Source: Massilia sp. (GTDB lineage Bacteria > Pseudomonadota > Gammaproteobacteria > Burkholderiales > Burkholderiaceae_D). Taken from it: a DNA stretch of 64,000 bases. Of the stretch, positions 1 through 64,000 are shown piece by piece. Positions within the stretch are counted from its first letter, which is position 1, and each line of letters starts with the position of its first letter. The translations under genes and the position numbers were made by a program. The notes below the pieces were generated by a model that saw only the letters and a program-made list of their open reading frames with translations, did not search any database and was not told where the DNA came from. The stretch is taken from the NCBI GenBank assembly GCA_025359245.1, contig JANYGW010000039.1, forward strand, positions 1 to 64,000. The letters are read 5' to 3'.

Positions 1-630
1 GCCCAGCTCAAGCCCGACCTGACCTTCCTCGACATCCGCATGCCCGGCAAGACCGGCATGGACGCCGCGCGCGCGATCGGCAACCAGAGCAACATCGTGT
101 TCGTCACCGCCTACGACCAGTACGCGGTCGAAGCGTTCGAGCGCGGCGCCGTCGACTACGTGCTCAAGCCGCCCGAGCAGGAACGCCTGCAAGTGACGGT
201 CGAGCGCCTCAAGGCGCGCCTGGCCAAGCCGAAGGAAGCGGTCAACGACAGCGTCACGGCGATGCTGTCGCAGCTGGCTGAAAAAATGGCCGCGCCCAAG
301 CCGGTCTACCTGCAATGGATCCAGGCCAGCATCGGCCAGGACCTGCGCATGATCCCGGTCGAGGAAATCCTGTTCTTCCGTTCCGACGAAAAATACACCT
401 GCGTGCAGACCGAGCGCTTCGAAGCGCTGATTCGCAAGCCGGTGCGCGACCTGGCCGAGGAACTCGATCCGGCGCTGTTCTGGCAGATCCACCGCGCCAC
501 GCTGGTCAACGTCAACGCGATCGAAGGCGTCACGCGCGACATCCGCGGCCGCCACCTGGTGCTGATCAAAGGCAAGCCCGACAAGCTCGAGGTCAGCCGC
601 AGCTTCCTGCACCTGTTCAAGCAAATGTAA
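1..630 (+). CDS. LytTR-family response regulator (5' truncated by window edge)
   Basis: Two-component response regulator that binds DNA through a LytTR domain. The reading frame is open from the first base, so the N-terminus lies outside the window; 209 codons are visible. The receiver part shows the phospho-acceptor Asp in FLDIRMPG, the TAYD segment and the conserved Lys in VLKP. From about visible residue 100 a LytTR domain follows (VEEILFFRSDEKYT, then HRATLVNVNAIEGV near the end). The next gene is a kinase of another class (HisKA_3), which normally pairs with LuxR-type regulators, so its true partner is more likely a LytS-like kinase upstream. Family is clear; target genes unknown. Confidence 0.9.
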   Translation, partial: AQLKPDLTFLDIRMPGKTGMDAARAIGNQSNIVFVTAYDQYAVEAFERGAVDYVLKPPEQERLQVTVERLKARLAKPKEAVNDSVTAMLSQLAEKMAAPKPVYLQWIQASIGQDLRMIPVEEILFFRSDEKYTCVQTERFEALIRKPVRDLAEELDPALFWQIHRATLVNVNAIEGVTRDIRGRHLVLIKGKPDKLEVSRSFLHLFKQM

Positions 631-634
631 GCCA

Positions 635-663
635 GGCGGCGCCGGCGTCCTGCCGGCGCCGCC
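635..663 (+). terminator. GC-rich hairpin after response regulator
   Basis: Perfect 12-bp inverted repeat (635-646 with 652-663, arm GGCGGCGCCGGC) with a 5-nt loop, starting 5 nt after the stop codon. There is no U-tract, so it is either a weak terminator or an mRNA 3'-end stabiliser. Confidence 0.45.
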
Positions 664-735
664 CGGGGCCGCCTTGTCGTCCCTCAAATCACCGTTCTCC
701 CCCTTGCCTTATGCTGGCCGCAGGCCCGCCTCCGC

Positions 736-2007
736 GTGCCACCGATGCAGGCGCACTCCATGACCTTTTCGCGATCTTCCCGCTGGCTGGCCTGGGGCGC
801 GGCCATCTTCGGACTCGGGTTCGCCGGCGGCAGTGTGGTCATTCGCATCATGGCCAGCAAGCGCGGCCCCCGTTTCGCGCGCAGCCATAGCCGCGACATC
901 ATCCACAACGCCAGCGAAGCGATCATCTCGACCGACGAAACGCACACCGTGGTGCTGGCCAATCCCTCGGCGGCGGCCATGTTCGCCACCACCGTCGAGC
1001 AGATGGAAGGCAGTCCACTGTCCACTTTCATCCGTCCGCTGCCCACCGTGGCGGGCGACACGCCGGCCGCCTGGTTCGGCGACGCCGGCGGGCGCATCGG
1101 ACGGCGCGCCACCGACTACGCCGTCACCGGCATGCGCGCCAGCGGCGCCACTTTCCCGCTCGAAGGCTCGGTGTCGAGCGTGACCGAGGACGACAGGACC
1201 ATCACCACCATCATCTTGCGCGACGTGACCGCGCGCCAGCAGGTGCAGGACTCGCTGTCGCGTTCGCACGCCCAGCTGCGCCACCTGTCGGCGGCGCTGC
1301 AGACCGTGCGCGAGGAAGAGCGCGCCCATATCGCGCGCGAGCTGCACGACGACCTGGGCCAGCTGCTCGCGTCGCTGCGGATGGACCTGAACCTGCTGCA
1401 GCAGGAGCGCACACACGGCAGCACCAGCGCGCGCCTGATGCAGGGCATGGAAGAGAACCTGCTGACCGCGATCACGTCGCTGCGCCGCATCGCGACCAAC
1501 CTGCGTCCGCGCGCGCTCGACGAAGGCGGCCTGTATTTCGCGCTGCAAGGCCTGCGCGACGAATTCGTCGAGCGCCACGGCATCGCCTGTTCGATGTTCG
1601 CCGACGAAGCCGAACTGCGCCTCGACGACGCCGCCAGCACCACCATCTTCCGCATCGTCCAGGAAGCGCTGACCAACATCGCCCGCCATGCCGGCGCGAC
1701 CAGCGTCACCATGTATTTGTACCGGATCGACAGCCAGCTATTGATCTCGATTCGCGACGACGGCCGCGGCATCGTCGCCACCGACCTGGAAAAGGCCCAG
1801 TCGCTGGGCCTGATCGGCATGCGCGAACGGGTCTGGGGCATGCACGGCGAGATCACCGTCAGCGGCGACGAGCCGCCCGGCACCCGCATCGACATCGTCT
1901 TGCCGCTGCCGGCCAAGGCCGCCGACCCGCTGGCGCCCCTCGCGCCAATCGCGCCGGCAGCCATGCCCGGTCCGCGCGCCACCGCCCTCCCGCCATCCGC
2001 ACAGTGA
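736..2007 (+). CDS. PAS-domain sensor histidine kinase (HisKA_3 / HATPase_c)
   Basis: Membrane-attached sensor kinase of the NarX/DegS-like class, 423 aa from a GTG start; ATGs at 745 and 760 are alternatives and none has a convincing ribosome site. One N-terminal transmembrane helix (about residues 15-38) is followed by a cytoplasmic PAS domain (about 50-165). The HisKA_3 dimerisation box is EEERAHIARELHDDLGQLL with the phospho-acceptor His at about 204. A C-terminal ATPase shows the N-box (QEALTNIARHA), G1 box (DDGRGI) and GLIGMRERV. The signal is unknown. No LuxR-type response regulator lies next to it; the upstream LytTR regulator is of a class not usually served by this kinase family. 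Confidence 0.9.
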   Translation: MPPMQAHSMTFSRSSRWLAWGAAIFGLGFAGGSVVIRIMASKRGPRFARSHSRDIIHNASEAIISTDETHTVVLANPSAAAMFATTVEQMEGSPLSTFIRPLPTVAGDTPAAWFGDAGGRIGRRATDYAVTGMRASGATFPLEGSVSSVTEDDRTITTIILRDVTARQQVQDSLSRSHAQLRHLSAALQTVREEERAHIARELHDDLGQLLASLRMDLNLLQQERTHGSTSARLMQGMEENLLTAITSLRRIATNLRPRALDEGGLYFALQGLRDEFVERHGIACSMFADEAELRLDDAASTTIFRIVQEALTNIARHAGATSVTMYLYRIDSQLLISIRDDGRGIVATDLEKAQSLGLIGMRERVWGMHGEITVSGDEPPGTRIDIVLPLPAKAADPLAPLAPIAPAAMPGPRATALPPSAQ

Positions 2008-2048
2008 GAGGGCGAGCCCCGCATCGCTCTGCGAGCGCCGGCGCAATG

Positions 2049-2073
2049 GAAAAAGGCCGAATCGCTCGGCCTT
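2049..2073 (-). terminator. Rho-independent terminator of the porin gene
   Basis: Stem AAGGCCGA/TCGGCCTT (2053-2060 with 2066-2073). Read on the minus strand it is followed by a run of five T. It lies about 70 nt beyond the porin stop codon. Confidence 0.7.
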
Positions 2074-2141
2074 GTGGTATCTGTGAAAGAGGGTGGGCGA
2101 TGCCGGATCGGCATCGCACTGCCCTGCTACCCGATTCCTTC

Positions 2142-3164
2142 TTAGAAGTTGTGGTGCACGCCGATGCCGTAGTACTTGACGTCGGTAGCTGCCTTCTTGT
2201 CCGACACGTCGGCGTAGACGAAGGTGCGCTTGGACAGGTTGTACTCGTAGCCGATCGACGCTTGCTTGGTCGTGATGGCGGCGTCCGGTTTCTTCTGGCC
2301 ATAGCCGAGCAGGAAACGGCCGGAACCGACGGTGTAGTTCGCACCCACCAGCCAGCCGGTCGTTTTAGCGTTGCTCGCTTTGCTATGGTCCTGGTCCTGG
2401 CGCGCATAGGTAGCCATCAGCTTCAGGTCCGTCATCGGGTTCACCGAGAAGCCCGCTTGCAGCAGCTTGGTCTCGATGGCATTGCTCTCGTAACCCAGCA
2501 TGGCCCCGAACATGCCCGCCTTGTAGACGGCAGCGACCGAGTACGGGCTGGACGACGCAGGGGCGCCTGCAGCATATTGCGGGGCCGCGATCGTACCGCG
2601 ACCGACCACTGCCGCACCGCCGTTGGCTTCCTTGGTGCCTGCGCTCAAGTTCAATGTCACACCGCCCATGACCGGGGAGTTGTACCAGAGGCCGTTGTTG
2701 AAACGGTCGTTCGAGCTGCCTGCCGGGTCGAGCGGCTGGCTGGTGTAGCCGGCCACTTCAACGTCGCTCTTGAAGCCTGGGGTGCCGGAAATGCCATTGA
2801 ACGGGTCGAACGCATCCTTGGCATCCTGCACGGCGGTCACGCCGCGGCCGATACGCACCATACCGAAATCGCCTTGCAGGCCGACCCGGGTCTGTCCCTG
2901 GAACAGCGGACGGGTGTTCGACTCAACGGTGCCAGTGTCCGGCTCGAAACGCATTTCAAGCTGGAACAGTGCTTTCAGGCCGTTGCCCAAGTCTTCCGTA
3001 CCGCGGAAGCCAAGCTTGTTGCTGTCGCGTTTGGTCACGGCCAGCGTCTTGTCGGTCACTTTGGCGAGGCCATCATCAATGGCGCCATACACAGTCACCG
3101 AACTTTGAGCTTGAACCGCGCCGAATGCGCCCAGCAATGCAAGAGCCAGAATAGAGTGTTTCAT
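2142..3164 (-). CDS. Outer-membrane general porin (Burkholderia type)
   Basis: Trimeric 16-strand beta-barrel porin family for passive diffusion of small hydrophilic solutes through the outer membrane; 340 aa, usual for the family. A Sec signal peptide of about 20 residues (MKHSILALALLGAFGAVQAQ) precedes the first strand SSVTVYGAIDDG. Family signatures include KLGFRGTEDLGNGLKALFQLE and QTRVGLQGDFG. The chain ends in an aromatic residue (GIGVHHNF), the signal for insertion by the BAM complex. It is a single-gene transcript with its own terminator. Substrate preference cannot be read from the sequence. Confidence 0.93.
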   Translation of the reverse strand: MKHSILALALLGAFGAVQAQSSVTVYGAIDDGLAKVTDKTLAVTKRDSNKLGFRGTEDLGNGLKALFQLEMRFEPDTGTVESNTRPLFQGQTRVGLQGDFGMVRIGRGVTAVQDAKDAFDPFNGISGTPGFKSDVEVAGYTSQPLDPAGSSNDRFNNGLWYNSPVMGGVTLNLSAGTKEANGGAAVVGRGTIAAPQYAAGAPASSSPYSVAAVYKAGMFGAMLGYESNAIETKLLQAGFSVNPMTDLKLMATYARQDQDHSKASNAKTTGWLVGANYTVGSGRFLLGYGQKKPDAAITTKQASIGYEYNLSKRTFVYADVSDKKAATDVKYYGIGVHHNF

Positions 3165-3306
3165 GAGTCAATCCTTGAGTGGTAAAGCCGAGATTATGCT
3201 TAGCAAATACTTCAGAATCATGACACGGCGCAACTGTTGTTTTCGCGCTACTTCAAAGGCGGCAAAGGCGAGGTGCCGACCAACGGACACTGCCTCATCC
3301 GAAATG

Positions 3307-3347
3307 AAAAAGCCGGGGTCGTCGCACCTTGCGACCACCCCGGCTTT
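3307..3347 (-). terminator. Rho-independent terminator of the cysB-like/methyltransferase unit
   Basis: Long hairpin with arms around AAAGCCGGGG and CCCCGGCTTT and an additional inner pairing (GTCGCA/TGCGAC). On the minus strand the stem is followed by a T-rich stretch. It sits just downstream of the methyltransferase stop codon. Confidence 0.8.
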
Positions 3348-3368
3348 CATTGACGCGTTATCGGCAGG

Positions 3369-4019
3369 TTATTTCAAGCGGCAGGTCAGCAGCCAGTAAT
3401 ACGCCAGCCGCACGATCCTGATTTCGCGCACCGACGAAGCCAGCTTCTTGCGCAGCGCGCTGTCGGACGGATAGGTGGTCGGGATTTCGTAGCGCTCGCC
3501 ATCGGGCGCCACGCTGATATGGTAGGTGTTGCCTTCCATGTCGGTGCGCGCCACGGTGGCGCTACTGCCTTCGACATACGCTTCGTCGAGCAGCACGATG
3601 AACATGTCCTGGCCGACCTTGGCCTTCAGCTGGGCCAGGAATTTTTCCTGCTCCTCGCGCTTGACGTGCGACCACCAGAAGCCGATGAACACGGCCGTGT
3701 AGTCGCCGATATCGTCGGGCAGGTCGTACGCGTCGGCCACGCGCAGCTCGACCTTGTCGGCCGGCAGCTGGCGCAGCCTGGCCATCGCGATCATTTCGGG
3801 ATTGATGTCGGTGGCGACGACCTTGTCGGCCACCGCGGCGATGATGCGCGTCCAGTAGCCGGTGCCGCATGCCAGTTCAAGCACGGTATGGCCGCGCAAG
3901 GTCTCGGCCACGTGCTCGCGCATCTCGGCCAGGTCATCCTGGCGCTCGGGGCGGTCGTAGACGCGGTCGTGGTTGGAGGCGCTCTTGGCGTAAAACTGTG
4001 CGGATTGTTCGGTAATCAT
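3369..4019 (-). CDS. Class I SAM-dependent methyltransferase
   Basis: Predicted cytoplasmic methyltransferase of the Rossmann-fold class, 216 aa from the ATG at 4019. That start has a purine-rich AAGAAG a few bases upstream. A GTG at 4049, overlapping the preceding stop codon as GTGA, would add ten residues. Motif I is VLELACGTGYWT, with the acidic end of strand beta2 at VVATDINPEM, and motif IV lies around GDYTAVFIGFWWSHV. The substrate is not evident. It is the last gene of a two-gene minus-strand unit behind the CysB-like regulator, so its expression may follow sulfur status. That link is inference from position only. Confidence 0.85.
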   Translation of the reverse strand: MITEQSAQFYAKSASNHDRVYDRPERQDDLAEMREHVAETLRGHTVLELACGTGYWTRIIAAVADKVVATDINPEMIAMARLRQLPADKVELRVADAYDLPDDIGDYTAVFIGFWWSHVKREEQEKFLAQLKAKVGQDMFIVLLDEAYVEGSSATVARTDMEGNTYHISVAPDGERYEIPTTYPSDSALRKKLASSVREIRIVRLAYYWLLTCRLK

Positions 4020-4045
4020 GTTCTTCTTGAAGTAATGCGCTGCGA

Positions 4046-4987
4046 TCACAGCTCGTAATTGTCTTTGTTGCCGCTCATGGCAGACTCGACCATTTTGCGG
4101 TTCAGCGTCGGCGCCAGCAGCTCGATAAAGGTGTAAATATAACTGCGCAGATAGGCGCCCTGCTTGACCGCCACGCGCGACACATTCATGCCGAACAGGT
4201 GGCCAACGGGAATCGCCCGCAGGTTCTTGTCGCGTTCGGAATCGAACGCCATGCCCGCTATGATACCAACTCCCATGCCAAGTTCGACATAAGTCTTGAT
4301 CACGTCGGCGTCGATGGCTTCGAGCAGCACGTCCGGTTTCAGGCCGCGCAGGCCGAACGCATGGTCGATCTTGCTGCGTCCGGCGAACGCGCCGTCATAC
4401 GTAATCAGCGGGAAAGTGGCGATTTCCTCGAGCGAGACGGCCTTCGATTTGAGCAGCTGGTGGTCGGGCGGCACCACGACCACATGCTCCCATTGATAGC
4501 ATGGCAAGGTGATCAGGCCATCCACGCCTGCTACGGATTCAGTAGCAATGGCCAGGTCGGCCTGGTCGCGCTGGACCATCTCGGCGATCTGGCGCGGGTT
4601 GCCTTGCAGCAGGGACAGGCGTACCTTGGGATACTTGAGCATGAAAGCCTGGACCACCCTGGGCAGCGTATAGCGCGCCTGGGTATGGGTGGTGGCGATG
4701 GTGAAGCTGCCGCTGTCCTGCGCCGCGTATTCCTTGCCGATGCGCTTGAGGCTGTCGATTTCCTGCATGATCAGCTCGACCGACTCCAGCACCAGCCGGC
4801 CCGGCTCGGTCAGGCCGCGGATGCGCTTGCCGTGCCGTGTGAAAATGTCGACGCCGAGCTCCTCTTCGAGCTCGATGATGGCCTTGGACACGCCCGGCTG
4901 CGACGTAAACAGCGCCTTGGCGGCATCGGTCAGGTTGTAATTCTGGCGCACGGCCTCGCGCACGAAACGCAGTTGGTGGAGGTTCAT
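4046..4987 (-). CDS. cysB: CysB-type LysR transcriptional regulator
   Basis: LysR-family regulator of sulfate assimilation, 313 aa, the usual length for CysB/Cbl. The ATG at 4987 was chosen because the sequence MNLHQLRFVREAV is the canonical CysB N-terminus; upstream in-frame codons are not protein-like. The winged helix-turn-helix (about residues 1-60) includes LTDAAKALFTSQPGVSKAI. The effector-binding domain (about 93-300) starts near SGSFTIATTHTQARYTLP, resembling the sulfate/N-acetylserine site of CysB. It is divergently arranged with cysI, consistent with direct control of the cys operon and autoregulation. CysB and its paralogue Cbl cannot be separated with certainty by eye. Confidence 0.9.
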   Translation of the reverse strand: MNLHQLRFVREAVRQNYNLTDAAKALFTSQPGVSKAIIELEEELGVDIFTRHGKRIRGLTEPGRLVLESVELIMQEIDSLKRIGKEYAAQDSGSFTIATTHTQARYTLPRVVQAFMLKYPKVRLSLLQGNPRQIAEMVQRDQADLAIATESVAGVDGLITLPCYQWEHVVVVPPDHQLLKSKAVSLEEIATFPLITYDGAFAGRSKIDHAFGLRGLKPDVLLEAIDADVIKTYVELGMGVGIIAGMAFDSERDKNLRAIPVGHLFGMNVSRVAVKQGAYLRSYIYTFIELLAPTLNRKMVESAMSGNKDNYEL

Positions 4988-5042
4988 TGTCTTTTTGATT
5001 AGTAAGTGCTTGAAATACCGGACTACCCCGCATTTTATAAGA

Positions 5043-5072
5043 TTGCTTATGCCGGATACGCATATAAGCAAA
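5043..5072. promoter_or_regulatory. Candidate operator between cysB and cysI
   Basis: Imperfect inverted repeat in the AT-rich divergent region: TTGCTTATGC (5043-5052) facing GCATATAAGCAA (5061-5072), identical in reverse complement except for a 2-nt insertion. Its place between a LysR gene and its expected target suggests a CysB site; the assignment is inference. Confidence 0.45.
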
Positions 5073-5180
5073 TAAATTCTTAGTAGTTTGGAATAAAGGG
5101 CGAGTTTATTACCATTGGGGCTAGTTTGGGGGAGTGCTTGACCTCCTCCATGCACCAAGACTCGAAAAACAGGATGACAC

Positions 5181-6869
5181 ATGTATCGCTACGACAAGTA
5201 TGACCACCTGATCGTCAAAGAACGCATCGCCCAGTACCGCAGCCAGGTCGCGCGCCGCATCAACGACGAGCTGACCGAAGCCGAATTCCTGCCGCTGCGC
5301 CTGCAAAACGGCCTGTACATGCAGCGCCACGCTTATATGCTGCGCATCGCCGTGCCGTACGGCCTGCTGTCCTCGGCCCAGATGCGCATGTTCGGCCACA
5401 TCGCCCGCAAATACGACCGCGGCTATGGCCATTTCACGACGCGCCAGAACATCCAGTTCAACTGGATCGAGCTGGAGCAGACGCCGGACATCCTGGCCGA
5501 CCTGGCCTCGGTCGAGATGCACGCGATCCAGACCTCGGGCAACTGCATCCGCAACATCACGTCCGACGAATACGCCGGCGTCGCCGCCGACGAGCTGATC
5601 GACCCGCGCCCGTACGCCGAAGTGTTGCGCCAGTGGAGCACCTTCCACCCCGAGTTCGCCGCCCTGCCGCGCAAGTTCAAGGTCGCCATCAACGGCGCCG
5701 TCGAAGACCGCGCCGCGATCGCCGTGCACGACATCGGCCTGACCGTGGTCCACAACGAGGCCGGCGAAGTCGGTTTCAAGGTCATGGTCGGCGGCGGCAT
5801 GGGCCGCACCCCGATCCTGGGCAGCGTGGTGCGCGAATACCTGCCGCGCCAGCACATGCTGACCTACATCGAAGCGGTCATGCGCGTGTATAACCAGTAC
5901 GGCCGGCGCGACAACAAGTACAAGGCCCGCATCAAGATCCTGGTCAAGGCGCTCGGCGTCGAAGAATTCACGCGCCTGGTCGAAGAAGAATGGCTGGACC
6001 TGAAGGACAGTCCGTCCACGCTGACCGAGGACGAACTGGCGCGCGTGGCGGCCTACTTTGCGCCGCACGCCTACGACACGCTGGCGGCCATCGACCCGCG
6101 CGCCGAGCATGCCGACAACAAGGCGTTCTCGAACTGGCTGCTGCGTAACGTCAAGCCGCACAAGGTGCCTGGCTACAGCATCGTGCTGCTGTCGCTCAAG
6201 AAGACCGGCGTGCCGCCGGGCGACGCCACCGCGACCCAGATCGACTTCGTAGCCGACCTGGCCGACCGCTACAGCTTCGGCGAACTGCGCGTCACGCACG
6301 AGCAGAACCTGGTGCTGGCCGACGTCAGGCAGTCCGACCTGTTCAAGCTGTGGCAGGAAGTGAAGGCACAGGGCTTGGCCACGCCGAACATCGGCCTGCT
6401 GACCGACATGATCTGCTGCCCTGGCGGCGACTTCTGCTCGCTGGCCAATGCCAAGTCGCTGCCGATCGCCGCCGCGATCGCCGAGCGCTTCGACAACCTC
6501 GATTTCCAGCACGATATCGGCGAGATCGAACTGAATATCTCAGGCTGCATCAACGCCTGCGGCCACCACCATGTCGGCTCGATCGGCATCCTGGGCGTGG
6601 ACAAGGACGGCAGCGAGTGGTACCAGGTCTCGATCGGCGGCGCGCAGGGTAACAACTCGGCCATCGGCAAGATCATCGGCCCGTCGTTCTCGGCGCTGCA
6701 AATGCCGGAAGTGATCGACCGCCTGCTGCAGGTCTACGTACGCGAACGGACCGAAGAGGAACGCTTCGTCGACACCGCGCAGCGGCTCGGCATCGCGCCG
6801 TTCAAGGAACATGTGTATGCCACGCCGATCAAGGCGGGCGAACTGGTTGGAGAAGACCACTATGCTTGA
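5181..6869 (+). CDS. cysI: Nitrite/sulfite reductase hemoprotein (CysI)
   Basis: Siroheme and [4Fe-4S] enzyme reducing sulfite to sulfide by six electrons in the cytoplasm, 562 aa. Two ferredoxin-like half domains and two siroheme/cluster domains are present. The cluster ligands are visible as CCPGGDFC (Cys413 and Cys419) and SGCINACGHHH (Cys456 and Cys460). N-terminal substrate-side motifs include GHFTTRQNIQFNW and TSGNCIRNIT. It is the first gene of a plus-strand cys operon, and its stop overlaps the next start by 8 nt. There is no CysJ flavoprotein beside it, as is usual in Burkholderiales, so the electron donor is not encoded here. Confidence 0.94.
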   Translation: MYRYDKYDHLIVKERIAQYRSQVARRINDELTEAEFLPLRLQNGLYMQRHAYMLRIAVPYGLLSSAQMRMFGHIARKYDRGYGHFTTRQNIQFNWIELEQTPDILADLASVEMHAIQTSGNCIRNITSDEYAGVAADELIDPRPYAEVLRQWSTFHPEFAALPRKFKVAINGAVEDRAAIAVHDIGLTVVHNEAGEVGFKVMVGGGMGRTPILGSVVREYLPRQHMLTYIEAVMRVYNQYGRRDNKYKARIKILVKALGVEEFTRLVEEEWLDLKDSPSTLTEDELARVAAYFAPHAYDTLAAIDPRAEHADNKAFSNWLLRNVKPHKVPGYSIVLLSLKKTGVPPGDATATQIDFVADLADRYSFGELRVTHEQNLVLADVRQSDLFKLWQEVKAQGLATPNIGLLTDMICCPGGDFCSLANAKSLPIAAAIAERFDNLDFQHDIGEIELNISGCINACGHHHVGSIGILGVDKDGSEWYQVSIGGAQGNNSAIGKIIGPSFSALQMPEVIDRLLQVYVRERTEEERFVDTAQRLGIAPFKEHVYATPIKAGELVGEDHYA

Positions 6870-7431
6870 ATCTACACTCGAACATCATCCCGAAATCATC
6901 AAGGGCCGCGCCGTGGTCGCCGACGACTGGTCGGTGCTGCGCCTGGCCGAAGGCGAAGCTGCCAGCGACGCCGTCGTCCCCGACGGCAAAGTCATCGTGC
7001 CGCTGACCGTGTGGCAGGCGCAGCGCGCAGCGCTGGCCGGGCGCGCCCAGCTCGGCGTGTGGATCGCTTCCGACGAACGTCCCGAAGTGCTCAAGGGCGA
7101 GCTCGACCAGTTCGCCGTGGTCGCCGTCGACTTCCCGAAATTTACCGATGGCCGCGGCTATTCGATCGCCTACAACCTGCGCATGCGGCTCGGCTACACG
7201 GGCGAACTGCGCGCCATCGGCGACGTGCTGCGCGACCAGCTGTTCCAGATGCAGCGCACCGGCTTCGATGCCTACGCGACGCGCCAGGACCGCAACATCC
7301 ACGACGCGCTCAAGGGCCTGACCGACTTTTCCGAGGTCTACCAGGCATCGGTCGACCAGAAATCGCCCTTGTTCCGCCGCCATGAACGCGATGTGCGCGA
7401 CGAGACCTCCGATGTAGGCTTCGGCATATGA
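6862..7431 (+). CDS. DUF934 domain protein of the cys operon
   Basis: Protein of 189 aa whose family (DUF934) is regularly found between cysI and cysH in beta- and alphaproteobacteria. Its biochemical role is not firmly known; a part in sulfite reduction is inferred from conserved context. The start at 6862 overlaps the cysI stop by 8 nt, implying translational coupling, and its own end overlaps cysH as ATGA. The conserved core lies in the C-terminal half (DGRGYSIAYNLRMRLGYTGE, LRDQLFQMQRTGFDAY). No catalytic motif, signal peptide or membrane segment is visible. Confidence 0.88.
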   Translation: MLESTLEHHPEIIKGRAVVADDWSVLRLAEGEAASDAVVPDGKVIVPLTVWQAQRAALAGRAQLGVWIASDERPEVLKGELDQFAVVAVDFPKFTDGRGYSIAYNLRMRLGYTGELRAIGDVLRDQLFQMQRTGFDAYATRQDRNIHDALKGLTDFSEVYQASVDQKSPLFRRHERDVRDETSDVGFGI

Positions 7432-8144
7432 GCGACATCACCTCACTTGTCGCTGCCACCAATGAGACGCTGGCCCGCATCGCCGCCGAATTCTCGCCGG
7501 CGGTATTCGCCTCCAGCCTGGCCGCCGAAGACATGGTCATCACCGACCTGATTTTGAAGGCCGGCCTGCCGATCGGGATCTTTTCGCTCGAAACCGGCCG
7601 CCTGCATCCGGAAACGCTGGCCGTGCTCGACCAGGTCAAGGCCGCCTACGATTACGACATCGCGCTGTACAAGCCGCAGCCGGAAGCGGTCGATGCGTAT
7701 GTGGCCCAGAACGGCCTGAACGCGTTCTACGACAGCGTCGAGATGCGGCGCGAGTGCTGCCGCATCCGCAAGGTCGAGCCTTTGGGCCGCGCGCTGGCCG
7801 GCAACAAGGCCTGGGTCACCGGCCAGCGCCGCTCGCAGTCGACCACGCGCGCCGAACTGGACATCCAGGAAGACGACGCCGCCCATGGCATGACCAAGTT
7901 CAATCCGCTGGCCGACTGGTCCGAAGAGGATGTCTGGAACTACATCCGCGCCAATAAAGTGCCCTACAATGCACTGCATGACCAGGGTTTTCCATCGATC
8001 GGCTGCGCGCCCTGCACGCGCGCGATCCAGCCCGGCGAAGACGTCCGCGCCGGCCGCTGGTGGTGGGAAAACCCCGACTCCAAGGAGTGCGGCCTGCATA
8101 TGGTCGACGGCAAACTGATACGCATTAAATCCGTGGCTGCGTAA
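7428..8144 (+). CDS. cysH: Assimilatory adenylyl-sulfate (APS) reductase CysH
   Basis: Reduces adenylyl-sulfate to sulfite and AMP, using thioredoxin; 238 aa. The paired cysteines Cys110-Cys111 (RRECCRIRK) and Cys193-x2-Cys196 (IGCAPC) are the [4Fe-4S] ligands that mark APS-specific enzymes, rather than the cluster-free PAPS reductases of enterobacteria. The catalytic Cys221 sits in KECGLH. This fits a pathway without an APS kinase, and indeed CysN here carries no CysC fusion. The start overlaps the DUF934 gene by ATGA. Confidence 0.94.
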   Translation: MSDITSLVAATNETLARIAAEFSPAVFASSLAAEDMVITDLILKAGLPIGIFSLETGRLHPETLAVLDQVKAAYDYDIALYKPQPEAVDAYVAQNGLNAFYDSVEMRRECCRIRKVEPLGRALAGNKAWVTGQRRSQSTTRAELDIQEDDAAHGMTKFNPLADWSEEDVWNYIRANKVPYNALHDQGFPSIGCAPCTRAIQPGEDVRAGRWWWENPDSKECGLHMVDGKLIRIKSVAA

Positions 8145-8173
8145 GCTCCACAACAAGAATAGGCATAGCCACC

Positions 8174-9112
8174 ATGAATACAACGACAGATATCCCGCGC
8201 GTACTTACCGACGTCAATGCGCGCCACCTCGACGCGCTCGAATCGGAAGCGATCCACATCATGCGCGAAGTGGCGGCCGAATGCGCCAACCCTGCCCTGC
8301 TGTTCTCGGGCGGCAAAGACTCGGTGGTGCTGCTGCGCCTGGCCGAAAAAGCCTTCCGTCCGGGTAAATTCCCGTTCCCGCTGGTGCACATCGACACCGG
8401 CCACAATTTCGCCGAAGTGATCACCTTCCGCGACGCGCGCGCCGCCGAACTGGGCGAGCGCCTGATCGTCGGTTCGGTCGAAGAGTCGATCAAGCGCGGC
8501 ACCGTGCGCCTGCGTAACCCGGCCACCGATTCGCGCAACGCCGCGCAGGCCGTGACGCTGCTCGAAACGATCGCCGAATACAAATTCGACGCCTGCATCG
8601 GCGGCGCCCGCCGCGATGAAGAAAAGGCCCGCGCCAAGGAACGCATCTTCTCGTTCCGCGACGAATTCGGCCAGTGGGATCCGAAGGCGCAGCGCCCCGA
8701 GCTCTGGGACCTGTACAACACGCGCGTCCATCCGGGCGAGAACATGCGCGTGTTCCCGATCTCGAACTGGACTGAGCTCGACGTCTGGCTCTACATCCAG
8801 CGCGAAAAACTGGCCCTGCCGCCGATCTACTTCGCGCACGAGCGCCAGGTCATTCCGCGCAACGGCCTGCTGGTGCCGCTGACCGACCTGACCCCGGCGC
8901 GCGAAGGCGAGACCGTCGAAACCCAAGTCGTGCGTTTCCGCACCGTGGGCGACATTTCGTGCACCTGCCCGGTGTCGTCCGACGCGGCCACGGTCGAAGC
9001 GATCATCGCCGAAACCGCAGTCACCCAGATCACCGAACGCGGCGCCACCCGGATGGACGACCAGACCTCCGAAGCATCGATGGAAAAACGCAAGAAAGCA
9101 GGATACTTCTGA
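8174..9112 (+). CDS. cysD: Sulfate adenylyltransferase small subunit CysD
   Basis: ATP-sulfurylase subunit that forms adenylyl-sulfate from ATP and sulfate, 312 aa, as expected for the family. The PP-loop nucleotide-binding motif SGGKDS is at residues 45-50, followed by HIDTGHNF and the GGARRDEEKARAKER segment typical of CysD. The C-terminus ends in the usual QTSEASMEKRKKAGYF. It works as a complex with the GTPase CysN, whose gene starts on the last base of this one (TGATG). Confidence 0.95.
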   Translation: MNTTTDIPRVLTDVNARHLDALESEAIHIMREVAAECANPALLFSGGKDSVVLLRLAEKAFRPGKFPFPLVHIDTGHNFAEVITFRDARAAELGERLIVGSVEESIKRGTVRLRNPATDSRNAAQAVTLLETIAEYKFDACIGGARRDEEKARAKERIFSFRDEFGQWDPKAQRPELWDLYNTRVHPGENMRVFPISNWTELDVWLYIQREKLALPPIYFAHERQVIPRNGLLVPLTDLTPAREGETVETQVVRFRTVGDISCTCPVSSDAATVEAIIAETAVTQITERGATRMDDQTSEASMEKRKKAGYF

Positions 9113-10431
9113 TGAACGCACGCATTGACCACACCTCTGAACAATTGACCGAGCGCGGCATGCTGCGCTTCATCACCGCCGGCTCCGTCGACGACGGCAA
9201 GAGCACCCTGATCGGACGCCTGCTGTTCGACAGCAAGGGCCTCTTCGCCGACCAGCTCGACGCCATGTCGCGCTCCAAGCACAAGCGCACCGTGGGCGAC
9301 GCAGTCGACCTGTCGCTGCTGACCGACGGCCTCGAGGCCGAGCGCGAACAGGGCATCACGATCGACGTGGCCTACCGCTACTTCGCCACGCCCAAGCGCA
9401 AGTTCATCATCGCCGACACCCCGGGCCACGAGCAGTACACCCGCAACATGGTCACCGGCGCTTCGACCGCCGACGCGGTCATCATCCTGATCGACGTATC
9501 CAAGGTCAAGCTGCACGAGGACGGCGGCGTCGACCTGCTGATCCAGACCAAGCGCCACTCGACCATCGCCCACCTGCTGCAGATCGAGCACGTGGTCGTC
9601 GCGGTCAACAAGATGGACCTGATCGACTACGACCAGGCCACCTACGAGCGCATCGTCCAGGCTTACCAGGAGTTCGCCGCGACGCTGGGCCTGAAGGACA
9701 TCACCCCGATTCCGCTGTCCGCCCTGACCGGCGACAACGTCGTCGAGGCCAGCGAAAAAATGGACTGGTACAAGGGCCCTACCCTGATCGAGCTGCTCGA
9801 ATCGCTGTCGGTGTACGACGAGTCGCACGATGCGCCGTTCCGCTTCCCGGTGCAGCTGGTGGCGCGCCACAACGGCCACGAAGCGAACGACTTCCGCGGC
9901 TACATGGGCCGCATCGAAGCGGGCAAGGTCAGCGTCGGCGACAAGCTGGTGGTGCAGCCTTCGGGCCAGAGCGCCACGGTCAAGGACATCGTCACGCTGG
10001 AAGGCTCGCACCAGTCGGCCGTGGTGGGCCAGTCGGTCACGATCCTGCTCAACGAATACCTGGACATCTCGCGCGGCGACCTGCTGGCCGGTTTCGACCA
10101 GCCGGCCACGCTGCTCAAGACCGTCAACGCCGACGTGTGCTGGATGTCGGACGAGCCGCTCGACATGCGCCGCAAGTACTGGATCAAGCACGGCACCAAG
10201 CAGACCAGCGCCAAGGTCACGGCGGTCGACACGCTGCTCGACATTAACACCCAGCAGCGCCACCCGGCGCAGGGCTTGAAGCTGAACGACATCGCGCGCA
10301 TTTCGCTCAACGTGCAGCAGCCGCTGGCCGCCGACGCGTATGCCGACGTGCGCGCCACCGGCGCCTTCATCCTGATCGATGAAGTCACCCATCAGACGGT
10401 CGCGGCGGGCATGATCCGCCTGGGCGAATAA
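9112..10431 (+). CDS. cysN: Sulfate adenylyltransferase GTPase subunit CysN
   Basis: EF-Tu-like GTPase that drives APS formation by CysD, 439 aa. The start at 9112 gives a TGATG overlap with cysD. GTPase motifs are in order: G1 GSVDDGKST (residues 24-32), G3 DTPGHEQY (about 100), G4 NKMDL (about 165); two beta-barrel domains follow. The protein stops where a CysC APS-kinase domain would begin in CysNC fusions, consistent with the APS-reductase type of CysH encoded upstream. Confidence 0.95.
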   Translation: MNARIDHTSEQLTERGMLRFITAGSVDDGKSTLIGRLLFDSKGLFADQLDAMSRSKHKRTVGDAVDLSLLTDGLEAEREQGITIDVAYRYFATPKRKFIIADTPGHEQYTRNMVTGASTADAVIILIDVSKVKLHEDGGVDLLIQTKRHSTIAHLLQIEHVVVAVNKMDLIDYDQATYERIVQAYQEFAATLGLKDITPIPLSALTGDNVVEASEKMDWYKGPTLIELLESLSVYDESHDAPFRFPVQLVARHNGHEANDFRGYMGRIEAGKVSVGDKLVVQPSGQSATVKDIVTLEGSHQSAVVGQSVTILLNEYLDISRGDLLAGFDQPATLLKTVNADVCWMSDEPLDMRRKYWIKHGTKQTSAKVTAVDTLLDINTQQRHPAQGLKLNDIARISLNVQQPLAADAYADVRATGAFILIDEVTHQTVAAGMIRLGE

Positions 10432-10443
10432 GGGAGACTCACC

Positions 10444-11202
10444 ATGTCCAGCCTCGGAAAAGTCTACCTGGTCGGCGCCGGTCCCGGCGCCCAGGACCTG
10501 ATCACGCTGCGCGGTGCGCGCCTGCTGGCGCAAGCCGACGTGGTGCTGCATGACGCCTTGGTGACCGACGAGATGCTGGCGCTGTGCCCCCAGGCCGAAA
10601 AAATCCTGGTCGGCAAACGCTGCGGCCAGCTGTCGACCGCGCAGGCGTTCATCAACAAGCAGATGGTCGACAACGCCAGAAAATTCCCGCTGGTGGTGCG
10701 CTTGAAAGGCGGCGACCCGATGCTGTTCGGGCGCGCCGACGAGGAGCTGCGCGCGCTCGAGGAAGCCGGCATTGAGGTTGAAGTGGTGCCGGGCATCACG
10801 ACCGCACTGGCCGCCGCCGCCGCGACCAAGCAGCCGCTGACCAAACGCGGCGTGGCGCGCAGCGTGGCGTTCTTCACGTCCAGCACCGCGCCAGAACTTG
10901 CCGAACATGCAGCCATCCCCGACACCGACACGCTGGTGCAGTACATGGGCGGGCGCGAAGCGATCGTCACGGCCCAGCGCATGCTGGACCAGGGCCGGCG
11001 CGCCGATACGCCGGTGGTGGTGATCGAGAACTGCAGCCGTCCCGACCAGCGCATCCTGCGCCTGACGCTGGCCACCCTGGCCCATGGCCTGGGTCCGGCG
11101 CACGGTCCGGTGCTGGTCATGCTGGGCGACGCGATGAAGATGCGCGAACGGCAGGCGGGCGATTCGGTGCAAGCGGAACAGGCCAACCGTTTGATCGCCT
11201 GA
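10444..11202 (+). CDS. cobA: Uroporphyrinogen-III C-methyltransferase (CobA/SUMT)
   Basis: Adds two methyl groups from SAM to uroporphyrinogen III to give precorrin-2, the branch point to siroheme and cobalamin; 252 aa. The N-terminal GAGPGAQDLITLRGARLL and the RLKGGDPMLFGRADEE and VVPGITTALAAAA segments are diagnostic for the SUMT family. It lacks the CysG dehydrogenase/chelatase extension. It starts 12 nt after cysN and closes the cys operon, where it would supply siroheme for the sulfite reductase. Confidence 0.93.
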   Translation: MSSLGKVYLVGAGPGAQDLITLRGARLLAQADVVLHDALVTDEMLALCPQAEKILVGKRCGQLSTAQAFINKQMVDNARKFPLVVRLKGGDPMLFGRADEELRALEEAGIEVEVVPGITTALAAAAATKQPLTKRGVARSVAFFTSSTAPELAEHAAIPDTDTLVQYMGGREAIVTAQRMLDQGRRADTPVVVIENCSRPDQRILRLTLATLAHGLGPAHGPVLVMLGDAMKMRERQAGDSVQAEQANRLIA

Positions 11203-11245
11203 CGCCTTCGCCGAAATCGCACCACAGGCAATTTAACGCAAATAT

Positions 11246-11322
11246 CTCAACGTCGTCCTCGCGCGGGGACCCATAGTGCGCCCAGTCGGCACGGGTCCCC
11301 GCGTTCGCAGAGGACGACGTTG
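11246..11322. repeat. REP-like long palindrome at the end of the cys operon
   Basis: Outer arms of 13 bp match perfectly (CAACGTCGTCCTC at 11248-11260 with its complement at 11310-11322). Inner arms of 11 bp (11262-11272 with 11293-11303) carry CGCGGGGACCC, and a short GTGC/GCAC pair lies near the loop. A shorter copy of the same family is at 52145-52190. It may also terminate the converging transcripts of cobA and the gene at 11341. Confidence 0.75.
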
Positions 11323-11340
11323 GTTCGTGTTTCTTAGTCT

Positions 11341-11763
11341 TTACTGCGCGATTTCTGATATCCGCCGGTCATGTTCGTCGATTTCCCACTGCAGCCGGTC
11401 GGCGCACACATAGGTCTGTTCGGCGACCTGTCCCAGGCGCGCAAACGCACGCTGCATGCGCGCGCTCAGTTGCGGCCGGCGCATCCCCGCCAGGTGGCAG
11501 CGGATGCCGCGGATATCTTCCTTCAATCCCTTGAGCGCATCGCGCAGCATGCCGTCGGCATCGATCGCCTCGTTCATGGCGTCCTCGTTGAGGCGCTCGC
11601 GCAGCGTGTTGATCCGGTCGCCCATCATTGCCAGGCGGTCGGCCACGCGGTCGAGCCGCAGCGTGCAGCGCCGTTCGGCGCCCAGCGACAGCAGGAACTG
11701 TTCGGCCCGCCGGAACACGTCCAGCAGGTCGCGGATCACATGTTTGAAGGTGGCAGCGAACAT
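11341..11763 (-). CDS. Hypothetical helical protein
   Basis: Unrecognised protein of 140 aa from the ATG at 11763; a longer frame to 11907 exists but its extra residues look random. It appears almost wholly alpha-helical with charged heptad-like stretches (LRLDRVADRLAMMGDRIN, LKGLKEDIRGIRCHLAGM), suggesting a coiled-coil bundle. No signal peptide or membrane segment is visible. The gene stands alone between a repeat element and a divergent secreted-protein gene. Function cannot be assigned. Confidence 0.65.
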   Translation of the reverse strand: MFAATFKHVIRDLLDVFRRAEQFLLSLGAERRCTLRLDRVADRLAMMGDRINTLRERLNEDAMNEAIDADGMLRDALKGLKEDIRGIRCHLAGMRRPQLSARMQRAFARLGQVAEQTYVCADRLQWEIDEHDRRISEIAQ

Positions 11764-11964
11764 GATGAGCTCCGAATCTGATCGCAAGGGGATCGGGAAA
11801 GTCTGGACGTGTTCCGTTTCATCGTCAAACGTCCGCCCCCCGATTCGAGATGATTCAAAACAAACCGTGCGCATATTGCGCCGTCGCTCGGCGGCACCCC
11901 TTGCCAAATAAAATGCTTTACACTATTCGGAAAAATTCAACACAGATCAAACGGACGTCATGCC

Positions 11965-12402
11965 ATGAACAAATTCACCCGCCTCCTGCCAGCCGCATTC
12001 GCCTGCGCGCTGCTGCTGTCAGCCCCTGCACGCGCCGCCGAGGATGCCGCGCACTTCCAGCTCAGCCCAGCCATGATGGACAAGCTCAAATCGGCCGAGG
12101 CCGACATGAAGGCGCTGCAAAAACCGAACGAAACCGAACCGGAAGTCGATCCCGACCAGTCGATCGACGGCGCGATCCGCAAGATCGACCAAGACGTCCA
12201 GACCACTGCCGTGCTGGCGAAACACGGCTTGAGCGGACGCGACCTGGTGATGTCCGCCCACGCGCTGCTGCATGCGGGCACCTTCGTGTCGAACGAGAAA
12301 GGCATGGACCAGAAAAAGAGCGCCGCGCTGTACCAGAGCTATACCCGGGAGCAACAGGCCAACATCGATCTGATCCGCAATATGCTGGCCGGACGCAAGT
12401 AA
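11965..12402 (+). CDS. Hypothetical periplasmic protein
   Basis: Protein of 145 aa with a clear Sec signal peptide (MNKFTRLLPAAFACALLLS, cleaved after ARA at about residue 24). The mature part is small and helical, with two conserved-looking segments around SIDGAIRKIDQDVQTTAVL and LSGRDLVMSAHALLHAG, and ends in NIDLIRNMLAGRK. I do not recognise a named domain. It is probably a soluble periplasmic protein; it precedes the Fur-box gene but is separated from it by 76 nt. Confidence 0.75.
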   Translation: MNKFTRLLPAAFACALLLSAPARAAEDAAHFQLSPAMMDKLKSAEADMKALQKPNETEPEVDPDQSIDGAIRKIDQDVQTTAVLAKHGLSGRDLVMSAHALLHAGTFVSNEKGMDQKKSAALYQSYTREQQANIDLIRNMLAGRK

Positions 12403-12442
12403 GCACGGCACGCTTGCATTCGCGCGGCGCTTCAGTCTCAAT

Positions 12443-12467
12443 CTAAATGAGAATTATTCTCATTTAG
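12443..12467. promoter_or_regulatory. Fur box (perfect palindrome)
   Basis: A 25-bp perfect palindrome whose core AATGAGAATTATTCTCATT matches the 9-1-9 Fur box layout (consensus-like GATAAT repeats replaced by the common GAGAAT form). It ends 11 nt before the start codon at 12479, so iron-bound Fur would cover the promoter or ribosome site. Confidence 0.85.
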
Positions 12468-12478
12468 AAAGGCAAGCC

Positions 12479-12793
12479 ATGCACACCAGCGATTCCCCCT
12501 CAAGCGCCCCGCTCGCGGCGGCAGCCGGCACAGCGCCCCAGCCCGAGCTGCTGGTGTCGAGCGCGCTGCACCTGATGACCCACTACAGCGCCCAGGCGGG
12601 CAAGGACGGCGCCTGCCTGAAGCTGGCCGCGGTGATCGAACGGCACCTCAAGGCGCTGGCCGCGCATGCCGACCTCAGTCCCGTGCTGCGCGCGACCTGC
12701 CAGCAGCTGGCGCAGCAGTGGGAGGGCGTGGTCGATCAAGCCTTGCCGCAGCCGCCGCGGCGCACGCTGTTCGGGCGCCTGGCGCCGCGCTAG
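12479..12793 (+). CDS. Hypothetical small protein under predicted Fur control
   Basis: Unrecognised 104-aa protein starting at ATG 12479, with AAAGG 7-11 nt upstream. The N-terminal 25 residues are Ala/Pro/Ser rich and probably flexible. The rest is predicted helical (LLVSSALHLMTHYSAQ, CLKLAAVIERHLKALAAH, ATCQQLAQQWEGVVDQAL). The C-terminus is basic and Pro/Arg rich (PPRRTLFGRLAPR). No signal peptide is visible. The adjoining Fur palindrome predicts expression under iron limitation, so a role in iron homeostasis is plausible but unproven. Confidence 0.75.
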   Translation: MHTSDSPSSAPLAAAAGTAPQPELLVSSALHLMTHYSAQAGKDGACLKLAAVIERHLKALAAHADLSPVLRATCQQLAQQWEGVVDQALPQPPRRTLFGRLAPR

Positions 12794-12799
12794 CTGGCC

Positions 12800-14404
12800 T
12801 CAGGCTTGCGCAATGGCGCACGCGAAGGCGCCCATGCTGGCGCCGTCGAGGCCACGCGCATACAGCATGCTGGCCGCGCCGAAGGCATGCGGCAGCGCGC
12901 ACGGGCTGGCGGCCAGGTTGACCGCTACCAGCAAGCGATCATGCGCCGTGTTGCGCCAGTAGAGCAGCAGGCCGGGCGCGCCGCTGCGCACGAAATGCAC
13001 CGCGCCCTGGCGCAGCGCCGCATGGTCCTTGCGCAGCGCGATCAGGGCCCGGTAGTGCTGCAGGGTCGGCTGGTCGGCGCTGTCCCAGTCGAGCTGAAAA
13101 TCGTCCGCCAGCGACATCCAGTCGTGCCAGCGCGGTTCATTAAATTCCTGTCCCATCATCAGGTGCGGCACGCCGTCGAGCGTGAGCAGCACCGCGGCCG
13201 CCGCCAGGTGCAGCCCCGGCCCGAGAAAGCGCCAGGCCCTGCCCTGTTCTTTTTCTTCGAGCCAGCGCATGCGCAGCGCCCCGCGCGGAAAGCTGTAGGT
13301 CGATTCTTCCCATTGCCAGCGGACGGCGTCGGCGTTGACTTCGCCGCAGGCCACGCGCCGCATGGTCTCGCGCGCGCCGCCGTCGTAGGTCAGGTCGCAG
13401 GCGTCGAGGTGGTGCAGCTCGTCGGTCGACTGGGCCAGCAGGCCGATATCGGGGCGCACCGCCACCAGCGCGGCGCGGATCTGGTCGAGGAAATCGAGCG
13501 GCGTGATGTCGGCGTCGTCGAACCGCATGCCGTCCAGGTCGAAACCGGTGACCCAGTCCTGCATGGCCTTGATCAGCCAGGCGCGCAAGGCCGTGTTCGA
13601 AAAGTCGAAGCCGACGAAATGGGTGCGGTTCGGCACCGCGTAGTACGGCTGTCCGGCGCCGTCGCGGGTGAACCATTCCGGATGGGACGCGGTGAGCACG
13701 TTGTCGCAGCTGGCGCGGTTGAGCGTCCAGTCGAACATCACGCGCATGCCGCGCCGGTGGATATCGGCAATCAGCGCGCGCAGTGCCGCCGCGTCGCCCA
13801 GTTCGGGATCGATCGCGCTGAAGTCGCGCACCGCATACGGGTCGCCCAGGGCGCCGATGCGGCGCGCCACGCCGATCGGATGGATCGGCATCATCCAGAT
13901 CACGTTCACGCCCAGGTCCTGCAGGTAGTCCAGGCGCGCGCGCACGCCGTCGAACGTGCAGCCGAAGGCGCGCACCGACAATTGATAGATCACGCCGTCG
14001 GCCAGCCATTGCGGGCTGTTCACCGCCGTGCGGCGCCGGTACAGGTCGCCGGGGGTCTGTTGCGACACTTCGCCGGTGCGCACGAACACGTCGCCGAACT
14101 CGTTGACGGTGAAGCAGGAGTTGTTCTGGGCGTCTTCGGAAATCCACGGATTGGCCGGATCGGGGATCCAGTCGCGGCCGTCGAGCACAAATTTGTAGTG
14201 GTGGCGGCCCGGATCGGCCGGCACCGTGGCCTGCCAGGTCGCAGCCCCGACCCGCGTCAGCGGCGCGGCGTCGCCGACCCAGCTGTTGAACGTGCCGGCC
14301 ACGGCGACCGACTGCAGCTGCGCCCCGCCTTCAAAGGTAAAACGGATGCCGCGTGCGGTCCTTTGCGGCAGCAGGTCGTGGCGCGTATGTCGTGTCGTCG
14401 TCAT
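12800..14404 (-). CDS. GH13 (alpha-amylase family) protein with degenerate catalytic motifs
   Basis: Protein of 534 aa: an N-terminal immunoglobulin-like/CBM48-type domain (about 20-100: VAVAGTFNSWVG, HHYKFVLDG), then a GH13 (beta/alpha)8 barrel (about 130-450) and a C-terminal beta domain. The nucleophile region is intact (GMRFD, Asp296). The usual NHD motif reads EKE (residues 384-386, RWLEEKEQGRA), the acid/base position in LLAQ is Gln325 rather than Glu, and the His after FDWTLN is Arg230. Family membership is clear; ordinary glucan hydrolysis is doubtful. No signal peptide, so it is cytoplasmic. It follows the lptFG-cbiX-lipoprotein row on the same strand. Confidence 0.85.
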   Translation of the reverse strand: MTTTRHTRHDLLPQRTARGIRFTFEGGAQLQSVAVAGTFNSWVGDAAPLTRVGAATWQATVPADPGRHHYKFVLDGRDWIPDPANPWISEDAQNNSCFTVNEFGDVFVRTGEVSQQTPGDLYRRRTAVNSPQWLADGVIYQLSVRAFGCTFDGVRARLDYLQDLGVNVIWMMPIHPIGVARRIGALGDPYAVRDFSAIDPELGDAAALRALIADIHRRGMRVMFDWTLNRASCDNVLTASHPEWFTRDGAGQPYYAVPNRTHFVGFDFSNTALRAWLIKAMQDWVTGFDLDGMRFDDADITPLDFLDQIRAALVAVRPDIGLLAQSTDELHHLDACDLTYDGGARETMRRVACGEVNADAVRWQWEESTYSFPRGALRMRWLEEKEQGRAWRFLGPGLHLAAAAVLLTLDGVPHLMMGQEFNEPRWHDWMSLADDFQLDWDSADQPTLQHYRALIALRKDHAALRQGAVHFVRSGAPGLLLYWRNTAHDRLLVAVNLAASPCALPHAFGAASMLYARGLDGASMGAFACAIAQA

Positions 14405-14453
14405 GATGCGGGAATTTTACGCGCACGCCGGTGGCGCGGCGCGCGCTGGTGGT

Positions 14454-14837
14454 TCACTGTTGCGTTTTTGGTGTCACCAGGACGTCCGATGGCGTTGCCT
14501 TCGGCGCGGGGATGGAACACGCCTTGGCGCAGGTCGCGGCGGCGCTCTCGCAGGCCTGGTCGCGCTCGCCCGTGCGCTTGCGCAAGTCGTCCCGCGCGCT
14601 GGCCTTGGCGTCCTGGGGCGTGTTCTGGAACTGGCCGACGGTGCGCGCCTCGCGGTAGTGCTGCTCCGCCGTTGAGAATGCCGAACTGATATCCATCTGC
14701 GACTGGTGCTCCGCTGCGGCGCGACACTGGCGCTTTTCTGCGGTACACAGCGACGTGCACATGGTCGGCTCGGCCGCGGAGCACGCGGCGGACAGCAACA
14801 GGCTGAGCAATACGGAACTGCGGAGCGATGTAGTCAT
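14454..14837 (-). CDS. Cysteine-rich putative lipoprotein
   Basis: Protein of 127 aa with a lipoprotein-type signal (MTTSLRSSVLLSLLLSAAC, lipobox LSAAC, Cys19). A ribosome site AGGA precedes the ATG at 14837. The mature chain contains two cysteine pairs near the start (TMCTSLC, QCRAA) and two near the end (DQACESAAATCAKAC), suggesting disulfides in the periplasm, with a helical middle. I do not recognise the family. It lies between cbiX and the GH13-like gene on the same strand. Confidence 0.75.
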   Translation of the reverse strand: MTTSLRSSVLLSLLLSAACSAAEPTMCTSLCTAEKRQCRAAAEHQSQMDISSAFSTAEQHYREARTVGQFQNTPQDAKASARDDLRKRTGERDQACESAAATCAKACSIPAPKATPSDVLVTPKTQQ

Positions 14838-14909
14838 TTTTTCCTGGCGATGGATTGCAAGCGCGGCCTGGATGCCCGCCTGAACAATCTTGCCATTATA
14901 GCAGCGAAG

Positions 14910-15287
14910 TCAGGGTGTTTTGGCGTAGGCCGCGACGCAGTAATCGCTCATGGCCTTGAGCACATCCGGGTCCTCGCCGACCGCGCCGGCCACCTCGATC
15001 GCCAGCTGCGGATGGTCGGCCTGCAGCTGCCCCACCATCAGCGGCAGGTCGCGCAGCAGGTGCCCGCCCTGCCCCAGGAACACGGGAACGATAGTGATTC
15101 CGGTGGCGCCCTGCGCCGCCAGTTCGGCCACATGGGCCGGCAGGCGCGGCTCCATCAGTTCGAGGAAGGCCAGCGACACCGGCACCCCGGGCAGGCGCGC
15201 CTGCGCCTGCGCGCGCAAGCGCTCGAACGGCGCGGCCCACGAGGCGTTGCGCGCGCCATGGGCAAACAGGACCAGGGCGCGCGTCAT
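14910..15287 (-). CDS. cbiX: Sirohydrochlorin chelatase, CbiX short form
   Basis: Small class II chelatase of 125 aa that inserts iron (siroheme) or cobalt (cobalamin) into sirohydrochlorin. The metal-binding histidines are visible at HGARNASW (His10) and GQGGHLLRDLP (His76), and the length is that of single-domain CbiX. The start shares a base with the lptG stop (TGATG). With CobA in the cys operon, the iron-chelatase role for CysI siroheme is the more likely; cobalt use cannot be excluded from sequence. Placement behind lptFG is unusual but the reading frames are clear. Confidence 0.88.
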   Translation of the reverse strand: MTRALVLFAHGARNASWAAPFERLRAQAQARLPGVPVSLAFLELMEPRLPAHVAELAAQGATGITIVPVFLGQGGHLLRDLPLMVGQLQADHPQLAIEVAGAVGEDPDVLKAMSDYCVAAYAKTP

Positions 15288-16474
15288 CAAGTCCTCTCGA
15301 CGCGCCACAGCGCCGCCAGCGCCAGCGCCAAAAATACCAGGCTCGGAGCGATCGCAGTGACAATCGGCGGAATTGAACTGAGCAAGCCAATCTGGCCAAA
15401 CAGGCTGTTGACCAGTGTGAAGCCGACCCCGAGCATAATGCCGCCGAAGATTTTCAGGCTCACGCCGCCGCTGCGCACCTGCAGGTAGGCGAACGGCAGC
15501 GCCATTGCCATCATCACGAAAATGGCCAGCGGGTCGAACAGCTTCTTCCAGAACGCGATCTTGAAGCGCTCGCTCTCCTGCTTGTTTTCGCTCAGGTGGC
15601 GCGTGTACACGGCCAGCTCGACGGCCGACATGCGGTCCGGATCGGAGGCCGACACCGAAATAATTCTCGGCGTGATCTCCGACACCAGGTTCATGCTGGC
15701 CAATTTGTGCGTGGTGACCCGGCTGGTGTCCTGGCCAAACGTGGCCGGGCCCTTGCCGCTCGCGCCGCCGCCGCTCTGGGCGGCATCGGGCAGCGGCCCG
15801 GTATTGACAAACAGCGTTTCGGTCACGTCGTCCAGGCGCCAGGTGTTGTTGCCCGTGAAGGTGGCGCGCGCGGCGGTGATCAATGAACGCATGCGCAAGC
15901 TGGTATCGAATTCGTAGAGGCGCACGTCGAGCATCTGGCTGTCGTTGCGGAACTGGCGCACATTGAAAAACCGCGACCCGGTGACCTTGCCGGTGATGCC
16001 TTCGCTGCGCACCACGTCCTTGGTCCACATGCCCGAGACGAAGCCTTGCGAGATGGTGGCCCCGCGTGCGCTCAGACGCAGCTTCTCGGCCAACGGCGCG
16101 CTGCGCGGCGCGATCAGTTCGCCGAACACGAAGGTGAACAGCACCAGGATGACGCCAATCTTGAACAGCATCCAGCCCGCCATCCGGGTCGACATGCCGG
16201 AGGCGCGCATGATGGTAAATTCGGAGCTCGACGCGAACTGCGCCAGCGAGTAGATGGTGCCGATCAGCGCCGACACCGGCATGACCTCATACACGTGGCC
16301 GGGAACGCGCAGCAGCACGAACAGGAAAGCGTGCTGGATCAGATAGCCCGCCTTGCCGACATTGGGTAGTTCGTTGGTCAGGTCGAAAAAGCCACTGAGC
16401 GCGAGCAGGGCGACCAGCACAAAGGCCACCGCCTGCAGGATCGTGACCGCGCAATAGCGTTGCAGGGTTTTCAT
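15287..16474 (-). CDS. lptG: LPS export ABC transporter permease LptG
   Basis: Inner-membrane permease of the LptB2FG complex that extracts lipopolysaccharide for transport to the outer membrane; 395 aa. The start at 16474 overlaps the lptF stop by ATGA. Three transmembrane helices precede a periplasmic beta-jellyroll domain (about 130-290), and three follow (FDPLAIFVMMAMALPFAYL, IFGGIMLGVGFTLVNSLFG, and the C-terminal helix). The N-terminal [20 protein letters not shown] and the ASGMSTRM coupling region are typical. Confidence 0.94.
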   Translation of the reverse strand: MKTLQRYCAVTILQAVAFVLVALLALSGFFDLTNELPNVGKAGYLIQHAFLFVLLRVPGHVYEVMPVSALIGTIYSLAQFASSSEFTIMRASGMSTRMAGWMLFKIGVILVLFTFVFGELIAPRSAPLAEKLRLSARGATISQGFVSGMWTKDVVRSEGITGKVTGSRFFNVRQFRNDSQMLDVRLYEFDTSLRMRSLITAARATFTGNNTWRLDDVTETLFVNTGPLPDAAQSGGGASGKGPATFGQDTSRVTTHKLASMNLVSEITPRIISVSASDPDRMSAVELAVYTRHLSENKQESERFKIAFWKKLFDPLAIFVMMAMALPFAYLQVRSGGVSLKIFGGIMLGVGFTLVNSLFGQIGLLSSIPPIVTAIAPSLVFLALALAALWRVERT

Positions 16475-17610
16475 TTGGCAGGCACTCCTTGCGGCGCCGG
16501 ATGGCGTCGTCGCTTGAATGCGGCCCAGATGACCTTCGGATGGTAGCGATGGTTGACGTTCAGGCGCCAGGCGAACATCGCCAGCACCCACAGGGCGACG
16601 ATCAGGTGCAGCGGCCACCAGGCCACGGCGAATTCGCTCTTGCCCTGGGCCACGCTGGCCTGCATCATGTAGACCAGGTTGATATAGGTGATGAAGATCA
16701 GCAGTGCGATGATCAGGTTGGCCGCGCTGCCGGCGCGCGGATTGACGAAGCCGAGCGGGATCGCCAGCAAAATCAAGAGCAGGCAGGTGATTGGGGCGCC
16801 GATCCGGTACAGCAGTTCGCCGCGCCCGCTGCGGCTCGGATTGTCGATCAGTAGCATGGTCGAGGTGGCATTGGCAGGAAGTTCGCCGTCGGCCACCGCC
16901 ACCTGGGTCGCGACGCGCATGCTGTAGCGCTCGAACTCCATCGACTGGAAATCGCCCTGGCCGGGCGTGCCCTGGTAGCGCCGGCCGTTCTTGAGGACCA
17001 GGAACTGGCCGCCCTTGCCGTCGCCCTCGATGACGCCCTCTTTGGCCACCACCACGGTACTGAGCTTGCCCTCGACGGTGTTGACGAACACGTTTTGCAC
17101 CACCGTCGATTCGCCCGAGGCGCCTTCGACGAAGAACACGCGGTTGCTCGACGACGATTCCTTGAACTGGCCAGGCGAGACTTTTTTGAGGTCCTCGCGT
17201 TTTTCGAAACGCTGGACGAATTCGGCACTTTTCATCTTGGCCCATGGCGTGACGAACAGCGTCATTGCACCGACCAGTATCACCAGCGGCAGGCCGAACG
17301 TCAATACCGGCCGCACCCAGCGCACCAGCGACAGGCCGGATGCGAACCAGACGACCATCTCGGAATCGCGGTAGCTGCGCGTGACGACGGTCAAAACAGA
17401 AATAAAGCTGGTGAGAGTCAGGACAGTTGGCAGATAATTCAGCATTGCGAACATGATCAAGGCGACCACGTCGCCCGACGCGACCTTGCCGCCCGCCGCT
17501 TTACCGAGGATCGAGATCAAGGTCCAGGTGACGAGGATCGAGAACAGTACCGTGAAAGTAGCGCCGGCCGAAGCGGCCAATTCACGTTGCAAGGCGCGAT
17601 GAAAGATCAT
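16471..17610 (-). CDS. lptF: LPS export ABC transporter permease LptF
   Basis: Partner permease of LptG in the LptB2FG lipopolysaccharide exporter; 379 aa. Begins [19 protein letters not shown], characteristic of LptF, with the expected six membrane helices in two sets of three around a periplasmic domain (about 110-265). The coupling region reads [14 protein letters not shown]. It is the first gene of a minus-strand unit divergent from pepA, an arrangement common in proteobacteria. Confidence 0.94.
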
Positions 17611-17669
17611 TCGAAAGTTATAATCACAGGTTAGGCAGTGCGCGTCACATACACGAAATGGAGATTCAA

Positions 17670-19163
17670 ATGGACTTTAGCATAAAAGCATTCGATACAA
17701 AAAACACCATCGCGTCGGCCAAGACAGGCTGTGTCGCGGTGGCGGTATTCGAAAACAAAAAACTCTCGCAGGCAGCTAAAGCCCTCGATCAAGGCGGAGA
17801 AATCAGCGCCGCCCTCAAGTCGGGCGACATCAGCGGCAAGGCCGGCACGACCCTGCTGCTGCGCGGCGTATCCGGCGCCGGCGCGGCGCGCGTGCTGTTG
17901 GTGGGCATGGGCGGCGATGAAGCGGTCAGCGAAAAAAGCTTCTCTTCCGCCGTCGGCGCCACGCTCAAGGCCTTCGCTTCGCTCGGCTGCGCGGACGCCA
18001 TTATCGCACTACCGCTGACGGATGTGAAAGAGCGCGATGCCAGCTGGGCCATTCGCACCATCGTGTGCGCCGCCCACGAGAGCGTATTTCGCACCGACGG
18101 CCAAAAGAGCAAGAAGGACCCGGTCCCGGCCGGCGTCAAGAAAATCACGCTGGCCGCCGCCGCCAGCGCCGACACCAGGACCGCGCTGGCGCAGGCGATT
18201 GCAATCGCCAACGGCATGGACCTGACCAAGGAACTGGGCAACCTGTCGGCCAACGTCTGCACCCCGTCCTACCTGGCCAGCACCGCCAAGAAGCTGGCCA
18301 AGGAATTCAAGTTCGAGGTCGAGGTGCTGGAGCGCAAACAGCTCGAGGCGCTGCGCATGCACAGCTTCCTGTCGGTCACCAACGGCAGCGATGAGCCGCC
18401 CAAATTCATCGTGCTCAAGCACATGGGCGGCAAGGCCAAGGACGCGCCGGTGGTCCTGGTCGGCAAAGGCATCACCTTCGACAGCGGCGGCATTTCGATC
18501 AAGGCCGGTCCCGGCATGGACGAGATGAAGTACGACATGTGCGGCGCCGCGTCGGTGCTGGGCACCTTTCGCGCGATCGGCGAGATGGACCTGAAGCTGA
18601 ACGTCATCGGCGTCATCGCCACCTGCGAGAACATGCCGTCGGGCCGCGCCACCAAGCCGGGCGACATCGTCACCTCGATGAACGGCCTGACCATTGAAGT
18701 GCTCAACACCGACGCCGAAGGGCGCCTGGTGCTGTGCGACGCGCTGACCTACTGCGAACGTTTCAACCCGGCCGCGGTGATCGACATCGCCACGCTGACC
18801 GGCGCCTGCATCGTCGCGCTGGGCAACCACAACTCGGGCCTGTTCACCCGCAGCGACGAGGCGCACGAGAAGCTGGCCGCCGAACTGCTGGCAGCGGGCA
18901 AGGCCGCCAGCGACACCGCATGGCGCCTGCCGGTCGAAGAAGCCTACAACGAGCAGCTCAAGTCGAACTTTGCCGACCTGGCCAACATCGGCACCCCGGG
19001 CGGCGCCAGCGTGACGGCCGCCTGCTTCCTCGAGAACTTCACCCGCAAATACACCTGGGCCCACCTCGACATCGCCGGCACGGCCTGGAAATCGGGCGGC
19101 GCCAAGGGCGCCACCGGACGTCCGGTGCCGCTGCTGTCAACCTTCCTGATCAACCGCGTGTAA
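17670..19163 (+). CDS. pepA: Leucyl aminopeptidase PepA (M17)
   Basis: Cytosolic two-metal aminopeptidase that removes N-terminal residues from peptides; 497 aa from the ATG at 17670, which has GGAG about 7 nt upstream (an ATG at 17658 is less well placed). The C-terminal catalytic domain shows the metal/active-site segments [26 protein letters not shown] and the M17 signature [10 protein letters not shown] (about residue 345). The N-terminal macro-like domain is typical. In some bacteria PepA also binds DNA; nothing here decides that. Confidence 0.95.
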
Positions 19164-19177
19164 GCGATTCGCGCGGC

Positions 19178-19212
19178 AAAAAAAAGCGGCCTTCGCAGGG
19201 CCGCTTTTTTTA
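19178..19212. terminator. Bidirectional Rho-independent terminator
   Basis: Stem AAAAGCGGCC/GGCCGCTTTT with poly-A on the left and poly-T on the right, between the convergent pepA and the lipoprotein gene at 19224. It can serve both strands. Confidence 0.9.
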
Positions 19213-19223
19213 TGTGCTTGAGG

Positions 19224-19679
19224 TCAGTACAGCACGCTGCTGGTGCTCTCCTGCCGGTCCGGGTCGCCCGGCGCCTGGCGCCCGGTGCCGTGCATCAGCA
19301 CCACCAGCGTTTCGGGATAGTCGAAGCCGGCCCCGGTGCGCTTGTCGAGCAGGTAGCCCAGTCCCAGCGTGGACACCGCATTGCCGATCGTGGCCGTGGT
19401 ATTGGCGCGCGAGGCGAAACGTTCCTGGCCGGCGCTGACCACGCCCTTCTTGCAGTCGACGAACAGGTTGCCCGCACTCTTGGTGACGGTCACATGGCCG
19501 GGCGAGACCACGAACCAGCGCCCGGCATCGTTGCTCAGCACGCAGCCGACGCCGCCGATTTCGCGGTTGTCCTGGATCGTGTGCAGCATCAGGCCCTGCT
19601 CGTGCGATTCGCTGACCGTGGCGCAGCCGGCCAGTGCAGCCAGCATCGCCAACGCACCCATTGTCTTCATCGTTGCCAT
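19224..19679 (-). CDS. Hypothetical lipoprotein
   Basis: Putative lipoprotein of 151 aa from the ATG at 19679, chosen for the GGTGGA ribosome site; a GTG at 19688 would add three residues. The signal MATMKTMGALAMLAALAGC ends in a LAGC lipobox. The mature part has a beta-rich look (RWFVVSPGHVTVTKSAGNLFVDC) with a hydrophobic segment (TIGNAVSTLGLGYLLDKRTG). Two further cysteines could pair. I do not recognise the domain. It is followed downstream by the pepA terminator. Confidence 0.75.
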   Translation of the reverse strand: MATMKTMGALAMLAALAGCATVSESHEQGLMLHTIQDNREIGGVGCVLSNDAGRWFVVSPGHVTVTKSAGNLFVDCKKGVVSAGQERFASRANTTATIGNAVSTLGLGYLLDKRTGAGFDYPETLVVLMHGTGRQAPGDPDRQESTSSVLY

Positions 19680-19739
19680 AGTTTCCACCCGCTGTAGTCG
19701 TTCACCCAGTTAACGGCAGAAACCCGGCGTACATGAATC

Positions 19740-20213
19740 CTATTGCAGCGGAATGGGCTGGCTGGCCGGCACCGGCACCGCCGTCACGCTGTTTTTCGGG
19801 CTGCCGTCGACCAGGCGGTCGGAATAGACCAGGTAGACCAGCGCGTTGCGCCTGGCGTCGACCATGCGCACCACGCGCACGTGCTTGAAGAAGACCGAGG
19901 CGCGCTCGGTAAACACTTCTTCCTGGCGCGGCACCTTGCCGTTGAAGGCAATCGGGCCGACCTGGCGGCAGGCCACCGAGGAATCGGACTTGTCTTCGGC
20001 CAGCCCGATGGCGCCCTTGAAGCCGCCGGTCTTGGCGCGCGACAGATAGCAGCTCACGCCGCCCACCTTGGGGTCGTCGAACACTTCGACCACGACCTTG
20101 TGGTCCGGGCCGATCAGTTTGAAGGCGGTATCGACCGAACCGACCGTCTCGGCCGATGCGCACAGAAAGGTGGCGGACAGGGCGAGGCCGAACACTGCTT
20201 GGCAGGGTGTCAT
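19740..20213 (-). CDS. creA: CreA family protein
   Basis: Exported protein of 157 aa of the CreA family, found next to creBCD in E. coli but of unknown biochemical function. An N-terminal signal peptide (about 21 residues, ending CASA) precedes the conserved core: [41 protein letters not shown] is the diagnostic part, followed by [19 protein letters not shown] and [11 protein letters not shown]. Two cysteines may form a periplasmic disulfide. No creB/C/D genes are near. Confidence 0.88.
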
Positions 20214-20252
20214 GGGATTCCTGGAAGGTGGGGCCGCAACATGGGCCGGGAA

Positions 20253-20441
20253 CTACGAAACCGGCGTGAAGCGCTGCACTAGCGTGCCGTCGACTTCCAC
20301 CATCTGGAAAAATACCTCGCGCGGACGCGTCCAGTAGGACCCGTCGGGCGCGGTGTAGACGATCATCTCGGACAGGTCCGATTCAAGCGTGGCCACGCAT
20401 ACCAGCTGGTACAGGCCACCCTTGTAATGCCGGAATTGCAT
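20253..20441 (-). CDS. DUF1653 domain protein
   Basis: Small protein of 62 aa forming a single DUF1653 domain (RHYKGGLYQLVCVATLESD, then MIVYTAPDGSYWTRPREVFF). The family is widespread and uncharacterised, often described as a small beta-barrel-like fold. The start codon shares one base with the stop of the upstream gene (TGATG), implying coupled translation. Confidence 0.85.
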   Translation of the reverse strand: MQFRHYKGGLYQLVCVATLESDLSEMIVYTAPDGSYWTRPREVFFQMVEVDGTLVQRFTPVS

Positions 20442-20824
20442 CAGCTCTCGGTCTTGTCTTCGGCCAGAGCTTTCTGCTTCTTCTTCAAGCCCTGGATTAC
20501 CTTGAGCACGCCTTCGATACCGGCAGTGTCGTCCAGGTCGCTGAATGCGTCGAGCACTTCGTTGAGCACGCGATTGCGAACCGCGCTCTCATCGGAAGTG
20601 GCCGGCGCAGCGGCTCGCACGTCGTCGGCCGCAGCCTCCTTCGGTGCCAGCTTCGGCGCGGCATACTTCGTCGTCGTCGCGGCGGTCTTACCGTGCGCTA
20701 ACGCGGCCTGCCAGATTACCCAGCGGCGCTGCGTCTCGAAAACGAGGTATTCATCGGGCTTGTCTTCACGGCGGCGTACGATGTGTCCATCACGCTGTGC
20801 CCACGCTTCAAATGCATTTCGCAT
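20441..20824 (-). CDS. Hypothetical protein coupled to DUF1653 gene
   Basis: Unrecognised protein of 127 aa. The N-terminal 45 residues (MRNAFEAWAQRDGHIVRR, YLVFETQRRWVIWQAAL) look like the short 'FExW...W.aWqaa' modules found in small phage or accessory proteins. The middle is Ala/Thr/Lys rich and probably disordered, and the C-terminal helix carries a Lys-rich end (GLKKKQKALAEDK). Translation is coupled to the DUF1653 gene. Function unknown. Confidence 0.6.
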   Translation of the reverse strand: MRNAFEAWAQRDGHIVRRREDKPDEYLVFETQRRWVIWQAALAHGKTAATTTKYAAPKLAPKEAAADDVRAAAPATSDESAVRNRVLNEVLDAFSDLDDTAGIEGVLKVIQGLKKKQKALAEDKTES

Positions 20825-21302
20825 TTCATTCCTTTACAAATGCTGTGTTCGCATTTTCATCACCGGCCGCACCAAAGCGTGCTGCCAGTACCACCTCGCC
20901 GGAAACGACCAGTGTCGGTCGCCGCCTTGAAGGACTTGTGAATCTCATTGCCACAGGAAACCGGTGCTGACCTCTGCCGGTCATACCGTCATACAACTTT
21001 AAGTATATTACTCTCTCAGTTATAAGAATGCAATTTTTTATTCCCCGTAAGTAACAATAGTCGATAATCGTTGTTTTGCATTACTGTTGTTACACTTTGC
21101 AACACTTATAGGCTGTTCCACGGAAAATGTAAATAGTTTCCTGCAACGAACATAGCTTTTTTTACTAATCATGTTGCTCGGGCAACAGATTAAATGCTTT
21201 TGACTATGACTATTTCGAACTCAATTGCTTTCCCATGCATTCTTGCGCGAAATTGGCGTTGCGTTGATACTGCGTCTTTCCGCAACACGAAGACGACACG
21301 CG
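20825..21302. other. AT-rich intergenic region without a gene
   Basis: About 480 nt between two divergent genes. From about 20985 to 21240 the base composition drops far below the flanks, with T-rich runs and a small hairpin GTTGC/GCAAC at 21173-21186. No convincing reading frame, RNA gene or repeat was found. It should hold the promoters of the minus-strand pair and of xthA. Confidence 0.6.
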
Positions 21303-22073
21303 ATGAAGATAGCGACCTGGAACGTGAATTCCCTCAAAGTGCGATTGCCCCACTTGCTGCGCTGGCTGGCGGACAATCCGGTAGACGTACTCTGCCTTCA
21401 AGAGACCAAACTGACGGACGATAAGTTCCCTACGGCAGAGATCAATGCCGCCGGCTACCACGTCGTCTTCAGCGGACAGAAAACCTACAACGGCGTGGCG
21501 ATCCTGTCCAAGCGGCCCATCACCGACGTCGTCAAGAACAATCCGCGCTACGCCGACGCGCAGCAGCGCATCCTGGCCGCCAGCATCGACGGCATGCGCA
21601 TCATCTGCGCGTATGTACCGAACGGCCAGGCGGTCGACACCGACAAGTATGCCTACAAGCTGGCCTGGCTGGCGTCGCTGCACGAGTGGCTGGGCGAAGA
21701 ACTGGCGGCGCACGGCGCCGGCGGCCTGGCCATCGTCGGCGACTACAACATCGCGCCGGAAGACCGCGACGTGCACGATCCGCTGGCCTGGGCCGGCCAG
21801 GTGCTGTGCTCGGACAAGGAACGCGCCGCCCTGACGGCGCTGGTGGAACTGGGCCTGACCGATGCGTTCCGCATGTTCGAGCAGCTCGACAAATCGTTCA
21901 GCTGGTGGGATTACCGGATGCTGGGCTACCAGAAGAACAAGGGGCTGCGGATCGACCATATCCTGCTGTCGGACGTGCTGGCCAGGCGCTGCGTGGCGTG
22001 CGCGATCGACCGCGTGCCGCGCAAGTGGGAACAGCCGTCCGACCACGCGCCGGTGATCGCCACCTTGAGCTGA
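21303..22073 (+). CDS. xthA: Exodeoxyribonuclease III (XthA)
   Basis: AP endonuclease / 3'-5' exonuclease of the EEP superfamily acting in base-excision repair, 256 aa. The ATG at 21303 opens with the canonical MKIATWNVNSLKVRLPHLL. Catalytic residues are visible in the Asn of WNVNS, the Glu of LQETK, the GDYNIAPEDRDVHDP segment and the C-terminal SDHAPVIA. Upstream in-frame codons lie in an AT-rich leader and are not protein-like. It is a single gene that ends against the convergent PAS-GGDEF-EAL gene with no spacing. Confidence 0.94.
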   Translation: MKIATWNVNSLKVRLPHLLRWLADNPVDVLCLQETKLTDDKFPTAEINAAGYHVVFSGQKTYNGVAILSKRPITDVVKNNPRYADAQQRILAASIDGMRIICAYVPNGQAVDTDKYAYKLAWLASLHEWLGEELAAHGAGGLAIVGDYNIAPEDRDVHDPLAWAGQVLCSDKERAALTALVELGLTDAFRMFEQLDKSFSWWDYRMLGYQKNKGLRIDHILLSDVLARRCVACAIDRVPRKWEQPSDHAPVIATLS

Positions 22074-25000
22074 TCAGAAGCGCCGCAGGATCTCGGCGGC
22101 GCCGTTGGCGTCGACCGGCTGCGCGAACAGATAGCCCTGCGCGTACTGGCAGCCGTTCGACTGCAGCAAGGCGTACTGGCCCTCGGTCTCGACGCCTTCG
22201 GCCACCACCATCAGCTGCAGGCTGTTCGACAGCGCGATGATCGCCGCCACGATCGCCTGGTCCTCGGCACTGTCCTCGAGGTCCTTGATGAAGGCGCGGT
22301 CGATCTTGATTTTCTTGACCGGGAAGCGCTTCAGGTAGGCCAGGCTCGAATAGCCGGTCCCGAAATCGTCGATCGACAGGCGGATCCCCATGCCGTTGAT
22401 CTGCCCGAGAATTTCCAGCGTCTGCTCGCCGTGCTGCATCAGCGCGGTCTCGGTGATCTCGAATTCGAGCAGCGCCGGATCGATGCCGGTTTCGTCGACC
22501 ACGCTGCGGATCGATTCGATCAGCCCGCGGTTCATGAACTGGCGCGGCGACAGGTTGACCGCCAGCGGCACCAGCGGCAGGCCCTGGCGCTGCCACGCGA
22601 CGCTCTGCTCGCAGGCCTTGCGCATCACCCACTCGCCGATCGGCACGATCAGGCCGTTCTCTTCGATGATCGGGATGAAGCTGTCGGGCAGGATCAGGCC
22701 TTCGTGCGGGCGGCGCCAGCGCAGCAGCACTTCCATCGTGTGCAGGCGGCGCGTGGTGGTGTCGATGATCGGCTGGTAGTACAGCTCGAACTCCTCCTTG
22801 GCCATCGCGCTGCGCAGGCTGCTCTCGAGCTCGAAGTGCTGGGCCGCGGCCTGGTTCATGCGCTGCATGAAGAACTGGTAGTTGTTGCGTCCGTTCGCCT
22901 TGGCGTGGTACATGGCGGCGTCGGCGTGCCGCATCAGCGTCTCGACGTCGCCGCCGTCGTCCGGGTACATGCTGATGCCGATCGACGGCGTGATGTGCAG
23001 CATGCGCCCTTCGAACGGGAACGGCGAGGCCAGCACCTCGATGATTTTTTCGGCCACGTGGGTGCATTCGTCCGAGGCGCGGATGCCCGGCACCAGCACC
23101 ACGAACTCGTCGCCGCCCAGGCGCGCCACGGTATCGCTGGCGCGCACCGCGCGGCACAGCCGGCTGGCCACTTCCTTGAGCAAATAGTCGCCGGTCAGGT
23201 GGCCGAGCGAATCGTTGATGGTCTTGAAGCGGTCCAGGTCGATGAACATGACGGCCAGCTTGCGGTCGGAACGCTGCACCGCCAGCATCGCGCGGTCGAG
23301 CCGGTCCGACAGCAGCGCGCGGTTCGGCAGCCCGGTCAGGCTGTCGTGGTAGGCCATGTGGTGCACGCGCGCCTCGGCCTGGCGCCGCTCCACGATCTCG
23401 CCCTGCAGCAGCGCATTGGCGCCGGCCAGTTCGGCGGTGCGCTCGAGCACCCGCACTTCGAGTTCGTCGCGCGCACGGCGGATCGCTTCGGCCGCCTCGC
23501 GCCGCGCCGTCACGTCGTCGACCAGCCACACCGAGCGTCCGGTCGCCTTCTCCAGGTCGAACGGGCGGCCCGACAGGCGCGCCCAGAACAGGCTGCCGTC
23601 CTTGCGCACCAGCTGGAACTCGGACATGCTGATGCGCCCGGCCCGGAAGTCGCGCGCCGTTTCGGTGCGGGCCTGTTCCCAGCTGATCTTGTCGGGGTAC
23701 AGCGACTGCACCGACAGGCCGTTGATTTCGCCCGGCGAGTAGCCGAACAGCTCTTCCATCTTGGTATTGCAGCGCAGGTTGAAGCCGTTTTCGACGACGG
23801 CGATGCCCAGCACCGCGCTGTCGAGGATGGCCTGGTTTTCCAGCAGCGCATTGCGCAGCGATTCCTCGGCGCGCTTCGATTCGGTGCGGTCCTCGATGAT
23901 CCAGATGGTGCCCTGGCTGGGCTCCTGCGGATTGACCACGTAGCCGATCAGCTGCGACCACATGACGCTGCCGTCCTTGCGCGCCATTTCCACTTCGGTC
24001 TGGAACGGCTTGCCCACCGATAGCAGCGGCCCGGCCGCGGCACCGACCGCGGCGTACACCTCGTCGCTTGGATACAGTGCGCGCCCCGGCAGGCCGAGCG
24101 CTTCGTCGGCGTCGTAACCAAACATGTCGGCAAAGCCGCGGTTGTAGCGCGTGATCAGGCGGTTCTTGGTGTACAGGATGCTGATCGTCGCGTTGGTCAT
24201 CAGCGACTGCACTTCGATCAGCGTCTGGCGCGCCTCGGTCACGTCCTCGAGGATCCAGATGGTGCCCTCTTCGCTGCGTTCGGTGTCGACTGCCTTGGCG
24301 CGCACACGGCACCAGAACAGCGCGCCGCCATTCTTGCGGAACTGGTATTCGACCTTCTCGAACGGCAGGCCATTGCCCAGCAAGGGCCCGGCCTCGCTGC
24401 CGAACAGCTGGTACGCCTCGGACGAGGGGAACACTTCGAGCGCGCGGCGGCCCGTCATTTCATCCTGCGTGTAGCCGAACATCTCGGCAAAGCGCGGATT
24501 ACACGACATCATCACGCCGCCCTTGCTGAACAGGATGCCGACCGATGCATTGTCGAGGATCGCCTTCTGCTCGAGCAGCACTTTCTTGGTCGCTTCCTCG
24601 GCCGCTTTCTGCGCGCTGCGGTCGTCCATGATCCAGATCGTGTCCTGCTTTTCGCGCCCGGCGTTGATCACATACACGAACACGTGGGCCCAGAACGCGC
24701 TGCCGTCCTGGCGCAGCATGTTCAAGTCGGCCTGGTACGGACGGCCGGCGCGCAGCAGCGGCTGGGCGTCGGCCTGCATCGCTTCGTAGCCTGCGCTGGT
24801 CGGGTACAGTTCGCGCGCCACGTGCCCTACCCCGGCATCGCCGCCGAAGCCGAAGAACTGGCCGAACTGTTCGTTGTGGCGCAGGATCGTGTTATCGCGC
24901 AGGAAGGCGATCGCCAGCGGCGCGTTGTCCATGATCGCCTGCATTTCGAGCAGGGCGCGGCGCAGCTTGGCCTCGTTGTGATGCGGCTCGTCGATATCTT

Positions 25001-25697
25001 CGAGGATCCAGATGGTGCCGTGCTCGCTGTCGTGCGGATCGACCGCGCGCCCGTACAGGCGGCACCACAGCAGGCGCCCGTCCTTGCGCCGCAATTCGAT
25101 TTCGCTGGTGTAGGCGGCGCCCGAGGCCAGCGTGGGGCCGGCGTCCTTGCCCATCACTTCATACGCCAGCACCGACGGGAAGATGCACACGCTGCTCATG
25201 CCGGTCAGTTCGTGCTCGCCGTAGCCGAACATTTCGGCGGCGCGGATATTGCATTCGCAGATGACGCGGTCTTTGCTCAGGATGATACCGACGGCGGCGT
25301 TCTCCAGGATCGCCTTTTGTTCGAGCAGCGTGGTGCGCAGCGCGGCCTGGTCGCCTTCGAAGCGGCGGATGTCGGTAAATACAAAGGTAGCGCCGGCGCC
25401 GGCCGGCAGCGGCTTGGCATGCACCTGCACGGCCACGTCGTGGCCATCGGCGCGCAACTGACTCTCCCAGCGCTGTTCGGAAAATTGCGCAGCGTGGACG
25501 TGGACGGCGCCCGTGGCCATCGCGGCGCCGGCGAACAACTGGTCCAGGCGCGTACCATCGACGCCTGCGCCGAGCAGCGCGCGCAGCTCGGCATTACAGG
25601 CGAATACGAGGCCGGATGCATCGCACGCGCAGGCGGGCGATGCAATCAGCTGTAACGCGTCAGCGACGAAATCGAGGTTGGTTGGTACGCGATCCAT
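22074..25697 (-). CDS. Multi-PAS GGDEF-EAL cyclic-di-GMP protein
   Basis: Cytoplasmic bifunctional c-di-GMP protein of 1207 aa; the start at 25697 has GAGG 4-7 nt upstream. Six PAS-like units cover about residues 1-755, five opening with similar 'LLEQKAILDNA' helices, as if by internal duplication. The GGDEF domain (about 780-945) has an intact GGDEF motif near 862 preceded by RASD five residues before, an inhibitory I-site. The EAL domain (about 965-1200) has EVL in place of EAL but keeps DDFGTGYSS and KIDRAFIKDL, so phosphodiesterase activity is likely. There is no membrane helix and no obvious haem or flavin signature in the PAS units. Confidence 0.92.
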   Translation of the reverse strand: MDRVPTNLDFVADALQLIASPACACDASGLVFACNAELRALLGAGVDGTRLDQLFAGAAMATGAVHVHAAQFSEQRWESQLRADGHDVAVQVHAKPLPAGAGATFVFTDIRRFEGDQAALRTTLLEQKAILENAAVGIILSKDRVICECNIRAAEMFGYGEHELTGMSSVCIFPSVLAYEVMGKDAGPTLASGAAYTSEIELRRKDGRLLWCRLYGRAVDPHDSEHGTIWILEDIDEPHHNEAKLRRALLEMQAIMDNAPLAIAFLRDNTILRHNEQFGQFFGFGGDAGVGHVARELYPTSAGYEAMQADAQPLLRAGRPYQADLNMLRQDGSAFWAHVFVYVINAGREKQDTIWIMDDRSAQKAAEEATKKVLLEQKAILDNASVGILFSKGGVMMSCNPRFAEMFGYTQDEMTGRRALEVFPSSEAYQLFGSEAGPLLGNGLPFEKVEYQFRKNGGALFWCRVRAKAVDTERSEEGTIWILEDVTEARQTLIEVQSLMTNATISILYTKNRLITRYNRGFADMFGYDADEALGLPGRALYPSDEVYAAVGAAAGPLLSVGKPFQTEVEMARKDGSVMWSQLIGYVVNPQEPSQGTIWIIEDRTESKRAEESLRNALLENQAILDSAVLGIAVVENGFNLRCNTKMEELFGYSPGEINGLSVQSLYPDKISWEQARTETARDFRAGRISMSEFQLVRKDGSLFWARLSGRPFDLEKATGRSVWLVDDVTARREAAEAIRRARDELEVRVLERTAELAGANALLQGEIVERRQAEARVHHMAYHDSLTGLPNRALLSDRLDRAMLAVQRSDRKLAVMFIDLDRFKTINDSLGHLTGDYLLKEVASRLCRAVRASDTVARLGGDEFVVLVPGIRASDECTHVAEKIIEVLASPFPFEGRMLHITPSIGISMYPDDGGDVETLMRHADAAMYHAKANGRNNYQFFMQRMNQAAAQHFELESSLRSAMAKEEFELYYQPIIDTTTRRLHTMEVLLRWRRPHEGLILPDSFIPIIEENGLIVPIGEWVMRKACEQSVAWQRQGLPLVPLAVNLSPRQFMNRGLIESIRSVVDETGIDPALLEFEITETALMQHGEQTLEILGQINGMGIRLSIDDFGTGYSSLAYLKRFPVKKIKIDRAFIKDLEDSAEDQAIVAAIIALSNSLQLMVVAEGVETEGQYALLQSNGCQYAQGYLFAQPVDANGAAEILRRF

Positions 25698-25872
25698 GTC
25701 CTCACTACGACAAAAATCCGCCGGTCGGGCGGGGGCCAGGTGAGCTACGATCATAAACCACAATTGCACCAAAGTTACAAAAATGGTTCACAAACAAGCA
25801 CTGGGCCGTATCGCGTATGGACATTTGCGCATTCTTACCACAGGCGGCCTGAACGTCCAGGCCGCCTGCCGC

Positions 25873-27063
25873 CTAGAATGCGTCGCCGGGAATGCGCACC
25901 CAGCCTTCCATCAGCACGCGCGCGCTGCGGCTCATGATGGCCTTCCTGACGCGCCATTCGCCGTCGACTTCGGTCGCCTCGGCGCCCACGCGCAAGGTGC
26001 CCGAGGGATGGCCGAAGCGCACAGCGGTACGCGCGCCGCCGCCGGCGGCGAGGTTCACCAGCGTGCCCGGAATCGCCGCGGCGGTGCCGATCGCCACGGC
26101 CGCCGTGCCCATCATCGCGTGATGCAGCTTGCCCATCGAGAGCGCGCGCACCTGCAGGTCGATGTCGGCGGCGGCGACCTGCTTGCCGCTCGACGACACG
26201 TAGTCGGACGGGCCGGCCACGAACGCCACCTTCGGCGTGTGCTGGCGCTGGGCCGCATCGTCGATGTGCGCGATCAGGCCCATGCGCAGCGCTCCGTAGG
26301 CGCGGATCGCTTCAAACCGCGCCAGTGCCTTCGGGTCGCCGTTGATCGCGTCCTGCAGTTCGGCGCCGGTATAGCCGACGTCGGCCGCGTTGACGAAGAT
26401 GGTCGGAATGCCGGCATTGATCATGGTCGCCTGGAAGGTGCCCATGCCAGGCACCGCAAGCTCGTCGACCAGGTTCCCGGTCGGGAACATGGCGCCGCCC
26501 GCGCCCTCCTCTTCGGCTGCCGGGTCCATGAATTCGAGCTGCACTTCGGCCGCCGGGAAGGTCACGCCGTCGAGCCCGAAGTCACCCGTTTCCTGCACCG
26601 CGCCGCCCTGCATCGGCACGTGCGCGATGATGGTCTTGCCGATGTTGGCCTGCCAGATGCGCACGGTGCACATGCCGTCGTGCGGCACGCGCGCCGGATC
26701 GAGCATGCCGCTGCTGATGGCGAACGAACCGACCGCCGCCGACAGGTTGCCGCAGTTGCCGCTCCAGTCGACGAAGGCCTTGTCGATCGCGACCTGGCCG
26801 AACAGGTAGTCGACGTCGTGGCCTTCGCGCCCGCTCGGCGCCAGGATCACCGTCTTGCTGGTGGAGGACGTCGCGCCGCCCATGCCGTCGATCTGCTTGC
26901 CGTACGGGTCGGGGCTGCCGATCACGCGCAGCAGCAGCGCATCGCGCGCCGCGCCCGGCGCCTGCGCCGCTTGCGGCAGGTCCTGCAGCCGGAAGAACAC
27001 GCCCTTGCTGGTCCCGCCGCGCATGTAGGTGGCGGGGATCTTCACTTGAGGGACGTGGCTCAT
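25873..27063 (-). CDS. prpF: 2-methylaconitate cis-trans isomerase PrpF
   Basis: Isomerase of the PrpF family (diaminopimelate-epimerase fold) working with AcnD in the 2-methylcitrate cycle; 396 aa. The N-terminus IPATYMRGGTSKGVFF is the family signature, followed by GMGGATSSTSKTVIL and VDWSGNCGNLSAAVG with the active-site-region Cys. The start shares one base with the acnD stop (TGATG). Last gene of the prpB-prpC-acnD-prpF operon. Confidence 0.95.
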   Translation of the reverse strand: MSHVPQVKIPATYMRGGTSKGVFFRLQDLPQAAQAPGAARDALLLRVIGSPDPYGKQIDGMGGATSSTSKTVILAPSGREGHDVDYLFGQVAIDKAFVDWSGNCGNLSAAVGSFAISSGMLDPARVPHDGMCTVRIWQANIGKTIIAHVPMQGGAVQETGDFGLDGVTFPAAEVQLEFMDPAAEEEGAGGAMFPTGNLVDELAVPGMGTFQATMINAGIPTIFVNAADVGYTGAELQDAINGDPKALARFEAIRAYGALRMGLIAHIDDAAQRQHTPKVAFVAGPSDYVSSSGKQVAAADIDLQVRALSMGKLHHAMMGTAAVAIGTAAAIPGTLVNLAAGGGARTAVRFGHPSGTLRVGAEATEVDGEWRVRKAIMSRSARVLMEGWVRIPGDAF

Positions 27064-29660
27064 CAGGCGGCCGCCTTGCTCGACTCGAGGAAGTCCTGGG
27101 CGAAGCGCTGCAGCACGCCGCCCGCTTCGTAGATCGCCACTTCTTCGGCGGTGTCGAGGCGGCACGTCACCGGCACTTCGACCCGTTCGCCGTTCTTGCG
27201 GTTGATGACCAGGGTCAAAGTCGAGCGCGGCGTGCGCTCGCCGATGACATCGTAGGTTTCGGTGCCGTCGATGGCCAGGGTCAGGCGGTTCACGCCCGGC
27301 TTGAATTCGAGCGGCAGCACGCCCATGCCGACCAGGTTGGTGCGGTGGATGCGCTCGAAACCTTCGGCGGCAATCGCCTCCACGCCGGCCAGGCGCACGC
27401 CCTTGGCGGCCCAGTCGCGCGAGGAGCCTTGTCCATAGTCGGCGCCGGCGATGATGATCAAAGGCTGCTTGCGCTCCATATAGGTTTCGATCGCTTCCCA
27501 CATGCGGGTGACCTTGCCTTCCGGCTCAACCCGTGCCAGCGAGCCGGCTTTGAGATTGCCGTCGACGATCACCATCTCGTTTTTCAACGTTGGGTTGGCG
27601 AAGGTGGCGCGCTGCGCGGTCAGGTGGTCGCCGCGGTGGGTCGCGTAGGAATTGAAGTCTTCTTCCGGCAGGCCCATCTTCGCCAGGTACTCGCCGGCTG
27701 CGCTATCGAGCATGATCGCGTTCGACGGCGACAGATGGTCGGTGGTGATGTTGTCGCCCAGGACGGCCAGCGGACGCATGCCCTTGAGCGCGCGCTCGCC
27801 GGCCAGTGCGCCTTCCCAGTAAGGCGGACGGCGGATGTAGGTCGTCTGCGGACGCCAGTCGTACAGCGGTTTGACGGAGATGCCATCGTCAGCCTGCTTG
27901 GCAAACATCGGGATGTAGACCTTGCGGAACTGCTCCGGCTTGACGCTGGAGGCGACGATGGCGTCAATCTCTTCGTCGCTCGGCCAGATGTCCTTCAGGG
28001 TCACCGGACGGCCGTCGGCGGCAACGCCAAGAATATCCTTCTCGATGTCGAAGCGGATCGTGCCGGCGATCGCGTACGCCACCACCAGCGGCGGCGAGGC
28101 CAGGAAGGCCTGGTTCGCGTATGGATGAATGCGGCCGTCGAAATTGCGGTTGCCCGACAGGACCGCCGTTGCGTACAGCTTGCGCTCGATGATCTCCTGC
28201 TGGATCACCGGGTCGAGCGCGCCCGACATGCCGTTGCACGAGGTGCAGGCATACGCCACCACGCCGAAGCCGAGCTGCTCCAGCTCGGGCATCAGCCCTG
28301 CTTCTTCAAGGTACAGCGTGACGGTCTTCGAACCAGGCGCGAGCGAGCTTTTCACCCACGGCTTGCGCTGCAGGCCAAGCCGGTTGGCATTGCGCGCGAT
28401 CAGGCCGGCGGCAATCATGTTGCGCGGGTTGTTGGTGTTGGTGCAGCTGGTGATGGCGGCGATGATGACGGCGCCGTCGGGCATTTTTCCCGGCTCGTTC
28501 TCGACCACGCCGCTGATGCCGCGCGCGGCCAGTTCCGAGGTCGGCACGCGGTTGTGCGGGTTCGATGGACCGGCGATATTGCGCACCACCGACGACAGGT
28601 CGAATTTGAGCACGCGTTCGTATTCGGCCGTCTTCAGGCTGTCGGCCCACAGGCCCGTTTCCCTCGCATACAGCTCGACCAGCGCGACTTGTTCGTCTTC
28701 GCGGCCGGTCAGCTTCAGGTACTTGATGGTCTGCTCGTCGATGTAGAACATGGCCGCCGTGGAGCCGTATTCGGGTGCCATATTCGAGATCGTCGCGCGG
28801 TCGCCCAGCGTCAGGTGGGCAGCGCCCTCGCCGTAAAATTCGAGGTACGACGAGACGACCTTCTGCTTGCGCAGGAATTCAGTCAGCGCCAGCACGGTGT
28901 CGGTGGCGGTGATGCCCGGCTGCGGCTTGCCGGACAGTTCGACGCCGATGATGTCGGGCAGGCGCATCCACGAGGCGCGGCCCAGCATCACGCTTTCCGC
29001 TTCCAGGCCGCCCACGCCGATGGCGATCACGCCGAGCGCGTCGACCATCGGGGTATGCGAGTCGGTGCCGACCAGCGTGTCCGGGAAAGCCACGCCGTCC
29101 TGCACCTGGATCACCGGCGACATGCGTTCCAGGTTGATCTGGTGCAGGATGCCGTTCCCCGGCGGGATCACGTCGACGTTCTTGAACGCCTTCTTGGTCC
29201 AGTTGATGAAGTCGAAGCGGTCTTCGTTGCGGCGGTCCTCGATGGCGCGGTTCTTGTCGAACGCGTCAGGATCGAAACCGCCGCATTCGACGGCCAGCGA
29301 ATGGTCGACCACGAGCTGGGTCGGCACCACCGGGTTGACCAGCGCCGGGTCGCCTCCTTGCAGGGCGATGGCGTCGCGCAGGCCGGCCAGGTCGACCAGC
29401 GCGGTCTGGCCCAGGATGTCATGGCAGACCACACGCGCCGGGAACCACGGAAAGTCGAGGTCGCGCTTGCGCTCGATGAACTGCGACAGCGACGCGGTCA
29501 GGGTGGCCGGGTCGCAGCGGCGCACCAGGTTCTCTGCCAGCACGCGCGAGGTGTACGGCAGCTTGGCGTAGGCGCCTGGCTCGATCGCATCGACCGCTGC
29601 GCGCGTGTCGAAGTAATCGAGCCTGGTGCCGGGAAGGGACTTGCGGAATTCGCTGTTCAT
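27063..29660 (-). CDS. acnD: Fe/S-dependent 2-methylisocitrate dehydratase AcnD
   Basis: Aconitase-family enzyme dehydrating 2-methylcitrate to 2-methylaconitate in propionate catabolism; 865 aa, shorter than AcnA as usual for AcnD. The [4Fe-4S] ligands are seen in ITSCTNTNNP and YACTSCNG. Other aconitase blocks present are VGTDSHTPMVDALGVIAIGVGG and GADYGQGSSRDWAAKG. The start at 29660 gives the standard N-terminus. The AcnD plus PrpF pair replaces PrpD in this genome. Confidence 0.95.
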   Translation of the reverse strand: MNSEFRKSLPGTRLDYFDTRAAVDAIEPGAYAKLPYTSRVLAENLVRRCDPATLTASLSQFIERKRDLDFPWFPARVVCHDILGQTALVDLAGLRDAIALQGGDPALVNPVVPTQLVVDHSLAVECGGFDPDAFDKNRAIEDRRNEDRFDFINWTKKAFKNVDVIPPGNGILHQINLERMSPVIQVQDGVAFPDTLVGTDSHTPMVDALGVIAIGVGGLEAESVMLGRASWMRLPDIIGVELSGKPQPGITATDTVLALTEFLRKQKVVSSYLEFYGEGAAHLTLGDRATISNMAPEYGSTAAMFYIDEQTIKYLKLTGREDEQVALVELYARETGLWADSLKTAEYERVLKFDLSSVVRNIAGPSNPHNRVPTSELAARGISGVVENEPGKMPDGAVIIAAITSCTNTNNPRNMIAAGLIARNANRLGLQRKPWVKSSLAPGSKTVTLYLEEAGLMPELEQLGFGVVAYACTSCNGMSGALDPVIQQEIIERKLYATAVLSGNRNFDGRIHPYANQAFLASPPLVVAYAIAGTIRFDIEKDILGVAADGRPVTLKDIWPSDEEIDAIVASSVKPEQFRKVYIPMFAKQADDGISVKPLYDWRPQTTYIRRPPYWEGALAGERALKGMRPLAVLGDNITTDHLSPSNAIMLDSAAGEYLAKMGLPEEDFNSYATHRGDHLTAQRATFANPTLKNEMVIVDGNLKAGSLARVEPEGKVTRMWEAIETYMERKQPLIIIAGADYGQGSSRDWAAKGVRLAGVEAIAAEGFERIHRTNLVGMGVLPLEFKPGVNRLTLAIDGTETYDVIGERTPRSTLTLVINRKNGERVEVPVTCRLDTAEEVAIYEAGGVLQRFAQDFLESSKAAA

Positions 29661-29680
29661 GGAGTGCTCGCGTGAATGGT

Positions 29681-30850
29681 TTACTTGCGGTCCGAGATCG
29701 GCACGAACTTGAGGTCTTCTGGACCGACATAGTTCGCGCTCGGGCGAATGATCTTGTTGTCGATGCGCTGCTCGATCACGTGCGCGGCCCAGCCGGAGGT
29801 GCGCGAAATGACGAACAGCGGTGTGAACATGGCGGTCGGCACGCCCATCATGTGGTACGACACGGCCGAGAACCAGTCCAGGTTCGGGAACATCTTCTTG
29901 ACGTCCCACATGACCGTCTCGAGGCGCTCGGCGATGTCGAACATCTTCATCGAGCCGGCTTCCTGCGACAGCGAGCGCGCCACTTCCTTGATGACCACGT
30001 TGCGCGGGTCGGACACGGTGTAGACCGGATGGCCGAAGCCGATCACGACTTCCTTGTTGGCCACGCGGTTGCGGATGTCGGCTTCGGCTTCGTCGGCGCT
30101 TTCGTAGCGTTCCTGGATTTCGAGGGCCGCTTCATTGGCGCCGCCGTGTTTCGGGCCGCGCAGCGCGCCGATCGCGCCGGTGATGGCCGAGTGGATGTCC
30201 GAACCGGTGCCGGCGATGACGCGCGCGGTGAAGGTCGAGGCATTGAACTCGTGTTCGGCGTACAGGATCAGCGAGGTGTGCATCGCCTTTTCCCACGACT
30301 TGGACGGCTTTTCGCCGTGCAGCATGTGCAGGAAGTGGCCGCCGATCGACTCGTCGTCGGTCTCGGTTTCGATGCGCTTGCCGTTGTGGCTGAAGTGGTA
30401 CCAGTACAGCAGCATCGAACCGAAGGACGCCATCAGGCGGTCGGCGATACCGCGCGCGCCGGCCACGTTATGGTCGTCTTTTTCCGGCAGCGCGCAGCCC
30501 AGCGCCGATACGCCGGTGCGCATCACGTCCATCGGGTGGCTCGACGCCGGCAGCGCTTCGAGCGCCAGCTTGACTGCGTGCGGCAGGCCGCGCATCGACT
30601 TCAGGTGGGTCTTGTAGCCCTTCAGTTCAGCGGCGTTCGGCAGCTTGCCATGCACCAGCAGGAAGGCGATTTCTTCGAATTCGCAGGTGTCGGCGACGTC
30701 GAGGATGTCGTAGCCGCGGTAATGCAAGTCATTGCCGGTCTTGCCGACCGAGCACAGGGCCGTGTTACCGGCGGTGACGCCGGACAGGGCGACCGATTTC
30801 TTCGGCTTGAATGGAACGCTTTCGACGACGGGGCTGGTGCTATTGGACAT
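29681..30850 (-). CDS. prpC: 2-methylcitrate synthase PrpC
   Basis: Condenses propionyl-CoA with oxaloacetate to 2-methylcitrate; 389 aa of the short citrate-synthase type. Active-site histidines lie in AEHEFNAST and IGFGHPVY, with the catalytic-Asp region near [20 protein letters not shown]. The N-terminal [20 protein letters not shown] and [10 protein letters not shown] are typical of PrpC rather than GltA. Second gene of the operon, 22 nt after prpB. Confidence 0.95.
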
Positions 30851-30872
30851 GGTGTCTCCTGATTTGATTGAA

Positions 30873-31757
30873 TTACTTTTCTTTACCCTGGGCGAACAGC
30901 GAGTCGAGCTTTTGCTCGTACTCGTGGTAGCCGAGGTAGTCGTACAGCTCCATGCGGCTTTGCATGGTCGAGACGACGTTTTTCTGGGTGCCTTCGGCGC
31001 GCAGCGTCTTGTAGAAATTGAGCGCCGCGGCGTTCATGGCGCGATAGGCGCCGCAGCAATACAGCGCGATATCGACGTTGGCCGAACGCAGCTCGTCGAG
31101 CGTGAACAGCGGCGTGGCGCCGAATTCGGTCAGGTTGGCCAGGATCGGCACGTTGACGGCGGCGCGGAACTGGCTGTACATCTCGAGCTTGGTGATCGCC
31201 TCGGGGAAGATCATGTCGGCGCCCGCTTCGACGTAGGCGCAGGCGCGGTCGATGGCCGAGTCCAGCCCTTCGACGGCCAGCGAATCGGTGCGCGCCATGA
31301 TGACGAAGCTCTCGTCGTGGCGGGCGTCGACGGCGGCCTTGATGCGGTCGACCATCTCCTGCTTGGTGACCACTTCCTTGCCCGGACGGTGGCCGCAGCG
31401 CTTGGCCGAGACCTGGTCTTCCATGTGCACAGCGGCGACGTCGGCGCGGATCATGTGGCGGATGGTGCGCGCGATGTTGAAGGCGCCGCCCCAGCCGGTG
31501 TCGATGTCGACCATCAGCGGCAGGCCGCAGGTGTCGGTGATGCGCTGGGCGTCGGTGATGACGTCGTCCATGGTGCTGATGCCCAGGTCCGGCATGCCGA
31601 GCGAATTGGCGGCCACGCCGCCGCCGGACAGGTAGATCGCCTTGTAGCCGGTTTGCTCGGCCATGCGCGCGGTGTAGGCGGTGATGGTGCCGACGATCTG
31701 CAGCGGCGACTCTTCTTGCACTGCGCGGCGGAACATCGCGCCTCTGGATTCTCTCAT
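30873..31757 (-). CDS. prpB: 2-methylisocitrate lyase PrpB
   Basis: Cleaves 2-methylisocitrate to pyruvate and succinate; 294 aa, ICL/PEP-mutase superfamily. The catalytic motif KRCGH is present, with Mg-binding [16 protein letters not shown] and [18 protein letters not shown]. It is the promoter-proximal gene, transcribed from a sigma-54 promoter about 50 nt upstream and divergent from its activator gene prpR. Confidence 0.95.
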
Positions 31758-31803
31758 GCTGTTTCCCCTGTGTGTGTTGCACTGAAATGCCGATACGTCT
31801 CTA

Positions 31804-31820
31804 TCGCAAGGGGCGTGCCA
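31804..31820 (-). promoter_or_regulatory. Sigma-54 (-24/-12) promoter of the prp operon
   Basis: On the minus strand the sequence reads TGGCACG-CCCC-TTGC, a full match to the RpoN consensus TGGCACG-N4-TTGC, placed to start transcription about 35-40 nt before prpB. It agrees with the divergent sigma-54 activator PrpR. Confidence 0.88.
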
Positions 31821-31882
31821 GCCAGGGAGAAAATAAAAACCCCATTCAATTCAACGACATAAGCTCAGCTGATCGAATAACC

Positions 31883-31953
31883 TGTTTCATCAGTTGCGCT
31901 TATGCGCGTTTCAAAATGAAACAATGAAATGCAAGTGCGCTAGAATATGAAAC
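31883..31953. promoter_or_regulatory. Candidate PrpR binding sites
   Basis: Several GTTTCA/TGAAAC half-sites: GTTTCAT at 31884-31890, an inverted pair GTTTCA-AAA-TGAAAC at 31908-31922, and ATGAAAC at 31947-31953. They lie 60-150 nt upstream of the sigma-54 promoter, the expected enhancer position, and resemble GTTTCAT-type PrpR operators known in enterobacteria. Confidence 0.65.
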
Positions 31954-33552
<1,599 letters not shown>

Positions 33553-33700
33553 GGCACGCTTGCGCGAATCGGTGCATTATCCGCATATCGAAGCTTAAAA
33601 TACTTCCGTCCCTTGATCCAGAGGGCGCGTCTATGATCCGCCCTTTTACCGCCGGACCCATCGCTCACAAGGCGGCGCCGTCCGGTCATTCGGAGGTTCC

Positions 33701-35073
33701 ATGTCGACCGTTTCACAGCCCGCGCTGTTTTCCCTGATTGGCAACACTCCCCTGGTCGAAGTCACCCGCATCGACACCGGCCCTTGCCAGCTGTTCCTCA
33801 AACTCGAATCCCAGAATCCGGGCGGCTCCATCAAGGACCGCATCGGGCGCGCCATGATCGCCGCCGCCGAGGCCGACGGCAGCCTCAAGCCAGGCGGCGT
33901 GGTGGTCGAAGCGACCGCCGGCAATACCGGCCTCGGGCTGGCGCTGGTGGCGCGCATCAAGGGCTACCGCGTGGTGCTGGTGGTGCCCGACAAGATGGCC
34001 ATCGAAAAAGTGCTGCACCTGAAAGCGCTGGGCGCCGAAATCCACCTGACCCGCTCCGACGTCGGCAAGGGCCATCCCGAGTACTACCAGGACTATGCGG
34101 CCAGATTGGCGCGCGAGATTCCCGGCGCCTGGTTCGCCGACCAGTTCAACAATCCGGCCAATCCGTACGCGCACGAAACGACCACCGGCCCCGAGCTGTG
34201 GGAGCAAATGCAGCACCGGGTCGACGCGGTCGTCGTCGGGGTCGGCTCGGCCGGCACGCTGACCGGGCTGTCGCACTATTTTGAAAAGGTGCAGCCGGCG
34301 CTCGAATTCGTGCTGGCCGATCCGAAGGGCTCGATCCTGGCCGACTACATCAACACCGGCGTGCTGCGCACCGACGCCGGATCGTGGGCGGTGGAAGGCA
34401 TCGGCGAAGACTTCATTCCCGGCATCGCCGACCTGTCGCGCGTGAAAAGCGCGTACACCATCAGCGACGAAGAAAGCTTCAACACGGCGCGCCTGCTGCT
34501 GCGCGAGGAAGGCATCCTGGCCGGCTCGTCGAGCGGCACCCTGCTGGCCGCCGCGCTCAAGTACTGCCGCGCCCAGAGCAGGCCCAAACGCGTGGCCACC
34601 TTCGTGTGCGACACCGGCACCCGCTACCTGACCAAGGTCTACAGCGACGGCTGGATGGTCGACCAGGGTTTGCTGCAGCGCGCCCAGCTGGGCGACCTGC
34701 GCGACCTGATCGGGCGCCGCTTCGACGACGGCGACGTCGTCACCGTGGCGCCGTCGGACACGCTGCTGACCGCATTCAACCGCATGCGCAGCGCCGACCT
34801 GGCGCAGCTGCCGGTGATCGAACACGGCCGCCTGGCTGGTATCATCGACGAATCCGATTTGCTGCTGCATGTGACGAGCGAGCCGGCCAAGTTCCAGAGC
34901 CTGGTCAGCAGCACCATGACGGCGCAGCTGCAGACGCTGCGCCCGTCGGCCGGCATGCAGGCGCTGCGCGACATCCTCGACCGCGGCCTGACCGCCGTGA
35001 TCAGCGACGAGCAGCGTTTCTATGGCCTCATTACGCGTTTCGACCTTCTCAACCATTTGCGCAGGAATTTATC

Positions 35074-35077
<4 letters not shown>
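33701..35077 (+). CDS. Cystathionine beta-synthase (PLP domain plus CBS pair)
   Basis: Fold-type II PLP enzyme of 458 aa predicted to condense homocysteine with serine (or an acylserine) to cystathionine. The PLP lysine is Lys45 in NPGGSIKDRIG. The phosphate-binding loop is ATAGNTGLGLAL, a second glycine-rich segment is VGVGSAGTLTGLS, and GILAGSSSGTLL follows. A C-terminal pair of CBS domains (about 345-455) distinguishes it from CysK/CysM, where they are absent. Its stop overlaps the next gene by GTGA, so the two form one unit for transsulfuration. Confidence 0.88.
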
Positions 35078-36264
<1,187 letters not shown>

Positions 36265-36357
36265 CACAGGGAGCGGGGCAAGCCGGGTTTCCCGCCCGGC
36301 GGGGTAGTTTCTTGATAGAATTGCATGTTCTTCTGTCAAAACTACCTTAAGTTACCA

Positions 36358-37479
36358 ATGCCCCAGTCCGTTACCGAAGCCGCCGTCCGCCTGCGCGACG
36401 CCATCCGAGAAGCCACCGCCGGCCTGGTCGAGCGCGAACACCTGGCGGAATTGCTGATCCTTGCCGCCGTCGCGCAGGAGCACCTGCTGGTCATCGGCCC
36501 GCCCGGCACCGCCAAGAGCGCCGTGGTGCGGCGGGTCGCCCAGAGCCTGGGCGGCAACTACTTCGAGTACCTGCTGGGCCGCTTTACCGAGCCGTCCGAA
36601 CTGTTCGGTCCGGTCAACCTGAGCAAGCTGCGCGAAGGGCTGGTTGAAACCGACGTCAGCGGCATGCTGCCGGAAGCGGAGATCGCCTTCCTCGACGAAG
36701 TCTTCCTCGGTTCCACGGCGATCCTGAACACCTTGCTCGGCCTGCTCAACGAGCGCCAGTTCCGGCGTGGCCACACCCGCTTGCGCTGCCCCTTGCGCGT
36801 GTGCGTGGGCGCGGCCAACGGCCTGCCCGAGGACGAAGGCCTGGCCGCCTTCGCCGACCGTTTCCTGCTGCATGTGTTTGTCGATGCGGTGCCGGACAAC
36901 CGCCTCGAAGACCTGTTGGCCGGCGGCTGGGCGGTCGGCCAGCAGAGCGTCACCGCGCGCGCCGACCTGACCAGCCTCGATTTGCTGAACCGCGCCGTTC
37001 CCGACGTCGACATGAGCATGGTGCGCGCCGACCTGGCCCAGGCGATCCGCCTGCTGCGCCAGGCCAACGTGCAGCTGTCGGACCGCCGCATCGTCAAGGC
37101 CCAGCACCTGATCGCCGCCGCCACCGTGCTGGCCGGACGCCAGGTCGCCACCCGCGCCGACTTGTGGCCGCTGGTGTACGCGATCCCGACCAGCGGCGGC
37201 CAGCAGAACGCGCGCGAAGCGCTGCGCGACGTGCTGGCCGAAGCACGCCACCCGCTGCTGCACGCGGTGGTCGAAGAAGCCGTGCAGCAGCCGCTGGCGC
37301 GCGTGGCCCGCATGGCCGAAACGGCCGACCAGATCCTGGCGCAGGAAGACGCCGCGCAAGCGGGCAAGCAGGCCGAGACCCTGCTGCGCGAAATCGACGC
37401 CAATTTCGACCTGGCCGACTTGCCGACCGAACTGGCGGCGCGGCGCGGACGCCTGGTGGCAGCGGTCGGCGCGCGCTAA
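36358..37479 (+). CDS. MoxR-type AAA+ ATPase of a vWA/beta-propeller system
   Basis: AAA+ ATPase of 373 aa, MoxR/RavA-like, predicted to remodel or load partner proteins together with a vWA subunit. Walker A GPPGTAKS (47-54), Walker B EIAFLDEVF (109-117), sensor 1 ANGLPED (from about 153) and the arginine finger in AFADRF (about 168) are intact. The insert FTEPSELFGPVNLSKL is typical of MoxR. A C-terminal lid and helical part follow to 373. The start at 36358 gives the usual N-terminus; an ATG at 36325 is possible. The stop overlaps the next start (TAATG). It heads a four-gene operon whose other products are unusual. Confidence 0.9.
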   Translation: MPQSVTEAAVRLRDAIREATAGLVEREHLAELLILAAVAQEHLLVIGPPGTAKSAVVRRVAQSLGGNYFEYLLGRFTEPSELFGPVNLSKLREGLVETDVSGMLPEAEIAFLDEVFLGSTAILNTLLGLLNERQFRRGHTRLRCPLRVCVGAANGLPEDEGLAAFADRFLLHVFVDAVPDNRLEDLLAGGWAVGQQSVTARADLTSLDLLNRAVPDVDMSMVRADLAQAIRLLRQANVQLSDRRIVKAQHLIAAATVLAGRQVATRADLWPLVYAIPTSGGQQNAREALRDVLAEARHPLLHAVVEEAVQQPLARVARMAETADQILAQEDAAQAGKQAETLLREIDANFDLADLPTELAARRGRLVAAVGAR

Positions 37480-37895
37480 TGCCGGTGCTTGAATGGAAGC
37501 GCCGCCAGGAGGCGCTGGCGCCTTCGGGCATGGTCACGGCTGGCGCTGTCACGCAGCGCCTGCTGGCGCAGCTGCGCCTTGCCGGCGATGAGGTTCTGGC
37601 GCGCCTGACCGTGGTCGCCACGCGCGACCTGATGGTGCTGATCGGCGCGGGCGCCGACCTGCCGTGGATCGACGGCGCGCGCTACTGCGCCCCCGATCCT
37701 GGCGCGCAAACCCTGTGGCTGCCCACCACGATGGCGCCGGCGCTGCCGCTCGATCTGGTGCGGCGCAGCGCCGCCGGCCGCGTCGGCGAGCGTGCCGTCC
37801 TGCTGTGGAACGAACCGGAACAGTTCCTGCCGCTGCACCAGCCGCGCGGCCTGACGCCGCAGCTGCTCGCGTGGCTCGAGAAAGAGTGCGCGTGA
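37479..37895 (+). CDS. Small conserved component of the MoxR-vWA-beta-propeller operon
   Basis: Protein of 138 aa with no familiar motif. It begins VLEWKRRQEALAPSGMVTAGAVTQRLLAQL and appears alpha/beta with a mid-chain strand-rich part (LTVVATRDLMVLIG, TLWLPTTMAPALPLDLVRR). It is locked into the operon by one-base overlaps on both sides (TAATG before, TGATG after), so near-equal expression is expected. By position it may be one of the 'bpX' adaptor domains described for these ternary systems; this is inference from context, not a domain I can recognise. Confidence 0.8.
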   Translation: MPVLEWKRRQEALAPSGMVTAGAVTQRLLAQLRLAGDEVLARLTVVATRDLMVLIGAGADLPWIDGARYCAPDPGAQTLWLPTTMAPALPLDLVRRSAAGRVGERAVLLWNEPEQFLPLHQPRGLTPQLLAWLEKECA

Positions 37896-39757
37896 TGCAG
37901 CTGCCACCGCTGCTTGAAGCGTGGCGGCCATGGCTGTCGCTGTTTCCTGCCGACCTGGCCGTGCCGCTGGGAGAGCTGCTGCTGCGCCTGCATCGCCAGA
38001 TCGGACCGCTGCGCAGCACGCCGTCGCGCGCCGACGCCTTGCCCGAAGGCGTGGGCAGCATCGTCCAGCGCGGGCCTTACGAACGCATGCTGATCACGGA
38101 ATGGGCCTACGCCGACGCCGAGCCGGACGAATTTATCCGGCGCGCCGGCAGCGGCGAATTGATGTTCACCGGCCCCGAACCGGCCGCGCGCCGGCGTTCG
38201 CGCCGCTGCATTGCGCTGTTCGACGCCGGCCCGTCGCAGCTGGGCGAGCCGCGCCTGCTGCATCTGGCGCTGTTCATCCTGCTGGCGCGCCGCGCCGAAG
38301 AAGCCGGCGCGCTGTTCGAGTGGGGCATCCTGCAAGACCCGCCGGTGCTGCACCGCGAAAGCGGGATGCGCGCCATCCAGAACCTGCTGAAGGCGCGCAC
38401 GCTGAGCGGCGTCGGCGACGCCGCGCGCCTGGCATGGGAAGACGCGATCGACAGCGCCACGGACGATGCCTGGATCATCGGCGGCGATGGCCAGCAGCGC
38501 TCGACCCGGGCGCGCGGGCAGGTGGCGATCCGCCGCAGCCTGCTGTCCGAAAATCTGGAGGTATCGCTGACCATGCACCAGGCCACGCGCGCGCTCACAT
38601 TGGTACTGCCGGCACCAGCGCTTGGCGTCCGGCTGTTGCGCAGCCCTTTCGAACCGATCGCTATCCGCGCCAATATCCAGCAAGCGCAAGGCCGGCCTTC
38701 ACTTCAGCAGCCGCCACGTTTCGCCGCCTTCGGCCAATGGCTGGCCGTGCCACAACTCGACGGCAGCGTGCTGGCCTATCATGTTCCGAAATCGAACAAG
38801 AGCACGCCAGGAAAAGCGCTGCGCTTCCTGGCGCCCGCCAGCGGCGACTTCCTGGGTGTGGGCCTGTTCGGGAAAGCATTGGGATGCATCGTCGGCGATA
38901 GCGGCGCCCTGACCTTCAGGGGCTTTCCGTCCGAGGCGCTGGGCCCGAAGCACAATAGCTGCGAGCGCCCTCCTTCTGAACGTTTTCGCGCGCCGCCGAA
39001 GATGGCCAGCTGGCTGCAAACCTTTTTCGTGCGCCGGGTCACCCCGGTGATCATCAAGCCAGGTGAACAAGCGGCGCCGTTCGACCTGAAAGGCCGGCAC
39101 GAAGAAGCCAATGTGCTGGCCATCGATATCGACCGCCGCCTGGGGTGCTGGACCAGCCGGTGCACGAAAAACGCCGGCGTCTTGACGAACACATCGATCA
39201 GTTTCAGGCTGATTTCGGAAAACGTCATCGGTGCAGTCCAGTTCGACCAGTACCTGTTGTTCGGCTGCGCCCGGGCTGACACGACAGACGTGTATTCATG
39301 GAACGCCACGGTCGGCAGCGCGCAGCGGACCACGGTGCCGCGCACCGGGACCCGGCTTTGTTTCGGCAACCGCAACAGCTGGTCCGACCCGCGCGAGAAG
39401 GGCCTGGTCGCGCTGCAGTGCAGCGATACCGAATGGCTGGTGGGAATGGCCATGGAATGGATCACGATGACCATCGAAGACCATGCCAGCGTATTAGGGG
39501 TGGCGATGAGCCACAAACTTGGCGTCTATGGACTGCTGGTGCGCAGCGCCGACAAGATGCGCATTGAACTACGTACCCGCTTCCAGCGCCATGTGCTGAT
39601 CACGTCGCCCGAGCCTATCGCGCAGGCCAGCATGCATCCGGCCACCGGACATATCGCCTGGATCGGTGAGCAGTCGTTGCGCATTTGCGTGCACGCCATC
39701 GACGAAGAAAAACCTTACCTGCGCGTTTCCATGGATGGGGAAGACAATGCGAAGTAA
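37895..39757 (+). CDS. vWA-like domain fused to beta-propeller
   Basis: Protein of 620 aa. An N-terminal helical region (1-95) leads into a vWA-like Rossmann domain (about 100-240) whose first strand and metal-site loop read RRCIALFDAGPSQLG: Asp110, Gly112 and Ser114 in place of the classical DxSxS. The C-terminal two thirds (about 250-620) is made of short beta repeats with Trp/Gly turns (FGQWLAVPQLDGSVLAYHV, FLGVGLFGKALGCIVGDSG, HPATGHIAWIGEQSLRICV), reading as a beta-propeller. No signal peptide or membrane helix. It overlaps the next gene by 11 nt. MoxR ATPases typically act with such vWA partners. Confidence 0.8.
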   Translation: MQLPPLLEAWRPWLSLFPADLAVPLGELLLRLHRQIGPLRSTPSRADALPEGVGSIVQRGPYERMLITEWAYADAEPDEFIRRAGSGELMFTGPEPAARRRSRRCIALFDAGPSQLGEPRLLHLALFILLARRAEEAGALFEWGILQDPPVLHRESGMRAIQNLLKARTLSGVGDAARLAWEDAIDSATDDAWIIGGDGQQRSTRARGQVAIRRSLLSENLEVSLTMHQATRALTLVLPAPALGVRLLRSPFEPIAIRANIQQAQGRPSLQQPPRFAAFGQWLAVPQLDGSVLAYHVPKSNKSTPGKALRFLAPASGDFLGVGLFGKALGCIVGDSGALTFRGFPSEALGPKHNSCERPPSERFRAPPKMASWLQTFFVRRVTPVIIKPGEQAAPFDLKGRHEEANVLAIDIDRRLGCWTSRCTKNAGVLTNTSISFRLISENVIGAVQFDQYLLFGCARADTTDVYSWNATVGSAQRTTVPRTGTRLCFGNRNSWSDPREKGLVALQCSDTEWLVGMAMEWITMTIEDHASVLGVAMSHKLGVYGLLVRSADKMRIELRTRFQRHVLITSPEPIAQASMHPATGHIAWIGEQSLRICVHAIDEEKPYLRVSMDGEDNAK

Positions 39758-42482
39758 CATCCGCCGCCCGCTGTTTGGCGGCATGCGCGAGATCGACGCG
39801 ATCTGGTTCGATGTCGCGCTGATCGGCGAGGCGCAGGCACGCCAGCGCGTGCTCGGCTGGTGGCAGGCTGGCGCGCGCGTGCACCGGGCCGCCGACGGTT
39901 ATCTGCTGACGCTGGCAAAGCCGCGCTTCGTCAACTGCGAGGCGCTCGACGGCCTGGCCCTGTGCCGGGTCGGCGGCATCCTGTCGAGCGCGCCGCTGGC
40001 GGCGGACGAACGCACAGCGATCCCGCACGGCGGCTGCTGGCTGGTGCGCGGCGCGCAGGCGCACGCGTTCCCCCTCGCCGACGCCGATCTGCTCGACCCT
40101 GCGACGTGGATCGATGTCAGTGCAATCGCGATCCGCGCGCCGCTTGCTTTGCCGGTGTCGACAGCGCGCGTGATGCTCGACGCGCCGGAAGAAAGCAAGT
40201 CGCTGCGCGATATTCTGGAAGGCGCCATCCCGCCGCCGAGCGAGCGCCGTGCCGAGTTCCTGCGTGCGGTGCGCGCCGAGTCGCACAAGAAAAGCGCCGG
40301 CATCGGCGGCAAGGTTGCCGCCGCCGGCTTGGCCGCGGCAGCTGGCGCCGGATTTTTGTCCTTGCTGCTGTCCCGGCTTTTCAGTCGTGGCATCGGCAAT
40401 GGCAATGGCACGGGCTCCGGCTCCGGCTCCGGCACGCCGTCCGGGCCGCGCAAGCCGATGCCGGACGCGCCCTGGAAACAGCGCCTGTATGCGGCCGCCG
40501 CGCGCCTTGCCGCCTTCAGCAAGATGTCCAAACTGATCGGCTGGCGCCAGGCGGCCTACCTGCGCAAGATGGTCGACATGTTCGAACGCGGCGATATCGC
40601 CGAAGCGCTGCGCCACGCGATTCCGATCGACGGCAATCCGCAGTCCGAACGCCAGGCATTCGGCACGCCGCAAGCGCGCAGCAGCCTGGAGATCACCGCG
40701 CCGGGCGGCACCAGCTCGGTGATCGGGCTTGGCCCGGAAATCCAGAGTTATTTGCGCCAGTCGTATCGCCAACTGTTCCAGCGCCTTGAACGCGAGGGTC
40801 GGATCGACGAGGCGACCTTCGTGCTGGCAGAATTGCTCAAATCCGGCGTGGAAGCGGTCGACTACCTCGAACGCAACGGCCGCATGAAACAGGCGGCGCA
40901 GCTGGCGGAAACGCTGGAGCTGGCGCCGGAAATCGCCGTGCGGCTGTGGATACTGGCCGGCGACGCCCCGCGCGCGGTGCGCATCGCGCGCCTGACCGGT
41001 GCCTTTGCCGAAGCGGTGCGCCAGCTCGAACGCACGCAAAGCGCGCAAGCCGGGCCGCTGCGCGCGTTGTGGGCCGAGTACCTGTCCGACCGCGGCGACC
41101 TGGTCGAGGCGGCCGAGGCGATCTGGCCGCTCGAACAATACCGCAGCCTCGCGCTAAGGTGGCTGCTGCAGGCCGAACAGGCCGGGCGCGCGCTGGGTAC
41201 GCGCGCATTGGTGCGCAAGCTGGCGCTGATGCCGGACAGCCTGGCCGACAGCGTCCCGGCCATCAGCGCGCTGCTGGAAAGCCAGGCCCACGACGCTGCC
41301 CAGCTGCGCGCGTCGCTCGCGACCGAGCTCATTGCTCTGGGCGTCCATTCGACAGCGACCAAGCGGCTGGCGGGCGAAGTGCTGCGCCACGTGATTGCCG
41401 AACGCAGCGCCGGCCTCAATCAGCTCGACAAGAACGCCATCAACAAGGTGCTCGCTTTTGGCGATGCCGCCATGTTGAAGAGCGACCTGCCGCCGCTGAA
41501 CTTCGACGCAGCGCCGTCCGCCACCGTGCCGAACTACGGTGTGCGCGCCCCGGCCGCGCCGCTGGACGCGGAACTGGACGAGCGCGGTCTGATGCAGATC
41601 CACGACGCGCGCCGGCTGCCCGACGGTCACTACCTGATCGCGCTCGGCGAAAGCGGCGTGGTGCGCGTCAACCGCGCGGGCAAACAGCTGGTGCACTTCC
41701 CGCTGCCGGCCTATCACCTGGTGCTGTCGCAAAACGGCGAGCGGATGCTGGCCCTGGCGCGGCGCGGCGACATGATCCGCGCCAGCCGCATCGACCTGAC
41801 CACCTGCAAGGTATCGGACTGGCTGTCGCACCCGTTCGATTCGTGGGCCGACCAGTTTGACGGGGTAGTATGGAATGCCGTGATCGACAACCGCATCGTC
41901 GCCATCGATACCAGCAAAGACAAGCTGAGCGTGATCTGGCAGGTGGCCGACCTGCCAGGAAAAATCATCGATTTCCTCGACGATGGCGCGACCCAGACCA
42001 TCCTGCTGGCCAACGACCGCGAACTGCAGCAATGGCGCTACGTGCTGCCGGCGCGGCGGCTGGGCCAGCGCGACGATGTCCCGTTGCCGCCTGAAGGCGT
42101 GGCCATGGTGCTGGCGCATGGCACAAGCGCCTCGCCGATGCTGGTGTGGATCAAGGACGGCGCGGACGGCACGGTGCTGACGGCCAGCCGCCCGGGCGGC
42201 GTCGAACTGGCGTTCAAGCTCGGCCTCGTCGATCCCGCATCGCTGAAGGCCGAGATCAAGGATGGCTGGCTGATGGTGTGTACGCGCACCGGCGACGGCC
42301 TGTTCCGCTGCCACGTAGCGAACCGGAATGCCGACAAGGTGGTGGCCGAACTGCGGCTGCCGCAGGCGAACCATCCGGGCGTGGCGGCCCACGATGGCCA
42401 TGTGCTGGTCTTCGACAGGAACGGCAGGTTGATCGACGTCGACATCGCCGCAGGCTCGGTGCGCAGCCTGACGCTAAGCTAG
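39747..42482 (+). CDS. Large helical-repeat / beta-propeller protein with membrane segment
   Basis: Protein of 911 aa; GGGGA about 6-10 nt before the ATG at 39747 supports the start. Residues 1-165 form a strand-rich domain (IDAIWFDVALIGEAQARQRV). A hydrophobic glycine/alanine segment (about 188-212, KVAAAGLAAAAGAGFLSLLL) could span the membrane and is followed by a Gly/Ser linker. Residues about 240-610 are helical repeats (EAVDYLERNGRMKQAAQLAE, APRAVRIARLTGAFAEAV), and about 620-911 is a second beta-propeller (DARRLPDGHYLIALGESG). Last gene of the operon, overlapping tail-to-tail with a convergent gene by 9 nt. Probable structural or effector partner of the MoxR-vWA pair. Confidence 0.78.
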   Translation: MRSNIRRPLFGGMREIDAIWFDVALIGEAQARQRVLGWWQAGARVHRAADGYLLTLAKPRFVNCEALDGLALCRVGGILSSAPLAADERTAIPHGGCWLVRGAQAHAFPLADADLLDPATWIDVSAIAIRAPLALPVSTARVMLDAPEESKSLRDILEGAIPPPSERRAEFLRAVRAESHKKSAGIGGKVAAAGLAAAAGAGFLSLLLSRLFSRGIGNGNGTGSGSGSGTPSGPRKPMPDAPWKQRLYAAAARLAAFSKMSKLIGWRQAAYLRKMVDMFERGDIAEALRHAIPIDGNPQSERQAFGTPQARSSLEITAPGGTSSVIGLGPEIQSYLRQSYRQLFQRLEREGRIDEATFVLAELLKSGVEAVDYLERNGRMKQAAQLAETLELAPEIAVRLWILAGDAPRAVRIARLTGAFAEAVRQLERTQSAQAGPLRALWAEYLSDRGDLVEAAEAIWPLEQYRSLALRWLLQAEQAGRALGTRALVRKLALMPDSLADSVPAISALLESQAHDAAQLRASLATELIALGVHSTATKRLAGEVLRHVIAERSAGLNQLDKNAINKVLAFGDAAMLKSDLPPLNFDAAPSATVPNYGVRAPAAPLDAELDERGLMQIHDARRLPDGHYLIALGESGVVRVNRAGKQLVHFPLPAYHLVLSQNGERMLALARRGDMIRASRIDLTTCKVSDWLSHPFDSWADQFDGVVWNAVIDNRIVAIDTSKDKLSVIWQVADLPGKIIDFLDDGATQTILLANDRELQQWRYVLPARRLGQRDDVPLPPEGVAMVLAHGTSASPMLVWIKDGADGTVLTASRPGGVELAFKLGLVDPASLKAEIKDGWLMVCTRTGDGLFRCHVANRNADKVVAELRLPQANHPGVAAHDGHVLVFDRNGRLIDVDIAAGSVRSLTLS

Positions 42483-43655
42483 TTCACCGGACCATGCGCG
42501 GCTTGAAGGACCTGCCGGCGCCGATGGCGCCAGCCGGTCGTGGCGGGCGCCCATCGCACCATCGTCATCGGCCCCGCAGGTGATCTCGATCGGGCAGTCC
42601 GGCGCCAGCTGGCAGTAGCCCGGTGCGCCGTAGCGCAGGCTCTGGAAACGCGGGTGCCAGCATTCGCCCGTCTGCAGCGCCTGGTCCGGCTGGCACGACG
42701 CGCGCTGCGGCGTGCGCGAACCTTGCGCCACGTAGCAAAAGCGCAGGCTGCCGGTAAAGCGCCGCGCCACCAGCAAAGGGCCGACAAAAATCGCATTTTC
42801 GGCCAGCGTGATTTCCGCCACCTGGACCAGGCCGATCACGGTGCTGCGCGTGATGCTGGCCGCCACGGGCGCCGTTCCGTACAGCGCATCGGCGATCGCC
42901 AGACCGGCTGCATGGCCGGCGTCGACGATGCTGTCGCGCAGATGCAGATCCCGGCGGGCGCTGCCCGCGACCCGGATCGGCCCGACGATACTATGATCGA
43001 TGTGCAGCGCCACGCCCGCCGCGTGCAGCACGACACTGGGCTTGCCGCGCCATGGCGCTTCGCCGCCGGACTGCGGGTCCCAGCCAGGGACCAGGGTGCA
43101 GTGCCGCAGCGTGACCATGCAGCCTTGCTGCGGCAACACTGCGGCCGCAGCGTCGCTGGCGCCGTCATCGATGTCGATGCCACCGCCCGCCACCAGCAGT
43201 CCGTCGAGCGTCAGCTTGCTGCCGGGAGCCGCCGTTATCCGGACCTGCTGCGATCCTGCGCCGCCGTAGTCGAACATGCGCAGCACGGGATGGGCCAAGC
43301 TGGCGGCGCGCAGCTGCAGCTGCTCGCCCGCGCCAAGATGAAACTGCGGCGCCTCATGGTAGATCGCACTGTCGGCGATATCGATGATGGCCGCGCGCGG
43401 CCCGGCCATGCTTTGCTTGTCGGCCTGCCACTGCGCCAGCGCCGCGGTGATGGTGGCAAACTCGCCCTCGGCGCACAGCTTGCGCACGCGGTACGCGCGC
43501 GCGCCCGGGACCCGGGCCAGCATGCGCGGATACGCGCCGCCGCCGATGCCGGTGCCGATGCCGATGGGGTGAAGATAATGGGAGAGCGGCGCCGCGGCAT
43601 CGAACCGGCCGACCGCAGGCAGCAGTTGATGGGGATATTCGGAAGAACCACACAT
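42474..43655 (-). CDS. Right-handed beta-helix-like protein of unknown function
   Basis: Protein of 393 aa from the ATG at 43655 (GAGG about 8 nt upstream; an ATG at 43661 sits too close to that site). The middle (about 110-300) is a row of short strand-turn units typical of a right-handed parallel beta-helix (VRITAAPGSKLTLDGLLVAG, VALHIDHSIVGPIRVAG, LHLRDSIVDAG, ITRSTVIGLVQVAEITL). The C-terminal part carries a distinctive pattern: RFCYVAQGSRTPQRASCQPD, RYGAPGYCQLAPDCP, then GADDDGAMGARHD. I associate that C-terminal pattern with uncharacterised proteins near phage-tail-like loci, but only from memory. No signal peptide. Convergent with the beta-propeller gene. Confidence 0.7.
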   Translation of the reverse strand: MCGSSEYPHQLLPAVGRFDAAAPLSHYLHPIGIGTGIGGGAYPRMLARVPGARAYRVRKLCAEGEFATITAALAQWQADKQSMAGPRAAIIDIADSAIYHEAPQFHLGAGEQLQLRAASLAHPVLRMFDYGGAGSQQVRITAAPGSKLTLDGLLVAGGGIDIDDGASDAAAAVLPQQGCMVTLRHCTLVPGWDPQSGGEAPWRGKPSVVLHAAGVALHIDHSIVGPIRVAGSARRDLHLRDSIVDAGHAAGLAIADALYGTAPVAASITRSTVIGLVQVAEITLAENAIFVGPLLVARRFTGSLRFCYVAQGSRTPQRASCQPDQALQTGECWHPRFQSLRYGAPGYCQLAPDCPIEITCGADDDGAMGARHDRLAPSAPAGPSSRAWSGELA

Positions 43656-43840
43656 AGGCATACCTCGCAGGTTGAAAACGCGTCCCGCTCGGCATTCCGA
43701 AGGATGGGTCCGGTAGTTCCTATTAGAAGGTATGAAATGACAACGACGTTTGATAAATATCAAGCAAATATGCGGGATGGGTGCGATTTGTTTGTCCGGA
43801 AGACTTGACGCGCTGGCCCGGATTAGTTCTTTTGGACGAA

Positions 43841-43868
43841 AAAAAGCCCGCGAGCGAGCGGGCTTTTG
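43841..43868 (-). terminator. Rho-independent terminator of clpSA
   Basis: Stem AAAAGCCCGC/GCGGGCTTTT with a 6-nt GAGCGA loop; on the minus strand it is followed by a run of seven T. It lies 17 nt beyond the clpA stop codon. Confidence 0.9.
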
Positions 43869-43884
43869 GGTGCTGCCGAGGCGA

Positions 43885-46181
<2,297 letters not shown>

Positions 46182-46185
<4 letters not shown>

Positions 46186-46484
46186 ACTTCCTCCATTACA
46201 CACTGCAGGGGATGCCCTGCCTTGCGCGCATGCGTTAATACAAACTCGACTTTGGTACAGGCTATATCTTTAGAAAACACGCCACACACTCCTTTGCCGT
46301 GGCGATGAACGGAAAGCATGATTTGCGTCGCCGTCTCGCGATCCTTGTTGAAGTACTCCTGGATGACCGCCACCACGAACTCCATCGGCGTGTAGTCATC
46401 GTTGAGCAGAGCTACCTGGTACAGCGGCGGTGGCTTGACCGTCTGCCGCTCCAGCAATTGTTCGGTGTCTTGCTTGGTTGCCAT
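46182..46484 (-). CDS. clpS: ATP-dependent Clp protease adaptor ClpS
   Basis: Adaptor of 100 aa that delivers N-degron substrates to ClpA. The conserved [20 protein letters not shown] contains the substrate-binding Asn/Asp pair and the family core, and [20 protein letters not shown] follows. The first 20 residues are the usual flexible extension. It is translationally coupled to clpA by an ATGA overlap. Confidence 0.96.
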
Positions 46485-46802
46485 ACGCTTATTCTAATGC
46501 TTTCAATGTTGATGCATTCGGTAAATATCAGGGCATTTACATTTGTTTTCCATCTTACGCGTTTTCCGATTAGTGCGCAGATGGCACCCGGAATCCGAAT
46601 TTCAAGAGTTGCTTTTCTGCAGATTGTGGAAATTGTGACAATTCCCTATCAAAACCGCTTGACTTCATTATTTTTTCAACCAACAATGCGTTTATTGGCT
46701 TGTACTTATGTACATGGTTGATAGATTGGGCAGGCTGAGGAGGGGGCAAAAGCTTCTTGCTTTTATAGCTCGTGTGATTGGTTCTTATTTGAAAGTTCTT
46801 TT
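46485..46802. other. Divergent intergenic region clpS / cold-shock gene
   Basis: 318 nt with no gene. It holds the clpS promoter on one side and the promoter plus long untranslated leader of the cold-shock gene on the other. The composition is AT-rich compared with the coding flanks. No further element was recognised. Confidence 0.6.
46659..46687 (+). promoter_or_regulatory. Candidate sigma-70 promoter of the cold-shock gene
   Basis: TTGACT (46659-46664) and AACAAT (46682-46687) separated by 17 nt. Transcription would start near 46694, leaving a leader of about 108 nt, in line with the long 5' leaders of cspA-type genes. The -10 match is only moderate. Confidence 0.4.
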
Positions 46803-47006
46803 ATGGCAACAGGTACAGTTAAGTGGTTCAATGATTCCAAGGGTTTTGGCTTCATCACTCCAGATGACGGCGGCGAGGATCTGTTCGCACACTTCTCCGC
46901 AATCAACATGAACGGTTTCAAGACCCTCAAAGAAGGTCAAAAAGTTCAATTCGAAGTCACGCAAGGCCCTAAAGGCAAGCAAGCTTCCAACATCCAGGCT
47001 GCTTAA
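46803..47006 (+). CDS. CspA-family cold-shock protein
   Basis: Single-stranded nucleic-acid chaperone of 67 aa, the family's standard length, folding as one OB-type barrel. Both RNA-binding motifs are intact: KGFGFI (RNP1) and DLFAHFSAI (RNP2). It starts [24 protein letters not shown]. It is monocistronic, with a strong terminator just after the stop. Which of the usual several paralogues it is cannot be told from sequence alone. Confidence 0.96.
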
Positions 47007-47020
47007 GCCAACCCGATGTG

Positions 47021-47050
47021 AAAAACTCCGCTTCCGGCGGAGTTTTTTTT
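47021..47050 (+). terminator. Rho-independent terminator of the cold-shock gene
   Basis: Stem AAAAACTCCGC/GCGGAGTTTTT with a short CTTCCG-type loop and eight T at the end, starting 15 nt after the stop codon. Confidence 0.95.
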
Positions 47051-47198
47051 CGTCTGTACTACGTGGCCGCGGCGCCGCATACATACCAAATTCTCCTGTC
47101 GGCGCATGTTTTCCCGGCAGCGGCCTCTGCTACACTTTCCTCGTTGCAAATTTAAGAATATTGCCTGCACGGGCTCACTCTCACTGTCCCTCTATTCG

Positions 47199-48596
47199 AT
47201 GATCTTATTTTCCAGAAGCGCCCTCGCGCTGGCCGTGCTGTTGGCCGTTCAACCGGTCGCCCAGGCCGGCGTTGTCAAGGACCACCAGGGCCACTGGCTC
47301 GGCGTGATGAAGATTCCAAACGGGCCCACGCTGAAGATCGGCGCCGAGCTGTTTACCAAAGTGGACGGCACGCCCGGCGCGCTGTCGGTCAGCCCGGACC
47401 AGGGCGCGTACGACATGCATGTCCAGGGCATCACGGAAACGGGCGACAGCGCGCTGCTCGACCTCTCCTTCGCCAAGCTCAAGCTCACCTGGGACAAGGA
47501 CCACTTCAACTGCGAGCTGCAGCAAGGCCCCGGCGTCTTTCCGTTCCAGATGACGCAAGTGAAGGCATTCCCGACGCCGCCGCGTCCGCAGACGCCGGCC
47601 GCGCCCTTCCCTTACAAGGAACATGCGCTGGCCATCGCCAGCACCGGCGGCATCGTGCTGGGCGCGACGCTGTCGGTGCCGACCGGCGTGGCCAATCCAA
47701 ACGTCGTAGTCCTGGTCAACGGCAGCGGCGACAGCACGCGCGACGAAAACATCCTCGGCCACCAGCTGTTTGCCGTACTGGCCGATCACCTGGCCCGCAA
47801 CGGCGTCGCCGTGCTGCGTTACGACAAGCGCGGCGTCGGCCGCTCCAGCGGCGACTACGCGCAGCACACCGGCGCGCAGCTGATCGACGACTTGAATGCG
47901 GTCGCCAAGATGCTCAAGGGCCGCAAGGGCTTCAGCCGGGTGGGCCTGGTCGGGCATAGCGAAGGCGCGGGCATCGCCGCCGCGGTGGCCGCGCGCGACC
48001 CGAAGTCGGTCGACTTTGTGGTGTCGATGGCCGGCATCGGCCTGTCCGGCCTGGACACGATCGTGCTGCAGGACCGGGTCGAGGCCACCGACCATGGCGC
48101 CAATCCTGCCGAGACCGAGCGGATCATGCTTTACGTACGCCAGTTCTACGATATCACCATCGCGCAGGCCGATGCCGGCGCGCGCGTCGCAGCGCTCAAG
48201 GACATGCTCGCGAGCCTGACGCCGGAAGACCGGGCCCTGGTCGCCAAGTACAAGATGAACATCGGCTCGCTGTCGCTGGCCGAAGCCGAGAAGCCGGCAA
48301 TGCGCGCGCTGCTGATGTCGGATCCCCAGAAAGACTGGCGCATGGTGCGTGCTCCGGTACTGGTGCTCAATGGCAGCCTTGACCACCAGGTCACTGCCGA
48401 CGAAAACCTGGCGGGCATCATGGCGGCGCTGAAAGCGGGCGCGAACAAGCATGCCCAGTCCGAGCTGCTGCCGTCGCTGAATCACTTGTTCCAGACCGCG
48501 AAAACCGGCAAGGTCGACGAGTACGGCAGCATCGAAGAAACCATGGCGCCAATCGCCATGCAACGCATCGCCAGGTTCGCCAGCCGACAGCAATGA
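47199..48596 (+). CDS. Exported alpha/beta hydrolase
   Basis: Serine hydrolase of 465 aa, probably periplasmic. From the ATG at 47199 the chain opens with a signal peptide (MILFSRSALALAVLLAVQPV, cleaved near AQA). A beta-rich N-terminal domain (about 25-150, HWLGVMKIPNGPTLKIGAEL) precedes an alpha/beta-hydrolase domain with the nucleophile elbow GHSEGA (Ser about 254), the oxyanion region LVNGSGDSTRD and a C-terminal NGSLDHQVTAD / SLNHLF pair carrying the likely Asp and His. Substrate unknown; resembles acyl-ester or peptidase-like hydrolases. An upstream ATG at 47106 is less likely. Confidence 0.85.
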   Translation: MILFSRSALALAVLLAVQPVAQAGVVKDHQGHWLGVMKIPNGPTLKIGAELFTKVDGTPGALSVSPDQGAYDMHVQGITETGDSALLDLSFAKLKLTWDKDHFNCELQQGPGVFPFQMTQVKAFPTPPRPQTPAAPFPYKEHALAIASTGGIVLGATLSVPTGVANPNVVVLVNGSGDSTRDENILGHQLFAVLADHLARNGVAVLRYDKRGVGRSSGDYAQHTGAQLIDDLNAVAKMLKGRKGFSRVGLVGHSEGAGIAAAVAARDPKSVDFVVSMAGIGLSGLDTIVLQDRVEATDHGANPAETERIMLYVRQFYDITIAQADAGARVAALKDMLASLTPEDRALVAKYKMNIGSLSLAEAEKPAMRALLMSDPQKDWRMVRAPVLVLNGSLDHQVTADENLAGIMAALKAGANKHAQSELLPSLNHLFQTAKTGKVDEYGSIEETMAPIAMQRIARFASRQQ

Positions 48597-48633
48597 GCGC
48601 AGCGTCCAACCCACATTCGAGAAGAGATTAAAA

Positions 48634-49029
48634 ATGAAATTTCCCGCTTTGTTCATGAGCGCCGTACTGGCATTGACATGCAGCGCATGCGCCATCATCA
48701 CCGCGCCCGACGCACCGACGATTGCGGTGCGCGCGCCTGCCGCGACCGGCGCGGCGCACTGCGCCGTTTCATCGGACGGCAAGATGGTCGCCTGCGGCGG
48801 CGCGGCGCCGTTCTGCCAGGTATCGTCCGACGGCAAGATGGTCGCGTGCGGCGGCCTGGCGCCGTTCTGCCAGCACTCGTCGGACGGCAGGCAGGTCGCA
48901 TGCGGCGGCAAAGCGCCTGTCTGTGAGAAGTCGCACGATGGCCGCATGGTCGCCTGCGGCGGCGCGGCGCCCCGTTGCGAGATTTCGTCCGACGGCAAGA
49001 TGGTCGCGTGCGGCGGCGGCGTCCAGTAA
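48634..49029 (+). CDS. Lipoprotein with five cysteine-containing tandem repeats
   Basis: Protein of 131 aa with a lipoprotein signal (MKFPALFMSAVLALTCSAC, lipobox CSAC). From about residue 43 it is built of five tandem 18-residue units of the form CxxSSDGKMVACGGxAPx, each with two cysteines; the last unit is cut short at GGVQ. The DNA repeats with a 54-nt period. Ten regularly spaced cysteines suggest disulfides or metal binding in the periplasm. I know of no named family. It follows the hydrolase gene by 37 nt on the same strand. Confidence 0.8.
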   Translation: MKFPALFMSAVLALTCSACAIITAPDAPTIAVRAPAATGAAHCAVSSDGKMVACGGAAPFCQVSSDGKMVACGGLAPFCQHSSDGRQVACGGKAPVCEKSHDGRMVACGGAAPRCEISSDGKMVACGGGVQ

Positions 49030-49084
49030 GCAGCGCCGCGCGCGCACAGCCCCGCGCTCACGCGAGCCGAGGCTTTTTTTGGGA

Positions 49085-49570
49085 CTAGTGAAAGCGAATT
49101 CCCGCACCCTCGGGCGTCACTGCGACAAACTCGAGCGACGCGATGATGGGCGCGAAATACGCATTGCTGTTCGCATAGCTGGCGCACCGGTAATCTTGAA
49201 ATGAGGCCCTGACGACCTGCCCCGGGCGCGCCAGGATTTTTCCGATGAAGCGATAGTCCTGCGCCTGCGCGTAGCGGTCGAGCAGCGCGGTGCAGACCCC
49301 GGCGTCGCTCTCCGCGCTGCGCGCGCGGGTGGCCCAGCTGAAGCCGTCCATCTGGTCCAGCGTGGCGATATCGGCCGCGATGAACCACTCGGCCAGCTCC
49401 TCGACCGAACTGGGATGGTCCGCGCCGATGATATGGGTCGCGATATACAGGCCCTTGTTGCCGTCGGCGGATTCAAAATGGAAGCCCTGCTTCTGGTCCT
49501 CGACCGGCGACCAGTCGGCGGGCAGCCTGAGCACCCAGTTCGACGTTCGAATTTCAATGCGGTTTGGCAT
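49085..49570 (-). CDS. Hypothetical protein
   Basis: Unrecognised protein of 161 aa from the ATG at 49570; a GTG at 49594 would add eight residues but lacks a ribosome site. Alpha/beta pattern, starting RIEIRTSNWVLRLPADWSPVED, with later strands FHFESADGNKGLYIATHII and SFQDYRCASYANSNAYFAPI. The pattern resembles small 'DUF1795/PsbP-like' beta-sheet proteins in style, but I cannot assign it. No signal peptide. It stands alone, downstream of icd on the same strand but beyond the icd terminator. Confidence 0.7.
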   Translation of the reverse strand: MPNRIEIRTSNWVLRLPADWSPVEDQKQGFHFESADGNKGLYIATHIIGADHPSSVEELAEWFIAADIATLDQMDGFSWATRARSAESDAGVCTALLDRYAQAQDYRFIGKILARPGQVVRASFQDYRCASYANSNAYFAPIIASLEFVAVTPEGAGIRFH

Positions 49571-49632
49571 GGGACACCACCAGTTCAATGGCACGGCAAT
49601 GCAGTATGCATACTATACGGCCAAAGCATAAA

Positions 49633-49667
49633 AAAAGCCCCGCAACCGAATCCGGCGCGGGGCTTTC
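49633..49667 (-). terminator. Rho-independent terminator of icd
   Basis: Stem AAAGCCCCGC/GCGGGGCTTT; on the minus strand it is followed by a long T run. It lies 24 nt beyond the icd stop codon. Confidence 0.9.
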
Positions 49668-49690
49668 CAGTATCAGCAATGCAGCGCTGA

Positions 49691-50944
49691 TTACATGTGC
49701 TCGATCATCACATCGCCGAAACCGGAGCACGATACCTGCGTCGCGCCTTCCATCAGGCGCGCGACGTCGTAGGTGACTTTCTTGCTGGCGATCGATTTCT
49801 GCATCGACGAGATCAAGAGGTCGGCCGCTTCCAGCCAGCCCATGTGGCGCAGCATCATTTCAGCCGACAGGATCAGCGAACCCGGGTTCACATCGTCCTT
49901 GCCTGCGTACTTGGGCGCGGTGCCGTGGGTCGCTTCGAACATCGCGACCGAGTCCGACAGGTTGGCGCCCGGCGCGATGCCGATGCCGCCCACTTGCGCC
50001 GCCAGTGCGTCCGAAATGTAGTCGCCGTTCAGGTTCAAGGTCGCGATGACGCTGTACTCTGCCGGGCGCAGCAGGATCTGCTGCAGGAAGGCGTCGGCGA
50101 TCGAATCCTTGACGATGATGTCGCGGCCGGTCTTTGGATTCTTGAACTTGCACCATGGGCCGCCATCGATCAGCTCGGCGCCAAACTCTTTTTGCGCCAA
50201 TGCGTACGCCCAGTCGCGGAAGCCGCCTTCGGTGTACTTCATGATGTTGCCCTTGTGGACGATCGTCACCGACGGCTTGTCATTGTCGACTGCGTACTGG
50301 ATCGCCTTGCGCACCAGGCGCTCGGTGCCTTCGATCGACACTGGCTTGATGCCCAGGCCCGAGGTGTTCGGGAAGCGGATCTTGGTGACGCCCATTTCCT
50401 TGATCAGGAAATCCATCAGTTTCTTGCAGCCTTCGGAGCCCTGCTCGTATTCGATACCGGCGTAGATGTCTTCCGAGTTTTCGCGGAAGATGACCATGTC
50501 GGTCTTCTCTGGCTCTTTCACTGGCGAAGGCACGCCAGTGAAGTAGCGCACTGGACGCAGGCAGACATACAGGTCGAGCTGCTGGCGCAGTGCGACGTTG
50601 AGCGAGCGGATACCGCCGCCGACCGGGGTCGTCAACGGACCCTTGATCGAGACCACATAGTCCTTCAGCACTTGCAGCGTTTCTTCCGGCAGCCACACGT
50701 CAGGGCCGTACACGGAGGTCGATTTTTCGCCTGCGTAGATTTCCATCCAGCTGATCTTGCGCTTGCCGCCGTAGGCCTTGGCCACTGCCGCATCGACGAC
50801 CTTGATCATGACCGGGCTGATATCGACCCCGGTGCCATCGCCTTCGATGTAGGGAATGACCGGATTATCTGGTACATTCAGCGAAAAATCGGCATTGACG
50901 GCGATTTTCTGGCCGTCAGCAGGAACTTTGATATGTTGAAACAT
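49691..50944 (-). CDS. icd: NADP-dependent isocitrate dehydrogenase
   Basis: TCA-cycle enzyme oxidising isocitrate to 2-oxoglutarate with NADP+; 417 aa, the E. coli-type homodimer. Substrate-binding segments include [15 protein letters not shown] (with the Ser that AceK phosphorylates in E. coli), the Asp-rich metal region in the C-terminal half and the NADP-site segment [13 protein letters not shown]. Begins [17 protein letters not shown]. It is monocistronic and divergent from the pseudouridine synthase gene. Confidence 0.96.
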
Positions 50945-51167
50945 CGTGATCTCCGAAGTGGACGCATAGCAAGCGGCAACGGTTGGTTGCTTCTGCCAGG
51001 CTGGTCTGCAAACTGAATTAGATAAATAAATACAACGAGAGCTGTAGTCTTCTATAAGACATAAGACGCGCGTTTCACATTATGCACCAGTATTTTACTA
51101 GGCGCTACGACTTTAGGACACTAGCATAGCCTCAAAAGCTTAACATTTACGCGACGACCATACTATT

Positions 51168-51731
51168 ATGCCCCTCATTCTATTTAACAAGCCATTCCAG
51201 GTGCTGTGCCAGTTCTCGCCCCAGGACGGGCGCGAGGCGCTGGGCGACTACATCAAGACGCCGAATATCTACCCGGCCGGGCGGCTGGACGCCGACAGCG
51301 AAGGGCTGATGCTGCTCACCGACGACGGCAAGCTGCAGCACGCGATCGCCCATCCGGACCACAAGGAAGCGAAAACCTATCTGGTGCAGGTCGACGGCGC
51401 GCTCGACGCGGCCCTGCTCGCGCGCCTGCAGGGGCCGCTCGACCTGGGCGACTTCGTCACCAAGCCGTGCAAGGCGGTGCAGATCGCCGAGCCGCTGTGG
51501 CTGTGGCCGCGCAATCCGCCGATCCGGGTGCGGGCCGACAAGCCCACCAGCTGGATCGCGATCACCCTGCAGGAAGGCAAGAACCGCCAGGTGCGCCGCA
51601 TGACGGCGGCGGTCGGCTTGCCGACCTTGCGCCTGGTGCGCAGCAGCATCGGGCCGTTTTCGCTGGCCACCCATCCATTGATGCCGGGCGAGTCGATGGA
51701 AGTGCCGGCAAATGGCATCAAAAAAAGTTGA
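51168..51731 (+). CDS. rluE: RsuA/RluE-family pseudouridine synthase
   Basis: rRNA pseudouridine synthase of 187 aa. The catalytic Asp41 lies in AGRLDADSEGLMLLT, and the family motifs KTYLVQVDG and GKNRQVRRMTAAVGLPTLRLVR are present. It lacks the N-terminal S4 domain of RsuA/RluB/RluF, which with the short length points to RluE (23S rRNA U2457). The exact target base is inferred from this resemblance. Single gene divergent from icd. Confidence 0.9.
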   Translation: MPLILFNKPFQVLCQFSPQDGREALGDYIKTPNIYPAGRLDADSEGLMLLTDDGKLQHAIAHPDHKEAKTYLVQVDGALDAALLARLQGPLDLGDFVTKPCKAVQIAEPLWLWPRNPPIRVRADKPTSWIAITLQEGKNRQVRRMTAAVGLPTLRLVRSSIGPFSLATHPLMPGESMEVPANGIKKS

Positions 51732-51820
51732 AAATAGTGTCAACCGGAAATTTAGCAGCCGCGTTATATGACAGATTCATGACGAATCATGTTTTCTACA
51801 CCATAAAAAAGGAATTCAAA

Positions 51821-52057
51821 ATGTCCAAGATCATCGCTGCCCTGTTCGTCTCCCTGTTCGCTACCGCCGCTTTCGCTGCTGCGCCTTCGGCATCGGCATC
51901 GGCTTCGGCCATGGCTTCCGCTCCTGCTGCAGCGTCGGCATCGGCGTCGGCATCGGCTCCTAAAGCAAAGAAAACCAAAAAAGCCAAAGCAGCTGCCTCA
52001 TCGGCATCGGCTTCGGCTTCGGCTCCAGCAGCCGCTGCGCCAGCCGCATCGAAGTAA
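51821..52057 (+). CDS. Small secreted Ser/Ala-rich peptide with a Lys patch
   Basis: Protein of 78 aa beginning at ATG 51821 with AAAGGA upstream. A normal signal peptide (MSKIIAALFVSLFATAAFA) is followed by a mature part of almost only Ser, Ala and Pro, interrupted once by a basic cluster (PKAKKTKKAKAA). The DNA is a degenerate TCGGCA/TCGGCT microsatellite. The clean ribosome site, signal peptide and following terminator support a real gene. It is probably a flexible periplasmic or surface polypeptide; function unknown. Confidence 0.75.
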   Translation: MSKIIAALFVSLFATAAFAAAPSASASASAMASAPAAASASASASAPKAKKTKKAKAAASSASASASAPAAAAPAASK

Positions 52058-52075
52058 TCGCGACTGCGTCAGTAG

Positions 52076-52102
52076 AAAGGCAGGCTTCGGCCTGCCTTTT
52101 TT
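52076..52102 (+). terminator. Rho-independent terminator of the Ser/Ala-rich gene
   Basis: Stem AAAGGCAGGC/GCCTGCCTTT with a TTCG tetraloop and a six-T tail, 19 nt after the stop codon. Confidence 0.93.
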
Positions 52103-52144
52103 CATGCCCGCAGCAATAGCAACATCAATGATTTCAATGACTTA

Positions 52145-52190
52145 AACCAAGGTCATCCTCGCGAAACGGAACGCGGGGATGACGTTGGTT
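52145..52190. repeat. REP-like palindrome, second copy
   Basis: Palindrome with arms AACCAA and GTCATCCTCGCG on the left and CGCGGGGATGAC, GTTGGTT on the right. It shares the TCCTCGCG core and the GACGTTGGTT end with the longer element at 11246-11322, so both belong to one family. Confidence 0.7.
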
Positions 52191-52222
52191 GATGCGCTGG
52201 AGCGCTGAACGCGCACCAAGCG

Positions 52223-52258
52223 AAAAAACCCGCCGTGACCAGGTCAGGCGGGTTTTTT
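52223..52258. terminator. Bidirectional terminator, rpsT side
   Basis: Stem ACCCGCC/GGCGGGT with inner TGACC/GGTCA pairing, flanked by six A and six T. It ends 50 nt beyond rpsT on the minus strand. Confidence 0.88.
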
Positions 52259-52307
52259 ATCCATCACCAGCTCAGATGGCGGACAAGTCCGCCAGCGTCA
52301 ACCGCAA

Positions 52308-52574
52308 TTAAGCAGCCAGCGCCTTCAGGGCTGCAGCCAGACGGCTCTTATGGCGAGCTGCCTTGTTCTTGTGGATGATTTTTTTGTCAGCGATGCTGTC
52401 GATCTTCGACACGGAGGTCTGGAAGATCGCCGTTGCTGCAGCCTTGTCGCCAGCCTGGATGGCTTTACGAACAGCTTTGATTGCGGTACGCAGAGTCGAA
52501 CGCTGCGGCGAATTGTGTGCGTTTTGCTTTACTGCTTGACGAGCGCGTTTGCGCGCTTGTGCGGTATTTGCCAT
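52308..52574 (-). CDS. rpsT: 30S ribosomal protein S20
   Basis: Small-subunit protein binding 16S rRNA, 88 aa. Begins [21 protein letters not shown], the typical basic N-terminal helix, and shows [24 protein letters not shown], the diagnostic C-terminal segment. It is monocistronic and divergent from murJ, the common proteobacterial arrangement. Confidence 0.97.
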
Positions 52575-52772
52575 GGAATTTCCTAGATCGGGTCAAGTTG
52601 CGTTTGCAAACATTAGCGTCTGCTAAACATTAGTGTCTGCGTAACAGAATTCTGTACAGCCTTCGATTATAGCGATTTATTCCGTCAAGGGCAATTCCTA
52701 AATCAACAATAGTTTGCCGCCACGGGCGTCGCGCCCCTGCGCCTGCCTGTTGCCGGGCTATAATCCTGCCCC

Positions 52773-54329
52773 ATGAACTTGCTCAAGACCCTGTCCGCCA
52801 TATCCAGCATGACGATGCTGTCCCGAGTCACCGGTTTGCTGCGCGAAAGCCTGCAGGCGCGCGCCTTCGGCTCGAACGCCTACACCGACGCCTTCATTAT
52901 CGCCTTCCGGCTGCCCAACCTGCTGCGCCGCCTGTTCGCCGAGGGCGCTTTTTCGCAAGCCTTCGTGCCGCTGCTGTCCGAATACAAGAACAGGAATGGC
53001 GAAGCGGAAACCAAGGAACTGGTCGACCAGGCCGCCACGTTCCTGGTATGGAGCACCATCCTGATCAGCCTGGCCGGCATCATTGCCGCGCCGCTGCTGA
53101 TCCACTGGATCGTCGACGCCAGCAAGCAAAGCGGCGACAGTTACGCGGCCACGATCTTCATGACGCGCTTCATGTTCCCTTATATAGTCTGCATGTCCTT
53201 CGTGGCGCTGGCCGGCGGCATCCTCAATACCTGGAATCGCTTCAAGATTCCCGCCTTCACGCCCGTGCTGCTGAACCTGGCATTCATCTGTGCCGCCCTG
53301 TTCCTGCAGCAGCGCCTGGCCCAGCCGATCTATGCGATGGCCATTGCCGTCATGGTCGGCGGCCTGCTGCAGGTCGGCCTGCAGATTCCGTCGCTGCTGA
53401 AAATCGGCATGCTGCCGCGCATCCACCTGAACCCGCTGGCCGCGCTGCGCGACCCGGGCGTGCGGCGCATCCTGCAAAAGATGGGGCCGGCGCTGCTGGG
53501 CGTATCCGCCGCCCAGATCAGCCTGCTGATCAATACCTCGATCGCCGGCCATCTGGGCGCCGGCAGCGTGTCCGCGCTGACCTATGCCGACCGCCTGATG
53601 GAGTTTCCGACCGCCATGCTGGGCGTGGCGCTGGGCACCATCTTGCTGCCCGGCCTGGCCAAGGCGATCACCAATGAAGACCCGAGCGAATACTCGGGCC
53701 TGCTGAACTGGGGCTTGCGCCTGACTTTTTTGCTGGCGCTGCCGGCCGCAGTCGGGCTGGCCATGCTGGCCGAGCCGGTCATCGCCACGCTATTCAACTA
53801 TGGCCAGTTCGGCGCCCTCGCCACCGCCAACTCGGTCGAACCGCTGATGGCCTATAGCGCCGGGTTGGTCGGCATCATCCTGGTCAAGACGCTGACGCCC
53901 GCCTTCTATGCGCGCCAGGACTTCCGCACACCGGTGCGCATCGCGATCGGGGTGGTGATCTCGGTCCAGGTGCTGAACTTCCTGCTGGTGCCGCATTTCA
54001 AGGTCGCCGGCCTGGCGCTGTCGATCGGGCTGGGCGCCTGCATCAACGCCGGCGCCATGTTCGTGCTGCTGTTCAAGCGCGGCATCTTCGTGCCGCAGCC
54101 GGGCTGGCCGCTGTTCTTCACCAAGCTGGTGGTGGCCGTCACCGCGATGGGCACGCTGGCCTGGTTTGCCAGCGCGCGCTTCGCCTGGACCGGCACCGGC
54201 GCCCACCTGCACGGCCTGCTGCGCGCGGGCACGCTGCTGCTGCTCGTCACGGTCTGCGTGGCGCTGTATTTCGGCGTGCTGTTCCTGCTCGGCTTTCGTC
54301 TCGCCGACTTCAAGCGCACCGGCCGTTAG
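52773..54329 (+). CDS. murJ: Lipid II flippase MurJ
   Basis: Inner-membrane MOP-superfamily flippase moving lipid II across the membrane for peptidoglycan synthesis; 518 aa with about 14 membrane helices. The N-terminus MNLLKTLSAISSMTMLSRVTGLLRESLQARAFG and the FRLPNLLRRLFAEGAFSQAFVPL segment, with its conserved arginines, are diagnostic. Single gene. Confidence 0.96.
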   Translation: MNLLKTLSAISSMTMLSRVTGLLRESLQARAFGSNAYTDAFIIAFRLPNLLRRLFAEGAFSQAFVPLLSEYKNRNGEAETKELVDQAATFLVWSTILISLAGIIAAPLLIHWIVDASKQSGDSYAATIFMTRFMFPYIVCMSFVALAGGILNTWNRFKIPAFTPVLLNLAFICAALFLQQRLAQPIYAMAIAVMVGGLLQVGLQIPSLLKIGMLPRIHLNPLAALRDPGVRRILQKMGPALLGVSAAQISLLINTSIAGHLGAGSVSALTYADRLMEFPTAMLGVALGTILLPGLAKAITNEDPSEYSGLLNWGLRLTFLLALPAAVGLAMLAEPVIATLFNYGQFGALATANSVEPLMAYSAGLVGIILVKTLTPAFYARQDFRTPVRIAIGVVISVQVLNFLLVPHFKVAGLALSIGLGACINAGAMFVLLFKRGIFVPQPGWPLFFTKLVVAVTAMGTLAWFASARFAWTGTGAHLHGLLRAGTLLLLVTVCVALYFGVLFLLGFRLADFKRTGR

Positions 54330-54486
54330 AGACTGGCCGGCGGCGGCCGGATTGCGGTTTATTTGACTGGCTCAATCGGCGTCATTGCCTTACTATGGCG
54401 ACGCACGAAGTATGATGGCAAGACAGCATGATTGCTGGTCGGCCAATTCTGCTTCGCCCAGCCAACCTGACAATCGGAGTTCAGCC

Positions 54487-55083
54487 ATGCCAATGACGCC
54501 CCCTGATGCCGCCGCACCACCGCCAACTGCACTGGGCCGAGCGCAAGGTGCCATGTTCCTGACGACCTTCGGCGCCGGCTGGATGACCTTGTGGAGCATG
54601 CAGGCATTCGGCCCGCATATCGCCTCACTGGCGCCGATCTGGCTGGGCGCGCTCGCGGTGCTCGCGTTCTGCGTCATCCAGTATCGCAAGGCACGGGGCC
54701 GCGACGGCGCGGAACAGCAGAGCGCTGCGCGCCAGCGCATCAAGCGAAATTTCCGCATCATCAACGTGATGCAATGGGTTGCGATTCTGGTGGTGATCAA
54801 TATCTTGAACCGCTCCGGGCTATCCGCGTGGATCGCTCCCGCCATCATGCTGATCGTCGGACTGCACTTCTTTCCGATCGCGCGCATCTTTCACCATGCG
54901 CCGTACTACGTCACCGGCGTGGCATTGGTCCTGCTGGCGCTGGTCTATCCTTTGACCTTCGCACGCGGACCGGCCGAACCACTGGGCTGTCTCGGCGCGG
55001 GCGTGATACTGATGCTCAGCGCAGCCTGGAACTTGCGGCAGGCACTGCCAGGCAAGGCAGCTGCCAGCATCCGGGCGGCATAG
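54487..55083 (+). CDS. Hypothetical membrane protein
   Basis: Integral membrane protein of 198 aa from the ATG at 54487, preceded by CGGAG. After a Pro/Ala-rich N-terminus, six hydrophobic helices can be counted (MFLTTFGAGWMTLWSMQAF; IWLGALAVLAFCVIQY; MQWVAILVVINIL; APAIMLIVGLHFFPIA; YYVTGVALVLLALVYPL; LGAGVILMLSAAWNL). A basic cytoplasmic loop (QYRKARGRDG) lies between helices 2 and 3. No known domain recognised. It follows murJ by about 160 nt and is convergent with the secretion operon. Confidence 0.75.
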   Translation: MPMTPPDAAAPPPTALGRAQGAMFLTTFGAGWMTLWSMQAFGPHIASLAPIWLGALAVLAFCVIQYRKARGRDGAEQQSAARQRIKRNFRIINVMQWVAILVVINILNRSGLSAWIAPAIMLIVGLHFFPIARIFHHAPYYVTGVALVLLALVYPLTFARGPAEPLGCLGAGVILMLSAAWNLRQALPGKAAASIRAA

Positions 55084-55110
55084 CGCAAGGCGCGCCCGAT
55101 TCGGCGGCCG

Positions 55111-55974
55111 CTAGCGCTTGTGGGGCTGGCCGGTGGGCGGCGGCTCGACCGGCTTGGTGACCGTGCTGCTCGCGCTGGCGGCGTCCTTGGTCGGGTCGAC
55201 CTCGGGCGCTTCGTCGCCCTGCTTCGGTTCGTCGGGCGGCGTGTCGGCCGGCTGTTCCGGTTCGGGCGGCGGCGCGTCGTCGGGCGGCGGCTGTTGCGGC
55301 GGCCGCTCGCCCGGGGGCACCGGCGTGTCACCGGCCTTGCCTTCGCCCGGCTTGCCTTCGCCCGACTTGCCTTCGCCCGGTTTTGCGTCGCCCGGCTTGG
55401 CGTCGCCCGGCATGCCCGTGCCCGGCTTGCCGCCCGGCGCACCCGGCGCAAACAGCGAGCCTGCCCCCACCATCGAATTCGGTGGCGTCAGCACCGCCGG
55501 ATTGACGCCCTCGCCGCCCGCCATCGCGAACTTCCAGTCGGAGATGTGCTCGCGGTTTTCCATGTTCTGGAAACGGATGTCGAAATTGGCGATCTTCAGC
55601 GGGCGCCGCGTCGACAGGCTGTACACGCCGACCACGCCGACCTTGTCGCCCAAATAGATGATGCCCCACTCCGCCTTGCCGGTGACCGGATCGACGAAGA
55701 TCTTGCGCAGGTGCCGGCGCGGGTTGGGGAAGCGCGGGTCCTTCAGCAGTTCAAGCAGGCTGGGCGGCTGCTGTGGCTTGCCTTGCGGCGTCGCCGCCGC
55801 ATAGCTGCGCAGCGCATCGCTGAACTGGGCGCCGATTTCCAGCAGCTCTTCCTCGGCGGCGGCTTGCTGGAACAGCGTGCCCATTTTCAGGCCGGCCGCG
55901 CCCACCAGCCCGATGACCGTGATCAGGATCAGCAGTCCGAGATAGGTAAAGCCGCCTGAGCGCCGTGGCCGCAT
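55111..55974 (-). CDS. Type II secretion-like pseudopilin without Glu5
   Basis: Pseudopilin-like protein of 287 aa. A prepilin leader and peptidase site are visible (RRSGG^FTYLGLLILITVIGLVG), but position +5 of the mature chain is Gly instead of the usual Glu. The globular part (about 30-150) has PRFPNPRRHLRKIFVDPVTGKAEWG, as in minor pilins. From about residue 175 to the end the chain is Pro/Gly/Lys/Glu rich, with repeats of the type KPGEGKSGEGKPGEGKAGD and no predicted fold. Last gene of the secretion operon in this window. Confidence 0.85.
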   Translation of the reverse strand: MRPRRSGGFTYLGLLILITVIGLVGAAGLKMGTLFQQAAAEEELLEIGAQFSDALRSYAAATPQGKPQQPPSLLELLKDPRFPNPRRHLRKIFVDPVTGKAEWGIIYLGDKVGVVGVYSLSTRRPLKIANFDIRFQNMENREHISDWKFAMAGGEGVNPAVLTPPNSMVGAGSLFAPGAPGGKPGTGMPGDAKPGDAKPGEGKSGEGKPGEGKAGDTPVPPGERPPQQPPPDDAPPPEPEQPADTPPDEPKQGDEAPEVDPTKDAASASSTVTKPVEPPPTGQPHKR

Positions 55975-55979
55975 GCTGA

Positions 55980-56378
55980 CTACAGTTCGGAATACGGCTT
56001 GCCGCTGCGGCTGTTGCCGGGCGCGCCGCTGCGGATGCCGTACAGATTGCCCTTGGTCGCATCCTCGGGCGGGATCAAAATCCAGGTGCTGGTGCTGTCG
56101 GTGATCGGGTCGATCGGCAGGCTGCGCAGGTATTTTTTCTCGACCAGCTGGTCGAGCGAATCCGGATAGCGGCCGCGGTCGGTATAGAACTGGTCGATCA
56201 CTTCGCGCGTATTGCGCAGGTTGTCGGCCAGGATGGTTTCCTTGGCGCTGTCGATGGTCGGGAAATAGCGCGGCACGGCCAGCGTCAGCAGCAAGGCGAT
56301 GATGCCCAGCACGACCAGCAGTTCGATCAGGGTGAAGCCGCGGCGCTTCGGTGTCGGTGGGGAATGCATGCTTACCAT
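55980..56378 (-). CDS. Type II secretion GspG-like pseudopilin
   Basis: Pseudopilin of 132 aa. The leader ends RRG before FTLIELLVVLGIIALLLTLAVP, with the prepilin peptidase site and Glu5 intact. The C-terminal domain resembles GspG (DNLRNTREVIDQFYTDRGRYPDSLDQLV, IDPIT). An ATG at 56369 is an alternative start. It overlaps the preceding gene by 7 nt and starts the pilin subcluster with the next two genes. Confidence 0.88.
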   Translation of the reverse strand: MVSMHSPPTPKRRGFTLIELLVVLGIIALLLTLAVPRYFPTIDSAKETILADNLRNTREVIDQFYTDRGRYPDSLDQLVEKKYLRSLPIDPITDSTSTWILIPPEDATKGNLYGIRSGAPGNSRSGKPYSEL

Positions 56379-56854
56379 TTCTTGTACGGTATGTCGTTCA
56401 GGCCGCTGCGCTCGGATTTCGAGTACACATCGTACACGTCCTCGCCCTCCTGCGGATCGGTCGCTTCGCTGGCATAGCTGCGCTTGCCCCAGGTTTCGGC
56501 GTCGGTCTGCTGGCTGTCGCCGCCGAACGGGTCGCGCGGCACGCGCCGCAGGAAGAACAACTTGGCGCGCTTGGGGCTGCGCAGGTCGGGCGTGCCTTCG
56601 ACCAGCGTTTCCAGGCTTTTCGGATAGCCGGTACTGTTCAGCGAGCGGGCGATGCGGCCTTCGTCATACGCCTTCTTATAGGCATCGATGGCGTAGCGGA
56701 TGTCGCGCAGCGCGTGGCGCAGCTCCTGCTCCTGCTTGCGCTGCACCGCGACCTGGGTCACGGGCAGCACCAGGGTGCCGAGCAGGGCCAGGATTGCCAG
56801 CGTGACCAGCAATTCAATCAGCGTAAAACCGCGGCCCGCAACGCGCAACATCAT
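56372..56854 (-). CDS. Type II secretion GspG/GspH-like pseudopilin
   Basis: Pseudopilin of 160 aa with leader VAGRG before FTLIELLVTLAILALLGTLVLP and Glu5 intact. The soluble part has an alpha-helical extension (RKQEQELRHALRDIRYAIDAYKKAYDEG) and a GspG-like C-terminus with KSLETLVEG and RRVPRDPFGG. The start overlaps the secretin stop by ATGA. It would polymerise or cap the pseudopilus driven by GspE and GspF. Confidence 0.88.
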   Translation of the reverse strand: MMLRVAGRGFTLIELLVTLAILALLGTLVLPVTQVAVQRKQEQELRHALRDIRYAIDAYKKAYDEGRIARSLNSTGYPKSLETLVEGTPDLRSPKRAKLFFLRRVPRDPFGGDSQQTDAETWGKRSYASEATDPQEGEDVYDVYSKSERSGLNDIPYKKW

Positions 56855-58899
56855 TGCTCTTTGGTTTCAGGCTCCGGCGGCGGCTTGGTGGCCGTGCTGA
56901 AGCCGCCCTCTGCGGCCGGCGCAGGCGCAGGCACCGGCACCGGCTGTGCCGGCGGCAGCGCCGTTGCTGGCGCGGCGGCCGGCAGCGCCGGATAGGTCGG
57001 CGCCGGTGCCGGGGTGGCCGTTGGCGTTGGCGTTGGCGCGGGCATCGGCGCCGGAGCCTGGCGCTGGCCTGGCGCTGCCGGCATCACGGTCGGCGCCTTG
57101 ACGGCTGTATCCGGACGGCGCCGGAAACTCGTTTCGGTGCCGGCGCTGAACTCGGACGCGTTGGCGGCCGGACGCTGGATGTTGCGGATCAGGTGGGGCG
57201 TGATCGACAGCACGATCTCGGTCTTGTCCTTTTCGTCGCGGGTGCTGCCGAACAGGCGGCCGATCAGCGGCAGGTTGCCGATGCCGGGGATCTTGCTGCC
57301 GCTGCTGCGGTCCTCGTTGTTGATCAGGCCAGCCAGCACCTGGTTCTCGCCATCCTTGAGCTGCAGCATGGTGCTCGCTTCGCGGGTGCCGATCTGGTAG
57401 GCGGTGGTGCCGGACTTGGTCGTCGTCGAACTGACCAGGTTGCTGACCTGGAGCGCGATGCGGATCGCGATCTCGTTGTTCAGGTAGATGGTCGGCTCCA
57501 CGTTCAGCGTCAGGCCGACGTCGAGGTAGGTGACCGATTCGGACGCGAAGCCGTTGGCGCCCGGCGAAATCGTGGTGGTGATGTTGGGTACCTTGTCGCC
57601 GATGACGACCTTGGCTTTTTCGCGGTTGCGCACCCGGATGCGCGGATTGGCCAGCGTGTTCGAATCGCCGTCAGTCTTGTTGGCGTTGATCGTGGCCGAT
57701 ACGCCGGACACGCCGATCGTGCCCTTGTTCAGGCCGCGCAGATTGGCCAGCGACAGCGGCACCGGCTTGTTGTCGATGTCGAGCAGGGTCAATGGCGCGA
57801 GCGACAGGCTGGCCGGCCAGGCGATACCCAGCTCCATCAGGCGGCTGCGCTTGATCTCCAGGATCTCCACTTCGAGCATCACTTCCGGCTCGGCGATGTC
57901 CTGCAGCGCCACCAGCTTGGAGGCCAGCTTGATCGCCTCGGCGCTGTCGCGCACGATCACCAGATTCAGCTTCTCGTCGACCACCACGTCGCGCGACTTG
58001 AGGATGGTCTTGAGCGTATTGGCGACCGCCTTGGCGTCCGCATTGGCCAGGAAGAAGGTCTTGATCGTCAATTCCTGGTAATCCTTGACCTTGGCGGCCA
58101 CGTTCGGATAGATCAGGATGGTATTGCCGTCCATGACTTGCTGCTCGAGCTGGTTGGTCACCAGCAGGAAGTGCACGGCCGCTTCGACGGTGCTGTTCTT
58201 GAGGAAGATCGAGGTCTTCTGGTCGGCCTTGAAGTCCTTGTCGAACAAGAAATTGAGGCCCGAGCGGCGCGCGATCACGTCGAACACCTGCTTGAGCGGG
58301 GCGTCGCGGAACTCGATGCTGATCGGCTGGCGGTAAGCCGCGGTCAGGCCCGTTTCGGCGACCGGCACGGCGGCCTGCTTCTCGTTGATCTGGACCAGCA
58401 GCAGGCGCGCCTGCTCGTGGTTGACGCGCTCGCCCAGGATGGCATTGACCTTGGCGCGCGCCAGGTCGTAGTCGCCGCGTTCGAAAGCCTCCTTCGCGTC
58501 GGCCAGCATGCGCACGTGGCGCTGGTCGGATTCGACCGCGCGCAAGCCGCTGCGCGCGCGCTCGTTGCCCGGCTCGATGTTCAGCACGCGCTGGTAGCCC
58601 TGCAGCGCCAGCGCCACCTTGCCGTCGGCCAGGGCGCGGTCGGACAGCTCGAGCAAGCGCAAGGTGCTGCGGTCGCGCGTCTGGATGTAGGCGGCCCGGT
58701 ATTGCGGATTGGTGGGATCGGCCGCCATCGCCTGCTGGTACTTGAGCAGGCCGGCTTCGACCTGGTCATGTTCAACCAAGGTGCGCCCTTCCTGGTAGGC
58801 ATTCTGGGCGGCACAGCCGGCCAGTATCAGCGCGGCCAGCGGCAAAGCGAGGCGGCGTGACAAATTCAGGCAGCGACTGCCCATCCGTTGACTAGCCAT
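56851..58899 (-). CDS. Lipoprotein secretin (GspD/PilQ-type outer membrane channel)
   Basis: Secretin of 682 aa. The start at 58899 shares a base with the upstream stop (TGATG). The signal ends in a LAGC lipobox (Cys29), so the N-terminus is lipidated. TPR-like helical repeats occupy about 35-150, an STN/N0 domain about 170-250 (PISIEFRDAPLKQVFDVIAR), N1-type repeats about 270-360, and the secretin barrel about 375-590 (MLEVEILEIKRSRLMELGI; LVEPT-like NVEPTIYLNNE; VPGIGNLPLIGRLFG). A Pro/Ala-rich tail of about 60 residues ends the chain. It lies between PilP-like and pseudopilin genes. Confidence 0.93.
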   Translation of the reverse strand: MASQRMGSRCLNLSRRLALPLAALILAGCAAQNAYQEGRTLVEHDQVEAGLLKYQQAMAADPTNPQYRAAYIQTRDRSTLRLLELSDRALADGKVALALQGYQRVLNIEPGNERARSGLRAVESDQRHVRMLADAKEAFERGDYDLARAKVNAILGERVNHEQARLLLVQINEKQAAVPVAETGLTAAYRQPISIEFRDAPLKQVFDVIARRSGLNFLFDKDFKADQKTSIFLKNSTVEAAVHFLLVTNQLEQQVMDGNTILIYPNVAAKVKDYQELTIKTFFLANADAKAVANTLKTILKSRDVVVDEKLNLVIVRDSAEAIKLASKLVALQDIAEPEVMLEVEILEIKRSRLMELGIAWPASLSLAPLTLLDIDNKPVPLSLANLRGLNKGTIGVSGVSATINANKTDGDSNTLANPRIRVRNREKAKVVIGDKVPNITTTISPGANGFASESVTYLDVGLTLNVEPTIYLNNEIAIRIALQVSNLVSSTTTKSGTTAYQIGTREASTMLQLKDGENQVLAGLINNEDRSSGSKIPGIGNLPLIGRLFGSTRDEKDKTEIVLSITPHLIRNIQRPAANASEFSAGTETSFRRRPDTAVKAPTVMPAAPGQRQAPAPMPAPTPTPTATPAPAPTYPALPAAAPATALPPAQPVPVPAPAPAAEGGFSTATKPPPEPETKEQ

Positions 58900-59462
58900 C
58901 AGTCGAGAACTCCAATGTTGAGCTGTTGAACCTGGTTCAAAGGCAGATAAGTGAGCGTCAGGTTGGGCGGCGCAATCGCGTCGACCCGGTAGACGCCGTC
59001 GATGACCATCTTGTCGCGCACGACATAGGTCTTGTCGCCGATGGCGAGAAATACTTCCCACTGGCCGCCTTCGGCAGCCTTGCCCAGGAACGTGAACGGC
59101 AGCGGCGGCGCCATCGGCGGCGGCGGCGGTGGCGCCTTGCCCTGCGCGGCCGACGACGGCGGCGGCGGCGGGGTCCAGTCCTGACGCCCGAACACGTCGG
59201 CCGAGCGGCCCAGCGCATCGTCGCCCTCGCCGATCAGCGTGGCGCGCGGCGTCAGCGCCAGGATCATCGGGGCGGCGGCGCCGGATTTTTTGTCGGCGGC
59301 GGCGGCCGGTGCGGCGGCGACTGCGGCCACGGTCACCGGCCTGGCGGCGCTCTTGCGTTCGACCGCTTCGGCCACGCCCGAATTGGGCGTCTTGTCGCCG
59401 AACAGCGCCAGTGCGCCCGCGCCCACAACGGCCAGTCCCATCGCGATGTGGATCGGCTTCAT
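58899..59462 (-). CDS. PilP/GspC-like component of secretion system
   Basis: Protein of 187 aa with one N-terminal membrane helix (about 3-22), a long Ala/Pro-rich linker (WTPPPPPSSAAQGKAPPPPP) and a small C-terminal beta domain (PFTFLGKAAEGGQWEVFLAIG ... VYRVDAIAPPNLTLTYLPL), like PilP or GspC homology regions that link the inner-membrane platform to the secretin. Some annotations, as I recall, call such genes 'secretion system X' components. ATGA overlap with its neighbour upstream and TGATG with the secretin gene. Confidence 0.8.
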   Translation of the reverse strand: MKPIHIAMGLAVVGAGALALFGDKTPNSGVAEAVERKSAARPVTVAAVAAAPAAAADKKSGAAAPMILALTPRATLIGEGDDALGRSADVFGRQDWTPPPPPSSAAQGKAPPPPPPMAPPLPFTFLGKAAEGGQWEVFLAIGDKTYVVRDKMVIDGVYRVDAIAPPNLTLTYLPLNQVQQLNIGVLD

Positions 59463-60031
59463 GGCAGCGCTCCGGCAGGCTGGTCGGCCAGGTAAAGGGT
59501 CAGGAGCAGGCGCGCTTCGACCTGGGTCTCGCCGATGCTCTCGCGCTTGAAACTCAGTTCATCGAGCGAGGCGAAGGGAATCGCGCGCAGCGCCATCAGG
59601 CTGAATTGCCAGACGTCGCGGTAGCTGCCCTTGACCGGCAGCGTGACCTGGTAGGTATGCAGGCGGCCGTTGCGGTCGTAGGCGCTCTTGTATTCGCCCT
59701 GGCTGAGCGACAGATTGGTTTTCGCGGCCAGTCCGAACAGCGTCTTGACCTGCTGTTCGGCGTAGCGTTTTTCGCCCAGCGCGGCGTAGAAGCGCTGCAG
59801 GTTTTCACTGGCGCTGACCGGCGCGTCCCTGGCCCCGGCCTGGGCCGGCATGCTGACCTGGTGCAGTGCCAGCTGCTGGCGCTCGGCCTGCAGCTTCGGC
59901 TGCGCCATCAGCCATAACAGCGTGGCGGCGCCGGCCACGCACAGCAGCGCCGCGCCGCAGAACACCGGACCGATTGCCGTCAAGGCCAGGCGCACGCGCA
60001 GCACGATGGCCGCCAGGTTCACATTCTTCAT
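59459..60031 (-). CDS. PilO/GspM-like inner-membrane protein
   Basis: Bitopic protein of 190 aa: short cytoplasmic start, one membrane helix (about 24-45, VFCGAALLCVAGAATLLWLM), a coiled stretch, then a ferredoxin-like periplasmic domain (YQVTLPVKGSYRDVWQFSLMAL) as in PilO/GspM. The start at 60031 gives the ATGA overlap; an ATG at 60043 is possible. Expected to dimerise with the PilN-like protein encoded before it. Confidence 0.8.
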   Translation of the reverse strand: MKNVNLAAIVLRVRLALTAIGPVFCGAALLCVAGAATLLWLMAQPKLQAERQQLALHQVSMPAQAGARDAPVSASENLQRFYAALGEKRYAEQQVKTLFGLAAKTNLSLSQGEYKSAYDRNGRLHTYQVTLPVKGSYRDVWQFSLMALRAIPFASLDELSFKRESIGETQVEARLLLTLYLADQPAGALP

Positions 60032-60573
60032 GGCGCCGTCCATTCAGCTTCGAGTTGAAAGCGGATCGGCTTGTTCGGATCGAGCTCGTTGATTTCGTGG
60101 CGCGTCAGCACCACCCCGGTAAACAATTCCTGCTCCTTGAGCGCTTCGATGTAGGCGATCATGGCGTCGCTGGTCTTGGTTTCGGCGCTGATCTTGATGG
60201 TGCGCCGGCGCGCGTCCGGCTCCAGCGCCAGCAGCGCGATATTGGCCGGCGTGGCCGCGCCGATGGTGTCGTGCAGCGCGCGCCACGGCAGGTTCAGCTG
60301 CATGACGGCGTTGTTGACGGCGGCCGCCTGCTGTTCCGAAATCGGCGTCACGGGCACCTTGACGGCGATCACCAGCGGCGCCTTGGCGCGGGTGGCCGCG
60401 GCCGTCAGCTGGGCCGTATCCTGGCGCTGCTGGGCCAGCAGGCGCCAGCCGGACACGCCGCACGCAAGGCACAGCAGCAGCGCGAGCGCCGCCAGCAGCC
60501 AGGCGCCGGCGCCGGTGCGGTGCAATGTGCGCGCCACGCCCGGCGGTGCAAAATCGATGCGCAGGCGGCTCAT
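60028..60573 (-). CDS. PilN-like inner-membrane protein
   Basis: Bitopic protein of 181 aa with the PilN pattern: N-terminal MSRLRIDFAPPG, one membrane helix (about 24-45, AWLLAALALLLCLACGVSG), coiled coil, then a ferredoxin-like periplasmic domain (RRTIKISAETKTSDAMIAYI, FTGVVLTRHEINE). Overlaps neighbours by ATGA on both sides. Together with the PilM-like and PilO-like proteins it should form the inner-membrane assembly platform. Confidence 0.82.
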   Translation of the reverse strand: MSRLRIDFAPPGVARTLHRTGAGAWLLAALALLLCLACGVSGWRLLAQQRQDTAQLTAAATRAKAPLVIAVKVPVTPISEQQAAAVNNAVMQLNLPWRALHDTIGAATPANIALLALEPDARRRTIKISAETKTSDAMIAYIEALKEQELFTGVVLTRHEINELDPNKPIRFQLEAEWTAP

Positions 60574-61385
60574 GTGCGCGCTCCCGTGGCGGCCAGCTGC
60601 ACGCCGGCCGACAAGGCGGCGCCGTGGCCGGGCGCGAACAGGCTGCAAGCCAGCGCGGCGCCGGTGCTGCTGTTCCAGGTTTTCGGCGCGCTGCCGGACA
60701 ATTGCAGGCGGTCCGGCACGGCCAGGTTCAGGCGCAGCGCTTCGCGCGCCACATGCTGGCCCAGCCACTCCAAGGTGGCGCCGTCGGGCAGGTTGACCGC
60801 GCGCACCGCGCACACGCCGGCGCCGTCGAGCGCGCCCAGCGTCAGCACGCCGCGCTGCACCAGGCCATACCACGCGCCCGGCTTGAGCGCGCTATTCCAC
60901 TGGTTCCAGCCAGCGATAAATTGGGGCACGATCTCGACCAGCGTGACCTGCTGTTCGTTGGCCGCGTGCTGCAGCAAGGCGAGCAGGTGGCGCGGCATGG
61001 CGGCGGCCAGGAAGGGTTTGGCGGCGTCCCAGCCGGCGGCGAGCTGCCAGGCTGATGCCGGTTCGCCGTACAGCGCCTGAAAGCGCACCGCGGCGGCGGC
61101 CTCGAGGTCGGCCACGCGCGTGCTGCCCTGCGGCGGCGACACCTGCCACAGGCGCGTCAGTTCGTCGGCCAGCACGATGGTGGCCGGCCAGCCGGCGCAG
61201 CTGGCGTCCTGCAGCAGCTGGCGCACGCCGGCGGCGATGGTCTCGAAGCCCGGCAGGCCGGCGCTGCCGAAGCGGTGTTCGGCCACCACTTCCAGCGGCG
61301 CGCCCTGCCAGCGGCTGGTCTTGACCAGCGCCAGCCCGTGCGGTGAGACGCCGATCCGCAATGCCTGTCCGAAGCGCTTACGCAT
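60570..61385 (-). CDS. PilM/GspL-like cytoplasmic protein
   Basis: Protein of 271 aa in the PilM position between the ATPase and PilN-like genes. The actin-like fold is suggested by short beta-turn motifs (LRIGVSPHGLALVKTSR; TIVLADELTRLWQVSPP; WYGLVQRGVLTLGALDG), but the classical PilM/GspL motifs are weak. No membrane segment is evident. Assignment rests mainly on gene order; it overlaps the ATPase gene by 8 nt and the PilN-like gene by ATGA. Confidence 0.7.
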   Translation of the reverse strand: MRKRFGQALRIGVSPHGLALVKTSRWQGAPLEVVAEHRFGSAGLPGFETIAAGVRQLLQDASCAGWPATIVLADELTRLWQVSPPQGSTRVADLEAAAAVRFQALYGEPASAWQLAAGWDAAKPFLAAAMPRHLLALLQHAANEQQVTLVEIVPQFIAGWNQWNSALKPGAWYGLVQRGVLTLGALDGAGVCAVRAVNLPDGATLEWLGQHVAREALRLNLAVPDRLQLSGSAPKTWNSSTGAALACSLFAPGHGAALSAGVQLAATGART

Positions 61386-63060
61386 GCAGGGTCACCCGTT
61401 TGATTTCGGTGAGCGTGGTGGCGCCGCGCTTGACAAGTTCGAGCGCGGCCAGGCGCAGGCTGCGCGTGCCGTTCTCGTAGGCGGCGGCCTTGATCTGGCG
61501 GATCGGGCGCTTGTCGACGATCAGCTCGCGGATCTCGTCGTTCAGCGTCAGTATCTCGGCGATCGAGCGGCGCCCCTTGTAGCCGGTGCCGCGGCAGTCG
61601 CCGCAGCCCTTGCCCTGCATGAAAAGGTAATCGTGCACGTCCTTGCGTTCCAGGTTGACGGCCTCCAGTTCGGCGTCGGCCGGCGTGTACTGGGCCGCGC
61701 AGTGCGGGCAGTTCATGCGCACCAGGCGCTGGGCCCAGATGCCGTTGAGCGCCGAGACGAAGGCGTACGGGTCGATGCCCATGTGGGTGAAGCGGCCGAA
61801 CACGTCGAACACGTTATTGGCGTGCACGGTGGTCAGGACCAGGTGGCCGGTCAGGGCCGACTGCACGGCGATTTCGGCGGTCTCGCGGTCTCGGATCTCG
61901 CCGACCATGATCTTGTCGGGGTCGTGCCGCAGAATCGAGCGCAAGCCCTTGGCGAAGGTCAGGCCCTTCTTTTCGTTGACCGGAATCTGCAGGATGCCGG
62001 GCAGCTGGTACTCGACCGGGTCCTCGATGGTGATGATTTTTTCGCGCCCGTTGTGGATCTCGGTCAGCGCCGCGTACAGCGTGGTGGTCTTGCCCGAACC
62101 GGTCGGGCCGGTCACCAGCAGCATGCCGTAGGCTTCTTGCGCGAGCATGCGCAAGGACACCAGCGAGGGCGCGTCGAAGCCGAGCGCTTCGAGCGTCAAG
62201 GCGCCGTAGGCTTCGATCATGGCGCGCTTGTCGAGAATCCGGATCACCGCATCCTCGCCGTGGATGCTCGGCATGATCGAGACGCGCAAGTCGATCTCGC
62301 GTCCGCCCGACTCGACCCGGAACGAGCCGTCCTGCGGCACGCGCCGTTCGGCGATGTCCAGTTCGGCCAGCACCTTGATGCGCGAGATGATGTGTTCGGC
62401 CACTTCGATGCCGTTGACCGAGGTGGCGTGATCGAGCACGCCGTCGACCCGGTACTTGACGGCCAGGCCGCCGGCGGTGCTTTCCAGGTGGATGTCGGAG
62501 GCGCCCGCCTTCAAGGCGTCATACAGGGTCGAGTTGACCAGCTTGACGGCCGGGCTGGCCGCTTCGGATACCGAGGCGAACGACAGCACGGCGGCGGTCT
62601 TGCCGTCGCGCCGGCCTTCGGACACGCCGGCCACGAGCGAGTCGACCGCGCGCGCCGATTCTTCCTGCTTCGACAAATAAGCCTGGATGTCGGACTGCAG
62701 CGCCAGGCGCAGTTGCAGCGGCGCGCCCGGGGTGGCGCGGGCGCGCGTTTCGAGCCAGGTCTGCAGGTCGATATCGAACGGGTCGGCGATCACGCCGGTC
62801 AGCACGCCGTCGGTGTCGCGCAGCAGCACGCAGTGGCGCGACAGCGACTGCGCCAGCGGCAGCAGGTCGAAAGCCGGCAGCTGGCGCAGCATGTCGGCCG
62901 TTTCCATCACCGACAGGCCGAAAGGCTGGGCCAGTTCGCGCACGATCAGGCGCGCGTCCAGGCCCGAGATGGCTTCCAGTTCGGTCATCAAGGAGCGCTG
63001 CGACAGCAGGCTCTGGGCGCGTGCGCGCGCCAGCACGCCGGCATCGATCAGCGCACTCAT
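61378..63060 (-). CDS. gspE: Type II secretion / type IV pilus ATPase GspE/PilB
   Basis: Secretion ATPase of 560 aa. An N-terminal MshEN-like domain (1-150) precedes the ATPase core: Walker A GPTGSGKT (318-325), Asp box around IEDPVEYQLP, Walker B IMVGEIRD (384-391), His box LTTVHANNVFDV. A four-cysteine zinc site is present (Cys451, Cys454, Cys486, Cys489; CPHC and CGDC). It powers pseudopilus extension. It overlaps gspF by ATGA. Confidence 0.94.
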   Translation of the reverse strand: MSALIDAGVLARARAQSLLSQRSLMTELEAISGLDARLIVRELAQPFGLSVMETADMLRQLPAFDLLPLAQSLSRHCVLLRDTDGVLTGVIADPFDIDLQTWLETRARATPGAPLQLRLALQSDIQAYLSKQEESARAVDSLVAGVSEGRRDGKTAAVLSFASVSEAASPAVKLVNSTLYDALKAGASDIHLESTAGGLAVKYRVDGVLDHATSVNGIEVAEHIISRIKVLAELDIAERRVPQDGSFRVESGGREIDLRVSIMPSIHGEDAVIRILDKRAMIEAYGALTLEALGFDAPSLVSLRMLAQEAYGMLLVTGPTGSGKTTTLYAALTEIHNGREKIITIEDPVEYQLPGILQIPVNEKKGLTFAKGLRSILRHDPDKIMVGEIRDRETAEIAVQSALTGHLVLTTVHANNVFDVFGRFTHMGIDPYAFVSALNGIWAQRLVRMNCPHCAAQYTPADAELEAVNLERKDVHDYLFMQGKGCGDCRGTGYKGRRSIAEILTLNDEIRELIVDKRPIRQIKAAAYENGTRSLRLAALELVKRGATTLTEIKRVTLHA

Positions 63061-64000
63061 GACATGTCTCCGGCCAGGTCGAAGATCGGCATGTACAGCA
63101 GCACCACGATGCCGCCCACCACCAGGCCGATACAGGCCATCAGCAGCGGCTCGAAGGTGCGCGTGAAGCGGTCGATCCAGCGGCTGATTTCGCCGTCGTA
63201 GAAGGCGGCCGACTGGGTCAGCATCGGCCCCATGTCGCCGGTGCGCTCGCCCACGCGCAGCATGCGCAGCGAAATCGGGGTCGTCAGTTTGTGTATTTCA
63301 AAGGCGTTCGACAAAGGTTCTCCGGATTCGATCGACAGGCGCGCCGCCACCAGCGAGGCGCGCACGGTCGGCGAGACCATGCCCTGCACGGTGTCGATCG
63401 CGTGCACGATGGTGATGCCGCCTTCGCTGAGCATGCCCAGCGTGAGGTAGAGGCGCGAGAGCTCGTAGATGCGCACGCGCTCGCCGATGCCGGGCAGGCG
63501 CGCCATCAGGCGCATCATGCCGCCGTCGCGCGCGAGGCGGCGGTAGCCGAGCACCAGCGCGGCGACGATGGCGGCGGCGCCGCCGATCAGCACGGCCGTG
63601 TGGTGGCCGGCGAACTGGCCCCAGCCGAGCAGCATCTGCGACATCCACGGCAGGTTGCGGCCGGCGCCTTGATAGACCTCGGCGAAGCGCGGCACCACGT
63701 AGGTGATCAGGAAGCCGCTGACGCCGGCGCCGACGCCGAGCAGGATCACCGGATAGATCGCGGCGCTGACGATCTTGCTGCGCACGAGGTCGATGCGCTG
63801 CTGGTAGTCGATGAAGCGTTCGAGCGAGCGTGGCAGGTCGGAGGTGCCCTCGGCCGCGCGCACGATGCCGATGTAGAGCGGCGGGAACAGGTCGGACTGT
63901 TCGGCCAGCACGCCGGAAAAGCGTTTGCCCTCGCGCAGGCCGGCGAGCAGGCGTTCGAGCACGCCGCGGGTGTGCTGGTTGGCTTCTTTTTCGAGCAGGG
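63057..64000 (-). CDS. gspF: Type II secretion platform protein GspF (5' end outside window)
   Basis: Inner-membrane platform protein of the GspF/PilC family. The frame runs open to the last base, so the N-terminus lies outside; 314 codons are visible. A T2SSF domain is split into two repeats: the first ends near RSKIVSAAIYPVILLGVGAG, and the second (IYELSRLYLTLGMLSEGGIT ... SAAFYDGEISRWIDRFTRTFEPLLMACIGLVVGGIVVLL) closes the chain. It lies at the promoter-proximal edge of the visible operon. Confidence 0.92.
   Translation of the reverse strand, partial: LLEKEANQHTRGVLERLLAGLREGKRFSGVLAEQSDLFPPLYIGIVRAAEGTSDLPRSLERFIDYQQRIDLVRSKIVSAAIYPVILLGVGAGVSGFLITYVVPRFAEVYQGAGRNLPWMSQMLLGWGQFAGHHTAVLIGGAAAIVAALVLGYRRLARDGGMMRLMARLPGIGERVRIYELSRLYLTLGMLSEGGITIVHAIDTVQGMVSPTVRASLVAARLSIESGEPLSNAFEIHKLTTPISLRMLRVGERTGDMGPMLTQSAAFYDGEISRWIDRFTRTFEPLLMACIGLVVGGIVVLLYMPIFDLAGDMS

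Follow-up and report, generated by a model that had tools for sequence, protein, structure and literature searches.

A bacterial clade of CBM48 and GH13-like proteins with a fixed set of replacements in the catalytic site

To our knowledge, the well-known GH13 proteins that do not act as enzymes are of animal or plant origin. The ectodomains of 4F2hc and rBAT (GH13_34/35) are described as GH13 barrels without shown glucosidase activity, with a triad that is not conserved in 4F2hc and that is kept in rBAT, but not across all orthologues (PMC8537225); they resemble the proteins investigated here in this respect and differ from them as subunits of animal transporters that carry no fixed new set of residues. 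Non-catalytic roles are also described for plant proteins with a CBM48 domain, namely PTST/FLO6, which act beside glucan enzymes (PMC6243121), and isoamylase 2 (PMC12510319), whose likeness to our proteins, drawn from these descriptions, is one of role only, since they belong to the plant starch pathway. A changed triad need not equal inactivity, as illustrated by BmaN1 of GH13_45, which is described as active despite the replacement of its transition-state Asp by His (PMC5347038). Like the clade described below, GH13_45 is a GH13 group whose members have a triad substitution in common, but in BmaN1 the other two catalytic residues are kept.

The closest solved relatives by sequence, AmyB of T. 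neapolitana (4gkl) and the L. plantarum protein 3dhu, belong to GH13_48, for which the source names NH at the end of CSR-I, NHD at the end of CSR-IV and the Glu of CSR-III as marks, a Cys before the nucleophile in 81% of the sequences of both subfamilies together, and a CBM48 domain at the N-terminus as only occasional (PMC11239784). One sentence of this 2024 paper mentions some bacterial GH13_48 sequences without one or more catalytic residues (PMC11239784). Here we describe a bacterial group, termed the EKE clade, in which these residues are replaced together. Among the titles and abstract starts listed by our literature searches, up to 20 for each and with few subscription papers, there is no description of it.

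Architecture and probable location of the protein

The window, a stretch of 64,000 nucleotides of Massilia sp. DNA, contains on its minus strand an open reading frame that starts with ATG and has no internal stops. Its 534-residue product contains a CBM48/AMPK1-type domain, a GH13 barrel and a C domain in this order, with Pfam matches to AMPK1_CBM at residues 22-94, to Alpha-amylase with its best stretch at 150-233 and to DUF3459 at 450-518, and no match over cut-off among the 25 families listed in an NCBIfam search:

12800..14404, minus strand: whole gene of the EKE-clade CBM48 + GH13-like protein, 534 aa (ORF and Pfam)
14105..14347, minus strand: N-terminal CBM48 / AMPK1-type glycogen-recognition domain, residues 20-100 (PF16561 and phmmer)
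13055..14014, minus strand: GH13-like (beta/alpha)8 barrel, about residues 131-450 (phmmer, AF2 model, fold matches)
12803..13057, minus strand: C-terminal domain, about residues 450-534, DUF3459 / amylase C (Pfam, AF2 model)

The best matches in both sequence and fold are GH13_48 proteins, with which the protein shares the barrel and the C domain at 30% identity over 390 aa. phmmer finds 4gkl at 6.5e-54 and 3dhu at 2.5e-35, and the AF2 model obtained from 38 sequences (mean pLDDT 90.5, pTM 0.90), in which the barrel is well modelled, matches 4gkl_A with a TM of 0.82 on the target in Foldseek and 4gkl with a Z of 43.1 in VIA-align (rmsd 2.2, 390 residues), followed by 3dhu (Z 41.6). The model and its matches display the (beta/alpha)8 barrel with domains B and C, and the conserved regions I-IV and VII are recognisable and aligned, though altered. 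The position-by-position pairing with 4gkl used throughout comes from the phmmer alignment, while VIA-align provides the superposition of the whole fold.

At the N-terminus, PF16561 matches at 6.2e-08 and 33.2 bits (cut-off 26.8), and the CBM_48 profile reaches 21.9, under its cut-off of 22.4. A phmmer comparison of this part with the CBM of AMPK beta-1 (4yef/1z0m; 5.9e-07 for 4yef) places W42, K71 and W79 on W, K and W, which we take to be glycogen contacts, so that a profile match and aligned ligand-contact residues coincide. These three residues and N95, latter of which lies beyond the AMPK-aligned stretch, are invariant in 38/38 clade rows. A start resembling a signal peptide is absent in all 38 members, whose maximum 12-residue Kyte-Doolittle mean, a crude measure, is 1.57, compared with 2.6 for a canonical paralogue of the window genome (G000:C49, L031). 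Since the N-terminus is without such a stretch, the protein is probably cytosolic.

Replacements in the catalytic site and their conservation

The feature that distinguishes the clade from canonical GH13_48 is located in the barrel:

13841..13843, minus strand: D188, Ser in 57/57 canonical relatives (clade vs canonical alignment)
13715..13732, minus strand: conserved region I, DWTLNR, with His replaced by R230 (phmmer and alignment)
13625..13627, minus strand: R260, Trp in 57/57 canonical relatives (clade vs canonical alignment)
13505..13534, minus strand: conserved region II, DGMRFDDADI, with R294 and the nucleophile D296 kept and D297 and D299 newly invariant (alignment)
13418..13441, minus strand: conserved region III, LLAQSTDE, with the acid/base Glu replaced by Q325 and E329 newly invariant (alignment)
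13238..13264, minus strand: conserved region IV, WLEEKEQGR, with NHD replaced by E384-K385-E386 (alignment)

In the pairing to 4gkl, LNRA is placed on LNHA, MRF-D on FRC-D, the LLAQS block on the SET block and LEEKEQGR on LENHDQPR. The initial annotation had recognised a kept nucleophile in GMRFD, EKE in place of NHD, Gln for the acid/base Glu in LLAQ and Arg for the His after FDWTLN, and each of these readings agrees with the alignment, where D296 is paired with the nucleophile of 4gkl and E384-K385-E386, Q325 and R230 stand at the other positions; against the characterised GH13 proteins (4gkl, 3dhu, GH13_48), the replaced positions are those that it had named. Of the Asp/Glu/Asp triad, the nucleophile D296 is kept, the Glu has become Q325 and the second Asp E386. 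Replaced in the clade are the acid/base Glu, the NHD motif, the His of region I and the Trp found in every canonical relative compared; the nucleophile, R294, D225, N229, Y190 and GQE of region VII are common to both groups. Instead of the sequence marks of GH13_48, the clade has NR, EKE or DKE, Q/H and F/L, with Phe or Leu where a Cys before the nucleophile is named, and it carries the N-terminal CBM48 that is described as occasional in that subfamily (PMC11239784).

The orthologue comparison that had been proposed as a check finds the set kept in 45/45 distinct intact clade sequences, the one from the window among them, with Q325 changed to His in three. R230, K385, E386, D188, R260, D297, D299, E329 and D296 are each found in all 45. 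Position 325 holds Gln in 42 of these sequences and Glu in none, position 384 holds Glu in 31 and Asp in 14, and R294 is kept in 54/54 clade rows. All 57 canonical relatives have His, His, Asp, Ser and Trp at positions 230, 385, 386, 188 and 260, and Glu at 325. The 45 sequences form 19 groups at 80% identity and the 57 canonical ones 37 representatives, and there are no intermediates between the changed and the canonical set among the sequences compared. Removal of the distant L086, L120, L123 and one ORF of L081, the duplicates L194 and L204 and the internally shortened L170 left 54 clade rows for this comparison, and 45 of them differ from one another over residues 140-479.

The share of conserved positions in the clade (54 rows) amounts to 27/52 in the conserved regions against 72/322 in the remaining barrel, and in canonical relatives (57 rows) to 18/52 against 32/316; part of the higher conservation of the clade is expected anyway, since it is narrower than the canonical set. 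Residues that are fixed in the clade (>=95%) and present in <5% of canonical relatives occupy 9/52 positions of the seven regions and 16/315 elsewhere (Fisher p 0.004; 54 clade and 57 canonical rows, with region borders drawn by the analyst). That these regions continue to exceed the other barrel positions in conservation suggests a pocket in use, as does the invariance of the new residues. At the level of codons, NG86 dN/dS takes values of 0.12-0.29 for the 25 closest pairs out of 703, and its median of 0.378 over 295 pairs with dS <1.5 is not very low. Selection on the clade genes is thus purifying, but not extreme.

Distribution, history and genomic surroundings

The clade is found in Oxalobacteraceae, Rhizobacter sp. 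Root1221, Microbulbifer harenosus, Paenibacillus and Cohnella, with a partial relative in a Clostridia MAG detected by contig scan. Its occurrence is rare and patchy: a search of 60 genomes finds five more intact orthologues in the window's genus (60-74% identity) and a split copy in G006; full-length matches are present in 9/294 genomes of the window's family, plus the split G006, and in 13/245 genomes of the family of G685, plus the shortened G723, a number inflated by the inclusion of known positives. Among 299 genomes of the phylum of G685 the search-centre genome is the only one with a clade member, as is the window's genome among 299 Pseudomonadota. Plasmid records returned eight matches at E <=1e-30, with identities of 28-34% and none covering 80% of the query, and no clade members were seen among them. 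The contig scan, from which 78 loci were kept, favours the motif since it used the peptides WLEEKEQ and [VL]AGTFN[SH]W, a bias that the whole-genome profile searches do not carry. In the latter, the intact full-length loci that were read fall into two classes, with the changed set at E <=1e-247 and the canonical set at 1e-60 to 1e-134; this reading covered the matches given a locus (up to 30) in the window-family search and all but three in the G685-family search. The 38-row alignment (A3) consists of the window, L003 and 36 of the 78 scan loci, without six split, shortened or contig-end clade loci (L062, L078, L079, L080, L082, L083), the canonical L081 and the 35 distant or partial matches L086-L120; L043, L060, L071 and L046 contain the same genes as L002, L004, L005 and L006, respectively.

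Individual copies show further peculiarities. The orthologue of Massilia sp. H-1 (L078 / L038, G006) is split over several frames, for which sequencing error is likely because the assembly is 48% complete. In Paenibacillus prosopidis (L082, 10001-11113) and in L170 (G723) the protein is internally shortened and lacks about residues 229-344, with WLEEKEQ kept. Paenibacillus wynnii (L065 + L070, G686) has two divergent clade paralogues, one in an AraC/GH13 neighbourhood and the other elsewhere, and a Gemmatimonadota locus (L081, 9761-15261) holds a tandem pair of different GH13-like ORFs downstream of apparent sugar ABC permeases.

Counterparts of the same architecture are intact CBM48-GH13 proteins of Bacillota (L182-L189), which match from model position 4-10 to 501-533 with E-values of about 1e-126 to 1e-134 and 32-36% identity, but differ from the clade in that NH, E and NHD are kept in 8/8. 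Such proteins occur in 8/299 genomes of the phylum of G685. In a 68-row tree calculated after removal of the catalytic blocks, a single branch (SH-aLRT 99) separates the 41 clade rows from all others, and the same holds for 21 clade rows in a 39-row tree, also without these blocks, to which the intact Bacillota proteins were added (UFBoot 100 / SH-aLRT 100). In these unrooted trees (midpoint for drawing), for which the tool warned of long branches and uneven composition and which do not include 4gkl and 3dhu, the clade forms a long branch of its own next to the canonical relatives, which splits into Paenibacillaceae and Pseudomonadota, and the intact CBM48-GH13 proteins place with the canonical rows, their own grouping being weak (68/53). 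A simple history would consist of one refit of a CBM48 enzyme like the intact Bacillota type followed by transfer between phyla, where we infer both the event and its direction.

The genes surrounding the clade gene vary. In 8/24 distinct Paenibacillaceae loci the order is AraC, GH13 alpha-glucosidase, clade gene and SDR, with the clade gene overlapping or following the glucosidase and being split in L079 and L080; the glucosidase is of the oligo-1,6-glucosidase type, and its copy in L076 has 9u7v as best PDB match (1e-217) and intact NH, E and NHD motifs. L084 and L218 contain the AraC gene without the glucosidase. In Pseudomonadota, a GH31 alpha-glucosidase is located directly upstream in 3/23 loci (L044, L057, L058), with a LamB porin near by, and a LacI gene adjoins or is one small called ORF away in 5/23 (L043, L059, L060, L071, L078). 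The link to alpha-glucosidases seems to have arisen twice, since the neighbour belongs to GH13 in Paenibacillaceae and to GH31 in Pseudomonadota. The GH31 neighbour looks exported, judged by reading its N-terminus, and would therefore not form a complex with a cytosolic clade protein. As clue for all members a shared neighbourhood was rejected, since most loci (14/24 in Paenibacillaceae and 15/23 in Pseudomonadota) have no adjoining alpha-glucosidase or AraC/LacI gene. All of these neighbours are absent from the window itself, in which the LacI of the closely related L043 likewise finds no match. These calls are rough because genes were called by a simple script based on ORF length and codon GC, which missed the target gene of L046; Pfam names were obtained at one locus each for GH31, LamB, AraC, GH13 and SDR and at three for LacI (L043, L059, L066), and the rest were assigned via BLAST clusters.

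Several other neighbours were not counted as adjoining, including the LacI gene of L066, which is two genes off the clade gene, a glucose-6-phosphate dehydrogenase a short way downstream in L057, L059 and L085 (TIGR00871 for L085, by cluster for the others) and a TRAP transporter and a PfkB-like kinase in the surroundings of L048 (by reading). In the window, genes read as sulfate-assimilation-like (CysH, CysD, CysN, uroporphyrinogen methyltransferase) extend over 7428-11202, and a small secreted-looking ORF of 127 aa (14454-14837) lies between the clade gene and a CbiX-like gene, in the position of the LacI regulator of L043, L060 and L071. Next to the intact CBM48-GH13 genes, read translations indicate an adjoining GntR-like regulator and ABC-transporter-like genes in five of the seven wide loci (L205, L207, L208, L209, L210), and an amidase-like gene near by in L205, L208 and L211.

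In a survey of the glycogen synthase gene glgA, which left out the genome of L076, the gene is over cut-off in 7/27 genomes, namely in 6/6 Paenibacillaceae and one other; the glgA family control is over cut-off in 7/14 named genomes. Within the window's genus and family, glgA is over cut-off in 1/9 clade-positive (G011, of the genus) and 0/10 clade-negative genomes, and in 0/2 for Microbulbifer and Rhizobacter; neither the window's own genome (82% complete) nor seven other clade-positive genomes of the genus and family are over cut-off. This low number weakens stored glycogen as a general function and makes it an unlikely general ligand, and in the window's group maltodextrins or other glucans are the likelier candidates.

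Interpretation of the changed site

Collectively, we favour, at about even confidence, a reading in which the clade has lost canonical GH13 hydrolysis and, with a refitted -1 site, would act as cytosolic glucan-binding sensor or accessory protein of alpha-glucoside catabolism. The usual hydrolysis is unlikely because the Glu and residues of the -1 site are missing. The CBM48 domain, perhaps together with the outer groove subsites, would bind an alpha-glucan or maltodextrin. In the former -1 site D188, R230, R260, D297, D299, E329, K385 and E386 would cluster around the retained D296 and R294 and accommodate another ligand, probably a polar or charged one, without cleavage of a glucosidic bond. 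In this way the protein would serve alpha-glucoside catabolism beside alpha-glucosidases. In neopullulanase, E357 is presumably the acid/base residue. The E357Q protein was crystallised with maltotetraose, according to the title of 1j0j, and this Glu-to-Gln complex is consistent with binding. Against it count the conservation of D296, R294, D225, Y190 and an acidic third catalytic position, as a working enzyme would need them, and the scarcity of alpha-glucosidase, AraC or LacI neighbours in most loci and of glgA in most genomes.

The retained nucleophile makes an active enzyme with rewired catalysis the strongest rival, if still an unlikely one. Here D296 would act as nucleophile, the acid/base would be dispensed with, provided that the donor carries a good leaving group, or be moved, for example to E329, E386 would stand in for the transition-state Asp and an anionic substrate moiety would be held by the basic R230, R260 and K385. 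A Gln at the acid/base position does not prevent catalysis by plant myrosinase (GH1). Such a mechanism would account for the presence of D296 in 45/45 sequences and R294 in 54/54 rows, for the newly invariant E329, D297 and D299 and for conserved regions whose contrast with the rest of the barrel is similar to that in canonical relatives; alpha-glucosidases adjoin in some loci, and BmaN1 offers a precedent of an aberrant triad (PMC5347038). However, both His residues (regions I and IV) are lost together with the NHD Asn and the Trp at 260, Gln has become His in 3/45 sequences, and E329 is four residues past the canonical acid/base, so that its reach to the scissile bond is hypothetical. The wider proposal of a new type of GH13-barrel enzyme, with a nucleophile Asp but no Glu acid/base, a charged -1 site, an anionic or activated alpha-glucoside as substrate and a single origin with members in two phyla today, appears doubtful to us.

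It is improbable, in our view, that the protein is a structural scaffold in which fixed salt bridges fill the pocket and only the surface and the CBM48 matter, a role proposed for 4F2hc and other non-catalytic GH13 proteins. The new charges are of both signs (R230, R260, K385 against D188, D297, D299, E329, E386) and the CBM48 is conserved, as such a scaffold would have it, but an idle pocket might drift, as does the rBAT triad among the orthologues described (PMC8537225), whereas here it is fixed over two phyla. To decay, sequencing error or misalignment we assign next to no probability: some copies are indeed broken (L078/G006, L062, L079, L080, L082/L170), but the motif set is intact in 45 distinct sequences, its alignment is unambiguous and close pairs are under purifying selection, which refutes these explanations for the clade as a whole and upholds the earlier view that the changes, conserved across two phyla, are not random decay. 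Since a dead pocket might drift and that of the EKE clade does not, a non-hydrolysing glucan binder with a re-used pocket is the most likely assignment. Of the two functions initially proposed, the binding or regulatory pseudoenzyme fits better, with the acid/base Glu and the -1 His lost and a CBM48 that looks intact, and a new transferase specificity keeps some probability, because the invariant new residues suggest use of the pocket.

Our study thus describes a single-gene clade of bacteria whose GH13 catalytic site was swapped wholesale for one fixed set of residues. Clade-type genes are easily misnamed as amylases, as are perhaps the plasmid relatives, five of eight of which are annotated as 'alpha-amylase family glycosyl hydrolase'. 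With the intact CBM48-GH13 relatives of Bacillota as comparison, the job taken on by an amylase barrel after its time as an amylase becomes directly testable.
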